Shown in pieces: positions 1-50,673 of a stretch of DNA of 50,673 nucleotides. The translations under genes and the position numbers were made by a program. A model generated the notes under the pieces. That model had not been told where the DNA came from. It made no database searches and saw only the letters and a list, made by a program, of their open reading frames with translations. Within the stretch, counting starts at the first letter, position 1, and every line of letters starts with the position of its first letter. The stretch comes from Clostridium sp. (GTDB lineage Bacteria > Bacillota > Clostridia > Clostridiales > Clostridiaceae): the NCBI RefSeq assembly GCF_029267215.1, contig NZ_JARIDH010000027.1:1-50673 (forward strand), given 5' to 3'.

Positions 1-36
1 GCGTTCATCCTGAGCCAGGATCAAACTCTCAATTTA
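1..36 (-). rRNA. rrs: 16S rRNA, 5' end only
   Basis: Reverse complement of bases 1-29 reads AGAGTTTGATCCTGGCTCAG followed by GATGAACGC, the universal 16S 5' region (27F primer site). By comparison with E. coli numbering, where that block starts at base 8, the mature 5' end falls near base 36. The rest of the gene lies outside the window to the left. Confidence 0.97.
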
Positions 37-102
37 AAAGTTTAATCTATACTCATATTACTTGTTAAAAGAATTGCTGGTTTATGTTAATATCTTCTGT
101 TT

Positions 103-117
103 AATTTTCAAAGACCA
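103..117 (-). promoter_or_regulatory. rRNA leader boxA-like antitermination site
   Basis: On the minus strand the leader carries TGGTCTTTGAAAATT, close to the TGYTCTTTRAAAA boxA of Gram-positive rRNA leaders that recruits NusB/NusE. It lies between the promoter at 147-175 and the 16S start, as expected. Confidence 0.6.
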
Positions 118-146
118 TTTCTTCATCACCTTCAAGCGACTCATTT

Positions 147-175
147 ATTTTAACATCTTTAAGAAACTTTGTCAA
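147..175 (-). promoter_or_regulatory. rRNA operon promoter
   Basis: Minus strand TTGACA (170-175), 17-bp spacer, TAAAAT (147-152): an almost consensus sigma-A promoter about 110 bp upstream of the mature 16S end. An AT-rich stretch upstream could act as an UP element. Confidence 0.85.
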
Positions 176-610
176 CAACTTTTTATCAATTAATGTGATA
201 TTTTGTTGCCGTGTCTCTCGCTGACGAGATTTATCTTATCATCTTATCGAACTTAATTTTATTTTATTTTATCTATTTTTATAAATTAAAACTAAATTAC
301 TTCTTATTTCTCATTTTTTCTTTATTTATCTTATATAGATACACTAGGAATAGTGTTTATTGTTTTATTTGAAATTTTATACTTTTTTTATATAATTATA
401 CTCTATTTTTTTAATATATAATTAAAACCCTACTATTAACTCTTTAAAATTTGAAAAATGACTATTATTTATAACTATTTTTAAAACATTTGATTATATT
501 TTTAATTTTACTTAATATTATTTACTAAAGTATAAATATAATATATAAATATAAAATTAGTAGTACTTTAAAACCAAGTTTATCATAATATATATTATTT
601 TATAGTTCTA

Positions 611-696
611 AAAATAGTTATTTGCTTTATGCATAGTTTTGAGTTAAAACAATTTCAAAGTTTAATAATGTTATAAAAAATAGTTATTTGCTTTAT
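611..696. repeat. 20-bp direct repeat, two copies
   Basis: AAAATAGTTATTTGCTTTAT occurs at 611-630 and again, identical, at 677-696 (period 66 bp). The sequence between differs. No function is apparent; it could be a protein-binding repeat or a small duplication. Confidence 0.6.
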
Positions 697-817
697 AAAA
701 ATCCTCAAAATATATATGACTTCTAATAATATCAAAATATATACTCGTCCATAGAATATACTTTATGGATATTTATTCTTCTATATACTTAATACTTATA
801 TATAAATTTAATTTTAT

Positions 818-852
818 AAAAAACATACAAAAAAATACTTTGTATGTTTTTT
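818..852. terminator. Terminator-like hairpin
   Basis: AAAAAACATACAAA (818-831) pairs with TTTGTATGTTTTTT (839-852). A-run and T-run on both flanks make it look bidirectional. No adjacent gene on the plus strand explains it. Confidence 0.4.
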
Positions 853-876
853 ATATTATCTTTTATATATTAACTC

Positions 877-991
877 GTTGTGCTAGTTAAATATGGTTAT
901 TGAAAATACTATATTTCAGTAATATATAATTTTATAGTTAAAAAATCTTATGTAGTCATTTCAATAGGTTTAGTAAAATAACTAGCACAAC
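877..991. repeat. 13-bp inverted repeat bracketing 89 bp
   Basis: GTTGTGCTAGTTA (877-889) and its exact complement TAACTAGCACAAC (979-991) flank an AT-rich 89-bp core. This is compatible with the ends of a miniature element or the base of a long RNA stem; no ORF lies inside. Confidence 0.5.
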
Positions 992-1191
992 AGATTATAT
1001 TATGTTTTTATTTCTTAAATATATTTTCATTGCTTTGTATATTTTTTAATTAATCTATATATTTTTATTTCTTTATATCAATTAACTTATGTTACGTAAT
1101 TTATAACTTATATATTTTTGTATAAATTATTTTTAGTCATAATTTTTTATTTATAATTATTTATATTCAGTTTAAACCTATTATGAATAAA

Positions 1192-1860
1192 CTATTTTGA
1201 CGCTTTTATATCCAAATTACTTAAATTATATGAGAATTCCTCTAAACTATATTTTAAATCATCGGTTTTTATTGGATCTTTACCTATTTCCATGTAACAT
1301 CCTGAATAAATTGATATTGTAATAAATACAATTAAGGAAAAGACAACATTCTTTCTTAAATGTTTTATTATAAGTATTCCTAATAATACAGAAAATGTTA
1401 TCCAAAGTATTTCTGAAGATACATCTATTTTAAATGAATTTATTAAAACCATTCCTTGTATTATTGCAAAGAAAAGTAAAACACCTCCTAATAATAAAAA
1501 TACTGTTATTATAGAAGAAAAAACATATGCTATTAACATATTAAAATAGAAATTACCTGTTAAATCCTTTTTACTTAATATATAAGAAGCTATTACTATA
1601 TTTATTATTACTATTAATGTAATTCCTTTATATGTTTCTAATATGAAGCTTCCAAAAAAATTAACTAAGCCTTCAAGAAATACTACTGTTGATATATTTC
1701 CATTATATATTCTAGCTTTTGATAATTCTTCAAAACCTATTCCTGATAAGTCACTCATAAAGTTTAATACTACCATTCTCATTATTATCATTATCAATAC
1801 AAATAGTACTATCTGAGCATTTACTTCTTTTATATACTTTTTAGATGATTTTCTTCCCAT
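1192..1860 (-). CDS. Hypothetical membrane protein
   Basis: 222-residue protein with a basic N-terminus (MGRKSSKKYIKE) and about five hydrophobic segments, roughly residues 15-35, 72-92, 103-130, 145-165 and 170-190, so an integral membrane protein. A GGGGG ribosome-binding site sits 8 bases before the ATG. I do not recognise a family and see no catalytic motif. It stands alone between the rRNA promoter region and a long non-coding stretch. It is real as judged by length, start signal and amphipathic layout; its role is unknown. Confidence 0.7.
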   Translation of the reverse strand: MGRKSSKKYIKEVNAQIVLFVLIMIIMRMVVLNFMSDLSGIGFEELSKARIYNGNISTVVFLEGLVNFFGSFILETYKGITLIVIINIVIASYILSKKDLTGNFYFNMLIAYVFSSIITVFLLLGGVLLFFAIIQGMVLINSFKIDVSSEILWITFSVLLGILIIKHLRKNVVFSLIVFITISIYSGCYMEIGKDPIKTDDLKYSLEEFSYNLSNLDIKASK

Positions 1861-2681
1861 AAATATTTCCCCCTGAAATTATGAAACTTACATTTTAATA
1901 ATTGACAAACTTTCAGTGTTTTAATCATCTATTTTTTTATTATTCATTTTAATTATTGTTAAAATTTAGTATTTTTAATCATCCCTCTTTATTATCTATA
2001 TTATTCTCTATTAAAATTGAATATTTTGTATATTTAACTATATAAACCTTTGTAATAATCAAAAGCTATTTTGTCTACAGACTGCAATTAATATGCTATT
2101 AATTATCTACTTCTTTTTTAAGAATAAATTTAAATCTTACTTTTTTTATTTTACATAAATAGTTTAATTATTTATATTTAAGTTTTGTCCATAAAGACAG
2201 GTTGTTAACTTGATGTTATTTATACTCTTAGATAGCATTCCTTAATTATAAATCCATTTTAAAGCGTTAGTTTTTAAGTTTTACTTTATGAATTTTAACA
2301 GTATTCTTTGTTGTGAAGCTACTTTGAAAGTATTAATTTTTAACTCTTAACTTTTTACTCTTATCTAATTTTAAGTATAAATATTAATTGCATGTATATA
2401 ATTTAATATAACTAAAATAAATTATTGTCTAATGCTAGTTATACAGTTAAATAAAAATAATTTTTCTTCTATTTATTCCAAAAATTATTCTAATAATTTC
2501 AATAATAAATACATATATTTCATTTTTTTCTATAAAAATAACTATAGTTAATATTTTATTAACTATTTGTTTAAACTATTCAAAAAAGTTTATAAAATGT
2601 TTGTGGCCATGCCCTATGATTTTAATATATAATTTGAGACATTATGATAAAATTCAAAAAATATTAAGGCTAGGTGATTAA
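1861..2681. other. Non-coding stretch
   Basis: About 820 bp of very AT-rich sequence between two divergent genes. I find no ORF with a ribosome-binding site, no strong hairpin and no clear promoter for the downstream peptidase gene. Confidence 0.5.
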
Positions 2682-3908
2682 ATGAATAAACTTAAGGTAA
2701 TATCTTTGTTTATGAGTAGCTTTATTATGGCTAATGTAATTTCAGCCCCCTCATTAGTAAAAGCAACTACTGATATTAATAAACTACAAGAAGAAAAGAA
2801 ACAAATTATAGAAGAAAAAAAGATTCAAAAAAGTAAATTAGATCAAATTAAAGAAGATATGGATGCTAAAACTAAGGAGCTTCATAATGCACAAGCTAAA
2901 GTAGATGAATTTGAAAGAAAAATAAATACTTTACATAAAGAAATAACTGAAACTGATTCTGAAATAAATAAACTTCAAAATTCTATTTTAGAAAATACTA
3001 AAGCAATATCTGATGCTGAAGAAGAAAAAAAACTTAAAGAAGAAATTCTAGGTGAAAGATTAAGGAATATCTATAAATCAAATATGGGAGATAAATTCTT
3101 GTACATACTTTTAGAATCTAAGAATTTTGGAGATTTATTATCTAATATAGCCAATATAAAAATGCTTGTTAAAACCGATAATGAGTTAATTTCAGAGGTT
3201 GAAGCATTACAAAAAGAGTTAGAAGATAGACAATCTCAACTTGAAAGTTCTAAATCAACATTAGATACCAAGAAAATTGAATTAGTTGAAAAACAAGGTA
3301 AATTAGAAAAGATACAGTTAGAACATGTAGAAACTTTAAATTTATACAAATCACAATTAGATGAATTAGAGGCATTAGAGGCTAATAAGAATGCCGAGCT
3401 AAAAAATTTAGCTTCTAAAGAAGATGAAATAGAAAAAGAAATCCAATCATATTTTGATAATAATTCATCAAGTAATAGTGGTAATTCAGATGATTATACT
3501 ACTCCATCTGACAACTTATCAACTGGATTTATTCGCCCAGTTTCTTCTAATACTATTACAAGTAATTATGGTCCTAGAATTCATCCTATTACTGGTGAAT
3601 ATAAGGTTCATACTGGTGTAGATTTTGCCGCTTCTGCTGGTGATCCATTCTTCGCATCTAAAGATGGAGTGGTAACAACAGCTTCTTACCATCCTGCATA
3701 CGGAAATATGGTAATAATAGACCATGGTGGTGGAATTAGTACACTTTATGCTCATGCCTCAGAGTTAAAAGTTTCTGTTGGACAACATGTAAAACAAGGA
3801 CAAATTGTTTCATTAGTAGGTTCAACTGGATATAGTACAGGCCCCCATGCTCACTTTGAAGTCAGAGTAAATGGACAACATGTAAATCCAATGAATTATA
3901 TTGTATAA
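2682..3908 (+). CDS. Secreted M23 peptidase with coiled-coil domain (PcsB/EnvC-like)
   Basis: 408 residues: signal peptide (about 1-28, ending near VKA), a long Glu/Lys-rich coiled coil (about 30-255) with the PcsB/EnvC-like segment around NIYKSNMGDKFLYILLESK, a Ser/Asn/Gly linker (about 256-278) and a C-terminal LytM/M23 domain (about 280-408). Zinc ligands are visible: His and Asp in VHTGVDF and the second His pair in PHAHFEV. The family consists of murein endopeptidases or activators at division sites, the coiled coil usually controlling activity; here the intact HxxxD and HxH suggest an active enzyme. TAGGTGAT precedes the ATG. It converges on galU across repeat A1. Confidence 0.9.
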   Translation: MNKLKVISLFMSSFIMANVISAPSLVKATTDINKLQEEKKQIIEEKKIQKSKLDQIKEDMDAKTKELHNAQAKVDEFERKINTLHKEITETDSEINKLQNSILENTKAISDAEEEKKLKEEILGERLRNIYKSNMGDKFLYILLESKNFGDLLSNIANIKMLVKTDNELISEVEALQKELEDRQSQLESSKSTLDTKKIELVEKQGKLEKIQLEHVETLNLYKSQLDELEALEANKNAELKNLASKEDEIEKEIQSYFDNNSSSNSGNSDDYTTPSDNLSTGFIRPVSSNTITSNYGPRIHPITGEYKVHTGVDFAASAGDPFFASKDGVVTTASYHPAYGNMVIIDHGGGISTLYAHASELKVSVGQHVKQGQIVSLVGSTGYSTGPHAHFEVRVNGQHVNPMNYIV

Positions 3909-3941
3909 ATTTATATAATTTCAAACTATAAAAACTTAAAT

Positions 3942-4196
3942 AAAGGGCTTGTATCAAAATAACCTTTTATAAAACTTACAAATAATATTAATATAATATA
4001 TAGATTAGCTTTAGAATTTAAATTGTTCTTTAGAAAATATCACATTAAAAGCTAAGACCGTTAGAAACCTAGCGGGTTTAAAAGCTTCAGTAATATTTTC
4101 AAAGTAATTATTATAAATTCTTAGCGAAATCTAGTAATTACTAGAATAAATTTTTAAGTTTTATTGTTATATTTTGATAAAGCCCCTTTTTAAATA
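3942..4196. repeat. Palindromic repeat family A, copy A1
   Basis: A roughly 250-bp element whose ends are inverted: AAAGGGCTTGTATCAAAATA at the left, and GATAAAGCCCCTTT at the right. Subterminal arms AAAACTTACAAA and TTTTTAAGTTTT also pair. A second copy lies at 34752-34987. It encodes nothing, fills the gap between the convergent peptidase and galU genes, and could terminate both. Confidence 0.75.
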
Positions 4197-4202
4197 TTAT
4201 TT

Positions 4203-5078
4203 TTACTCTATTATTCCCCTTAGATAGTCTGTAAACCCATCTTTAAGTTCTGGTCTTCTTAACGCATACTCAACAGTTGCCTTTAAGAATCCCAGTTTAT
4301 CTCCAACATCATATCTTTTTCCTTCAAAATCATAAGCATAAATTGCTTCATAATCTAAAAGTTTTAAAAGAGCATCTGTAAGTTGAATTTCTCCACCTTT
4401 TCCTGGTTCTGTCTTATCTAATATTTCAAATATTTTTGGTGTTAATATATATCTTCCTAATATAGCTATATTTGAAGGTGCTTTATCAATATCTGGTTTT
4501 TCTACTAAATCAGTTACCTTGTAAACGTCGCCTTCAATATGTATTCCATTAACTATTCCATATTTATTAGTATCTTTTTCTGGAACAGTTTGAACACCTA
4601 ATATACTTGTATGATACTCACTATAACAATCTATTAATTGTTTTAAACATGGTTTTTCATCATTATAAACAACATCATCACCTAGAAGAACTGCAAAAGG
4701 TTCATCCCCAACAAAAGTTCTAGCACAGCTTATTGCATGGCCTAATCCCTTTGGTTCTTTTTGTCTTATATAATGTATATCCACCATATCCGTAATATCT
4801 TTAACTAAGTCTAATAATTCACTTTTTCCAGCTTTCTCAAGTTCATACTCAAGTTCTACTGACTTATCAAAGTGATCTTCAATACATTTTTTATTTCTTC
4901 CTGTTACAATCAATATTTCTTCTATTCCTGATGCAACAGCTTCTTCTATAATATATTGAATTGTAGGCTTATCAACTATAGGTAACATCTCCTTAGGTTG
5001 AGCCTTTGTTGCTGGTAAAAATCTTGTTCCCAGTCCAGCTGCTGGTATAATAGCTTTTTTTATAGTTTCTCTCTTCAT
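4203..5078 (-). CDS. galU: UTP-glucose-1-phosphate uridylyltransferase
   Basis: 291 residues. Makes UDP-glucose from UTP and glucose-1-phosphate in the cytoplasm, for polysaccharide, glycolipid and galactose metabolism. The nucleotide-binding N-terminus [19 protein letters not shown], the PKEML motif, the LGDDVV metal-binding segment and VEKP are all present. I start at 5078 because AGGAGGT lies just before that ATG; the longer reading frame to 5132 adds 18 residues with no ribosome-binding site. It is a single gene ending against repeat A1. Confidence 0.95.
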
Positions 5079-5211
5079 TTCACAACCTCCTGTTAAACCG
5101 CCATTTATTTCAAATAATAACAGTAATAACAAATATATTCTTATTATACACCCTTTTTAATCTTAATTAAATATATCTTATAATTATAAAAATTTATAAT
5201 TATTCTATTAA

Positions 5212-5258
5212 TTGACTTGATTTTATTTTCAACTTAAAATATAATGAAAGCGTTAACA
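5212..5258 (+). promoter_or_regulatory. Promoter with overlapping cre (CcpA) site
   Basis: TTGACT (5212-5217), 17 bp, TAAAAT (5235-5240); a second, overlapping choice is TTGATT (5217-5222), 17 bp, TATAAT (5240-5245). TGAAAGCGTTAACA at 5245-5258 fits the cre consensus TGWAANCGNTNWCA at every position and covers the expected start of transcription, the usual place for CcpA repression. It drives the phosphatase at 5319. Confidence 0.75.
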
Positions 5259-5318
5259 TATTGTGAATATTGTTTATTTTTTATACATATTATTTTTTTA
5301 AAATGAAAGGACGATTTT

Positions 5319-6182
5319 ATGAAAAGTTCAAAAGTTACTTCGATTGTATTATCAGCAATAATAGGATTAGGTGTTGGTACTGGTGGAACAATTGCCTATG
5401 AAAAACATCAAGACACACAACAAATGGCTAAGGTAGAAGCAGCATCAAAAGAGAATGCTACTGAGCAATTAGTTAGAGGGAATGTATTAGCTACATTATG
5501 GGAACAAAATTCAGGTGAAGTTAAGGCTTTAAGATATGAAGCTTATAATTCTGGAATGAGATATGTTGATAAACTTGTTAAAGAACACACAGACAAACCT
5601 TATGCTGTTACTTTAGATATAGATGAAACAATTCTTGATAACTCTAAACATGCAGGATACCAAATTAAACATAATGAAACTTATTCAAAAGAAAACTGGG
5701 GAGCTTGGGTTCAAATGGCTGATGCTTCTGCAATAGATGGAGCAAAAGAATTTACAGACTATGCAAAAAGTAAAGGTTTTGAAGTATTCTATGTTTCTAA
5801 CAGAAGTGAAAAAACTGAATTAGATGCAACATTAAAAAATATGAAAAAATTAGGATTTGTTGATGCTGACAAAGATCATGTTCTTTTAAAAACAGATACA
5901 AATAACAAAGAAGCTAGATGGGATAAAATAAAAGAAAAATATAATCTTGTAATGTATTGTGGTGATAATTTAGGTGATTTCCCTAATGGATATGATAATA
6001 AATCAAATGAAGAAAGAAGAGCTATAGTAGAGAAAGAAGCTAAATTCTTTGGAACTACATATATAATGCTTCCAAACCCAACTTATGGAGATTTTGAAAA
6101 TGCTGTTTATGGATATAACTTTAAAAAATCACCTGAACAAAAATTACAAGATAGATTAAATAGTATAAAATCTTTTAAATAG
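5319..6182 (+). CDS. Secreted class C acid phosphatase / 5'-nucleotidase (e(P4)-like, HAD superfamily)
   Basis: 287 residues. N-terminal signal sequence (about 1-27). The HAD class C signature is complete: DIDETILDNS (nucleophile and general acid Asp), VSNRSE (motif II Ser/Asn), a Lys in the KTDTNNK region, and YCGDNLGDFP (acidic motif). Family members strip phosphate from nucleotides and phosphosugars outside the membrane. The relatives are usually lipoproteins, but no lipobox Cys is present here, so it is probably secreted or anchored by an uncleaved signal. AAAGGA precedes the ATG. The upstream cre site suggests catabolite repression. Confidence 0.9.
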   Translation: MKSSKVTSIVLSAIIGLGVGTGGTIAYEKHQDTQQMAKVEAASKENATEQLVRGNVLATLWEQNSGEVKALRYEAYNSGMRYVDKLVKEHTDKPYAVTLDIDETILDNSKHAGYQIKHNETYSKENWGAWVQMADASAIDGAKEFTDYAKSKGFEVFYVSNRSEKTELDATLKNMKKLGFVDADKDHVLLKTDTNNKEARWDKIKEKYNLVMYCGDNLGDFPNGYDNKSNEERRAIVEKEAKFFGTTYIMLPNPTYGDFENAVYGYNFKKSPEQKLQDRLNSIKSFK

Positions 6183-6206
6183 AACTTTCCTTATTATTTT
6201 ACAAAA

Positions 6207-6240
6207 ATAAAAGCTATACTAAATTTAGTATAGCTTTCTT
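6207..6240 (+). terminator. Intrinsic terminator after the phosphatase gene
   Basis: AAGCTATACTAAA (6211-6223) is followed directly by its complement (6224-6236) and a short T-run. It lies 24 bases after the stop codon. Confidence 0.85.
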
Positions 6241-6356
6241 AATATTATTATATAAAATTCTACCTTAAATTCCAAATAAAATAATATCTATCTGATGCTT
6301 ATTACTATAAGTAGTCAGATGAAATTAAGTTAATAAATATACATAAGTTCTAAAGA

Positions 6357-6521
6357 TTAAATATTACTTTTTCCTATTCTTATATTATATTCTTTTAGCC
6401 TTTCACTCTGCTCTTCAACAATAATTTTATCTATTATATTACTTAGCATAATAACTTCTTGAGTACACCCATATTTTTGATATAACCCTGCCAATAAATC
6501 CTTTAAATCATTTGTAAACAT
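6357..6521 (-). CDS. Spo0E-like sporulation regulator (small aspartyl-phosphate phosphatase family)
   Basis: A 54-residue ORF read from the sequence: it begins MFTNDLKDLLAGLYQKYGCT and contains VIMLSNIIDKIIVEEQ. The spacing of an L..LY..YG helix, a turn, then a V..LS..ID..I helix is the Spo0E family pattern (B. subtilis Spo0E has SQELD at the LSNIID position). These helical hairpin proteins dephosphorylate Spo0A-P and delay sporulation. GGGAG lies upstream of the ATG. It is single and flanked by non-coding DNA. The Asp of the motif is kept, so activity is plausible. Confidence 0.7.
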   Translation of the reverse strand: MFTNDLKDLLAGLYQKYGCTQEVIMLSNIIDKIIVEEQSERLKEYNIRIGKSNI

Positions 6522-7102
6522 AAAATCATACTCTCCCGTTTTAATTTAGTATCAACCCCTACTTTTAAACTCTATTATTAAAATTAAACACAACACAAAT
6601 CCATTATCTGATTTATTGATTTCAATAAATTTACTCTACTTATATTTTAAATTTATTCAATAAATTAGTAAATAAAATTCTAACAACAAAATTCGACCAT
6701 AATTATTTATTAAATTAAGATATAAATTTATATTATTTATGCTTTTTAACACCATAATATTAACAAAATGTTAATTAAAGGTAATTTAAATTTATTTAAG
6801 CTAGTTATTTCCAGATAAAACTTATTTTTTATAATTATATTAAATGAAATAATATTCATATATGGTATTAAAATGCATTTTTACACTAGTTTCAACTATA
6901 TTATTTTGAACTGTATTAAACTCAATTCAAAATTTTCTAAAACAAATTTATTTTATATCTTAATAAAATTATTTAATAGAAATATTTTGCAAAATGAATT
7001 TCCTATATATTTTAGAATTTAACTTTTTTAAAAGTGTAAAAAACTATTTCTGATACATAAGCTATAAACATAATAATAAAAGGAAAGAATTATTTAAATA
7101 TA
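6522..7102. other. Non-coding stretch
   Basis: About 580 bp, extremely AT-rich. I see no further ORF with a start signal and no repeat. The promoter for the Spo0E-like gene should lie near its right-hand start, but I cannot single one out. Confidence 0.45.
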
Positions 7103-7135
7103 AAAAAAGCAGACTATTAAAAAGTCTGCCTTTTT
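7103..7135 (-). terminator. Terminator of hxlAB
   Basis: GCAGACT (7109-7115) pairs with AGTCTGC (7123-7129); on the minus strand the stem is followed by seven Ts. It lies about 35 bp beyond the hxlB stop. Confidence 0.85.
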
Positions 7136-7168
7136 GTTGCCAAAGTCTAATTTAAAGCAATATTAAAA

Positions 7169-7726
7169 TTACTCTAAATTAGCATGTTTTCCATACATTT
7201 TACTAGAGTCTAATCCTCTTTTTTCCATTATACTTAAAATAACAGCATCATAGAATAAAAGCATTATCTGTTCAAAAAGTGAACCCATTGGCTGTATTGT
7301 TTTATAGTTAGTTTTTTCTTGGTCTTTTTGTGCTCCAGGTAACTTAACTATTAAATCAGCTAACTGTCCAATTGATGAATCAGGAGAAAGAGTTACAACT
7401 GCAATTTTTCCTCCTAAACTTTTAGCTTTTTCTGTAATAGGTATTAGTGTTCTAGTTTCTCCTGAGCCTGTTCCAACTATTAATAAGTCATCTTCTGTAA
7501 AGTTTGGAGTTGTAGTTTCTCCAATAGCATAAGCCTCAAATCCCATATGCATCATTCTCATAACGAAAGATTTGCACATAAATCCTGAACGTCCTACTCC
7601 TGCTACAAAAATTTTCTTTGCTTTTAAAATTTCATTAGCTAAGCTCTCTGCCTCACTTTCTGAAATTAACTTCACAGATTTTTTAAGCTCTTCAATTATT
7701 TCAGTTAAATATTCAACTGTATTCAT
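7169..7726 (-). CDS. hxlB: 6-phospho-3-hexuloisomerase
   Basis: 185 residues. Interconverts D-arabino-hex-3-ulose-6-phosphate and fructose-6-phosphate, the second step of the ribulose monophosphate pathway. SIS-domain features are clear: GVGRSGFMCKSF, GETTTP, VGTGSGET (phosphosugar binding) and a C-terminal MLLFYDAVI helix. I start at the ATG at 7726, 5 bases after the hxlA stop; an in-frame TTG at 7738 would overlap hxlA and has AAAGG right against it, so it is less likely. It is co-transcribed with hxlA. Confidence 0.92.
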   Translation of the reverse strand: MNTVEYLTEIIEELKKSVKLISESEAESLANEILKAKKIFVAGVGRSGFMCKSFVMRMMHMGFEAYAIGETTTPNFTEDDLLIVGTGSGETRTLIPITEKAKSLGGKIAVVTLSPDSSIGQLADLIVKLPGAQKDQEKTNYKTIQPMGSLFEQIMLLFYDAVILSIMEKRGLDSSKMYGKHANLE

Positions 7727-7731
7727 ATCAA

Positions 7732-8367
7732 TTAACAACCTTTTCTTATTAATTGTTGCATTTTACTAGCTACTTCTTTTTTATTTTCAACTGTTGTGAT
7801 TCCACCACCAACAATTATTAAATCTGGATTTTGATCTATAGCTTCTTGTAAAGTTGATAACTTAATTCCTCCAGCTATAGCTGTTTTAGCATTTTTAACT
7901 GCTTTTTTGATTGTTCTAAGATCTTCAAATGAATTCTTTCCTACTGCTTGAAGATCATATCCTGTATGTACACAAATATAATCAACACCAAATTCATCTA
8001 CTTCTTTTGCACGAGTTGCAAGATCTTTAACAGCTATCATGTCAACAAGTATTTCTTTTCCTTGTTTTTTAGCCTCTGCTACAGCCCCTTTAATTGACTC
8101 GTCTTCTGAAGTTCCAAGGATTGTTATTATATCTGCTCCTGCCTCTGATGCTTGACTTACTTCGTATCCAGCTGCATCCATTATTTTTAGGTCTGCTAAT
8201 ACTGTTATATTAGGGAAAGCTTTTTTAACTTCTTTAACAGCTCTAAGTCCTTCATTAATTATTACTGGTGTTCCTATTTCAACAACATCAACATATTCTC
8301 CTACTTCATTTACCATATCTATTGCACCTTGTATATCAACAAGATCTAATGCTAATTGTAATTTCAT
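7732..8367 (-). CDS. hxlA: 3-hexulose-6-phosphate synthase
   Basis: 211 residues. Aldol condensation of formaldehyde with ribulose-5-phosphate, or the reverse to make pentose phosphate. It belongs to the OMP-decarboxylase-like barrel family: LQLALDLVD at the start, VEIGTPVI, ADLKIMDAAGYE (metal and catalytic residues), VHTGYD and IAGGI phosphate-binding loops. In an anaerobe without methylotrophy the pair probably detoxifies formaldehyde or supplies pentose. AGGAG is 10 bases before the ATG. A perfect 16-bp inverted repeat lies 79 bp upstream. Confidence 0.93.
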   Translation of the reverse strand: MKLQLALDLVDIQGAIDMVNEVGEYVDVVEIGTPVIINEGLRAVKEVKKAFPNITVLADLKIMDAAGYEVSQASEAGADIITILGTSEDESIKGAVAEAKKQGKEILVDMIAVKDLATRAKEVDEFGVDYICVHTGYDLQAVGKNSFEDLRTIKKAVKNAKTAIAGGIKLSTLQEAIDQNPDLIIVGGGITTVENKKEVASKMQQLIRKGC

Positions 8368-8445
8368 ATTCTATTCACTCCTTATTAATTATTTCTTAAT
8401 AATCATTATATTTCTTAGTATAAACATAATTTTTTAAATTAAAAG

Positions 8446-8484
8446 TAGGCACCTTTTGGTATTCTACTTACCAAAAGGTGCCTA
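8446..8484. promoter_or_regulatory. Perfect 16-bp inverted repeat upstream of hxlAB
   Basis: TAGGCACCTTTTGGTA (8446-8461) and TACCAAAAGGTGCCTA (8469-8484) with a 7-base spacer. It lies in the leader or promoter region of hxlA. Neither side ends in a long T-run, so an operator for a dimeric regulator, or a leader RNA hairpin, is more likely than a terminator. Confidence 0.6.
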
Positions 8485-8615
8485 TTGGACTATTAATACT
8501 CTTTAAAATATACTAAGTTTAACTACTTTTATAAGAATTTCATTAAAGAATTAAAAGTATAGCAAATAAATCACAAAAAAATTATAAATTGTAAAATTAT
8601 AAAAAAATAAATAAA

Positions 8616-8658
8616 AAAAGATAATTTTCAATTTACATCTTAGTTGTAATTATCTTTT
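8616..8658 (-). terminator. Terminator of the ROK kinase gene
   Basis: AAAAGATAATT (8616-8626) pairs with AATTATCTTTT (8648-8658); on the minus strand the hairpin ends in a T-rich run. It sits directly beyond the kinase stop codon. Confidence 0.65.
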
Positions 8659-8660
8659 AT

Positions 8661-9548
8661 CTAATTAATGTATCTTTTTTTGAAATCACAAAATGCACCT
8701 ATCATACCAGCATTATTCTTTAATTCTGCGAAAGCTAATTTTGTGTTGTTGTAAACTGATTCTATAAGATATTTTTTTAGATTTCTTTCTATTAATGGTC
8801 TTAAAATATCTTCCCTAGCCATTATGCCTCCACCTAAAACAATAATTTCTGGATTAACTAAGTAAACTATGTGTGATATTCCTAAGGCTAATATATCAGC
8901 TAGATTTTTGACTTCTTCAACACAAATTTCATCTCCTTCTTCATATCCTTTAAATACAAATTTTCCATTTATGCTTTTTGAATCTAATCCTTTTCTATAA
9001 GCAACTTTATTAACTAAAACTCTTGCTGAAGCCAAGTTTTGAATATGTTCCCCATCAATCATCATATATCCAATTTCTCCAGCTGAATTAGAAAAACCAT
9101 GAAGTATATTTCCATCAAAAATTAATGCCCCTCCAATGCCAGTTCCAACAGTTAAGCAAGCCATGGACTTACTTCCTTTACCTGCTCCACAATAAAATTC
9201 TCCTAAGGCAGCACAGTTAACATCATTTTCTACAGAACAAGGAATATTAAATTCTTCCTCCATAATTTTTTTAATTTCAACACCAGTATAATTAGGAATA
9301 CTAGGTCCTGCATGGACTATTTTCCCTTCATTTGGACAAACCATTCCTGCTGTTGATATACATATTCCTTTAATTTCAGTCTTTTCTTTAAAGTTATTTA
9401 CTATTTCCTTAACTTTCTCTATTATACTTGGCCCACCTTTATAAGCCTCTGTATCCATATTATAATGCTCTTTTAAATTTCCACTATAATCAATAAGACC
9501 ATACTTAATACTAGTTCCTCCTATATCAACCACAACAAAATCACCCAT
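8661..9548 (-). CDS. ROK-family sugar kinase (possible N-acetylmannosamine kinase)
   Basis: 295 residues from the ATG at 9548, chosen because GGAGG lies 8 bases before it. N-terminal phosphate loop DIGGTSIKYGLID, sugar-binding ENDVNCAALGE, ATP-binding TVGTGIGGALI, and VLGGGIM near the C-terminus place it in the ROK family. The usual ExGH and CxCGxxGCxE zinc motif is missing: it reads GEIGYMMID with no Cys cluster, as in zinc-free ROK kinases. Its position directly downstream of nanE suggests it makes ManNAc-6-phosphate for NanE. Specificity cannot be read from the sequence, and a glucose or beta-glucoside kinase is possible. Confidence 0.85.
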   Translation of the reverse strand: MGDFVVVDIGGTSIKYGLIDYSGNLKEHYNMDTEAYKGGPSIIEKVKEIVNNFKEKTEIKGICISTAGMVCPNEGKIVHAGPSIPNYTGVEIKKIMEEEFNIPCSVENDVNCAALGEFYCGAGKGSKSMACLTVGTGIGGALIFDGNILHGFSNSAGEIGYMMIDGEHIQNLASARVLVNKVAYRKGLDSKSINGKFVFKGYEEGDEICVEEVKNLADILALGISHIVYLVNPEIIVLGGGIMAREDILRPLIERNLKKYLIESVYNNTKLAFAELKNNAGMIGAFCDFKKRYIN

Positions 9549-10025
9549 AAATAAATCCTCCACATAAAATATTATCAAATATAAAAACCACTATATTACA
9601 TCCATAATAAATTAAAATAAGTAATATTCTATTTATTTCTATATATATATTTATTCTAAAAAACTATTTAAAATGCAGTTAAAAAACAAAATAATTATTA
9701 AGTTAATCAAAAGACTTATTTTAATTCTGCATGTCAAAATATTTAAACCTAAGTTCTGTTACGCCAATAAATATTAGAGCATTAAAAAGCCTTTATATTA
9801 ATATATTTAAAACTAAGCCTTAATACTTGGTAATATAAAAAACAAACCATAAATTAGAATATAAAATACCAAATATAAATAGTACCCTATAATGAATCAT
9901 AACAGGGTACTATTATTTATTAAAATATTTCTAAACTTATAGATTTATATCATAAGTTTTTCTTAATTAAAAACACTATAAAATTATTAGGAACAGTATA
10001 TTTATCTATAAATAACTTTTAAAAG
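9549..10025. other. Non-coding stretch with one hairpin
   Basis: About 480 bp between nanE and the kinase. AATAGTACCCT (9878-9888) pairs with AGGGTACTATT (9904-9914), a stable stem about 110 bp beyond nanE that may end its transcript. If so, the kinase needs its own promoter. Nothing else is recognisable. Confidence 0.5.
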
Positions 10026-10691
10026 TTATTTTAAAATATCAGTAAATCTTTTTGTTATTTGTTGTGGTCTTGTTATTGCCCCTCCAACGACTGCTGAATA
10101 AGCTCCTTTATTAAATGCTTCCTTTAAATCTTCTGGAGTATTTATCTTACCTTCACATATAACTGGCACACTAACTTTTTCAACCAACGCCTTTAACAAA
10201 GGTATATCTACAGTAGGACTTTGAGTTGAATATGGTGTATATCCTGAAAGTGTTGTTGAAATACAATCAAACCCTAATTTTTCTGCCTGAATTCCTTCTT
10301 CTAGTGTTGAAATATCAGCCATAGCAAGCTTTCCACCTTCATGTATAGCTTTCACTAAATCTTCTAATTTTTCATCATTAGGCCTTTTTCTCATTGTTGC
10401 ATCCAAAGCAATCATTTCACATTCTGTATTTAGTAAATCTTCTACCTCTTTTAAAGTAGGTGTTATATAAATTTCAGAGTCATCATATGACCTTTTTATT
10501 ATTCCTATTACAGGTAAATCAACATTTTTTTTAATTTCATTTATATCCTCAATACCTTGTGCTCTTATACCAGAAGCTCCTCCTTCTTTAGCTGCCAATG
10601 CCATTCTTCCCATAATAAATGAACTATGCAATGGTTCATTTTCTAAAGCTTGGCAAGAAACTATTAACTTTCCTTTTATATTATTTAACAT
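10026..10691 (-). CDS. nanE: N-acetylmannosamine-6-phosphate 2-epimerase
   Basis: 221 residues. Converts ManNAc-6-phosphate to GlcNAc-6-phosphate in sialic acid breakdown. A TIM barrel with LIVSCQALENEPL at the N-terminus, GIIKRSY, IALDATMRKRP, ADISTLEEG, SGYTPYS and VICEGKI. Counting from the ATG, the catalytic pair falls at Lys66 and Glu180, exactly the positions known for the characterised C. perfringens enzyme. AGAGAGG precedes the ATG. It is a single gene here, with its own promoter at 10732-10760. Confidence 0.96.
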   Translation of the reverse strand: MLNNIKGKLIVSCQALENEPLHSSFIMGRMALAAKEGGASGIRAQGIEDINEIKKNVDLPVIGIIKRSYDDSEIYITPTLKEVEDLLNTECEMIALDATMRKRPNDEKLEDLVKAIHEGGKLAMADISTLEEGIQAEKLGFDCISTTLSGYTPYSTQSPTVDIPLLKALVEKVSVPVICEGKINTPEDLKEAFNKGAYSAVVGGAITRPQQITKRFTDILK

Positions 10692-10708
10692 AAATTTCTT
10701 CCTCTCTC

Positions 10709-10760
10709 TGAAAACATTTTCTCTTTATACAATTGTAATAATATTCCAAAGTTTTTTCAA
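10709..10760 (-). promoter_or_regulatory. nanE promoter and candidate cre
   Basis: Minus strand TTGAAA (10755-10760), 17 bp, TACAAT (10732-10737). Immediately downstream, AGAAAATGTTTTCA (10709-10722) matches the cre consensus at 12 of 14 positions and would cover the early transcribed region. Confidence 0.6.
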
Positions 10761-10818
10761 GACATTTATTTCTTAAATTTAAATAATAAAAGTTTAAAGA
10801 AGACTGTATTAAAATTTG

Positions 10819-10862
10819 AACTACCTTTGCCATAAAGCCACAAGGATTCTTTTAAGGTAGTT
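10819..10862. other. Hairpin upstream of the nanE promoter
   Basis: AACTACCTT (10819-10827) pairs with AAGGTAGTT (10854-10862) around a 26-base loop. It lies between repeat B1 and the nanE promoter and could end the nitroreductase transcript or be an operator. Confidence 0.4.
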
Positions 10863-10892
10863 TGGTGTTTAAGTTTCAACCTAAAATTTTAT

Positions 10893-11048
10893 TTTAAACT
10901 AGTGTTGATTTTAGATAGAATTTTATGCCCGTGTTAATTAAAAAGTTTAGATTTTCATTGAATAAGGAAGAATAATAGCCTTAATAAGCGAAGTTCTTTG
11001 ATCTATGGATGTTTCTTCACTTTAGCTACTATTCTTGAATATTTAATT
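10893..11048. repeat. Palindromic repeat family B, copy B1 (right arm truncated)
   Basis: Shares AAACTAGTGTTGATTTTA at the left end and the core GGAAGAATAATAGC ... AAGCGAAGTT ... TTTCTTC ... TTTAGCTA.TATTCT with copies at 14708-14984 and 47704-47927. The right arm is missing: the element ends against the stop codon of the nitroreductase gene at 11050. Confidence 0.75.
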
Positions 11049-11049
11049 A

Positions 11050-11718
11050 TTATTTAACCCATTCAATTACTTTTTCTTCTGAAAGTCTAGCTTTTTCTCT
11101 TGATGGATTTTCTTTTCTATATCCAAAAGCAACTAAGTATGTTAAATCAAATTTTTCTTTATTTAATAATCCTTTTTTAATTAAAATTTCTTCTACTTTT
11201 TCTTTATCAAATCCTTCTATTGCACATGAATCAATTCCAATCATGGCTGCTGATGTCATCATATTTCCTAAGGCTATGTAAGATTGTCTTTTAGACCATT
11301 CTAATAATTCATCATAATTTTCATCAGCTTTTAAATTTTCATTTTGGAAAGTTTTTAACACACCTTTTGTTCTCTCAAATAATTCCTCTTTAACACCTTT
11401 TGTATTAATCCAAAGATCTTTCACATACTCTGAATCATACTTAACATCTTTTCCTGCTCTAGTTAAAGCCACTACAAGATGACTTGTTGTAGGTGCCTGT
11501 CTTTGGAATCCCCATGAAACCTCTGCAATCTCTTTTATAAGATTTTTATTTTCTATAACAAGAAACTTCCAAGGTTCAAGACCAAATGAACTTGGTGATA
11601 ATCTTGCTGTTTCCATTATCATATTCATATCTTCTCTTGGAATAATTTCTCCATTAAATTCCTTTGTGGCAAATCTAAAATTAAATATATCTATTACATT
11701 TTCTCTTTTAATTTTCAT
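11050..11718 (-). CDS. Nitroreductase-family FMN oxidoreductase (NfsB-like)
   Basis: 222 residues. N-terminal FRFATKEFNGEIIP and the RLSPSSFGLEPWKFLVIEN FMN-binding segment, then ALGNMMTSAAMIGIDSCAIEGFD and FGYRKENP near the C-terminus, are typical of the NfsB/YdgI branch. Such flavoenzymes use NAD(P)H to reduce nitro compounds and quinones in the cytoplasm; the natural substrate is usually unknown. AAGGAG is 8 bases before the ATG. It is a single gene, with repeat B1 at its 3' end. Confidence 0.9.
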   Translation of the reverse strand: MKIKRENVIDIFNFRFATKEFNGEIIPREDMNMIMETARLSPSSFGLEPWKFLVIENKNLIKEIAEVSWGFQRQAPTTSHLVVALTRAGKDVKYDSEYVKDLWINTKGVKEELFERTKGVLKTFQNENLKADENYDELLEWSKRQSYIALGNMMTSAAMIGIDSCAIEGFDKEKVEEILIKKGLLNKEKFDLTYLVAFGYRKENPSREKARLSEEKVIEWVK

Positions 11719-11994
11719 ATTTTTCGCTCCTTTTTATCCTTTTAATTAGAATAATACAAATATCACTTAATAATAACCTACTCTAAAATTATATGTTTTA
11801 TATGTAGATTTTTTAAATAATATTAACAATACAATTTCATTATACCATAATTCCCATCAAAATAATAAACTATAGTATTTTATCTCCTCATTACATAATT
11901 TTAAAATTACAAATTTGTAATTTTATTGTAAAAAGAGTAAAATTAAATAACACACTTTATTTAATCGTATACAAAAATATTTTATTTAGGTTAT

Positions 11995-12016
11995 GTTTTA
12001 AGAGAGTGTTGATTTA
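11995..12016. repeat. Lone terminal arm of repeat family B
   Basis: GTTTTAAGAGAGTGTTGATT and the next two bases match the complemented right ends of B2 and B3 (for example GTTTTAAGAGCATGTTGATT). No core follows; the ABC operon starts 34 bp further on. Confidence 0.5.
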
Positions 12017-12049
12017 AAAGAATTATTGAGATTTTTAGGAGGTGACTTT

Positions 12050-13075
12050 ATGATTAAGGTTGAAAACTTAACGAAAGAATTCAAGATTAGAAAAAAGCAA
12101 TCTGGATTTAAAGGAGCTATAAAGGGACTTTTTTCTAACGAATTTACTACAAAGACAGCAGTTTCAAATATTAATTTTGAAATAGGCTCAGGTGAAATTG
12201 TTGGATATATTGGTTCAAATGGAGCTGGTAAATCAACAACAATAAAAATGATGACAGGAATACTTACCCCAACTTCAGGTAAGGTTACTGTAAATGGAAT
12301 AATTCCATATAAAAATAGACAGGAAAATGCTAAAAACATAGGAGTTGTATTTGGTCAAAAAACTCAGTTATGGTGGGATATAGCATTATCTGAAACTTTC
12401 ACAATTTTAAAAGACATATATTCAATTCCAGACGACTTATACGAAAAAAACATGAAGTTTCTAAGTGAAACCTTAGATTTAGATGAATTCATGGCTAGAC
12501 CTGTTAGAATGCTTTCATTAGGTCAAAGAATGAGAGGAGATTTAGCAGCCTCCTTGCTTCATAACCCTAAAATACTTTACTTAGATGAACCAACAATTGG
12601 CCTGGATATTGTTGTTAAAGAAAGAGTTAGAGAGGCTATTAAGAAAATAAATAAAGAATTTGGTACGACCATAATTCTTACAACCCATGATTTAAGCGAT
12701 ATTGAAGAGCTTTGTGAAAGGATAATAATTATAGATAAAGGAGTAAAAATCTATGATGGTACTCTTTCTGATATTAAAAAGAAATATGGGTATATGACTA
12801 CTTTAGAGATTCAAACTAAAAAGAATTATGAAAACCTTTTAAATATAAAAGATTTGCTTTTTCCTAATAATTCATTTTTAGATGATAACATTGATCCTAG
12901 TGATTTAATCCAATCATTTGAAGATGGAAAGCTAATTATAACATTTAATAAAAATAAAATAAGCTCCTCTAAAATCCTTTCAAAGGTTATGGAGAATATG
13001 GATATTTTAGATTTTTCATTAAAAGAAAGTACTATTGAAGACATCATAAAGAAAATCTATAGAAATGAGGTGTAA
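12050..13075 (+). CDS. ABC-2 exporter ATPase subunit
   Basis: 341 residues. Walker A GSNGAGKST, Q-loop GVVFGQKTQLWWD, signature LSLGQRMRGD, Walker B ILYLDEP followed by TIGLD, and H-loop TTHD. The C-terminal 90 residues are the regulatory extension typical of drug or polysaccharide exporters of the NatA/DRA type. I start at 12050, where AGGAGGTGA precedes the ATG; the frame opens 8 codons earlier without a signal. It heads a three-gene operon with two permeases 2 and 4 bases apart. The exported substrate is unknown. Confidence 0.92.
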   Translation: MIKVENLTKEFKIRKKQSGFKGAIKGLFSNEFTTKTAVSNINFEIGSGEIVGYIGSNGAGKSTTIKMMTGILTPTSGKVTVNGIIPYKNRQENAKNIGVVFGQKTQLWWDIALSETFTILKDIYSIPDDLYEKNMKFLSETLDLDEFMARPVRMLSLGQRMRGDLAASLLHNPKILYLDEPTIGLDIVVKERVREAIKKINKEFGTTIILTTHDLSDIEELCERIIIIDKGVKIYDGTLSDIKKKYGYMTTLEIQTKKNYENLLNIKDLLFPNNSFLDDNIDPSDLIQSFEDGKLIITFNKNKISSSKILSKVMENMDILDFSLKESTIEDIIKKIYRNEV

Positions 13076-13077
13076 AT

Positions 13078-13896
13078 ATGGGTTTTATTAAATCAATAAA
13101 AACATATGGAGCCTTTGCGAAAGGTCAAATCAAGATAATGAGTGCCTATAGAGCCAATCTTTTAATGGGCCTTATAGGACAACTTATATTGCTTGTTGTA
13201 ACTTATTTTCTTTGGATTGCCATATATAGTAGTTCTTCTAAAGGTGTTATGAATGGATTTAACTTAGGAGAAATGCTTACTTATATAATGATTACTCTTT
13301 TAATAGGTATCGTTACCAGTTCTAATATAAGTTCTCAAATAAGTAATGAAGTTAGAGATGGTTCAATTGCTATGAATCTTATTAAACCAATTGATTATAG
13401 TAGAAGAATTATATTTATGGGACTTGGTCAATTTATATTTTCATTTTTGACTTTGTTCTTACCTGGTGCAATACTAATAACAATTTATGGAATAAAAAAT
13501 GGAGTTCAAATAGATTTTTTCTCAATAATGTTATCTTTAGTAAGTATTTCTTTAGGAGTACTTATTAATATTTATTACTCATATATTTTTGGACTTTTAT
13601 CTTTTAAATTTTATAACATTTGGGGAATAAGCCAAATAGCTAGGGCGATTATAATGCTTGTTTCAGGTGCTATGATACCCCTTACTTTTTTTCCTAAAAT
13701 AATACAAAGCTTATTTAACTTCATGCCTTTCAGTTCCATAATTTATACTCCTACAATGATTTACCTTAATAAATTTAGTGGAATTGAAATAGCTAAATCT
13801 CTTGGATTGCAACTTATTTGGATAGTAATTTTAATATTTTTATCTAAGGCTATGTGGAGTAAGCTAATTGATAACTTAGCTATTCAAGGAGGTTAA
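13078..13896 (+). CDS. ABC-2 exporter permease (DUF990 type)
   Basis: 272 residues with six hydrophobic segments (about 25-50, 62-80, 107-133, 142-170, 180-205, 230-255). The N-terminal motif MSAYRANLLMGLIGQ and the middle DGSIAMNLIKPIDYSRR are typical of ABC2_membrane_6 (DUF990) permeases, which work as heterodimers. It starts 2 bases after the ATPase stop with GAGGTG overlapping that stop, so translation is coupled. It pairs with the next gene to form the channel. Confidence 0.88.
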   Translation: MGFIKSIKTYGAFAKGQIKIMSAYRANLLMGLIGQLILLVVTYFLWIAIYSSSSKGVMNGFNLGEMLTYIMITLLIGIVTSSNISSQISNEVRDGSIAMNLIKPIDYSRRIIFMGLGQFIFSFLTLFLPGAILITIYGIKNGVQIDFFSIMLSLVSISLGVLINIYYSYIFGLLSFKFYNIWGISQIARAIIMLVSGAMIPLTFFPKIIQSLFNFMPFSSIIYTPTMIYLNKFSGIEIAKSLGLQLIWIVILIFLSKAMWSKLIDNLAIQGG

Positions 13897-13900
13897 GAAT

Positions 13901-14692
13901 ATGAAAAGATATTATAAGATTTACATACAATTTTTAAAACAATATATAAAAACACTAGTTGAATATAAGGAAGATTTTATATATGGATTATTTGGTTTCA
14001 TACTTGTACAATTTACATCTTTAATATTTATCTCTCTTATATTTAATAATATACCTTCTCTTAAAGGATGGAGTTTTTATGAAATAATATTTATCTATGG
14101 TTTTTCTCAAATACCTAGAGGAATAGACCATATTTTTACTGATTATCTTTGGATTTTCTGTAGAAAAAGTATAATTTACGGAGAATTTGATAGATATCTT
14201 CTTAGACCATTAAACCCACTATTTCAGGTAATTGCAGAGAGATTTCAACCTGAAGGGTTTGGAGAACTTCTTGTTGGGTTAATTCTTGTTATTTATTCAG
14301 GAATTAAGCTAGGAGTAACTATAACCCCTATTTGGATAATAAGTTTTATAATTTCAATTATTGGAGGTACTCTAGTCTACACAGGAGTAAAACTTGCAAC
14401 AGCCTCCATATCATTTTGGACAAAGAATAGTTTTGGTCATGTTCAAGTAGCCTATAGTTTAAGTGACTTTGCTAAATATCCTATAACCATATATCCAGGT
14501 GGAATAAAAGGATTATTAATATTTATTATTCCTTTTGCATTTACAGGATATTATCCTGCATCATATTTATTAGGAAAACTTAACTTTTTTATGGGAGTCA
14601 TTTCAACTTTAATCATTGGAATAATCACAATTTCAGTAGCCTATATGATATGGCTTAAAGGAGTGTCCTCTTATGAAAGTGCAGGAAACTAG
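13901..14692 (+). CDS. ABC-2 exporter permease, second subunit (DUF990 type)
   Basis: 263 residues, six membrane segments. Contains LVEYKEDFIYGLFGFILVQ, the family motif GEFDRYLLRPLNPLFQVI (rolled variant of the DGSIAMNLIKPI segment in its partner) and SFWTKNSFGH. GGAGG lies before the ATG, 4 bases after the first permease. Two different DUF990 permeases with one ATPase is the standard arrangement for this exporter class. Family B repeat copy B2 follows 15 bp after the stop and may terminate the operon. Confidence 0.88.
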   Translation: MKRYYKIYIQFLKQYIKTLVEYKEDFIYGLFGFILVQFTSLIFISLIFNNIPSLKGWSFYEIIFIYGFSQIPRGIDHIFTDYLWIFCRKSIIYGEFDRYLLRPLNPLFQVIAERFQPEGFGELLVGLILVIYSGIKLGVTITPIWIISFIISIIGGTLVYTGVKLATASISFWTKNSFGHVQVAYSLSDFAKYPITIYPGGIKGLLIFIIPFAFTGYYPASYLLGKLNFFMGVISTLIIGIITISVAYMIWLKGVSSYESAGN

Positions 14693-14707
14693 TTTAATTA
14701 GACTCTA

Positions 14708-14984
14708 TTTTACTAGAATGTCGATTTTAAATAGAACTATAACCCACTCTTAATAATCAATTTAAGGTTTCATTGAATATGTAAGAATAATAGCCCTAAA
14801 AAGCGAAGTTATTTGACCAAAGGGAATTTCTTCGCTTTAGCTATTATTCTGTAATATTCAAACTTAAATAGAAAGTTTCTTCTCATATTCATTATAATTT
14901 TTAAATATAAAATTCAAAATTTTTATTTTAACTTAAAATTAAGTAAGTCTGAAGGCATAGCTAAAATCAACACTCTAATAAAAC
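14708..14984. repeat. Palindromic repeat family B, copy B2
   Basis: Core TTTCATTGAATATG ... AGAATAATAGC ... AAAAAGCGAAGTT ... TTTCTTCGCTTTAGCTATTA as in B3, plus the right end TCTGAAGGCATAGCTAAAAT followed by CAACACT. Relative to B3 it carries about 55 extra bases in the right arm (about 14880-14935). It lies between the convergent exporter operon and the esterase gene. Confidence 0.75.
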
Positions 14985-15050
14985 AAAGCTTTTAATTAAA
15001 ACTGTCTATTTATTTTCAGTTTTAAAAAAACTTATATTATTATATACTTG

Positions 15051-16013
15051 CTATGCACATTCTTTCATAAAACTTACTAAACTATTAAAATTATCCTTTG
15101 CTTCTTTTAATGAAAACTTAAACTGATATTCATGCCATAATCCATTTTTATCAAAGAATTTTTCATTAACCTTAACCCCTAAATCTTTTAGTTTATTAGA
15201 AAGATCTCTTCCTTGGATATTAAAAGGATCTGCATCACCTACAGTTATAAATGTACTTGGATAATTTTCTGTTATATTCTTAACTGTTGATAATTCATTT
15301 ATCTTTTCATACTTCTCAAACTCTTTAACTCCAGTTAGAGATTCCATATACGTTTGAATTCCTGGAAACTTTGTTTTTCTAACTGTATCCATATCATAAA
15401 GTCCACAAAATAATATAACTCCTTTTAAAACTTCATTATCTATGCTAGGTTTTATTCCCATAGAATTAGCTAAATTATTATTACTTATTATTGCTCCTAG
15501 CTGGCTACTTATTTGAGCTCCAGCAGAGTCTCCACCTATAAATATTTTTTCTCTATCTCCATTAAACTTTTCTATGTTATTCCATACATATTCAAGAGCA
15601 TCATTACTTTGAATAATCTGAGTTGGATATCTATATTCAGGTGATAAAGCATAATCTATGTTTACAACAACAAACCCCTCATTTGCTAAGGTAATCATAT
15701 AATTTTTTACAGTTTCCTTGCTATTTGCTATATATCCGCCCCCATGAACCCACATAATCACAGGCAGTTTTTCTTTTGTATTCTTAGGATAATATATATC
15801 TAACTTATTGTTATTATTTATAGATGATTCATAAACTAAATTTTCTTCTATATTTAAACTTCCAACTATACTCTTAAAATTTTTAGGCTTTGGAAAAACT
15901 CCAAACTGAAATATAAATTTATATATTTTAGCCGCCATATCACATGTAGTAATCTTCTCCATAATATTTGATGATAAATTAATTACACTATAATATAAAT
16001 TTTTTATGCTCAT
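15051..16013 (-). CDS. Alpha/beta hydrolase, hormone-sensitive-lipase-like esterase
   Basis: 320 residues. Oxyanion-hole motif HGGGYI, nucleophile elbow GGDSAGAQ, acid in the VGDADPF segment and a C-terminal His in LWHEYQF form a complete HSL-type triad. Family members hydrolyse short acyl esters. There is no signal peptide, though the N-terminal 30 residues are mildly hydrophobic. AAGGAAGTGAG precedes the ATG. It is a single gene. The physiological ester is not known. Confidence 0.88.
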   Translation of the reverse strand: MSIKNLYYSVINLSSNIMEKITTCDMAAKIYKFIFQFGVFPKPKNFKSIVGSLNIEENLVYESSINNNNKLDIYYPKNTKEKLPVIMWVHGGGYIANSKETVKNYMITLANEGFVVVNIDYALSPEYRYPTQIIQSNDALEYVWNNIEKFNGDREKIFIGGDSAGAQISSQLGAIISNNNLANSMGIKPSIDNEVLKGVILFCGLYDMDTVRKTKFPGIQTYMESLTGVKEFEKYEKINELSTVKNITENYPSTFITVGDADPFNIQGRDLSNKLKDLGVKVNEKFFDKNGLWHEYQFKFSLKEAKDNFNSLVSFMKECA

Positions 16014-16252
16014 TTTCTCACTTCCTTAAGTCCTACACACAATCTTATCTACACACATATTATATACCTCTAAATTTATAAGGTATATCTATAATTAAAC
16101 TTATTTAAATTAAAATTTAATACTTTTTTATCTTAAAGATTGATTTAAGTTAAGACATTATTTAAAACCATAATTTTTTTAATAAATTGATTATAAAAAG
16201 TGCTTCCTTTTCTTAATTATGATATTCATAAAAAAAACATTTTTATATACTT

Positions 16253-16262
16253 ATGCTATAAT
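16253..16262 (+). promoter_or_regulatory. Extended -10 promoter candidate for oleate hydratase
   Basis: TGCTATAAT (16254-16262) is a perfect extended -10 element about 150 bp upstream of the oleate hydratase start. The -35 region 17 bp upstream is poor, which extended -10 promoters tolerate. Confidence 0.45.
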
Positions 16263-16413
16263 CATCTTAATCATTAAATGTTCAAAAGTAAACTATTATT
16301 ATAAGTTAGTTAAAATGTTTTTAAATTATAGATTCCATCTAAAGGTAGGCATCTTTGAAAATTCTTGATGAAATTTATAGTTTCTATAAATTACTTTGAA
16401 AGAAGGTTTTAAT

Positions 16414-18003
16414 ATGGGAAATAGTCTTTTAAAAACAAGAAAGGTATATCTTATTGGAGGAGGAATTGCTTCATTAGCTAGTGCTGTTTACTTTATTCAA
16501 GAAGGACATATTCCAGCTGATAATATTCACATATTTGAACAGCAAGAATGTCTTGGAGGAAGTATGGATGGTGCTGGAGATAATATTACTGGCTTTATAG
16601 CACACGGTGCTAGAATGTTTGATAAGGAAGCTTATGCTTGCTGTTATGACCTATTTTCAAGAGTTCCTTTATCAAAGGATTCTAACATGACGATTTTAGA
16701 TGATTTTAATAAATTTAATAAGGATACTAAGTTTAATAGATCTGCCGTTAGACTTATTGGAGAAAATGCTGAAAAAATTGATGTTCTTTCTTTCGAACTT
16801 TCAAAAGCAGACCAACTTGCATTAAGCAGTATGATAATTCAACCTGAATTTAAATTTGATAAAATAAGAATTTGTGATTGTTTCACACCTGATTTCTTTA
16901 AAACAAACTTCTGGTATATGTGGGCAACTACTTTTGCATTCCAACCTTGGCATAGTGCAGTTGAATTCAAAAGATATCTTCACAGATTCATACATGAATT
17001 CCCTCATGTTACAGATATGGCAGGTGTTAGACATTCAAGATACATACAATATGATTCAATAATTGAACCAATAATTGAATACTTAAAAAATGCTGGCGTT
17101 CATTTTGTTATGGGAGTTAAAGTAAATGATTTAGAATTTAATGAATTTAATAGAAAGAAAGCTGTTAGCAAAATACTTTATACTAAAAAAGGTTTAAATG
17201 AAGAAATATTTGTTAAACCTGAAGATCTTGTACTAGTTACAATAGGCTCTATGACTGCTTGCTTTGATGTTGGTGATAATGAAACACCAACAAAAATAAA
17301 AGATAAATATGCAGATGGTACTTGGAGTTTATGGGAAAACATAGCTAAGAAAGACCCTCTATTTGGTCATCCTGAAGTATTTGATAATCGTATAAATGAA
17401 TCACTTTGGGAATCAATAACACTTACATTCAAAACACCATTATTCTTTGACTTAGTACGTGAATTCTGTAGTGGTACAGGAACTGAGTTCACATTTAAAG
17501 ATTCAAATTGGTTCCTATCATTAGTTTTACCTCATCAACCATACTTCAAATCTCAATCTAAAGATATACAAGTTGCTTGGGGTTATGCATTACATCCTGA
17601 CAAAGAAGGTAACTTTGTTCACAAGAAAATGCATGATTGTAATGGTATAGAAATACTTGAAGAAATTATAGGTTTAATGGGATTTGAAGAATATAAAGAT
17701 GAAATATTAAAATCTGCTATATGTAAGCCTTGCGTAATGCCATTTATAACAAGTCAATTTTTAACTAGAACATATGGAGATAGACCTAATGTTATTCCAA
17801 AATCATCACACAACCTTGCATTTTTAGGTCAATTCTGTGAAATACCTGATGATACAGTATTTACTGTAGATTATTCAGTAAGATCTGCACAAATGGCTGT
17901 ATATGGCTTACTAGGATTATATTATAAAGAAGTAACTCCTATATTTAAAGGAGAAAATGATGTTAGAGTGCTTTTAGGTGCTTTGGCAACTATGATTAAA
18001 TAA
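16414..18003 (+). CDS. ohyA: Oleate hydratase (FAD-dependent, MCRA family)
   Basis: 529 residues from the ATG at 16414, which has AAGAAGG 7 bases before it; a TTG at 16396 lacks one. Adds water to the 9-10 double bond of oleic acid and related fatty acids to give 10-hydroxy products, detoxifying host unsaturated fatty acids. FAD-binding YLIGGGIASLASA at the N-terminus, then FEQQECLGGSMDGAG, HGARMFDKEAYACCYD, and NWFLSLVLPHQPYF are family hallmarks. It is somewhat shorter than the 560-590 residues of streptococcal and lactobacillus relatives, mainly at the C-terminus. It works near the membrane. Confidence 0.93.
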   Translation: MGNSLLKTRKVYLIGGGIASLASAVYFIQEGHIPADNIHIFEQQECLGGSMDGAGDNITGFIAHGARMFDKEAYACCYDLFSRVPLSKDSNMTILDDFNKFNKDTKFNRSAVRLIGENAEKIDVLSFELSKADQLALSSMIIQPEFKFDKIRICDCFTPDFFKTNFWYMWATTFAFQPWHSAVEFKRYLHRFIHEFPHVTDMAGVRHSRYIQYDSIIEPIIEYLKNAGVHFVMGVKVNDLEFNEFNRKKAVSKILYTKKGLNEEIFVKPEDLVLVTIGSMTACFDVGDNETPTKIKDKYADGTWSLWENIAKKDPLFGHPEVFDNRINESLWESITLTFKTPLFFDLVREFCSGTGTEFTFKDSNWFLSLVLPHQPYFKSQSKDIQVAWGYALHPDKEGNFVHKKMHDCNGIEILEEIIGLMGFEEYKDEILKSAICKPCVMPFITSQFLTRTYGDRPNVIPKSSHNLAFLGQFCEIPDDTVFTVDYSVRSAQMAVYGLLGLYYKEVTPIFKGENDVRVLLGALATMIK

Positions 18004-18041
18004 AAATTTCAATTTTCATATGCACACCAATAAAAATAAAT

Positions 18042-18081
18042 AAAAATAAGCTGAGAATTTTAATATTCTCAGCTTATTTTT
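18042..18081. terminator. Bidirectional terminator between ohyA and the lyase gene
   Basis: AAAAATAAGCTGAGAAT (18042-18058) pairs perfectly with its complement (18065-18081); A-run and T-run on either side serve both converging genes. Confidence 0.9.
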
Positions 18082-18103
18082 ATGCTTAATTTATTTCCTT
18101 TTT

Positions 18104-19036
18104 CTAAATATCTATATTTAAACAACGAACATTTTCAATAGATTTCACTTCTTTAAGAGATTTTAACCCTTGTAAAAACTCTTTTTCATACTCTTCATTA
18201 AAATTTTCAAATGGTCTTCTACAATATCCAGCCCTTATTCCCATAGCTCTAAGTAAAGACTTCATTCCTGCTAAAAAACATGGAGTATTTAAAAGATACA
18301 TTATAATAGATACTCCCTCTTTTTGAAGCTTCTTAGCTAAATCTATATCCTTATTATTAACAGCATTATTTATATTTATAAATAAGTCTGGAAGCACATT
18401 ATAAGTTGAACCTATTATTCCATCTGCTCCAGATAAAAGGCCTGATAAAGCCATTTCATCACACCCTGAATAAACTAAAAAATCATCTCCAAACTTATCC
18501 TTTATCTGGGTTATTTCATAATGAGACTGGGCTGTGTATTTTATTCCCTTAATATTTTCTATGGATGCAAGCTTTTCAATAGTATCCACAGTTAAAAGTC
18601 CTGCTAATGGCACATTATAAACTATCATAGGAGTTTTGCAAGACTCTGCTATATCCTTATAATAATTTATAATCTGCTTTTCAGAAAACTTCCAATAAAA
18701 TGGTGGAACACTTGATATTCCAGTAACTCCAAGACTTTCCGCATGTTTTGCAAGGTCTATAGAAAGCTTAGTTCCAATTGCCCCAACATGGACAACCACA
18801 GGTATTCTATCTTTAACCTCATCCATAACTATTTCAACAACTTTTTTTCTTTCCTCACTACTCATAGTAAATCCTTCACCTGTTGATCCAGTTAAATATA
18901 GTCCATCAACCCCTGAATCTATAAGATAACTTACAAGCTCTCTCATTCCTTTTTCATCAATATTTTCATTTTCATCAAATACTGTTAATAAAGCAGGGAT
19001 AACCCCCTTAAAATCCTTAATCTCAAACTTACTCAT
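18104..19036 (-). CDS. N-acetylneuraminate lyase / dihydrodipicolinate synthase family aldolase
   Basis: 310 residues. Class I aldolase barrel: GSTGEGFTMSSEER, VVHVGAIGT, PPFYWKFSEKQIINYYK, IVYNVPLAG (catalytic Tyr), GIKYTAQSHYE (Schiff-base Lys) and GADGIIGSTYN. SVPPFYWKFSE and IGSTYN are more like N-acetylneuraminate lyase (NanA) than DapA, so cleavage of sialic acid to ManNAc and pyruvate is the favoured role. Its ATG follows the upstream ATPase stop by one base, so it is the last gene of the importer operon. C-terminal CRRPFENFNEEY is unusual but plausible. Confidence 0.82.
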   Translation of the reverse strand: MSKFEIKDFKGVIPALLTVFDENENIDEKGMRELVSYLIDSGVDGLYLTGSTGEGFTMSSEERKKVVEIVMDEVKDRIPVVVHVGAIGTKLSIDLAKHAESLGVTGISSVPPFYWKFSEKQIINYYKDIAESCKTPMIVYNVPLAGLLTVDTIEKLASIENIKGIKYTAQSHYEITQIKDKFGDDFLVYSGCDEMALSGLLSGADGIIGSTYNVLPDLFININNAVNNKDIDLAKKLQKEGVSIIMYLLNTPCFLAGMKSLLRAMGIRAGYCRRPFENFNEEYEKEFLQGLKSLKEVKSIENVRCLNIDI

Positions 19037-19037
19037 A

Positions 19038-20057
19038 TTACAATAACTCCCTTACCCTTTCATCTGATAAATGACATGCAACTGAGTGTTCATGCCCATT
19101 TATAATATATTTTTTAAGTTTTGGTCTTTCCTTTTTACATATTTCCATACACTTATTACATCTTGTATGAAAATTACATCCACTAGGTGGATTTACTTGA
19201 CTTGGAACATCTCCTTGAAGTATAATCCTTTCTTTTTTTCTATCTAAATCAGCAATTGGAATAGCCGATAATAAAGACTCTGTATAAGGATGAAGTGTAT
19301 TAGAGAATAATTCCTCTGTATTTGTTAATTCAACAATTCTTCCAAGATACATAACAGCGATCCTATCACTAATATACTCAACAACACTTAAATCGTGAGT
19401 TATAAATATATAAGTTAAATTTCTCTCTTCTTTTAACTTCTTTAAAAGATTTAAAACTTGAGCTTGGATTGAAACATCTAAAGCTGATACTGATTCATCA
19501 CAAATTATAAGTTCTGGATTTATACATAAAGCTCTAGCTATGCCTATTCTCTGTCTTTGTCCCCCTGAAAATTCATGAGGATACCTATCCATATACTCTC
19601 TTCTCATATTAACAGCTTCTAAAATATCTCCTATAACCTTTCTTCTTTCCACCTTCTTTTTAACCCCAAACTTCTTTAAAGGATCTGATAAAGATTGATA
19701 TATTGTAAAAGCTGGATTTAAAGAAGAATGTGGGTCTTGAAAAACTATTTGCATCTTTTTCCTTGCAATATCCATCTCTTCTTTTTTAAGAGTTATTAAA
19801 TTCTTCTCTCCTTCCTCTCCAAAGTCATAAATCATTTCTCCATCAGTTGGTTTAACAAGCTGAAGAATAGTTTTTCCTAACGTTGTCTTTCCACAGCCAG
19901 ATTCTCCAACAAGACCTAAGGTTTCTCCCCTATAAACAACTAAATCTACATCATTAACAGCTTTAACAAACTTAGTAGGTTTCTTAAACATTCCTGTTTT
20001 TATTGGGAAGTAAGTTTTTAACCCTTTTATTGTTAACAATTTTTCTTTATTACTCAT
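19038..20057 (-). CDS. Peptide-family ABC importer ATPase (DppF/OppF type)
   Basis: 339 residues. Walker A GESGCGKTT, signature FSGGQRQRIGIARAL, Walker B LIICDESVSALD, H-loop FITHD, and the C-terminal oligopeptide-transporter extension with the Cys cluster CNFHTRCNKCMEICKK that binds an iron-sulfur cluster or metal in relatives. Fourth transporter gene of the operon, 16 bases after the OppD-type ATPase. With its partner it powers the two permeases at the membrane. Confidence 0.92.
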   Translation of the reverse strand: MSNKEKLLTIKGLKTYFPIKTGMFKKPTKFVKAVNDVDLVVYRGETLGLVGESGCGKTTLGKTILQLVKPTDGEMIYDFGEEGEKNLITLKKEEMDIARKKMQIVFQDPHSSLNPAFTIYQSLSDPLKKFGVKKKVERRKVIGDILEAVNMRREYMDRYPHEFSGGQRQRIGIARALCINPELIICDESVSALDVSIQAQVLNLLKKLKEERNLTYIFITHDLSVVEYISDRIAVMYLGRIVELTNTEELFSNTLHPYTESLLSAIPIADLDRKKERIILQGDVPSQVNPPSGCNFHTRCNKCMEICKKERPKLKKYIINGHEHSVACHLSDERVRELL

Positions 20058-20073
20058 AAACTCATCCTCCCTT

Positions 20074-21096
20074 TTATTTTACCTCAAGCATTTTTCCTTT
20101 TACATACATTTTTTCATAATTATAGCATCTAACCATATGAGTTCCTTCTATAATTTTTTCATTAGGCATAGTTTTGCATTTATCACAAGCATAATCACAT
20201 CTTGGTTCAAATTGACAACCAATAGGTCTATCATAAGGATCTGGAGTTGAACCTTTAATAGGATTAAGATTTTGATTCTTTCCTTTCCCTAAAATAGGAA
20301 TTGATTTCAAAAGTGCTTTTGTATAAGGATGTGCAGGTTTTCTTAAAACCTCGTCAATAGTTCCAGACTCAATTATATTTCCCATATACATAACTGCAAC
20401 ATCATCAGCCAATTCACTAACTACTCCCATATCATGAGTTATAAGTAAAATCGCTGTATCATTTTCTTTTTTAAGCTTATCCATAAGTTCAAAAATTTGG
20501 GCTTGAATAGTTACATCTAAGGCTGTAGTTGGTTCATCTGCAATTAAAACCTTAGGTTTACAACTCATTGCCATGGCTATCATGGCTCTTTGCCTCATCC
20601 CTCCTGAAAATTGATGTGGATATTCCTCTATCCTTTGTTCAGGATATGGAATCCCCATATTTTTCAAAAGTTCAAGCGCCCTATTGTAAGCTTCTTTCTT
20701 ACTTATTTTTTCATGACACTTTATATTCTCAATTATCTGAAATCCAATGGTATAAACAGGATTTAAAGCAGTCATAGGATCTTGAAATATCATAGCAATA
20801 TCTTTTCCTCTTAACCCTCTCATCTCTTTACCATTTCTTTTAAGTTCATTTATTTTAATATCACCATTATCACCATGATATATTATTTCTCCCTCTTCAA
20901 TTCTAGAAAGTTTAGGAAGAAGTTGCATTATTGATGAGGCAGTAACACTCTTTCCACATCCTGACTCACCAACCACACAAAGAGTTTTACCCTTTTTTAT
21001 TTGAAAAGAAACACCATTTATAGCCTTATTACATCTTTGATTTGTATAAAAATAAGTCTTTAAATTTTTTACTGTAACAATAGGTTCTCCACTCAT
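20074..21096 (-). CDS. Peptide-family ABC importer ATPase (DppD/OppD type)
   Basis: 340 residues. Walker A GESGCGKSVTASS, Q-loop IFQDPMTALNPVYTIG, signature FSGGMRQRAMIAMAMS, Walker B VLIADEPTTALD, H-loop LITHD, and a C-terminal Cys-containing extension CQFEPRCDYACDKCKT. An RBS lies 11 bases after the preceding permease. It forms the ATPase heterodimer with the 19038-20057 product. Confidence 0.92.
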   Translation of the reverse strand: MSGEPIVTVKNLKTYFYTNQRCNKAINGVSFQIKKGKTLCVVGESGCGKSVTASSIMQLLPKLSRIEEGEIIYHGDNGDIKINELKRNGKEMRGLRGKDIAMIFQDPMTALNPVYTIGFQIIENIKCHEKISKKEAYNRALELLKNMGIPYPEQRIEEYPHQFSGGMRQRAMIAMAMSCKPKVLIADEPTTALDVTIQAQIFELMDKLKKENDTAILLITHDMGVVSELADDVAVMYMGNIIESGTIDEVLRKPAHPYTKALLKSIPILGKGKNQNLNPIKGSTPDPYDRPIGCQFEPRCDYACDKCKTMPNEKIIEGTHMVRCYNYEKMYVKGKMLEVK

Positions 21097-21107
21097 AAAT
21101 AATCCTC

Positions 21108-22028
21108 CTATCCTTGTTGTGTTGGATCTGTGGTGTCTCTTAATCCATCACCAACAAAATTAATACTCATAACAAATAATGATATTACTATACCTACTGG
21201 TAACCATAACCACCAGTTATTTTGAAGAGTAAACATATCTTGAGATGCATTTAAAATATTTCCCCAGGTTGCTATTTCTAAAGGTACTCCAAGACCTAAA
21301 AAACTTAATGCAGCTTCTTCTAATATGAACATAGCTGTGCTTAAAGTTATATTAACAACTATTGGCCCAATAGCATTAGGCAACATATGTTTATAACAAA
21401 TTATAAAATCATTTATACCAAAAGCCTTTAAAGACTGAACATACTCTTCTTCTCTAATAGAAAGTATTTTTGCCCTAGTCATACGATAAACACTACCCCA
21501 TCCTGTTAAAATAAATATAATGATAAGATTTATTAAACTCTGACCTAAAATACTTACTAAAAGTAAAACTAAAATCATTTGTGGGAAAGACATAAAAATC
21601 TCTGATAAACGAATAACTATCTTATCAAAAAATCCTCCTTTATATCCACAATAACATCCTAATAAAACACCTATTAACGCACATCCTAAGGCACTTCCAA
21701 GGCCTATAAATATAGAAATTCTTCCTCCATATAAAATCCTTGAAAATACATCCCTTCCAACCTTGTCAGTTCCTAAAATATGTTCTACAGAGGGCTCTTT
21801 TAATACGCTTTTCATATCAACTGCCAATGGATCATATTTAGTTATAAACGGTGCAAATATTGAGGATAAAATTATTATTGAAAAGATTATTATTCCAATA
21901 ACAGCAAGCTTATTATTAAGTAATTTTCTTAAAGCTCTATTTCCACCCTTATTCTTAAGTTGACCAGCCTCTTCCTTAGCTTTAATCTTATCTAACTTTC
22001 TATCAAATCTGCTTTTACTACTTAACAT
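21108..22028 (-). CDS. Peptide-family ABC importer permease (DppC/OppC type)
   Basis: 306 residues. A basic cytoplasmic N-terminus of about 40 residues, then six membrane helices. The OppC family segments IFAPFITKYDPLAVD, LGTDKVGRDVFSRILYGGR and the EAA loop EEAALSFLGLGVP are all clear, ending in VGDGLRDTTDP. AGGAGG precedes the ATG, 10 bases beyond the first permease stop. Partner of the 22039-22998 permease. Confidence 0.93.
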   Translation of the reverse strand: MLSSKSRFDRKLDKIKAKEEAGQLKNKGGNRALRKLLNNKLAVIGIIIFSIIILSSIFAPFITKYDPLAVDMKSVLKEPSVEHILGTDKVGRDVFSRILYGGRISIFIGLGSALGCALIGVLLGCYCGYKGGFFDKIVIRLSEIFMSFPQMILVLLLVSILGQSLINLIIIFILTGWGSVYRMTRAKILSIREEEYVQSLKAFGINDFIICYKHMLPNAIGPIVVNITLSTAMFILEEAALSFLGLGVPLEIATWGNILNASQDMFTLQNNWWLWLPVGIVISLFVMSINFVGDGLRDTTDPTQQG

Positions 22029-22038
22029 TATTAACCTC

Positions 22039-22998
22039 CTAATCTAATTTAACTCTTGGATCAAGCAAGGCTGTGGCAATATCAACTATTACACTTGAGA
22101 CAAGGACAGCAGTCACTGTTAACAAAGCTATGGTCATAACCAAAGAATAATTCTGTCCTCTTACTGCCGTTGCAAAGGCATCTCCTATTCCTGGCCATCT
22201 AAATATACTCTCTATAACAACAGCCCCCCCAATAAGCGTTGGAAGTCTAAATCCTATTAAAACAACAACGGGTGTTAATGCCACTCTAAATCCATGAACT
22301 AAATTTACTCTCCACTCAGGTAACCCCTTACTTCTAGCTGTTCTAATATATTCCTTATTCATAGTATCTAACATACTAGACCTTGCATATCTCATAACCC
22401 CCGCAGTAAGTGAAAAACCTAAAACTAAGGCTGGTAAAATTAAATATTCATATCTATCAATAAAAGCAGTATGACCTGGCATCATTCTTCCTCCAACTGG
22501 AAGCCATTTAAGACGTAATGAGAATATTAATATACAAACCATTCCAAAGAAAAACTGTGGAATTGAAACGCCAATCATTCCAGCCACTGTTAATAAATTT
22601 TCTGATATAGTTCCTCTTCTTATAGCACTAAATAATCCTAAAACACTTCCTAAAATTGTAGAAATACAAAGAGAAGCTATGGCCAATTCTAAAGTTGCAG
22701 GTAATAATTCTTTTATTAACTGACTTATTGGAACTCCACTTGTTATACTGTATCCAAAATTTCCTTGAACAATCTCCTTAAGCCAATTAAAATATCTAAA
22801 TAAAAATGGATCATTTAATCCATAGGCATTTCTAATTTCCTCTAATTTTTCTGGTGCAACATTTGCTAAAATCTCTGGATTTATCATGTGTGAAACAGCA
22901 TCACCTGGTGTTAATTCAAGTCCAAGATAAATTATGAAAGTTATTATAATAAGCATAGGAATTAATCCTAAAATTTTCTTAACTATAAATTTAAACAT
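22039..22998 (-). CDS. Peptide-family ABC importer permease (DppB/OppB type)
   Basis: 319 residues from the ATG at 22998 (GGAGGGG in front; the frame also contains a TTG one codon earlier). Six membrane helices, N-terminal LELTPGDAV motif, FGYSITSGVPI, and the cytoplasmic EAA loop YIRTARSKGLPEWRVNLVHG. The C-terminal FRWPGIGDAFATAVRGQNY segment and DPRVKLD tail are family hallmarks. Second gene of the operon, separated from the binding-protein gene by a terminator-like hairpin that may lower its expression. Confidence 0.93.
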   Translation of the reverse strand: MFKFIVKKILGLIPMLIIITFIIYLGLELTPGDAVSHMINPEILANVAPEKLEEIRNAYGLNDPFLFRYFNWLKEIVQGNFGYSITSGVPISQLIKELLPATLELAIASLCISTILGSVLGLFSAIRRGTISENLLTVAGMIGVSIPQFFFGMVCILIFSLRLKWLPVGGRMMPGHTAFIDRYEYLILPALVLGFSLTAGVMRYARSSMLDTMNKEYIRTARSKGLPEWRVNLVHGFRVALTPVVVLIGFRLPTLIGGAVVIESIFRWPGIGDAFATAVRGQNYSLVMTIALLTVTAVLVSSVIVDIATALLDPRVKLD

Positions 22999-23012
22999 CA
23001 AAACCCCTCCTT

Positions 23013-23042
23013 ACAAAAAAAGTGATGGGATAATCCCACCAC
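23013..23042 (-). terminator. Terminator-like hairpin between binding protein and permease genes
   Basis: Minus-strand GTGGTGGGA pairs with TCCCATCAC (one G-U pair; 23022-23042), followed by a T7 run ending just before the permease ribosome-binding site. Partial termination here would give more binding protein than permease, a common arrangement. Confidence 0.75.
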
Positions 23043-23057
23043 TCCCTATAAATTAGT

Positions 23058-24728
23058 TTATTTAAGCTTCCAATTTTGAATATTCCAATCATAATGGAAC
23101 TGAGGATTACCATGTTCCTTGATACCTTCCTGAATCTTATCACTTTCTATGACAAATACAGGTTGATAATATAAAGGAATCACAAACATATTTTCATTCT
23201 CATATTTTTGAAGTTCAAAATAAGCTTTCTTCTGAGTTTCTGTATCTGCTGTTTTATTAGTGGCATCAATAAGTTCATTTAGCTTATCATCAGAAGGAGT
23301 ATGTGAATTTACTGGTGAACCTGTTCTAAACTTATCATAGTATTCATGCATTGAAAGGGCTGAGGTAGCTGCATAACATAAATCCCAGTCTACTTCTGAT
23401 GGACCATTTACTTGGTCTTCTGGTGCTGACCATAATAAAGTAGCTAAATCTCCCTCAACAAGTCTAAACTTCATCTTCATTCCTATTTCAGAAAGATATG
23501 ATTGTATAGCCGTCATGAAATCTACTGTTAATTGATCTGTATAATAGTAAACAACATCTAATTCATAATTTGGATCCCAACCAGCTTCTTCTAGTAATTT
23601 CTTAGCTTTTTCAGGATTATAATCATAAGTATCTAATCCATTAACCTTGTCTGCTCCGTTAGGAGTTAAACTATTAGCAGGAGTTATACTTCCATTAAAT
23701 AAGTTCTCACCTATTGTTTTCATATCTATGGCATATCTTATAGCCTGTCTAACTTTAGCATCTTTTAATGGAGATTCTTTTCCATCTTTCTTATTAAATT
23801 TATTTGCAAAGAATAAGCGAGTATATCTAACATCTACTCTATTTATTTCTAAGTTATCTTCCCCCTCTAAAGCTTTAACATCAGCAATATTTTTAGTATA
23901 TCCATAATCAAGCATTCCTGACTTTGCATTATTAACTAAATTTGTATCACTATCTCCAGGGCTAGGTGTTAAATGAATTGAGAATTCAGCTTGACCATCA
24001 TAATACTTATCAAAGGCAGTTAAGGTTGTATAATCATTCATCTTAACCTCTTCCACTTTAAATGGACCTGAACCTACAGGTTTTTGGAAATATTTAGCCT
24101 GTTGGAATTTTAATGGGTCTACCCCTTCAAAATGCTTCTTAGGTAATGGGGAGAATTGAGAAAAAGTTACTAAGGCATCAGGTGCAACCTTATCAAAAGT
24201 AATTTCTATATTATTACCATCAATCTTAATTCCACTTATTTCTTCTGCCTTTCCTTCTAAATAATCTTCACTTCCTGCTATAGATTTAAATGTATTTAAA
24301 AACACCTGATTTAAAACTGCAGTTTTCATAGAATATTCAATACTCCACTTAATATCTTCAGCAGTTATTTTATCTCCATCATGCCAATATATATCGTCTC
24401 TTAACTCAAAAGTTAGCAAAGTACCATCTTCATTTAAGTTAAACGTTTTCGCAAGTTCCCCTTCTTTAGGATTTAAACTTGCATCAGCCTCTATTAATTG
24501 ATCATACATAGCTTTATTGTAAGTATTTACAGCTGGATTTAACCATGGAACTTCAAAAAATTCTATTGGTCCTCCATTTGAATATAAAACTTTATCTGAA
24601 GCTTCCTCTATTTTTTCTGTTGATCCAGCACCTCCATTATTTGATGACTTTGAGCCTCCACCACAAGCAATCATAGATAAGGAAAAACTTGTAGCTAACA
24701 ATAATACGGCTAATGTTTTAAACTTCAT
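23058..24728 (-). CDS. Substrate-binding lipoprotein of a peptide-family ABC importer (SBP_bac_5)
   Basis: 556 residues. Lipoprotein signal with lipobox LSMIAC (Cys22), then a Gly/Ser-rich tether and a family-5 solute-binding fold: FNLNEDGTLLTFELRDDIYWHDGDKITAEDIKW, KPVGSGPFKV, VRQAIRYAID, and the C-terminal domain. First gene of a five-gene operon with two permeases, two ATPases and an NanA-like lyase. The fold also binds nickel, opines and sialic acid in relatives (SatA of Haemophilus ducreyi), so the ligand may be sialic acid rather than a peptide. GGAGGAATTAAA precedes the ATG. Confidence 0.92.
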   Translation of the reverse strand: MKFKTLAVLLLATSFSLSMIACGGGSKSSNNGGAGSTEKIEEASDKVLYSNGGPIEFFEVPWLNPAVNTYNKAMYDQLIEADASLNPKEGELAKTFNLNEDGTLLTFELRDDIYWHDGDKITAEDIKWSIEYSMKTAVLNQVFLNTFKSIAGSEDYLEGKAEEISGIKIDGNNIEITFDKVAPDALVTFSQFSPLPKKHFEGVDPLKFQQAKYFQKPVGSGPFKVEEVKMNDYTTLTAFDKYYDGQAEFSIHLTPSPGDSDTNLVNNAKSGMLDYGYTKNIADVKALEGEDNLEINRVDVRYTRLFFANKFNKKDGKESPLKDAKVRQAIRYAIDMKTIGENLFNGSITPANSLTPNGADKVNGLDTYDYNPEKAKKLLEEAGWDPNYELDVVYYYTDQLTVDFMTAIQSYLSEIGMKMKFRLVEGDLATLLWSAPEDQVNGPSEVDWDLCYAATSALSMHEYYDKFRTGSPVNSHTPSDDKLNELIDATNKTADTETQKKAYFELQKYENENMFVIPLYYQPVFVIESDKIQEGIKEHGNPQFHYDWNIQNWKLK

Positions 24729-24875
24729 TTTAATTCCTCCTATCCAAATTAGAAAATAGCTTTAAATTTAATCATAAAAATAAATTTAACTTTAATGCTT
24801 ACAGAAAATTATATTATTTTATTAATTGAATTATTCCTTATTTTTCATTGAGTGAACTACTTAAATTTAAGCTAA

Positions 24876-24908
24876 AAAAGGTTAAGTTTTTTGTAAACCT
24901 AACCTTTT
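24876..24908 (-). terminator. Terminator of the DUF4352 gene
   Basis: AAAAGGTTA (24876-24884) pairs with TAACCTTTT (24900-24908), with an inner GTTT/AAAC extension; the minus strand continues into a T-run. It lies just beyond the stop at 24928. Confidence 0.8.
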
Positions 24909-24927
24909 AATTAATATTATTACCTAT

Positions 24928-25473
24928 TTATTCTTTTGCAGTAACATAAAATTTCTCCATAGCATTATCATCAAATATATTTTCATAAAACTCTACTTCC
25001 AAATCGTTAGAATTATCATTCAAAGCAAAACTCATATTAGCAGTGCACTTTTTTCCCTTGCTTATTGATTGAGGAACCTTATCTCCTCCAATAGGATAAG
25101 TTTCTAATATATTTCCTGACTTATCATAAATCTTAAAGTTTAAATCAGAAACATACAAATTTTCATTATATCCTAAATTTTCATATGTATATTCTATCTC
25201 AACTACTTTCTTTGCTTCTTTCTCTGAAAATTCATTTCTATCTTCAGTAAGATTTACACTATTTATTGTTAATCCCATAAGTTTAACACCACTATTCTTT
25301 TTCAAATAAAATGTTTCACTAACAGGCATACTAGAAACTTCTAAATTGCTTTGTTTAGCTTCTCTTATTTCTCTAACACAAAAATCATTTACTAAAATAC
25401 CAACCACTGTTCCAATTGCAAAAAATACTATACCTATTAGTACTTTTTCTTTAAATAAATTACCTACTTTCAT
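24928..25473 (-). CDS. Membrane-anchored DUF4352-like immunoglobulin-fold protein
   Basis: 181 residues. One N-terminal membrane helix (about 10-28) followed by an extracellular domain with the DUF4352 pattern: GVKLMGLTINSVN, a strand VVEIEYTYENLGYNE, NFKIYDKSGNILETYP, then SISKGKKCTANMSFAL. Such domains are found in many Gram-positive lipoproteins and have no assigned activity. GGAGGGG is close to the ATG. It has its own terminator, and no operon partner. Confidence 0.75.
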   Translation of the reverse strand: MKVGNLFKEKVLIGIVFFAIGTVVGILVNDFCVREIREAKQSNLEVSSMPVSETFYLKKNSGVKLMGLTINSVNLTEDRNEFSEKEAKKVVEIEYTYENLGYNENLYVSDLNFKIYDKSGNILETYPIGGDKVPQSISKGKKCTANMSFALNDNSNDLEVEFYENIFDDNAMEKFYVTAKE

Positions 25474-25590
25474 AACCCCTCCGCCAACTAATAATCAACT
25501 AAAAATATTCAATTATGATACTACCCACTTTTTATACTTTTATACCTTTCTCTCTTAACAGTAAAAACTCATAATTTATTAAGTATTTAA

Positions 25591-25620
25591 TTGACTTTGA
25601 GATGATTATTTTGTTAAAAT
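25591..25620 (+). promoter_or_regulatory. mscL promoter
   Basis: TTGACT (25591-25596) and TAAAAT (25615-25620) with an 18-bp spacer, about 95 bp upstream of mscL. Confidence 0.6.
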
Positions 25621-25714
25621 CTATTTGCTATATTCATATTTTTTTAATAAATTATTCATACAACAAACTTAAGATATTTATGTATAGGCTAAAACATTTA
25701 AAGGAGCGATAGAT

Positions 25715-26209
25715 ATGTGGAAAGATTTTAAACAATTTGCCATGAAAGGTAATGTAGTTGATATGGCAGTGGGGGTTGTTATAGGGGGAGCTTTTGGTAA
25801 AATAGTTACTTCATTAGTTAATGATATTATCATGCCTTTAGTTGGTTTACTATTAGGTAAAGTAGATTTCTCTAATCTTTATATAAATTTAAGTGGTAAA
25901 GATTATACATCATTACAAGCTGCTAAGGCTGCTGGGGCTGCTACAATAAACTATGGATTATTCTTAAATAACTTAATAAACTTCTTAATCATAGCATTCT
26001 CAATATTCATAGCAATAAGAGAAATGAATAGACTTAAAAATTTCGCTATTAAGAAAAAAGAAGAAGAGGTTAAAGTTACAGAAAAAGAATGTCCTTATTG
26101 CTTTAGTAAAATAAATGTAGATGCAACTAGATGTCCTCATTGTACATCAATATTAAGTGAAGATAATTTAGTCCTTAAAGAAGTTGCAGCTACAAGCAAA
26201 AACAATTAA
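25715..26209 (+). CDS. mscL: Large-conductance mechanosensitive channel with C-terminal zinc ribbon
   Basis: 164 residues. Opens under membrane tension to release solutes on hypo-osmotic shock. The MscL N-terminal helix and first transmembrane segment [20 protein letters not shown] are textbook, followed by the periplasmic loop and the second helix (about 80-101). After the usual end of the channel (about residue 122) comes [19 protein letters not shown]: Cys126, Cys129, Cys140 and Cys143 form a zinc-ribbon pattern not found in E. coli MscL (136 residues). AAAGGAGCGAT precedes the ATG. Confidence 0.95.
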
Positions 26210-26219
26210 TAAAAATTTT

Positions 26220-26262
26220 AAAGGGTATCAAAATGATTAAATAAATCATTTTGATACCCTTT
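26220..26262 (+). terminator. Terminator after mscL
   Basis: AAAGGGTATCAAAATGATT pairs perfectly with its complement (26220-26238/26244-26262); it may also serve the argR side. Confidence 0.9.
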
Positions 26263-26392
26263 ATATTTAAGGTATTTATTAGTTTAATACAATACTTTTA
26301 ATATAAAAGCAACATTTTTTGAGGTAGTTAATATTATAAATTATCTTTTGCCTACTAATTCACTAAAGAAGGCAAGTTTTAAATACAAAATA

Positions 26393-26848
26393 TTATAATC
26401 TTAGTGATTCTAATTCTCTAAAAACTTGATTGGCAAAATTAACATTTCTACAAAGAATAAGTATATGATTTTTTCTAGCAATATTTCCAGCTATTCTATT
26501 ATCTTCAAGTTGATCTAAAAATGATCCAGTCATTTCTGCCATTCCGTCTAATGTATCAATAGATATAAATTTGTCTTGGGTGGATATACTTAAGGTTGTC
26601 ATCTTAAAAATATTTTTATATTTTTTAATAAGATCATTTTTTCTAATAGACACATATCTAATATCTTTGTTAGGTAATGATTTTCTAACTATATTTAATT
26701 CATGTAAATCTCTTGATAAGGTTGCTTGTGTCGCCCTTATACCACGAGATTTCAACTCTATTATTAACTCATTTTGTTTACATATGCTCTTATTTTTTAC
26801 TATATCCAATATCGCCTTCTGTCTTAAAATTTTTTCTGAATTTTTCAT
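26393..26848 (-). CDS. argR: Arginine repressor/activator
   Basis: 151 residues. N-terminal winged helix with RGIRATQATLSRDLHELNIV, the signature DNA-recognition helix of ArgR/AhrC, and the C-terminal hexamerisation and arginine-binding domain (TLDGMAEMTGSFLDQL, with the Asp/Gly pattern that binds L-arginine). It is the last gene of the arginine deiminase cluster, 70 bp after arcC. AhrC relatives activate arginine-catabolic operons, which fits the ARG-box-like site upstream of arcA. AAAGGAG precedes the ATG. Confidence 0.95.
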   Translation of the reverse strand: MKNSEKILRQKAILDIVKNKSICKQNELIIELKSRGIRATQATLSRDLHELNIVRKSLPNKDIRYVSIRKNDLIKKYKNIFKMTTLSISTQDKFISIDTLDGMAEMTGSFLDQLEDNRIAGNIARKNHILILCRNVNFANQVFRELESLRL

Positions 26849-26918
26849 GGTAGTTTCTCCTTTGTTATTAAACTATCATAACCTAAAATAAATTAATAAA
26901 ATTTAATCATATTAAAAA

Positions 26919-27863
26919 TTACTTAATTATTCTAGTACCAGCTTCTCCTCTAAGTGCTTCTCTAGCTTTACTTAATGATGAAATTATTGCTATCTTATCA
27001 TCTCCACTTTGGACAAATTTCTTACAAGCCTCTACTTTAGGAAGCATACTTCCTGGTGCAAACTGTCCTTCTTCTATGTATTTATCTACTATTTCTAAGT
27101 TTATTTCATCTAAAGCCATCTGATTTGGTTTATTAAAGTTTACACAAACTTTATCAACAGCAGTTAATATTAATAATGCATCTGCATTTAATATTTCAGA
27201 TAATTTTTCTGCCGCAAAATCCTTATCTATAACTGCTGGAACCCCTGAAAGTCTCTCTCCTTCTTCTATTACAGGTATTCCACCTCCACCGCAAGCGATT
27301 ACAACAAAGCCATTATCAACCATAGTTTTTATAGCTTCTTTCTCTACTATATCTATAGGCTTTGGTGAAGCCACTACTCTTCTATAGCCTCTTCCAGCAT
27401 CTTCTTTCATTACATATCCATTTTCTCTTTCTAACTTTTCCGCTTCCTCTTTTGAATAAAATGATCCTATTGGCTTAGTTGGATTTTTAAAACCTGAATC
27501 ATTTTTATCAACAATTACTTGAGTTGTTATTGTATCTACAGATTTTTTTATTCCTCTTTTTAAAAGCTCTTCTCTTATTGCATTTTGAAGATGATATCCT
27601 ATATATCCCTCTGAAAATGCTCCAACTACATCAAAAGGAAATAATGGATTATCATTATTAACTTTATGAGCAGCCTCAATACTTGCTAAAATTTGTCCTA
27701 CTTGAGGGCCATTTCCATGAACTATTGAAACTGAATGTCCATCTTCTATTAAATTAGCCACTGAAACTGCTGTTTCTCTACAAGTTTGTAATTGACCTTC
27801 TGCACTTTTATCCTTTGAATCCTTTTGTAATGCGTTTCCACCTAATGCTAAAACAATCTTCAT
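26919..27863 (-). CDS. arcC: Carbamate kinase
   Basis: 314 residues. Converts carbamoyl phosphate and ADP to ATP, CO2 and ammonia, the energy-yielding step of the arginine deiminase pathway. Amino-acid-kinase fold: LALGGNALQ at the N-terminus, HGNGPQVG, EDAGRGYRRVVASP, IACGGGGIPV, ILTAVDKVCVNF and GSMLPKVEAC. Length matches the family. GGAGGAATAA precedes the ATG. A possible cre site (27901-27914) lies in the 66-bp gap after arcD. Confidence 0.97.
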   Translation of the reverse strand: MKIVLALGGNALQKDSKDKSAEGQLQTCRETAVSVANLIEDGHSVSIVHGNGPQVGQILASIEAAHKVNNDNPLFPFDVVGAFSEGYIGYHLQNAIREELLKRGIKKSVDTITTQVIVDKNDSGFKNPTKPIGSFYSKEEAEKLERENGYVMKEDAGRGYRRVVASPKPIDIVEKEAIKTMVDNGFVVIACGGGGIPVIEEGERLSGVPAVIDKDFAAEKLSEILNADALLILTAVDKVCVNFNKPNQMALDEINLEIVDKYIEEGQFAPGSMLPKVEACKKFVQSGDDKIAIISSLSKAREALRGEAGTRIIK

Positions 27864-27900
27864 TGTTTATTCCTCCTCAAATTCTAACAACACAATCTTT

Positions 27901-27914
27901 ATTAACCGTTTTCA
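27901..27914 (-). promoter_or_regulatory. Candidate cre site between arcD and arcC
   Basis: Minus strand TGAAAACGGTTAAT fits cre TGWAANCGNTNWCA at 12 of 14 positions, with the first 12 all correct. An internal site would act as a road block for the downstream genes; the evidence is sequence only. Confidence 0.35.
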
Positions 27915-27929
27915 TTAATCTATTTATTT

Positions 27930-29363
27930 TTATATAGTTATAATTCCATTTACAAGCATTACTATAGCTACTATAGCTATAACAATTACTAAAATAGCTA
28001 ATACTTTTTCAACTCCAACAAAAACTTTTTGTTCTTTATTCTTTTGCTTCTTACCAATGTAGAAGAATATTATTCCAACTGCATATAATATGAAACATAA
28101 TAATAAATATTTAATTCCTGCAGCATAACAAAGCCATATAGCATAAACTGTTGATATTGCACCAAAAAATTTATCCTTAGTTCTTCCGCTTGGATCTTTA
28201 TCATATGTTTCTCCTGTTATAGCTAATTTCAATCCATACATAGCACTTAAAAGATAAGGAACTAAAATAGCTGTACTAGCGACTGAATATAAAGCTTGAT
28301 ATGTACTACTAGCAACTAAAGTTAATATTAAAAATATTTGAACTAAAATATTTGTAATTATTAATGAACCATTTGGTGTTCCTTTTTTATTTAGTTTGCC
28401 AAAAATTTTAGGTAAAACTCCATCTTGAGCTGCTACATAAGGTATCTCAGCTGCAAGTAATGACCACCCAAGAAGTGATCCAAATAATGAAATTATTAAT
28501 CCTAAATTTATAAGAGCTGCGCCCCATTTTCCAACAGCAAATTCTAATACATAAGCCATTGATGGATTGTTAAGTCCTGAAAGATTTACTCTATCCATAA
28601 CACCAAGAGACATCAATGTTATTAGCATATAAATCACAAGTGTACCAATAAGTCCTAATACGGTTGCCTTACCTACATCACTTTGCTTTTTAGCTCTACC
28701 TGAAACAACTACAGCACCTTCAATACCTATAAAACACCATAAAGTTACTAACATTGTACTTTTTACTTGTGATACAATTCCACCTAAATCAGTTGTGCCC
28801 CAAAATTGGAAAGTAAACTTATTAAAATTAAACATAAATAAAGAAATAACTATAAATAAGAAAATAGGTACCAACTTAGCTATAGTAGTTATAAGATTTA
28901 TAAGTGCAGCACCACTTACACCATTTAAAATTAAAGCTGTAAATGCCCATAATAATATAGAAGCTCCTATAATTGAAGCTACATTATTTCCTTCTCCAAA
29001 GATTGGGAAAAAGTATCCTAAAGCTCCAAATAAAAGTACTGAATAAGATACATTTCCTATCCATGCACTTAACCAATACCCCCAAGCAGAGTTAAATCCT
29101 ATATACTCTCCGAATCCAGCTTTAGCATAACTATACACTCCACCTGTAAGTTCTGGCTTTCTATTAGCTAATGATTGATATACAAAAGCTAAAGATATCA
29201 TTCCTATACCTGTTATAATCCAACCTATTATAATTGCACCTGTTCCTGCTCCTCTTGCCATATCAGATGGAAGATTAAATGCTCCTCCTCCAATCATAGA
29301 TCCAACTATTAATGCTGCCAACTGAGCAAACCCTAATTTTCTTTCCTCATGCTGTTCTGCCAT
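27930..29363 (-). CDS. arcD: Arginine/ornithine antiporter
   Basis: 477 residues, about 12 to 13 membrane helices. APC superfamily: the first helix [20 protein letters not shown] is the substrate-binding GSxIGxG segment of ArcD/basic amino acid antiporters, with [19 protein letters not shown] in helix 6. Exchanges arginine for ornithine without using energy. AGGTGAAT precedes the ATG. It is separated from arcB by 150 bp that fold into a large stem (29403-29502). Confidence 0.95.
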
Positions 29364-29402
29364 ATGTATTCACCTACCTTCATATGTTTCTTAAAAATAA
29401 TA

Positions 29403-29502
29403 GGGCCGCATTTATAACACATTGAAAGGAAAATTCAATTTTTGAATTTAAATAACTTTAAATATTAGCCATTTTCCTTAGATGACATTATAAATACGGC
29501 CC
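29403..29502 (-). ncRNA. Large RNA fold in the arcB-arcD intergenic region
   Basis: On the minus-strand transcript GGGCCGUAUUUAUAA (from 29502) pairs with UUAUAAAUGCGGCCC (to 29403), 15 bp with one G-U pair. Inside, AAGGAAAAT/ATTTTCCTT (29426-29434/29471-29479) pairs again, competing with a local AAATTCAA/TTGAATTT hairpin (29431-29449). After the outer stem comes UAUUAUUUUU. It could be an attenuator or a processing or stability element. Confidence 0.65.
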
Positions 29503-29516
29503 ATTAATAAAATTTA

Positions 29517-30512
29517 TTATCTTCCTGCAGTAGCTACCATTACTGCTTTAATTGTATGCATTCTATTTTCAGCTTCATCAAATACAACTGAATTTTTACT
29601 TCTGAATACTTCATCTTCAACTTCTCTTATATCAAGACCTAATCTATCCATCATATCTTTACATACTTCTGTATCTTCATCATGGAATGATGGTAAGCAG
29701 TGCATAAATAAAGTATTTTTATTTCCTGTTTTATTCATCATTTCTTTAGTTACTTTGTATGGAGTTAATAATTTAACTCTTTCTGGGTATAAACTTTCAT
29801 CTTCACCCATTGATACCCAAATATCAGTGTAGATAACATCAGCCTCTTTAACTGCCTCATCAACGTCTGAACTAAACTCTATAGTTGCTCCAGTCTGTTT
29901 TGAGTATTCTTGCATCTCTTTTATAATATCTTCATCTGGTTTTAAGCTATCTGGTCCAAGAGCTACAAAGTGCATTCCCATCTTAGCAGCACCATACATT
30001 AATGCATAGCTCATATTATTTCTTGTATCACCTGTAAATACTAATTTTATTTCGCTTAATGGTTTATGTGCATGTTCTTCTATTGTTAAGAAATCTGCTA
30101 ATATTTGAGTTGGATGGTCAGCATCAGTTAATCCATTCCATACAGGAACTCCTGCATATTTAGCTAACTCTTCAACTGTTGATTGTTTAAATCCTCTAAA
30201 CTCAATACCATCATACATTCTTCCAAGAACTTTTGCTGTATCTTCTATAGATTCCTTCTTACCCATTTGTGAGTTAGTTAAGAATGTTACATGAGCACCT
30301 TCTTCAGCAGCTCCACATTCAAAAGCACATCTTGTTCTAGTTGAAGTTTTTTCAAATAATAAAACTACATTTTTGCCTTTTAAACTATCTCCTATTATTC
30401 CTGCTCTTTTCTTAGCTTTTAAATCATGAGAAAGATCTAATAAATATCTAATTTCTGCTGGTGTAAAATCTTTTAATGTTAAGAAACTTCTTCCTTTTAA
30501 GTTAACTGCCAT
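29517..30512 (-). CDS. arcB: Ornithine carbamoyltransferase (catabolic)
   Basis: 331 residues from the ATG at 30512, which has GGGAGG in front; the frame opens 25 codons earlier without a signal and would add residues not found in the family. Catalyses citrulline and phosphate to ornithine and carbamoyl phosphate. Carbamoyl-phosphate site [39 protein letters not shown] with [10 protein letters not shown], and the ornithine-site MHCLPSFHD are all present. Second gene of the arc operon. Confidence 0.97.
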
Positions 30513-30588
30513 TTTTAATTCCTCCCAATCTGGACTTTTCTGATTGTCCAAAAAATAATTTATTTTTAAATTCTCTATTATTTTCAAA

Positions 30589-31830
30589 TTATAAATTTTC
30601 TCTTACTAGTGGCATTGACATACATCTTGGGCCGCCTCTACCTCTTGATAACTCTGATGAAGGGATAACATGTAATTTAATACCCTCTTTTTCTAATATC
30701 GCATTTGTTATGTAGTTTCTTGAATAAACTACAACTTCACCAGGAGCTATAGCAAGTGTATTAGAACCATCATTCCATTGTTCTCTAGCAGCTGCTATTT
30801 CATCTCCACCGCCACATTTTATTAATTTAATATCTCTATCTAGATATTTTTTCAATATATTTTCTAAGGTATCTAACTCTTCTTTTACTAATAATTCACC
30901 ATCATTTTCTGGATCTTTAGTTAGGGCAAAAACTTCTAAAGGTCCAACTATACCAGGATGAACTGTAAACTTATCATAATCAACTTGAGTAAATACTGTA
31001 TCTAAATGCATAAATGCTCTTGTTGCAGGTATTTTGAATGCTAATACAGTTTTAAAAGTTGAATCTGGATTATACAGTAATCTCTTTGCTAATTTATCAA
31101 TTGAAGCTGAATCAGTTCTTTGAGAAATACCAACAGCTAGTACATCTTTTGAAAGTATTAATTCATCTCCTCCTTCGATAGAAGTTTTCTCATCTCTGTT
31201 AAACCAGAATGATACGTTACCATTTTCAAATCTTGGATGATATTTAAATATGTATTTAGCAAATATTGTTTCTCTATTTCTAGTTTCTGTTCTCATATGA
31301 TTTAATGTTATACCATGTCCAATTGTTGCAAATGGATCTCTTGTAAAATATAAGTTTGGCATTGGATCACAAACAAATGGATAGTCATCATTAACTTGAT
31401 CATATAGTGATTCTCTATGATAATCCTTAAGTTCTTCTTTTCTAACTCCAGCCATCATTTTATCAACCATTGATTTATTATCATTAAATGAATTAAAATA
31501 TGATGTTAAAGCTTCTTTTAAATGTTCACTCTTAACTCCAGCTTCATCAATAAATTCACTTATAAATTCTTTCTTAACCTCTTCACTAGTATCTATTGCC
31601 TCGGCAGCAAGAACCTCTAAATAAAGAACCTCTACTCCAGCATCTCTTAAAGTTTGTGCAAAAGCATCATGTTCTTCTCTTGCAACCTTTAAAAATGGAA
31701 TATCATCAAATAATAGTCTGTCTAATAAATCTGGTGTTAAATTCTCAATTTCTTCTCCAGGTCTATGTAATAAAACTGTTTTTAATCTTCCAATTTCAGA
31801 AGTAACGTTTAATACTCTTTTATCTCTCAT
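30589..31830 (-). CDS. arcA: Arginine deiminase
   Basis: 413 residues from the ATG at 31830 (GGAGGAAGGG in front). Hydrolyses arginine to citrulline and ammonia, giving energy and acid resistance. Guanidino-modifying fold with [24 protein letters not shown], the EGGDELIL segment, [12 protein letters not shown] (catalytic His) and the C-terminal [13 protein letters not shown] carrying the nucleophilic Cys. First gene of the operon; promoter at 31890-31918 and an ARG-box-like site further upstream. Confidence 0.98.
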
Positions 31831-31889
31831 AATGCCCTTCCTCCTTTTATACATTTATCTTTGTGAGCTTATTTCCTGTCCACAACTAT

Positions 31890-31918
31890 GTTATACACCC
31901 ATTTTAAAACGATTACAA
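31890..31918 (-). promoter_or_regulatory. arcA operon promoter
   Basis: Minus strand TTGTAA (31913-31918), 17 bp, TATAAC (31890-31895), about 60 bp upstream of arcA. Confidence 0.65.
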
Positions 31919-31948
31919 TTGTATTTTTTGGAAAAAGATGTATATAAT

Positions 31949-31966
31949 AATTAATTTTTATTCAAA
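31949..31966 (-). promoter_or_regulatory. Candidate ARG box (ArgR activator site)
   Basis: Minus strand TTTGAATAAAAATTAATT matches the B. subtilis ARG box CATGAATAAAAATKCAAK at about 13 of 18 positions, with the central TGAATAAAAATT intact. It lies about 30 bp upstream of the -35 of arcA, where AhrC-type regulators activate catabolic genes. Confidence 0.55.
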
Positions 31967-31970
31967 AAAA

Positions 31971-31988
31971 AATGGTTTATAAACCATT
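31971..31988. promoter_or_regulatory. Perfect 18-bp palindrome upstream of arcA
   Basis: AATGGTTTATAAACCATT is its own complement. It follows a run of nine As and adjoins the ARG-box candidate. It may be an operator half of the arc control region, or part of a weak terminator. Confidence 0.45.
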
Positions 31989-32125
31989 AAATCACTCAAT
32001 ATTTGTAAACTTCAATATTCCTAAATTTATTTTAAAAGTAATTTTTTTGAATATACTATGTATATTGTATGAATATTTTTTTTTGAAAAAATATTCATTT
32101 ATTCATTTTCAAGGTGTAAATCAGC

Positions 32126-32160
32126 CTTCTTTTAATTCTTCTTTTAATTCTTCTTTTAAT
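32126..32160. repeat. 12-bp tandem repeat, about three units
   Basis: CTTCTTTTAATT is repeated almost three times without mismatch. It lies in the non-coding region between arcA and the glpT terminator. Slippage at such a tract is possible. No gene is evident around it. Confidence 0.6.
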
Positions 32161-32221
32161 AAATCTTTAACTTTAATCAAAACAAAACTTAAGAGTTTTT
32201 TATCTTTCAATATATTATAAT

Positions 32222-32255
32222 AAAAAGAACTTAGCTTAAAAGCTAAGTTCTTTTT
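32222..32255 (-). terminator. Terminator of glpT
   Basis: A perfect 16-bp stem, AAAAAGAACTTAGCTT (32222-32237) with its complement (32240-32255), ending in Ts on both strands. It isolates glpT from the arc promoter region. Confidence 0.9.
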
Positions 32256-32335
32256 ATTATGGTTATTTAACTAACTATTTTTATTCTAATCTATAAAATT
32301 AACTACAAAATATGCTATTTTCACGCTTAATTTTA

Positions 32336-33649
32336 TTATTCTTTTGATCTGTCATGAACATTCCAAGTGAATGATAAGAATATAATTGCTAATATACATG
32401 AAGCCATAAGTACAATAAATCCACCATTCCAACTGAATTTTTCAACTACGGCACCAATAGCAATCTCTGCTAATACTTGTCCACCCATATATCCAAATAA
32501 TCCTGTAAATCCTGCGGCTGTACCTGCGGCTTTTTTAGGAACTAAGTCTAAGGCACTTACTCCTATTAACATAACTGGACCATATATTAATGCCCCAATT
32601 GATGCTAATGCACAGTTTATTACTATAGGACTTGAACTTCTCCAATAAACAAATACTCCTACACAAACACCTATCATACAGAAAATTCCAAGCGGAGCTC
32701 TTCTTCCATGGAAAACCTTATCACTAAGCCATCCAATTAATATAGTTCCTGGGATTGCTGCATATTCAAATAATGCAAAAGCAATAGATGATTCTTTCAT
32801 ACTAAAGTGTCTAACTTCTTCTAAGTATGTTGGTACCCAGTTTATAACTCCATATCTAACTAAATAAACAAATATGTTAGCAATTGCTATTGCCCATAAA
32901 TATTTATTATTAAGTACATATTTAAATAATATTTCTTTTCCTGATAATTCTCTTTCTCTATCATCAACTTTAACATCTGGATAGTCATTTTTATATTCTT
33001 CAATTGGAGGTAATCCAACTGATTGTGGAGTATCCTTTGCAAATATCATATAAAGAATTCCAACTATGATTGCAATTATTGCTGGTAAATAAAATATACC
33101 TTTCCAATTTCCAAACATTGATACTCCAATTAAAGCTATTGTAGCAATAAATCCACCACCAACGTTATGTGCTGTATTCCAAATTGACATTTTAACACCA
33201 CGTTCTCTATCTGAGAACCAGTGTGTCATTGTTCTTCCACAAGGAGGCCATCCCATACCTTGAACCCAACCATTTGCAAGCATTAATATAAACATTACTG
33301 TAATACTTGATGTAAGTGGGAACATAAAATTCACAATTCCTGATAATATAAGTCCTATTCCCAAGAAATATCTTGGATTTGATCTATCTGAAACATTTCC
33401 CATAACAAATTTACTTATACCATAAGCTATTCCTAGTGCTGATGCAACAAAGCCTAGTTGAAGTGTTGTAAATCCCTGTTTTACTAAATAAGCTTTTGCT
33501 AGTGAAAAGTTACTTCTAACAAAATAGTATGTCATATAGCCAATGTAGATACTTAGAAATACCTGTATTCTATATCTTTTATATGTTGAGTCTATCTTGT
33601 CTTTTGGTAATCTTTCAATGGGCTTAGCTGGTTTTAAAATTTCTAACAT
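32336..33649 (-). CDS. glpT: Glycerol-3-phosphate transporter (organophosphate:phosphate antiporter)
   Basis: 437 residues from the ATG at 33649; AAAGGTG lies 6 bases ahead, while the in-frame GTG at 33658 would overlap it. Twelve membrane helices of the major facilitator family. GlpT-specific segments: ILKPAKPIERLP at the N-terminus, YYFVRSNFSLA (substrate-binding Arg), GWVQGMGWPPCGRTMTHWF, WNTAHNVGGG and LVPKKAAGTAAGFTGLFGY. Closer to E. coli GlpT than to UhpT. Imports glycerol-3-phosphate in exchange for phosphate. The leader contains a terminator hairpin, which suggests antitermination control. Confidence 0.93.
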   Translation of the reverse strand: MLEILKPAKPIERLPKDKIDSTYKRYRIQVFLSIYIGYMTYYFVRSNFSLAKAYLVKQGFTTLQLGFVASALGIAYGISKFVMGNVSDRSNPRYFLGIGLILSGIVNFMFPLTSSITVMFILMLANGWVQGMGWPPCGRTMTHWFSDRERGVKMSIWNTAHNVGGGFIATIALIGVSMFGNWKGIFYLPAIIAIIVGILYMIFAKDTPQSVGLPPIEEYKNDYPDVKVDDRERELSGKEILFKYVLNNKYLWAIAIANIFVYLVRYGVINWVPTYLEEVRHFSMKESSIAFALFEYAAIPGTILIGWLSDKVFHGRRAPLGIFCMIGVCVGVFVYWRSSSPIVINCALASIGALIYGPVMLIGVSALDLVPKKAAGTAAGFTGLFGYMGGQVLAEIAIGAVVEKFSWNGGFIVLMASCILAIIFLSFTWNVHDRSKE

Positions 33650-33674
33650 CTCTCTCACCTTTCTCTTATGTTAA

Positions 33675-33718
33675 ACAAAAAACCATGAAAATATATTCTA
33701 AAATATATTTTCATGGTT
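33675..33718 (-). promoter_or_regulatory. Leader terminator hairpin of glpT (attenuator candidate)
   Basis: AACCATGAAAATATATT (33681-33697) pairs perfectly with its complement (33702-33718) around CTAA, and the minus strand continues with TTTTTTG. It lies about 30 bp upstream of the glpT ATG, inside the transcript, so transcription should stop unless antiterminated. Confidence 0.75.
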
Positions 33719-33760
33719 TTTTCTCTAAATTCTCTTAACCATTTTTATCTTATTTATTTT

Positions 33761-33811
33761 TGATAACGTTACCCTGTTTCCAATAATAACATATTAAGAA
33801 AACATTTACAA
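33761..33811 (-). promoter_or_regulatory. glpT promoter with degenerate cre
   Basis: Minus strand TTGTAA (33806-33811), 17 bp, TATTAT (33783-33788). GGGTAACGTTATCA at 33761-33774 matches the cre consensus at 11 of 14 positions and sits at the expected start of transcription. Confidence 0.55.
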
Positions 33812-33951
33812 TACATTTATAAATAAAAATAAAAATTTATTTTTTATTAACAATAAATATATTTAGTATTATTAGAAAAATTTAATAAAATTTTTGTAAA
33901 TTAGTTTTATAATAGAAAAGAAAGAAAAAATTTAAAGTTAGGAGAATTTTT

Positions 33952-34596
33952 ATGAATTTTATAGTCAACTTTTTTGATTTGATACTACATTTAGACAAGT
34001 ATCTAGGTGCTTTCATCAACAATTATGGAACATTAACCTATTTAGTTTTATTTCTTATAATACTTGCTGAAACTGGATTTGTAGTAACTCCTTTTTTACC
34101 AGGAGATTCAGTAATATTTGCAGCATCAACATTCTGTGCCTTAGGATTGCTTGATATTTACATATTAATTCCATTACTTTTAATAGCTGCAATAGTTGGT
34201 GATACATTCAATTATAGTATTGGGAAATTATTAGGTGATAAGTTACTTAACAATTCAAAAATTATAAAAAAAGAGTACATAGAAAAAACAAATGCTTATT
34301 ATGATAAATATGGTGGCAAAACCCTCATAATAGCTAGATTTATACCAATAGTTCGTACTTTTGCTCCCTTTGTTGCAGGTATAGGTACAATGAAATATAA
34401 AAAATTTTTAACCTACAATGCACTAGGTGGATGTATATGGGTATTATTAGTTTCAGCTTTAGGATATTTCTTTGGGAATATAAAAGTTGTAGCCAATAAT
34501 TTTTCAATAGTTATTATAGCTATAATTTTAGTTTCAATTTTACCTGCAATAGTAGGCATACTTAAAGCTAAATTTTCAAATAAAGCAACTGCTTAG
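33952..34596 (+). CDS. DedA-family membrane protein
   Basis: 214 residues. About five membrane segments; the DedA (SNARE-associated/VTT) signatures ETGFVVTPFLPGDSVIFAAS, GDTFNYSIGKLLG and ARFIPIVRTFAPFVAGIGTM are complete, including the acidic Glu and the R...R residues of the re-entrant loops. Family members include undecaprenyl-phosphate and phosphatidylethanolamine flippases. TTAGGAG precedes the ATG and TATAAT lies at 33907-33912. It is a single gene, divergent from glpT. Confidence 0.92.
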   Translation: MNFIVNFFDLILHLDKYLGAFINNYGTLTYLVLFLIILAETGFVVTPFLPGDSVIFAASTFCALGLLDIYILIPLLLIAAIVGDTFNYSIGKLLGDKLLNNSKIIKKEYIEKTNAYYDKYGGKTLIIARFIPIVRTFAPFVAGIGTMKYKKFLTYNALGGCIWVLLVSALGYFFGNIKVVANNFSIVIIAIILVSILPAIVGILKAKFSNKATA

Positions 34597-34751
34597 AAAA
34601 TATATTAAGATAAAGGCTTATTAGTCAATTATTAAAGTTTATCTTTTTTAATAAATATAAAGTTTTTTAAAAATATACTGATTTATAAGTAGAAGTTTTT
34701 AAGTTCTTTAAAATGAAAATTATTCTTATAATAATATTTATTTTAAATATG

Positions 34752-34987
34752 AAAATTGTCTGTATGAAAATATAACAATAAAACTTACAAATAATATGAA
34801 AAGAATATCTAGATGAGCTTTAAAATTTAAATTATTACGTAGAAAATATCACCTAAAAAGCTTAGTAAGTTTCTAAGCTTTGGTGATATTTCCGTAGTAA
34901 TGATTATAAATTCTTACCAAAATCTAGTGATTCTAGGAATATGTTTGTAAGTTTTATAAAAAGTTATTTTATATATGCCCTTTTTAA
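34752..34987. repeat. Palindromic repeat family A, copy A2
   Basis: Shares with A1 ACAATAAAACTTACAAATAA near the left end, AGAAAATATCAC, ATTATAAATTCTTA, AAATCTAGT and the inverted right end (GTAAGTTTTATAAAAAGTTA, then ATGCCCTTTTT). The complemented right end matches the left end of A1 over about 40 bases. It lies downstream of the DedA gene. Confidence 0.75.
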
Positions 34988-35041
34988 GTTTATAATAAAA
35001 GTTCTGTTACTCATAATTGCCTTAATATCTAGTTTTTGAAC

Positions 35042-35112
35042 TACTCACCACTTAGCTAAACTTGAAGTGGAAGCTTATTGGTCAATATTCCTAATGGAAC
35101 TAGTTTACCTAA
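35042..35112. repeat. Repeat family C, copy C1
   Basis: ACTCACCACTTAGCTAAACT followed by TGAAGTGGAAGCTTATTGGT recurs inverted at 50155-50233. CCACTT and AAGTGG form a hairpin with a 12-base loop, as at the ends of IS200/IS605 elements. No transposase is present. Confidence 0.6.
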
Positions 35113-35178
35113 TATACTATTTAAATTTCAAGTAAATTCTTATAGAACTAATAAAAACTTTCTATCTAAAAACTTAAT

Positions 35179-35862
35179 TTAAAGTTTTTCAACGTATTTC
35201 ATAATATCATTTTTAAAAAATACGCCTATTCCACAAGCTATTAAGGCTATTATTCCTGTGACTATAACCATAGCAATCTTACCTTGTGCTAAATTCGCTC
35301 CCATAAATGAAGAAACAACTAATGCAGGTATTCTTCCAATCATAGAAAAGATTATAAAATGTTTTAATGTTATATTGCTTAATGCACAAACCATAATAAG
35401 TGAGTCCTTAGGTGCACCTGGTATGAAGAATAATATAACTAAAATCAATTTTATTTTTGAACTATTTAATATCCTCTCTAGATTATCAAACATTTCCTTA
35501 GGAACTAATTTTTCAACTAGTTTCTTACCAAATCTTTGACATATATAAAATAAAATAGCTGATCCAACTGCAATTCCAGAGAATGAAAGAACAGACCCCC
35601 AAAATGTTCCAAATACATATCCACCTGCAGCCTGTATAATTTCTCCTGGAATAAAGAATATAACAACCTGTAATATTTGAAAAACAAAAAATATTACAGC
35701 TGCCCATGGACCAAAGCGCTCAATATATTTTTTCATAAAATTACCATCAGTAATCATTTCATAAAAAAGTTTTATATGTTCCCTTGTTAAAAAAATTGTT
35801 ATTCCAGCAAATATTAAAATTAATATTCCTAAAATAATGAAAATCTTTTTTTTCTTATTCAT
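35179..35862 (-). CDS. TVP38/TMEM64-family membrane protein
   Basis: 227 residues. N-terminal membrane anchor (about 5-27), then the VTT domain with FFVFQILQVVIFFIPGEIIQAAGGYVFG split over two helices, FIPGAPKDSLIMVCALS and GRIPALVVSSFMGANL: the FxPGxxxxxxxGxxFG and FxPGxPKD patterns define the TVP38 branch, related to DedA. It is probably a lipid-handling membrane protein. AGGGG is 10 bases before the ATG. It stands alone, at the left border of the toxin-antitoxin cluster. Confidence 0.9.
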   Translation of the reverse strand: MNKKKKIFIILGILILIFAGITIFLTREHIKLFYEMITDGNFMKKYIERFGPWAAVIFFVFQILQVVIFFIPGEIIQAAGGYVFGTFWGSVLSFSGIAVGSAILFYICQRFGKKLVEKLVPKEMFDNLERILNSSKIKLILVILFFIPGAPKDSLIMVCALSNITLKHFIIFSMIGRIPALVVSSFMGANLAQGKIAMVIVTGIIALIACGIGVFFKNDIMKYVEKL

Positions 35863-36111
35863 AAAATTTAAACCCCTATTCTCATTTATTCTTCGCTTAT
35901 ACTTCCCTTATACTTGTATATTCATTAGTATTAATTAATCTTAACATATTTTTATGTATAATATATTATCAAAACATATACTAAATTTATATTATGTAAT
36001 ATGATTTTACCTTTTTTTAATCAAAATAATATTAAATTTGAGTTACATTTTTAACTAAAAATAAGTATGAAAATTCTAGTTTAACTAAAACATTCATACT
36101 TATCATAAAAT

Positions 36112-36498
36112 TTATATTTCATATCCAATTTCTCTTTGCATTTTTACCCAAAATGGATATTCTTCTCTATACCATTTATCTAGGTTATTTAAAAAATCTC
36201 TAACCAATTCAGTTTCTTTAAATATAAGCCTTTTATTTCTACTTATAACTTGTAACTGTATTGGTCTTTCCAAATCTTCAATATTAACTAAATCTATTTC
36301 TATTCCTAGCTTTTCTTCTAATGATGATTCTAAATAAAGTATATCTTCTAATGAAATATCACCAATAATAGCTATATCAATATCAGATGTTTCTTGAAAT
36401 CTTTTAGTTAGAAAGCTTCCAAAAATATAGACAGCATCTATGTCTTCTCTATTAAGTATTTTTTTAATTTCTTTTTTTATATCATTATTACTCATCAT
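36112..36498 (-). CDS. mntA: Minimal nucleotidyltransferase antitoxin, MntA-like
   Basis: 128 residues. Polymerase-beta fold: YIFGSFLTKRFQETSDIDIA contains the GS...DxD motif, with a third acidic position in EIDLVNIED. In MntA-HepT systems this enzyme adds AMP to a tyrosine of the HEPN toxin and inactivates it. The reading frame overlaps hepT by 11 bases (TATGATGAGTAATAATG), so translation is coupled. No membrane segment. Start could be either of two adjacent ATGs (36498 or 36495). Confidence 0.85.
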   Translation of the reverse strand: MMSNNDIKKEIKKILNREDIDAVYIFGSFLTKRFQETSDIDIAIIGDISLEDILYLESSLEEKLGIEIDLVNIEDLERPIQLQVISRNKRLIFKETELVRDFLNNLDKWYREEYPFWVKMQREIGYEI

Positions 36499-36970
36499 AT
36501 AAAGATAACAGATCCCTTCTATTATTTTTTATTAATTCTGAAAGTCTATCTCCCATAAATTTATTAAAATCCATTAGTATTTCTTTATTAGAAGTATACA
36601 ACTTGACTAATTCTTTCGTTGACGGTTTCTTATACTGATGTGAAAAAGTATTTCTTATATTAATTGTTTTATCATAAAACTCATAAAAATCATCTGGTAG
36701 TAAATTTAATTTATGTGCATTATTCAAATAATCTCTAAGTCTTTTATCAGTAACAGCTACTCCAACACTACTTAATGAAAAAGCTAAGTAATCCTCAAAA
36801 ACAGTATACATTTCCTTCATATTATTTCTAAAAGAATTTGAAACCTGCTTATAATATTTATCTTCTTCAGTCATTTCACTATATAAAATACTATCTTCTT
36901 CAAGTTCTGATAAAATCTCTGTATAATTATTATATATTCTCTGTAATCTCATAGAGTTAATTCTCATCAT
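36488..36970 (-). CDS. hepT: HEPN-domain toxin, HepT-like (DUF86)
   Basis: 160 residues, all helical. The HEPN RNase motif Rx4H occurs in RNTFSHQY, and the Tyr two residues beyond the His is the position that MntA modifies in characterised pairs (Rx4HxY). It is upstream of and overlaps mntA, the standard order. GGAGTG precedes ATG ATG at 36970. The domain is slightly longer at both ends than classical HepT (about 140 residues). Predicted to cleave tRNA or mRNA when free. Confidence 0.83.
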   Translation of the reverse strand: MMRINSMRLQRIYNNYTEILSELEEDSILYSEMTEEDKYYKQVSNSFRNNMKEMYTVFEDYLAFSLSSVGVAVTDKRLRDYLNNAHKLNLLPDDFYEFYDKTINIRNTFSHQYKKPSTKELVKLYTSNKEILMDFNKFMGDRLSELIKNNRRDLLSLYDE

Positions 36971-37267
36971 AAAATATCACTCCAAACCTAATTTCTTTTA
37001 ATAATTATACCATAGTAACTTATTTCTTATAATTACTTATGTAAATATCTATTTTTTAATTATATTTTTAAAATCTCTAGTATCAGATTTTAAGTTAAGA
37101 TGACAGGTATATAAATCATTATTGGTTAAACTCTTTTATGATTAACTCATCCATAAGTAATTCCCCCTAAAATATTTTTCAAAAATAGTATTCCAAACTT
37201 ATATCAACTGTATTCAGTTATGAAAAATTTATTTTAGGTTAATAATATTCTAAGAGGTGATTTATTA
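36971..37267. other. Divergent intergenic region
   Basis: About 300 bp between hepT (left) and the ribbon-helix-helix gene (right). It must hold both promoters, but no motif stands out clearly and there is no hairpin. Confidence 0.4.
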
Positions 37268-37429
37268 ATGCCAAGAAAAGATTTGAAAAATAGAACGCCT
37301 GTAGGAAGTGCAATGGATAATAAAATTTATTATGAAATGAAGGCATACTCAGAAAAAACTGGTATCCCAATATCTAAGATACTAGATAGAGCTATGACTA
37401 TGTACTTAGAAAGTACTAAAAAAATTTAG
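37268..37429 (+). CDS. Small ribbon-helix-helix DNA-binding protein
   Basis: 53 residues, read directly: MPRKDLKNRTPVGSAMDNKI, then YYEMKAYSEKTGIPISKILD, then RAMTMYLESTKKI. A short strand (TPVGSAMDNKI), a helix, the turn GIPIS and a second helix fit a ribbon-helix-helix repressor of the type found on plasmids, conjugative elements and next to toxin genes. AGAGGTGAT lies 7 bases before the ATG. The stop codon is inside the terminator stem. It may regulate neighbours in this cluster; that is inference. Confidence 0.75.
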   Translation: MPRKDLKNRTPVGSAMDNKIYYEMKAYSEKTGIPISKILDRAMTMYLESTKKI

Positions 37430-37440
37430 TACTTTCTTCA
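37409..37440 (+). terminator. Terminator overlapping the RHH gene stop
   Basis: GAAAGTACTAAA (37409-37420) pairs with TTTAGTACTTTC (37425-37436), followed by TTC. The stop codon TAG is in the right arm. Confidence 0.8.
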
Positions 37441-37547
37441 AGTAAATTTTTCTTCTACTATATTTAATTACTTAAAGCAATTCTTTTGAACGCTTTTTAA
37501 CTTAAATTCACCTTCATTAATAATATTTAAATACTTATAAAAATAAG

Positions 37548-38414
37548 TTATTCTATTTTTTTATAACTCAATTGATAGTTTTCTGAATTATCATCAAAAT
37601 ACATTTGATAAGTATTTATTTCTAATTCTTTTCCTATCTCAATTAGCCTGTCCTTATATTTTTCACAAGCAATACCTAAATATATCCCTGTTATTTTAAT
37701 ACCTAAAACTTCATTAGGTATTAAACCACCTTCATCATTAACATTAGTAACGAGCTTAGCTGATTCAGTTGGAAATAGCAACCTATACTCATTTTCATAT
37801 TTCCATGCATCATTTTTTACAACACAATTATGAAATAATAATGTATTATATAATACTAAATCCTCTTTTTCTTTTTCTGTGATTGTTCCTGTCATTTCTT
37901 TACATATTAAAGCTATGCAATTCATATATGTAACATTAGCTACTGATCGTGTTTTCTCATACGAAATTGGATAAAAAAACTTTGGATCTTCTATCATATA
38001 TTCAATACAAAACCCAGTATGATTGTTGGCATAATGTGCCCACATAGGCATATTGTTTGTTAGATTCTGTGTAAAACATCCTATTAAAAATCCATTATAA
38101 TAAGAATCCCTTAAATCTTTTACTAACTTTATAGGATAGTTATACTTTTTAATTTTATCTTCTGTTATAAATAGTGTTTTTAATTCAAATGGATCATTAA
38201 GATTTTTGCAAAATGATAACCAAAACTCATTATTTTTTAGTGAATTAAGTTTTAAATCATTTAAATAATCTATACTACATTTGTTTTTACAACTCGGAAC
38301 ATCACTTAAATAAATATATTTATATAACTTCTTAGGAATGTATTTCATCCTATATGAATCATAATCTTTATTTTCTCTTATCATAGAAATATAAGTTTTA
38401 ATTTCAAACGACAT
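37548..38414 (-). CDS. DUF2971-domain protein
   Basis: 288 residues. N-terminal PKKLYKYIYL, then LKNNEFWLSFCKNLNDPFE and GCFTQNLTNNMPMWAHYANN followed by GFCIEY: this string (lNDPFE ... cFs....n.lMWsHYa..h.G.ci.f) is the DUF2971 signature. The family occurs near defence and toxin genes but has no known reaction. GAGGAG precedes the ATG. It lies between the RHH gene and the Abi gene in an accessory cluster. Confidence 0.85.
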   Translation of the reverse strand: MSFEIKTYISMIRENKDYDSYRMKYIPKKLYKYIYLSDVPSCKNKCSIDYLNDLKLNSLKNNEFWLSFCKNLNDPFELKTLFITEDKIKKYNYPIKLVKDLRDSYYNGFLIGCFTQNLTNNMPMWAHYANNHTGFCIEYMIEDPKFFYPISYEKTRSVANVTYMNCIALICKEMTGTITEKEKEDLVLYNTLLFHNCVVKNDAWKYENEYRLLFPTESAKLVTNVNDEGGLIPNEVLGIKITGIYLGIACEKYKDRLIEIGKELEINTYQMYFDDNSENYQLSYKKIE

Positions 38415-38553
38415 ACAATCACTCCTCTTTATAATTATATTATAAAGAAATTTTATCTTACAAATATATAGCTTTTTGATTTTATTAAGTATTTTTTATT
38501 TTCAAATTTTGTTCTTTTAAATATGATAAAATATATACATATATTTTATATGA

Positions 38554-38680
38554 GCAAAAAAGCCCAAGATTAAATCTTGAGCTTTTTTTGCTTATCTTTA
38601 TAAGACAAATAATAAAAAAAACCATGAAACTGGTGCGGGCACCATTTCAGTAAAAACATTATGTTTTTGTCCTTCAATAT
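38554..38680 (-). ncRNA. Structured RNA directly downstream of the Abi gene, with terminator
   Basis: Minus-strand RNA with an outer stem GACAAA/UUUGUC (plus 38666-38671 and 38604-38609), an AAAACAU/AUGUUUU hairpin, a strong stem UGAAA.GGUG-CCCG-CACC..UUUCA (38625-38649), and a terminator AGCUCAAGAU/AUCUUGGGCU with T6 (38560-38583). The terminator stem uses a G-U pair only on the minus strand, which fixes the orientation. Loop bases GCCC could pair with GGGC of the terminator. Its position beside an Abi gene fits the abiF-type RNA antitoxin arrangement. Confidence 0.6.
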
Positions 38681-38681
38681 A

Positions 38682-39620
38682 TTATATACATAACATAGAA
38701 TAATGTTCAACAACTTTTTTAATAAATTTATATGAACTCTTTATAACTTGATTTTTTTCAAAATACTCTTTATTTTTTATAAATCTATTATTAATTATAT
38801 TCTCTAATTCTATCATATTCTTTTTCTTAGTAGATTTGCTATTTACTAAACTATTAAAAACATATATTGTAACAACAAAATCATGAATTATAGGATTAGA
38901 CATTTTTTTCTGTTTTTCTATTTTTGTAATTGATTTAATATTATGTATGTATCTTAAAACTTCTTTATTACTATTAAGTTTTATATTATATGGATTTTTC
39001 AATGCATTTAATATGCAATTATTATGAGCTGCTGCATTTCTTAAACATTTAACTGACCATAATGAATTTGCATAATTATCTTTACTTTTATATTTTGAAT
39101 AATAAAATCCATATAATTTTATAAAATCACCAAAAGATATCATTTCAACTAAATTCCAAATAGCAGGTTTTTCTGAATATTTTCTTTTTAGATCTCCACT
39201 TATTGAATTATAGTAAGACTTACTTCTTATTAACTCTTCTTTTATGTATTGATGTTTATTTAAAAATTCTTCAACTATTGAGTAGCCATCTTCATATGTA
39301 TTTTCAGAACAATCATAAATTAATTTAGTTTTAGCAAAATGTTCTATATCTAAAGTCATATTTATTATTAACTTTCTTAAAACCATATCTAATTTAGATA
39401 ATTCCTGTAAGTATGCAAAGTCTAAATTTATATATTTCCCTTGGTTTTCTCCTTTATAATATTTATCATAATTCTTTGCAAATGACTTTATCTTAAAATA
39501 ATAATTACTATTTTTTAAAAACTCTTTTGCCTCCTCTTCTGAAATTATATCAAACTTTATTCCACTAATATCTCTCATATATTCTATTTGCCTATCTAAA
39601 CATAAATTAACTTTTTCCAT
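38682..39620 (-). CDS. Abi-family (AbiF/AbiD, Abi_2) HEPN protein
   Basis: 312 residues, helical. N-terminal DRQIEYMRDISGIKF and FLKNSNYYFKIKSFAKNYDKY match the Abi_2 start (usually kqi..L...Gl.i.d...a...L...nYyrl), the middle has LDIEHFAKTKLIY, and the HEPN RNase motif is CLRNAAAHNN (R-x4-H). Abi_2 proteins act in abortive phage infection. GAGGTTAAG precedes the ATG. The structured RNA at 38554-38680 begins right after the stop codon. Confidence 0.88.
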   Translation of the reverse strand: MEKVNLCLDRQIEYMRDISGIKFDIISEEEAKEFLKNSNYYFKIKSFAKNYDKYYKGENQGKYINLDFAYLQELSKLDMVLRKLIINMTLDIEHFAKTKLIYDCSENTYEDGYSIVEEFLNKHQYIKEELIRSKSYYNSISGDLKRKYSEKPAIWNLVEMISFGDFIKLYGFYYSKYKSKDNYANSLWSVKCLRNAAAHNNCILNALKNPYNIKLNSNKEVLRYIHNIKSITKIEKQKKMSNPIIHDFVVTIYVFNSLVNSKSTKKKNMIELENIINNRFIKNKEYFEKNQVIKSSYKFIKKVVEHYSMLCI

Positions 39621-39710
39621 CTTAACCTCAATCTATAATTTTATAACTTAGACTTAATTATAACATCCAATATTTTTATATAAAACAATTGACTGTTATT
39701 TATTAATATA

Positions 39711-39745
39711 AAAACAGCCTAAACTAATGTTTAGACTGTTTTTTA
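39711..39745 (-). terminator. Terminator of the ABC-F gene
   Basis: AAAACAGCCTAAAC (39711-39724) pairs with GTTTAGACTGTTTT (39729-39742); the one mismatch is a G-U pair in the minus-strand RNA, matching the orientation of the gene. Confidence 0.85.
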
Positions 39746-39757
39746 ATTTAATTACTT

Positions 39758-41314
39758 CTAGACAATTTTTAAAGTCCAAGATTCACAATTCCATACATCT
39801 GTTACTACATCTCTATAGAATTCAGGTTCATGGCATACTAGAAGTACACTTCCTTTATATTCTTTTATTGCTCTTTTTAATTCATCCTTAGCTTCAACAT
39901 CTAGGTGGTTTGTTGGCTCGTCTAGGATAAGTATGTTTGTTTCTTTGTTTATTAGTTTACAAAGTCTTACCTTAGCTTGTTCTCCTCCACTTAATACTGC
40001 CACAGAGCTTTCTATGTGTTTAGTTGTTAATCCACATTTAGCTAAGGCACTTCTTACTTCGTATTGAGTATATCCAGGGAATTCTTGCCATACTTCTTCT
40101 ATACATGAGTTATAGTTTGCTTCTTTTATTTCTTGCTCAAAGTATCCTATGCTTTGGTAATCTCCTGTTTCAACCTCTCCACTTATTGGCTTTATTAATC
40201 CCATTAAACTTTTTAGAAGTGTTGATTTTCCAAGTCCATTAGCTCCAACTAAGGCTATCTTCTGCCCTCTTTCCATTCTTATGTTTAGAGGTTTAGTTAA
40301 TGGTTCATCATATCCTATTACTAAATCTTTTGCTTCAAATATTAATTTACCTGAAGTTCTTCCTTGTTTAAAGTTAAACTCTGGTTTTGGTTTTTCTCCT
40401 GCAAGTTCTATTCTATCCATTTTATCTAATTTCTTTTGTCTAGCTCTTGCCATGCCTGTTGTTGCAACCCTAGCCTTATTTCTAGCAACGAAATCTTCTA
40501 GTTTAGCAATTTCAGCCTGTTGTCTTTCATAGGCAGCTTCTAATTGTTTTTTATTTGCTTCATATACTCTTCTAAAGTTATCATAATCCCCTGTATATCT
40601 AGTTAATGCTCTATTTTCAACATGGTATATTACATTTACTACGCTATTTAAGAATGGAATATCATGTGATATTAATATAAAGGCATTTTCATATGCAAGT
40701 AAGTAATTTTTAAGCCATTCAATATGTTCTTCATCAAGATAGTTTGTAGGCTCATCTAGAAGTAATATGTCTGGAGTTTCTAATAAAAGTTTAGCTAATA
40801 AGACCTTAGTTCTTTGTCCTCCACTTAAATCAGTAACATCCTTATCTAGTCCTACATCCTTAAGACCTAGTCCCCCTGCTACTTCTTCAACCTTTGCATC
40901 TATCATATAAAATCCATTATGATCTAGCATATCTTGAATTGTTGCAGTTCTTTCTAAGGCTTCATTCATCTCATCTTCAGTCATTTCACCCATTCTTTCA
41001 TAAAGCCCATTCATTTCAATTTCCATATCAAAAAGATACTTAAAAGCTTCTCTTAAAACTTCTCTTATACTTTTTCCTTTTTCAAGCTGAGCATGCTGAT
41101 CCATGTAACCTACTCTAACCTTATTACTCCATTGAATATCTCCTTCATCAGGCATAAGCTTTCCTGTGATTATATTCATAAAAGTAGACTTACCTTCTCC
41201 ATTTGCTCCTATAAGTCCAACGTGTTCTCCTTTTAAAAGTCTAAAAGAAACATCTTCGAATATAGCTCTGTCTCCAAAACCATGATTAATATTTTTTACT
41301 ATTAAAACACTCAT
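39758..41314 (-). CDS. ABC-F family ribosome-associated ATPase (YkpA/YbiT-like)
   Basis: 518 residues: two ATPase domains in one chain with no membrane segments. Walker A GANGEGKST and GANGLGKST, signatures LSGGQRTKVLLAKLL and LSGGEQAKVRLCKLI, Walker B LLLDEPTNYLDEEHIEW and LILDEPTNHLD, joined by a charged interdomain linker of about 80 residues (VYEANKKQLEAAYERQQAEI). ABC-F proteins bind the ribosomal E site and help translation or protect from antibiotics. The resistance type cannot be told from sequence alone; the YbiT/YkpA housekeeping type fits better. AGGAGAT precedes the ATG. Confidence 0.93.
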   Translation of the reverse strand: MSVLIVKNINHGFGDRAIFEDVSFRLLKGEHVGLIGANGEGKSTFMNIITGKLMPDEGDIQWSNKVRVGYMDQHAQLEKGKSIREVLREAFKYLFDMEIEMNGLYERMGEMTEDEMNEALERTATIQDMLDHNGFYMIDAKVEEVAGGLGLKDVGLDKDVTDLSGGQRTKVLLAKLLLETPDILLLDEPTNYLDEEHIEWLKNYLLAYENAFILISHDIPFLNSVVNVIYHVENRALTRYTGDYDNFRRVYEANKKQLEAAYERQQAEIAKLEDFVARNKARVATTGMARARQKKLDKMDRIELAGEKPKPEFNFKQGRTSGKLIFEAKDLVIGYDEPLTKPLNIRMERGQKIALVGANGLGKSTLLKSLMGLIKPISGEVETGDYQSIGYFEQEIKEANYNSCIEEVWQEFPGYTQYEVRSALAKCGLTTKHIESSVAVLSGGEQAKVRLCKLINKETNILILDEPTNHLDVEAKDELKRAIKEYKGSVLLVCHEPEFYRDVVTDVWNCESWTLKIV

Positions 41315-41625
41315 TTACTATCTCCTATTCTAAAAATATTCTTTCAAAAGTTATTTTTAATCCTTGGTATTATTTTTTATGAAAATATAATTATATACTA
41401 AAGTAATTAATTCTCATCCTCTACCATAAAGCCTCCATGTTTTATACCCTCATATATATATAAAATTCAAACTGATTTATCTTTAAAATAGATAAAATTA
41501 TCTCCTTATTATACATCTTGTTTTCAGCTTGAAATATAACCTTTAATTATTATGTAAAATTGTAAGCATAAGTTGGAACCTTATTAAAAGCATAAAATTA
41601 TTGTTTAATTCCAACTATCTGCTTT
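41315..41625. other. Non-coding stretch
   Basis: About 310 bp upstream of the ABC-F gene, presumably containing its promoter. I see no ORF or strong hairpin. Confidence 0.4.
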
Positions 41626-41790
41626 TTAAAGAAATATTCTTCCACCAATAAATATAATAAAAGCTAAAAAACAAATGCCTACTATGTTATATACCACTGA
41701 TGATTTCTTTTTGTGTAGTCTTTCCATTCTACTTTCAACCATTTTTAATTTACCATCATCAAAAAACTTTTAAGTTTTTTAAATTGACAA
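41626..41790 (-). pseudogene. Small membrane protein gene, apparently broken by homopolymer deletions
   Basis: From a TTG at 41790, with AGGTG 9 bases ahead, the frame reads MSI-stop-KT-stop-KFFDDGKLK and then continues openly from the ATG at 41742 as MVESRMERLHKKKSSVVYNI and a final hydrophobic helix. Adding one T and two As in the runs near 41769-41783 would give a continuous MSILKNLKKFFDDGKL start, total about 55 residues. Either this is a pseudogene or only the 38-residue remainder (41626-41742) is made. I do not recognise a family. Confidence 0.4.
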
Positions 41791-42314
41791 TGGTTTTTCA
41801 CCTCACTTTCAAATTTTTATTTCATATTTAATTCTAACTTTTATTTTTTATAATGCATTTTTGTTCAACTAATTGTATCAGTTGAAATTAAAGCTAAATT
41901 CCCCAATTTTTCTTCCTAAATTATAAAAATTTGACTTTATTAAATTCAATCAAATATACATATTATATAGTATATTATCTAACATTAGTTTTTCAAATAT
42001 ATTTTTCCCACAATATAAACTGTGAACTAATAATTCTTTATATAATTAGACCAATTTCTCAAATTTAAAAAGGCTATAACTACACACATTAACTTAAATA
42101 TCACTTTCTCTTAATTCCCTCTACTAAGATCTTTATAAAATATTATCATTTCAATATCACAATATACACATCCATATTAAAAATTGTTACAAGAAATTTA
42201 AAACTATCTCCCCTATCATCCTAAAGTCATATTAAATCATAAAAATATCCCATTAATTATGATATAATAAATTAAAATGGTATAAACTTGTACATTAGTA
42301 AGAAAGGGGTATAT
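41791..42314. other. Non-coding stretch
   Basis: About 520 bp, extremely AT-rich. I see no gene, repeat or strong hairpin; it should include the promoter of the 2H phosphoesterase gene. Confidence 0.4.
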
Positions 42315-42869
42315 ATGCTATATTATTTAGTTGCATTATTTAATAAAGATTCATATGATTTAATAAAGCCAATGCAAAAATCACTTTCAAGTGAATATAA
42401 ATTATACAAAAACTTACCTATGCTTCATATTACGTTAGCTGTAATTGAAGACCCTGATATGGATAAATTAAATAAAATTCTTTCTGATACATTAAAAGAT
42501 TATAAAGAATTTGAAGTTCATTTAAATGGGGTTATATGTTTTGGAGGGGATTGTAAATCAGTTAATTTAAAGGTTGATGAAGAAAGTGGCTCAATAAAGT
42601 CTATTTCTAGAATAATACATAAAAGATTATGTGAAGAAGGGTTTACTCTTACTTCAAATCCAGATACATGGCAACTTCATGTATCCTTAGCTAATCCATA
42701 TTTTGCTCAAAGAGTATGGGGGGAAGATGAATTTGAATCAGCCTGTATAAAACTTAAAAACTATGGGTTTAATAGAGAACTTTTAATAGATCATATACAA
42801 TTTTGGCGTCCAATAAATGACGAAAGTAAGATGGTTGTTTTTGATTACCCACTAAAACCAATGATTTAA
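42315..42869 (+). CDS. 2H phosphoesterase / 2'-5' RNA ligase superfamily protein
   Basis: 184 residues from the ATG at 42315 (AAAGGGG 5 bases ahead; the longer frame to 42288 has no signal). Two HxT/S motifs, LHITLAV (about residues 38-44) and LHVSLANP (about 119), are the paired catalytic histidines of the 2H family. Relatives hydrolyse cyclic phosphodiesters in RNA or nucleotide metabolism; the substrate here is unknown. Cytoplasmic, single gene, followed by a strong terminator. Confidence 0.82.
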   Translation: MLYYLVALFNKDSYDLIKPMQKSLSSEYKLYKNLPMLHITLAVIEDPDMDKLNKILSDTLKDYKEFEVHLNGVICFGGDCKSVNLKVDEESGSIKSISRIIHKRLCEEGFTLTSNPDTWQLHVSLANPYFAQRVWGEDEFESACIKLKNYGFNRELLIDHIQFWRPINDESKMVVFDYPLKPMI

Positions 42870-42881
42870 TATTATATATAA

Positions 42882-42912
42882 AAAAGGTGTAAGTTTTAAT
42901 CTTACACCTTTT
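42882..42912 (+). terminator. Terminator after the 2H gene
   Basis: AAAAGGTGTAAG (42882-42893) pairs with CTTACACCTTTT (42901-42912); it may also serve rubrerythrin on the other strand. Confidence 0.9.
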
Positions 42913-42973
42913 AATTTATAAGTATTCGTATGTTAATCCATAAAATGGTTTGAGTCTTTTTTAATTATTAATC

Positions 42974-43561
42974 TTAGTAGTTTTCTTTAAATACTTCAAA
43001 GTAAGCTTGTGGATGTAAACAAGCTGGGCATTTTAATGGAGCTTCAGCACCTTCCCAAATAAATCCACAGTTTCCACATTTCCAAAGAAGAGTTTCATCT
43101 TTTTTGAATACTTTTCCTTCTTCCATGTTTTTAGCTAATTTAGTAAATCTATTAAAGTGAGCTGTTTCAGCCTTAGCTATCATTCTAAAAGCAGCTGCAA
43201 CTTCTGGGAATCCCTCTTCATCAGCTACATCAGCAAATGTTGGATATAAATTGCTTAATTCATCATGCTCACCTTCTGCAGCAAATTTTAAATTAGTTAA
43301 AGTATCTGTTGGTAATTCTACAGGATATGCAGCATTAATTTCTACAGCTTCACCCTGTAAATCTGCTTGTAAAAATTTGTAGAATCTTTTAGCATGTTCT
43401 TTTTCATTTTCAGCTGTTTCCATAAATATGTTTGATATTTGAACATATCCTTCTTTTCTAGCTGTGCTTGAGAAATAAGTATATCTTGTTCTTGCTTGAC
43501 ATTCTCCAGCGAATGATTTCATTAAGTTTTCTGCTGTTTTAGTTCCTTTTAAACTTTTCAT
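42974..43561 (-). CDS. rbr: Rubrerythrin
   Basis: 195 residues. Reduces hydrogen peroxide using a di-iron centre and a rubredoxin-like iron site, protecting the anaerobe from oxidants. Di-iron ligands lie in FAGECQARTRY, FMETAENEKEHAKRF, FAAEGEHDELSNLYP and IAKAETAHFNRF; the C-terminal domain has WKCGNCGFIW and LKCPACLHP with four Cys. GGAGG-like AGGAGGGT precedes the ATG. A candidate PerR box and promoter lie upstream at 43644-43701. Confidence 0.97.
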   Translation of the reverse strand: MKSLKGTKTAENLMKSFAGECQARTRYTYFSSTARKEGYVQISNIFMETAENEKEHAKRFYKFLQADLQGEAVEINAAYPVELPTDTLTNLKFAAEGEHDELSNLYPTFADVADEEGFPEVAAAFRMIAKAETAHFNRFTKLAKNMEEGKVFKKDETLLWKCGNCGFIWEGAEAPLKCPACLHPQAYFEVFKENY

Positions 43562-43643
43562 AATAAACCCTCCTACAAATCACTTATTTATACAAACATA
43601 AGATAAAACTATTTAGATAAATAAATGATTTCTAATTTTTAAA

Positions 43644-43701
43644 CAATAATAATTATTATTTTTTATATTTCTTATTTTACCACTTCCAATTAAAACTTCA
43701 A
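43644..43701 (-). promoter_or_regulatory. rbr promoter and candidate PerR box
   Basis: Minus strand TTGAAG (43696-43701), 16 bp, TAAAAT (43674-43679). Just downstream, CAATAATAATTATTA (43644-43658) matches the Per box TTATAATNATTATAA at 11 or 12 of 14 fixed positions, in a position suited to repression. Confidence 0.5.
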
Positions 43702-43927
43702 GAGTTTTTTAACATTTTGTAAATTTTTAAAAATATTTCTTCTTTAAATACTAACAAAATAATTTTAATAGAGTTTATTTATAATTTTTTAAAATGTTTA
43801 TTTTAATTTCTGCTGTGATAGTATTTTTTCTTATATAAATTAATATTATTCATAAAATTCACAAATGAATCTATTATAATTTAGGTTATAATAACTATAA
43901 TATAAAAATATATTTAGGAGGATCTTT

Positions 43928-44197
43928 ATGAAAGTAAAAATACACCCTAACACAGTTGATAAAATTAAAAACATGCTTTCTAATAGCGAAAAAGATGCAA
44001 TAAGAATAAAGGCATGTTCTGCCGGCTGAACCGGCTTAAATATTGAGGTTGTTCTGGATGAACAACATGATAATGATGATTTAGTTATTGATAATGGAAT
44101 AAAAATTGTTGCAGACAAAAAGATTTCTCACTTTTTCACAGATGCAACAATAGAATATAAAAGAACTTTTTTTGGTCATAAATTTAAGGTTTATTAA
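43928..44197 (+). CDS. HesB/IscA-like selenoprotein (in-frame UGA = selenocysteine)
   Basis: 90 codons with one internal TGA (44027-44029, codon 34). The frame reads MKVKIHPNTVDKIKNMLSNS, EKDAIRIKACSAGU, TGLNIEVVLDEQHDNDDL and continues to TFFGHKFKVY. This is an A-type iron-sulfur carrier-like fold (HesB/IscA); U34 falls in the first conserved Cys region (CSAGUTG). The C-terminal CxC of IscA is absent. AGGAGG precedes the ATG, and both sides of the TGA are clearly coding. A bacterial SECIS-like hairpin follows at 44048-44066. If selenocysteine is not inserted, the product is 33 residues. Known HesB-like selenoproteins exist in other bacteria. Confidence 0.85.
44048..44066 (+). promoter_or_regulatory. 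Bacterial SECIS-like hairpin
   Basis: GTTGTTC (44048-44054) and GAACAAC (44060-44066) form a perfect 7-bp stem with the loop TGGAT. The loop starts 25 bases after the UGA and has G in its second position, as bacterial SECIS elements require. Also GCCGG/CCGGC (44021-44025/44031-44035) encloses the UGA itself. Confidence 0.75.
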
Positions 44198-44408
44198 AAA
44201 ACTAAATTAATAACTATCTCTAAAAATATATAAATATATGCTTTATTTTATTAAAATTTTGATTTTATTTATAACATAAGATCTACTTACAGTTATATCT
44301 AAAATCAAAACTATAAAAAAAGATTCTAAATATTGAGTATAATATTTTATTTTTGGGGCAATAATATAAATAGCTTAATACACTCTTAAGTTAACCACAC
44401 AATTAAAT

Positions 44409-44446
44409 AAAAAAGGAACTGTCATTCCCAAGACAGTTCCTTTTTT
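44409..44446 (-). terminator. Terminator of the CPBP gene
   Basis: AAAAAAGGAACTGTC (44409-44423) pairs perfectly with its complement (44432-44446). It also could end the selenoprotein transcript from the other side. Confidence 0.92.
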
Positions 44447-44459
44447 ATTTTATATAATT

Positions 44460-45389
44460 TTATCTAAAATATAGAAAATAAGTATATGAAATAAATACAA
44501 CAAAACTTAATATAATTGGTATATTTAATATTTTCTCCTCTTTATATGATACTCTTGTTGCAACATCTAATTCATCTAAAGTTATGTTTAAGTTTCCTTT
44601 TTCCATACGTCTAATTAGAAAACTTATTAATACCACTGCAACTATTGCGAAGATTAAATAATAAAAGAAAAGTTCTATTTTTAACTGAATTGGCCAATTT
44701 TTCATACTATTAATTTGATGAAGTAAATCATCTGTGTGAATTCCACTATTATTTATTCTTTGAAGTAATAGATTAAATGTATTAACTGAAAAATGTATAA
44801 GCATTGATAAATATATACTTCCTGTAGCCCTCACAACATAAGCTAAAATCATTCCCATAACTGTTGCATATAAAAACTGATAGGCATTTAAATGAAGTAT
44901 TCCAAACATAATTCCTGACATAATAGCTGCAACATTCTTACCTTTAAATTCAAATCCTGATAAAACAATCCCTCTTATAGTTATTTCCTCAGTTATAGCT
45001 GGAGTAACACCAACAACTATTATCATAAGCCATACTGGGTATGTATTCATCTGATTTAGCATTAAAGATACATTATCAACAGTAAAAAAGCTTGCTATAT
45101 AAGAAAATAAAGCCATCACAGGTTGTGATAATGCAGCTATTAATAAAGCATAAAAAATATCTATCATTCTTGGTTTTTTTAGACTAAATACTTTTTTATA
45201 ATTACTCTTTGTCACTACTATATATATTATTGCTGGTGTTATAAATAATACTAAATGAAGTATTATAAGCCTAAATGGAGGTGCTATACCTAATTTATAA
45301 AGTTCTGCTCCTAAGAATATTTGACCAATTATAGAGCCAACTAATACTATTAGAAAATATAAGCTTACTTTGAATATAGGTTTCATCAT
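44460..45389 (-). CDS. CPBP-family intramembrane glutamic protease
   Basis: 309 residues, about eight membrane helices. Catalytic motifs of the CPBP (CAAX/bacteriocin-processing) family: PAITEEITIRG (EExxxR), FGILHLNAYQF (FxxxH) and MLIHFSVNTFN (HxxxN). Relatives cleave prenylated proteins, anti-sigma factors or bacteriocin precursors in the membrane; no partner gene is adjacent. The C-terminal 70 residues are a soluble segment plus a last helix. The start could be either of two adjacent ATGs. Confidence 0.9.
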   Translation of the reverse strand: MMKPIFKVSLYFLIVLVGSIIGQIFLGAELYKLGIAPPFRLIILHLVLFITPAIIYIVVTKSNYKKVFSLKKPRMIDIFYALLIAALSQPVMALFSYIASFFTVDNVSLMLNQMNTYPVWLMIIVVGVTPAITEEITIRGIVLSGFEFKGKNVAAIMSGIMFGILHLNAYQFLYATVMGMILAYVVRATGSIYLSMLIHFSVNTFNLLLQRINNSGIHTDDLLHQINSMKNWPIQLKIELFFYYLIFAIVAVVLISFLIRRMEKGNLNITLDELDVATRVSYKEEKILNIPIILSFVVFISYTYFLYFR

Positions 45390-45448
45390 ATTCTTCCTTT
45401 CTTTAACTTTTAAATTAAAATTGAATTTTCTAATATAATAAAAATCTA

Positions 45449-45494
45449 AATATTAGCTTTGTTTTAATATAACACTTAAAACAAAGCTAATATT
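45449..45494. other. 18-bp hairpin upstream of the CPBP gene
   Basis: AATATTAGCTTTGTTTTA (45449-45466) pairs with its complement (45477-45494) around a 10-base loop. It lies about 60 bp before the start codon, in the leader; attenuator or chance AT-rich palindrome. Confidence 0.5.
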
Positions 45495-45843
45495 AAAATA
45501 ACTCCTTTAATCCTTATTTGCTAAGAAATATCTAAAATTCAATCACTATACAATATATTACATTATAATTTCATATTACTAAAGAGTTCAAATTTAAAAT
45601 CTTTACCTATTTTTTCTCACACTTTATAAAATTAATCATATGTATAATTGCAGGAAATATAAATGCATTTAATATTTAATATTATTGATTATAAATGTTA
45701 TTCAAACTGAAAATCATTTATATGTAATAATTTTTAAGTATTACTAACTTATATCCACCTAATTTTTTCTTACAATTAATTAAAAGTTATAAAAATTTAA
45801 ATTAAATTGTATAAAAAAAATAATAATGTCAATACTATTTACT

Positions 45844-46012
45844 GAGGCAATAAGCTTCAATCTTATAATAGCCTCTCCCCCATTTTATTTATACTGACAG
45901 CTTCGTTAATGTACGGAATAACGAGGCTGTCTCCCCCTTAAAACCCTTATAATGTAATAAATTTTCTTCATGTTTTTAGTTAGAGAGTATTAAAAATACT
46001 CTCTTACTTTTT
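45844..46012 (+). ncRNA. Candidate small RNA with two hairpin-UCUCCCCC modules
   Basis: Hairpin 1 (GAGGC at 45844-45848 with GCCTC at 45871-45875) is followed by TCCCCC; hairpin 2 (GACAGCTTCGTTA, 45896-45908, with TAACGAGGCTGTC, 45919-45931) is followed by TCCCCC too. The stem 2 mismatch is a U-G pair only in plus-strand RNA. A terminator stem AGAGAGTATT/AATACTCTCT (45982-46004) with TTACTTTTT follows. Exposed CUCCCCC could pair with ribosome-binding sites. No ORF. A good minus-strand promoter (46019-46047, TTGAAA-17-TATATT) leaves some doubt about direction. Confidence 0.5.
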
Positions 46013-46162
46013 AAAAATAATATATTAAAGTAAATGAATTTTTTCAATCTCATATTATTTTTTATTTAAACAAAATCAAAATTATTCTTAATTTAAATAA
46101 AAACATAAATTTAGACATAAAATATTTTTAGATAAATTATTTAACTAATCTAAGCACATATA

Positions 46163-46196
46163 AAATCCCAATTAGGATTTATCCTAATTGGGATTT
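46163..46196 (-). terminator. Terminator of cinA
   Basis: AAATCCCAATTAGGAT (46163-46178) pairs perfectly with its complement (46181-46196), 15 bp beyond the cinA stop. Confidence 0.93.
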
Positions 46197-46210
46197 CAAT
46201 TTTTCTAATT

Positions 46211-47449
46211 TTAATTCTCTTTTTTTTCCAATTCTCTTCTTATCCAATCCAATAGATTCATCATAGTTTTTCTTCTAATTCTTTGTCTATTATCCTTAAA
46301 ATTAAACTTTTTAACCTTAGTTTCACCATCAATTGAAAGACCAACATAAACTAATCCAACTGGTTTTTCTAATGTTCCACCACCTGGGCCTGCCAATCCT
46401 GTGGTTGAAACTCCAATTCTTGTATTAGCTGTTTTTGAGATTCCCTCTGCCATTTCTCTAGCACATTCCTCACTTACAGCTCCAAATTTATCTAAAGTTT
46501 CTCTTTTTACTCCAAGTCTTCTCATCTTAGCTTCATTTGAATAAGTAACTGCACCTTCCATAAATACTTCTGATATTCCTGGATAATTTATTAAGGTAGA
46601 AGCTACCAAACCACCTGTACAAGATTCTGCTGTTGAAATAGTCATTTTTTTATCAACCAACATCTTTCCAACAACCTCTTCTAATGAAATTTCTCCTTCA
46701 CCATAAATATTATCACCAAGTCTACTTCTTATTTCCTTTTCCATTGGTTCAATAAGTTTTTTAGCTTCCTCTTCATCTTTTCCTTTTGCTGTTATTCTTA
46801 ATATAACATCAACATTTTTAGCATAAGGGGCAACAGTAGGATTTTCATTGTCTAAAAGATCTGAAACTAAATCCTCCATCTTACTTTCTCCTAAGCCAAA
46901 AATTCTTAAAACTTTTGAAACTATTATTCCATTAGTAAACTTGCTTAAATAAGGAACTACATGATTTTTAAACATAGGCTCCATTTCTCTTGGAGGTCCT
47001 GGTAAAAGAATTATCCTCTTGCCATCCTTTTCAAATATAGCTCCTGGGGCAGTTCCATTAGGATTCGGAAGTATTATTGCTTCCTCTGGAAAATAGCATT
47101 GTTTCTTATTATTCTCTGTCATTTCAAAGTTATTTTTCTTAAAATAAGCTTCCAAATCACAAAGAAGATCTTCTCTAAGCTTCATTTCCATATTAAAATA
47201 TTTTGCAGAAAGTTCCTTAGTTAAATCATCCTTAGTTGGTCCAAGGCCACCAGTAGTAATTATAGTATCACATTCCTTAAAAGCATTATGAAAAGCTTCT
47301 AATACTCTTTTATTATTATCTCCCACAACTGATTGATGATAAACTTCAACACCTAATTCAGCAAGTTCTTTAGCTAGAAACTGTGCATTAGTATTTAATA
47401 TATCACCTAAAAGTATCTCTGTTCCTATTGAAATTATTTCAGCTTTCAA
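46211..47449 (-). CDS. cinA: CinA-family competence/damage-inducible protein
   Basis: 412 residues in two domains: an N-terminal molybdopterin-binding-like (COG1058) domain with EIISIGTEILLGDI, TTGGLGPTKDDLTKE and LPGPPREMEPMF, acting as an ADP-ribose or NAD-derivative pyrophosphatase in relatives, and a C-terminal nicotinamide-nucleotide amidase domain with STAESCTGGLVA and GLAGPGGG. So NAD recycling is the likely role. The start is a TTG at 47449 with GAGGTGA ahead; no ATG upstream fits. Confidence 0.95.
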   Translation of the reverse strand: MKAEIISIGTEILLGDILNTNAQFLAKELAELGVEVYHQSVVGDNNKRVLEAFHNAFKECDTIITTGGLGPTKDDLTKELSAKYFNMEMKLREDLLCDLEAYFKKNNFEMTENNKKQCYFPEEAIILPNPNGTAPGAIFEKDGKRIILLPGPPREMEPMFKNHVVPYLSKFTNGIIVSKVLRIFGLGESKMEDLVSDLLDNENPTVAPYAKNVDVILRITAKGKDEEEAKKLIEPMEKEIRSRLGDNIYGEGEISLEEVVGKMLVDKKMTISTAESCTGGLVASTLINYPGISEVFMEGAVTYSNEAKMRRLGVKRETLDKFGAVSEECAREMAEGISKTANTRIGVSTTGLAGPGGGTLEKPVGLVYVGLSIDGETKVKKFNFKDNRQRIRRKTMMNLLDWIRRELEKKEN

Positions 47450-47703
47450 AAAATCACCTCTTTACTCTTCTTAATCACTCACCAAGTTATACAAGTGAGA
47501 AAATTAATCACATCAAATTTTAATTTTTAAATATCAAATTCCATCCCATTTTGTTTTACTGTTTTTATTTCTTCTATTCCAATATAATCCTAAATTTAAA
47601 AATTTTAAAGTATACTCTTGTTTAAATACCAGTCTATTTTTAAATACATTTTGTACAAAGTCAAAAAAGAATTCTTCCATGTTATTTTAATATTTAGCTC
47701 TAC
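47450..47703. other. Non-coding stretch
   Basis: Upstream of cinA; probably includes its promoter. No repeat or ORF recognised until family B copy B3 begins. Confidence 0.4.
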
Positions 47704-47927
47704 TTCAAACTAGTGTTGATTTTATATAGAACTTTAAGACCATTTTAATAAGTAGTTTAGAGTTTCATTGAATATGGAAGAATAATAGCATTAAAAAGCG
47801 AAGTTGTTTGACCTACAGAAGTTTCTTCGCTTTAGCTATTATTCTGGAATATTCAATAGAAACTCTCTGCGAAATTAAGTAGGTCTGAAGGACTAGTTAA
47901 AATCAACATGCTCTTAAAACAGAACCT
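47704..47927. repeat. Palindromic repeat family B, copy B3 (most complete)
   Basis: The clearest copy: left arm TTCAAACTAGTGTTGATTTT, an inner arm GAGTTTCATTGAATATG, core GAAGAATAATAGC ... AAAAAGCGAAG, loop, then the complements CTTCGCTTTAGCTATTATTC, AATATTCAATAGAAACTC and TAAAATCAACATGCTCTTAA. The whole 220 bp can fold into one long hairpin. Confidence 0.8.
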
Positions 47928-47950
47928 AATATTTAAATCCTTCATAATAA

Positions 47951-47993
47951 AAACCTCAGTTTAGTAAAAAATATATTATACTTACTGAGGTTT
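47951..47993 (-). terminator. Terminator of the EndoU/immunity genes
   Basis: AAACCTCAGT (47951-47960) pairs with ACTGAGGTTT (47984-47993), beyond the immunity gene stop at 48021. Confidence 0.7.
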
Positions 47994-48020
47994 AATAACA
48001 TTATTTAATTCTTATATAAA

Positions 48021-48350
48021 TTACTCTCTATTTTCAACCCATATTTCTACGAATTCTCTAAGCTCTTTCGTTTCTATTATGCATTTATCTTCATCATTGG
48101 AAATATTGTCATAGATAGTTGTAAAGTCTTTTCTCACTTCAACTCCACATACATTTCCATCTAGTTCCTCATATTCACTTTCTCCATTTAATACTTTATC
48201 TATGGCACTAAAAACATAACTTGCATCTGACCCCTGTATATCTGACATTAAAAATTCTGCAACTAATCTTATTTTAGGTTCAACAATTATTATTTTTTTC
48301 TTTCTTCCACTTTTAAAAGTAATTTCATCAAATTTATATGCATATTTCAT
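48021..48350 (-). CDS. Probable immunity protein for the adjacent EndoU RNase
   Basis: 109 residues from the ATG at 48350, the first good start after the EndoU stop (16-base gap, AGGAG 13 bases ahead); the open frame extends to 48410 but would overlap the toxin by 44 bases. Acidic, cytoplasmic, no signal: MKYAYKFDEITFKSGRKKK, then DIQGSDASYVFSAIDKVLNG and a Glu/Asp-rich C-terminus. I know no named family for it. A small acidic gene directly after a secreted nuclease is the usual immunity layout; the function is inferred only from that. Confidence 0.6.
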   Translation of the reverse strand: MKYAYKFDEITFKSGRKKKIIIVEPKIRLVAEFLMSDIQGSDASYVFSAIDKVLNGESEYEELDGNVCGVEVRKDFTTIYDNISNDEDKCIIETKELREFVEIWVENRE

Positions 48351-48366
48351 CTCTCTACATACACTC

Positions 48367-48921
48367 CTAATAAACTGGGAAGGCTGAAATAATTTTTCCT
48401 GTTTCATCATTTATATACATACTTATTTCAACACCCTCTTTACTTTCTCCAACATATGTATTCTTACTACCTTCTACAAACTCCCTATCTCTATAAGCCT
48501 CATTAATAGCATCAACAACCTGCTGAGGTGTCCAATCTTCTGGGAAGAAAGTTGATTTACCATGGTTAGCAGTTTTCTTAACTCCTTCAATTTCTACCTT
48601 TCCTGTGTAAACCCCTTCTTTATTAGGTTTTGATCTAGTTCCCTCTATAACTTTTCCCTTTGTACCTGGAAAATCTTCATAGTGAAAACCTACAGCTTTT
48701 CCTCTACCATTTATCTCACCATCAAAAATATGTTTCAAAGCACCTCTTTGAAAATGCTCCGTATGTTTTAAATCTTCTATTGAATTTACTGTATGTTTTT
48801 CAATATTAGAATTACTATTTTGCATACTAACCTTATTAGTACTACACCCTGTAAGTAGCCCTGCAATTAAAAACATCCCTAAAAATAATTTAATAAAGTT
48901 ATTTTTTATTAGTTTTTTCAT
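48367..48921 (-). CDS. EndoU-domain RNase lipoprotein
   Basis: 184 residues. Lipoprotein signal with lipobox LLTGC (Cys26), a short Ser/Asn linker, then a bacterial EndoU fold (about 60-184): KHIFDGEINGRGKAVGFHYE (first His), KTANHGKSTFFPEDWTPQQV (second His and Lys region) and the closing KIISAFPVY, which in the family reads kI.TaYP. EndoU domains are RNase toxins in contact-dependent and polymorphic systems. Here it is a free lipoprotein instead of a tip domain of a large protein. GAGAGGAT precedes the ATG. Confidence 0.8.
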   Translation of the reverse strand: MKKLIKNNFIKLFLGMFLIAGLLTGCSTNKVSMQNSNSNIEKHTVNSIEDLKHTEHFQRGALKHIFDGEINGRGKAVGFHYEDFPGTKGKVIEGTRSKPNKEGVYTGKVEIEGVKKTANHGKSTFFPEDWTPQQVVDAINEAYRDREFVEGSKNTYVGESKEGVEISMYINDETGKIISAFPVY

Positions 48922-49211
48922 ATTATCCTCTCTTTCTTTTTTTAATTTCTAATAAATATTCTACCAGTTTTAAATTTGATTCTTAATTAAATTCAAAAAT
49001 TAATTTCATAAATAATATCATAAAAAATTAAAGTTTTCTAAAATAATTAATTAAATTTAATTTTTCTTATAATTTATTACTATCTGTCTATTATTTATTT
49101 ATAAATCAAACTATTATGAATTTGACCTATTAATTTCTAACTCCTATAATAGGTTATGTTTGTTAATTTATATTAATGTTGTATTAAATACTTTTATTAA
49201 GGAGAAATGAA

Positions 49212-50120
49212 ATGAATTCAAAATTTAAAGGAATTATCTTTATGATACTTTCTTCAGCTTCCTTTGCTACTATGAATCTATTTAGCAAACTGGCTGAAGG
49301 AGTTAACTCGTATCAAAAAACTTTTTTAACAAATGTAGTTGCCACAGTAATAGTTTGTTTTATTCTTTGGAGAAAAAAAGGTTCTTTCCTAGGAAAAAAA
49401 GAAAGCAGAAAATATTTGTTTTCAAGAGGAATTGCAGGAACATTAGCAATACTTACAAATTACTATGCCTTAGATAAAATGTTTTTATCAGATGCAACAA
49501 TACTTACTAAATTAGCTCCATTTTTCACAATAATCTTTTCTTATCTTTTAATAAGTGAAAAGATTACTAAAAGACAAGCTACTCTTCTAATAGTAGCCTT
49601 TTTAGGAAGTTTATTCGTAATTAAACCTCAATTTAGTACAGCTGTTATTCCTGCATTAATAGGAGTTGCCTCAGCTGGATTTGCTGGATTTGCCTATACA
49701 ATGATAAGGGTATTAGGAAATAAAGAGGACTTTTGGACAATTATTCTCTCTTTCACAGGAATAGCAACCATAGTTATGCTTCCATCAATGTTTTTTAATA
49801 CTGAAAACTTAACAACATCAAATGTATTGTTTTTAATGGGAGCAGGAGTTGCCTTTACTCTTGGACAAGTTGCCTTAACAATTGCTTATAAAAACGCACC
49901 AGCTTCTGAAATATCAATGTATGACTACATAGGATTAATCATAGCTGCTTTATATGGATTTGCATTCTTTAGAGAAATCCCAGATTTATTATCATTCTTA
50001 GGATATGTAATAATAATTGGAGCATCCATATTAAATATACTTGGAAATAAAAAATCTTCAAAAGAAATTACTGAAGAAAAAATTACTTCTGAATTAATTG
50101 AAGAAGATTTAAGCATATAA
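49212..50120 (+). CDS. EamA/DMT-superfamily transporter
   Basis: 302 residues, ten membrane helices formed by two EamA repeats. Typical segments: MILSSASFATMNLFSKLAEG at helix 1, NYYALDKMFLSDATILTKLAPFFTIIFSYLLISEKIT (end of repeat 1) and ALTIAYKNAPASEISMYDYIGLIIAALYG (end of repeat 2). Members export amino acids or metabolites; the substrate cannot be told. GGAGAAATGAA precedes the ATG. The C-terminal 25 residues are a charged cytoplasmic tail (KKSSKEITEEKIT). Single gene. Confidence 0.9.
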   Translation: MNSKFKGIIFMILSSASFATMNLFSKLAEGVNSYQKTFLTNVVATVIVCFILWRKKGSFLGKKESRKYLFSRGIAGTLAILTNYYALDKMFLSDATILTKLAPFFTIIFSYLLISEKITKRQATLLIVAFLGSLFVIKPQFSTAVIPALIGVASAGFAGFAYTMIRVLGNKEDFWTIILSFTGIATIVMLPSMFFNTENLTTSNVLFLMGAGVAFTLGQVALTIAYKNAPASEISMYDYIGLIIAALYGFAFFREIPDLLSFLGYVIIIGASILNILGNKKSSKEITEEKITSELIEEDLSI

Positions 50121-50154
50121 TTATATTTGATTTTTAAAAACCGTTGATACAACT

Positions 50155-50233
50155 AGGTTAACTTGGATAAAATTGTAATATTGGTTATATTTACTAATAA
50201 TTTCCCACTTCAAGCTTTATCTAAGTGGTGAGT
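50155..50233. repeat. Repeat family C, copy C2 (inverted relative to C1)
   Basis: Complement reads ACTCACCACTTAGATAAAGC, TTGAAGTGGGAAATTATTAG, matching C1 at 35042-35112 over about 45 bases. CCACTT/AAGTGG hairpin is conserved although the loop differs. It lies just after the EamA transporter. Confidence 0.6.
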
Positions 50234-50267
50234 AATTCACTTTATGTATAACATAATTATATTTTAT

Positions 50268-50298
50268 AAAAAAGCCGTGATGAAATCACGGCTTTTTT
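50268..50298 (+). terminator. Terminator after the EamA gene
   Basis: AAAAAAGCCGTGA (50268-50280) pairs with TCACGGCTTTTTT (50286-50298), followed by more Ts. Confidence 0.93.
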
Positions 50299-50539
50299 TT
50301 TGATTGTCGAAATATAAAATTGTTATTAACTAATGAAATCAATTAATTATAATTTTTTATTTAATAAAAATCAATGTTCTTCACTTTTCACTAAAGTTAT
50401 TTTATGGACATACTCTATTAAACCTTCTTATTTTCTAATTTTTTCACAAAATTTCACCTATTAACTAGCTTGTGAAACCCTCATAAACTAAAGAATATTT
50501 AGAATTTTCTAAAGCTTAATCTAACCTTTATTTATACTT

Positions 50540-50673
50540 TCAATTTCTTTTTTTATCATATTTATCTTTTGCGTGAAATATATCATAAACTTTTATTGAT
50601 AGACCTCCTAAAATACTAAGGTAAATAAATAAACCTTCCCTAGCTCCAAAACCAATTAAATTTCCCATAATAG
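50540..50673 (-). CDS. C-terminal end of a small membrane protein, cut by the window edge
   Basis: An open frame on the minus strand ends at TGA 50540-50542. The visible part reads MGNLIGFGAREGLFIYLSIL, GGLSIKVYDIFHAKDKYDKK, RN. It has one hydrophobic helix and a charged tail. An ATG lies at 50668 but the frame stays open to the edge, so this may be a complete 43-residue protein or the end of a longer one. No family recognised. Confidence 0.5.
   Translation of the reverse strand, partial: IMGNLIGFGAREGLFIYLSILGGLSIKVYDIFHAKDKYDKKRN

Follow-up and report, generated by a model that had tools for sequence, protein, structure and literature searches.

HesB-like selenoproteins form an established family. 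Table 1 of one paper gives 11 bacterial members and two Sec-to-Cys events (PMC1794560), and HesB-like is listed as a known selenoprotein in another, where a Clostridium perfringens entry was matched to HesB relatives (PMC1242214). The family is tabulated with the motif UxGP and the model TIGR01911 (PMC13188914) and occupies a table row in a further paper (PMC9312934). Mutagenesis together with 75Se labelling revealed the HesB-like selenoprotein of Methanococcus maripaludis; the account that reports this describes the protein's function as not clear and also cites as unpublished that a disruption mutant was unimpaired in nitrogen fixation (PMC11097638). The open-access literature, covered by titles and abstracts and with subscription papers mostly outside it, yielded no report on a branch of the kind described below, and no claim of a first description is made. 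The related carriers IscA, ErpA and SufA possess two C-terminal ligand cysteines (CxC) besides the first one.

The gene considered here lies in a stretch of 50,673 nucleotides of Clostridium sp. DNA (contig NZ_JARIDH010000027.1, genome G000), referred to as the window, and is less novel than was implied by the initial annotation, which had read it as a HesB-like selenoprotein gene hidden by an in-frame UGA. Its features are as follows.

43916 to 43921, plus strand: ribosome-binding site AGGAGG, read in the sequence, with the ATG at 43928 six bases on
43928 to 44197, plus strand: predicted selenoprotein gene of HesB/IscA fold, 89 residues plus TAA, with a PF01521 match and with purifying selection before and after the UGA
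44021 to 44035, plus strand: hairpin GCCGG/CCGGC with the UGA in its loop, complete in one UGA-containing row
44027 to 44029, plus strand: UGA codon 34, predicted to be read as selenocysteine from the UGA/Cys column in relatives and the alignment with the Cys of GCSG
44048 to 44066, plus strand: predicted bacterial SECIS stem-loop, 7-bp stem and loop UGGAU, with covariation, a CTG loop codon and a core found twice in the genome
44405 to 44450, plus strand: terminator-like stem-loop between the selenoprotein gene and a convergent CPBP-type gene

The frame consists of 90 codons with its TAA, and the TGA is the only in-frame stop before the TAA; frame, ribosome-binding site and TGA at codon 34 were re-read in the sequence and lie where the annotation had placed them. 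With U at the UGA the product has a total of 89 residues and starts MKVKIHPNTVDKIKNMLSNSEKDAIRIKACSAGUTGLNIEVVLDEQ. The opposite-strand ORF that a standard gene finder was expected to report is present as well (43846-44118, 90 aa, TTG start). One terminator-like stem-loop was found 3' of the gene against a mean of 0.1 in shuffles, and a promoter scan gave nothing above shuffles. The read-through product scores 33.5 bits against PF01521 (gathering cut-off 26.3), which places it in the HesB/IscA superfamily and bears out the reading of a protein of this type that continues across the UGA. Among proteins of solved structure it matches four distinct HesB/IscA-type sequences, and in the two alignments shown, with 2apn (HI1723) and 1nwb, which we take to be IscA/ErpA-type proteins, position 34 falls on the Cys of a GCSG stretch. 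An AlphaFold model made from the single sequence is useless (mean pLDDT 42.3) and the fold assignment therefore rests on the profile and the sequence matches. Judged from sequence, the locus is very probably a functional selenoprotein gene of HesB/IscA (A-type) fold.

Relatives were sought in 206 genomes of the family, 90 of which gave matches; 98 hits were taken from fetched loci and 78 of them are distinct, the window gene being L019 among them. This set of 78 rows is a part of all matches, the weaker remainder having been left unaligned. An ad hoc score for ribosome-binding sites decided the starts of relatives. In the protein alignment four relatives end at a second in-frame TGA, and the DNA alignment covered the 14 Cys rows without the two Pro rows. 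An order-wide search of 225 genomes, including the 206, gave a best match of 45.5 bits outside the family and nothing close to the window protein. At the column of U34 the 78 rows carry UGA in 62 cases, Cys in 14 and Pro in two, so that the comparison with Cys-containing homologues called for by the annotation gives Cys in 14 of the 16 relatives that lack UGA; an in-frame UGA aligned with the Cys of relatives is one mark of a bacterial selenoprotein. This column also bears on the idea that the UGA encodes Trp or some other residue and that selenium plays no part, the code having changed throughout the genome or read-through being leaky. The open frame on either side of the UGA would suit such decoding, which is nevertheless highly improbable given that the position is Cys or Pro and never Trp in the 16 rows, that selA, selB, selC and selD all occur in the genome, and that a CTG codon in the hairpin loop is confined to the UGA rows among the 78. 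A TGC or TGT misread as TGA, conceivable in a single draft genome of 82 contigs, has a practically negligible probability, for the TGA recurs at the identical codon in most relatives and in L002, from a genus mate that was assembled separately (NZ_JARHZJ010000067.1, titled Clostridium sp.). This locus, the single relative to emerge from a contig search with the window protein, shares 75-76% identity with it.

The 2.79-Mb genome in 82 contigs contains one selA (4.6e-190) and one selB (4.3e-118), both above cut-offs, and a selC encoding a tRNA-Sec with anticodon tca (64.9 bits, cut-off 47). Its selD is itself a UGA gene with the in-frame TGA in the motif SGUAAK, and three of the four genes adjoin one another.

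G000, contig C30, 7995 to 12323: selD, selA and selB, consecutive on one contig

The four genes which the annotation had asked for are thus all present. Across the 206 genomes, selA occurs in 66 of 66 with a UGA-containing match against 22 of the 140 others, unaligned rows being counted when they had one TGA anywhere in the match, without a fixed column. Among 14 control genomes the selA search matched in E. coli only. In the window's genus a selA match is lacking from G001 and G006, which have Cys forms only and no in-frame stop; the other five genomes have selA and all carry UGA forms. A Cys form is kept despite selA in G129, G100, G101 and G103.

The window gene and L002 differ past the UGA with a pN of 0.091 and a pS of 0.761, and ahead of it with 0.157 and 0.548; a pair from G003 and G004 points in the same direction past the UGA (pN 0.125, pS 0.488). 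Purifying selection downstream of the UGA speaks strongly against a pseudogene in which a mutation to UGA killed a Cys-containing HesB gene. A stop one third into the frame is what such a gene would look like, but the UGA is common to most relatives, its occurrence is confined to genomes with selA and the SECIS stem covaries, leaving loss of function exceedingly unlikely. The annotation had named the absence of the sel genes and a random residue at position 34 as signs of a nonsense pseudogene, and neither was found.

Bacterial SECIS elements consist of a stem-loop just downstream of the UGA with a G within the first two bases of the loop. The hairpin of the window (GUUGUUC-UGGAU-GAACAAC) has this form; its 7-bp stem begins 18 bases past the UGA and the G stands at loop position 2, all as described in the annotation and confirmed in the sequence. 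A guanosine in a small apical loop is likewise given for SECIS elements in PMC1088965. The fold of the 51 bases that hold both hairpins (44020-44070) beats 200 of 200 dinucleotide shuffles (z -3.56). For the downstream hairpin alone, 12 of 200 shuffles of 44027-44080 and seven of 200 of 44028-44066 are equally good, and when the 20 codons past the UGA are recoded synonymously, 4,075 of 100,000 variants reach an equal stem length with a loop G. A stem of this size is not very rare by chance, and the case for the hairpin rests on its conservation and not on the single copy. Infernal with the Rfam models found no relevant family at 43850-44250, only two chance-level psRNA6 matches, and the SECIS call therefore rests on comparison.

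In this comparison the 7-bp stem is paired in 89.2% of cells of the 62 UGA rows. Five of the seven pairs are changed on both sides in one row or another, a number reached by 4 of 500 shuffles, and two pairs are invariant. Cells changed on both sides number 27, where shuffles give 5.9 and reach this figure in 0 of 500 cases and slid controls give 1 to 10; further pair types show no excess, with 95 of 500 shuffles and two slid controls as high. The outermost pair is weak, being unpaired in 40 of the 62 rows, and the common stem is therefore about 6 bp. The fit is poor in three UGA rows: L091 has no hairpin by the rule used, L085 has its best stem elsewhere and L089 has four pairs. In the 2.79-Mb genome the pattern TGA-N21-GTTCTGGATGAAC has two matches, one at each of the two UGA-containing HesB genes, and the reversed control pattern has none. 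The second hairpin fares differently. Its arms GCCGG and CCGGC are present at 44021-44025 and 44031-44035 as the annotation had stated, but a shared element it is not, since all five pairs are found in one of the 62 UGA rows, and it is probably dispensable. Genome machinery, the Cys column and hairpin covariation agree with the reading of the UGA as Sec put forward in the annotation; recoding of codon 34 is near certain, and gene, Sec codon, SECIS element, machinery and selection are demonstrated as far as comparison of sequences can carry them.

The hairpin also appears to leave its mark on the protein. For the leucine of the SECIS loop, 59 of 62 Sec rows and none of the 16 Cys/Pro rows use CTG, a codon that is rare in the window (7 of 1139 Leu codons in its ORFs of at least 180 codons). 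The peptide LDEQ is found in 51 of the 62 UGA rows and in none of the 16 others, including the six Cys rows of the window's own branch. It thus seems that the RNA hairpin imposes LDEQ, although several of the Cys/Pro rows are distant relatives. The presence of CTG and LDEQ in Sec forms and of neither in Cys/Pro forms suggests that a hairpin needed for recoding can determine the sequence of the protein.

It is proposed that translation would start at 43928, that SelB with Sec-tRNA would bind the stem-loop at 44048-44066 and selenocysteine would be inserted at the UGA, and that translation past Sec34 would then run to 44197. Sec34 occupies the place of the first cluster-ligand cysteine in IscA-type proteins. 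If Sec-tRNA were short, translation would stop at codon 34 of 90 and leave a 33-residue stub, and the UGA might on this account serve mainly as a selenium sensor. Every Sec gene behaves so, and the purifying selection downstream together with the Cys replacements suggests that the full protein is kept, which makes a sensor very unlikely.

In a tree of 78 rows by 98 columns, a group of 17 rows that includes the window gene splits off at a supported branch (100/98); the columns are few and branches long, the midpoint root serves for drawing only and the long branches within the group are unsure. The group comprises 11 Sec and six Cys rows, none of which has a Cys at least 55 residues past the Sec/Cys position. 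On the other side of this branch, a Cys of this kind, in most cases between +62 and +64, accompanies the Sec form in 48 of 61 rows. The motifs within the group are UTGL, UAGL, USGI, UGGI, UGGL, UHQT and UHSK, with UQGP in L030. In relatives that lack selA, Cys takes the place of the Sec. Tandem UGA HesB genes stand at a syntenic site in G003 (L099, from 5148 and 5515) and G004 (L100, from 9031 and 9395), a CxU copy coming first and then a copy with U as its sole Cys/Sec residue.

The only Cys or Sec residues of the window protein are Cys30 and Sec34, and it lacks the two C-terminal ligand cysteines of IscA, ErpA and SufA. An ordinary three-cysteine Fe-S carrier is unlikely because only Cys30 accompanies Sec34 and the C-terminal Cys is absent. 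The protein might still be an A-type Fe-S carrier whose cluster is ligated across a dimer via Sec34 and perhaps Cys30; it has the PF01521 domain, the Sec falls on the Cys of GCSG, and A-type proteins form oligomers. Against this stand the missing distal Cys in the window protein and throughout the 17 rows, and the poor conservation of Cys30, which is common to the window protein, L002 and two copies in G102 and to no other row of the branch, so that a carrier of this sort is unlikely. The favoured reading, put at slightly less than even chances, is that the window protein carries out redox or metal-binding chemistry through its selenol, with or without the participation of Cys30. That the branch is a separate functional type, with an A-type fold without the C-terminal cluster Cys, one selenol, and LDEQ as an imprint of the RNA rather than a true protein motif, is a possibility put forward with less conviction. 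The branch belongs to a 20-year-old family and itself lacks the C-terminal Cys; should it be functional, the activity common to the family cannot be the binding of a cluster by three cysteines.

The surroundings of the gene were compared across loci, and the following neighbours are referred to below.

Window, 42974 to 43561, minus strand: rubrerythrin gene (Pfam), head-to-head with the selenoprotein gene
L057, 1943 to 12100; L112, 7385 to 10354; L113, 7978 to 11276: adhE beside branch Sec forms in genus g10
L106, 7689 to 8288, and L107, 9332 to 9943, as examples: DUF1836 gene beside other HesB loci
L102 (G000, contig C75), 8900 to 9244 and 9351 to 9677: UGA copy and Pro paralogue, the second HesB site of the genome

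In G000 to G004 the HesB gene is followed by a convergent CPBP-type membrane protein, CinA and an EamA transporter, assigned by Pfam in the window and by resemblance in the other genomes. The Cys gene of G001, which has no selA match, lies in the syntenic context of the UGA genes of G000, G002, G003 and G004. No neighbour common to all loci and pointing to one function was found. Rubrerythrin was considered as a general partner and rejected, as only in the window does it stand head-to-head with the selenoprotein gene and it is absent from the ORFs listed at other regions; in G002 the distance to a rubrerythrin-like gene (by resemblance) upstream is about 2.8 kb, three ORFs intervening. In genus g10, adhE adjoins all four Sec loci of the branch that were found (two in G102, one each in G104 and G105), the identity of three G102 genes resting on profiles and that of the G104 and G105 genes (L112 and L113) on resemblance. 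Both Sec loci of G102 lie among three adhE copies. The ORFs listed for the three g10 Cys loci (G100, G101, G103) and for the window's genus do not include adhE, and its association with branch Sec loci is regarded as a lead. On the reading of a separate functional type, the proteins of the branch may guard or maintain enzymes that depend on iron and are sensitive to oxygen.

Other HesB loci have recurrent neighbours of their own. A DUF1836 gene is convergent downstream at 29 loci from 14 genera, two of them confirmed, and upstream there are recurrent divergent genes that resemble those for carbamate kinase, ornithine carbamoyltransferase and arginine deiminase; the window's branch is not among the loci listed for either kind of neighbour, at most 14 per cluster. 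Elsewhere in the window (48021-48921, minus strand) lies a gene for an EndoU nuclease-domain protein with a lipoprotein-like N-terminus; a 129-aa ORF that overlaps it has no Pfam match, and the two could encode a nuclease and its partner protein.

A further comparison is offered by the second HesB site of the same genome. On C75 a Pro paralogue (GGYGPVGP, tail CSGNCGSCGSCH) is followed by a UGA copy (GVGUGGP, tail CSSCSSCH), and a similar Pro/UGA pair exists in G002 (L028). The selenoprotein of C75 (L029) resembles the window gene in its UGA and its identical SECIS core, GUUCUGGAUGAAC. It differs in its GUGGP motif and Cys-rich tail CSSCSSCH, in reaching 109.3 bits against TIGR01911, which is above the cut-off, and in its place on the opposite side of the 100/98 tree branch.

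The window protein was run against NCBIfam with 10 relatives, seven of them from its branch. Its best match is TIGR00049, the model of an Fe-S assembly accessory protein (47.5 bits, cut-off 58.8); it reaches 44.3 bits against TIGR01911 HesB_rel_seleno (cut-off 66.35) and 40.5 bits (E 2.7e-10) against NF038090 IscA_HesB_Se (cut-off 85), and lies far below the IscA, SufA and ErpA cut-offs. All seven branch relatives are also under the TIGR01911 and NF038090 cut-offs, and the GUGGP relatives L038 (45.9 bits) and L067 (52.2 bits) miss that of TIGR01911 too. Since two of the three non-branch relatives run also fall below the cut-offs, these models are narrow, and a selenoprotein gene of the present kind is probably missed by score-based annotation. 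The UxGP motif that marks TIGR01911 is absent, with UTGL in the window protein and UAGL in L002; for this reason and because both cut-offs are missed, the protein is filed under the HesB/IscA superfamily but outside the NCBI Sec-HesB subfamilies.

Like the TIGR01911 HesB-like selenoproteins, the window protein combines an A-type domain with Sec in place of Cys, a SECIS-dependent UGA and Sec/Cys exchange. It differs from them in having UTGL where UxGP is tabulated (PMC13188914) and in lacking the C-terminal Cys that is present in 48 of the 62 Sec rows. With NF038090 it has the superfamily in common, although its score stays under the cut-off of that model. It resembles TIGR00049, IscA, SufA and ErpA in that Sec34 lies on the GCSG Cys of 2apn and 1nwb, and departs from them in that Sec replaces the Cys and the C-terminal Cys pair is absent. 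The window protein is a HesB/IscA-superfamily selenoprotein that works like the HesB-like family and is an unusual relative of it.
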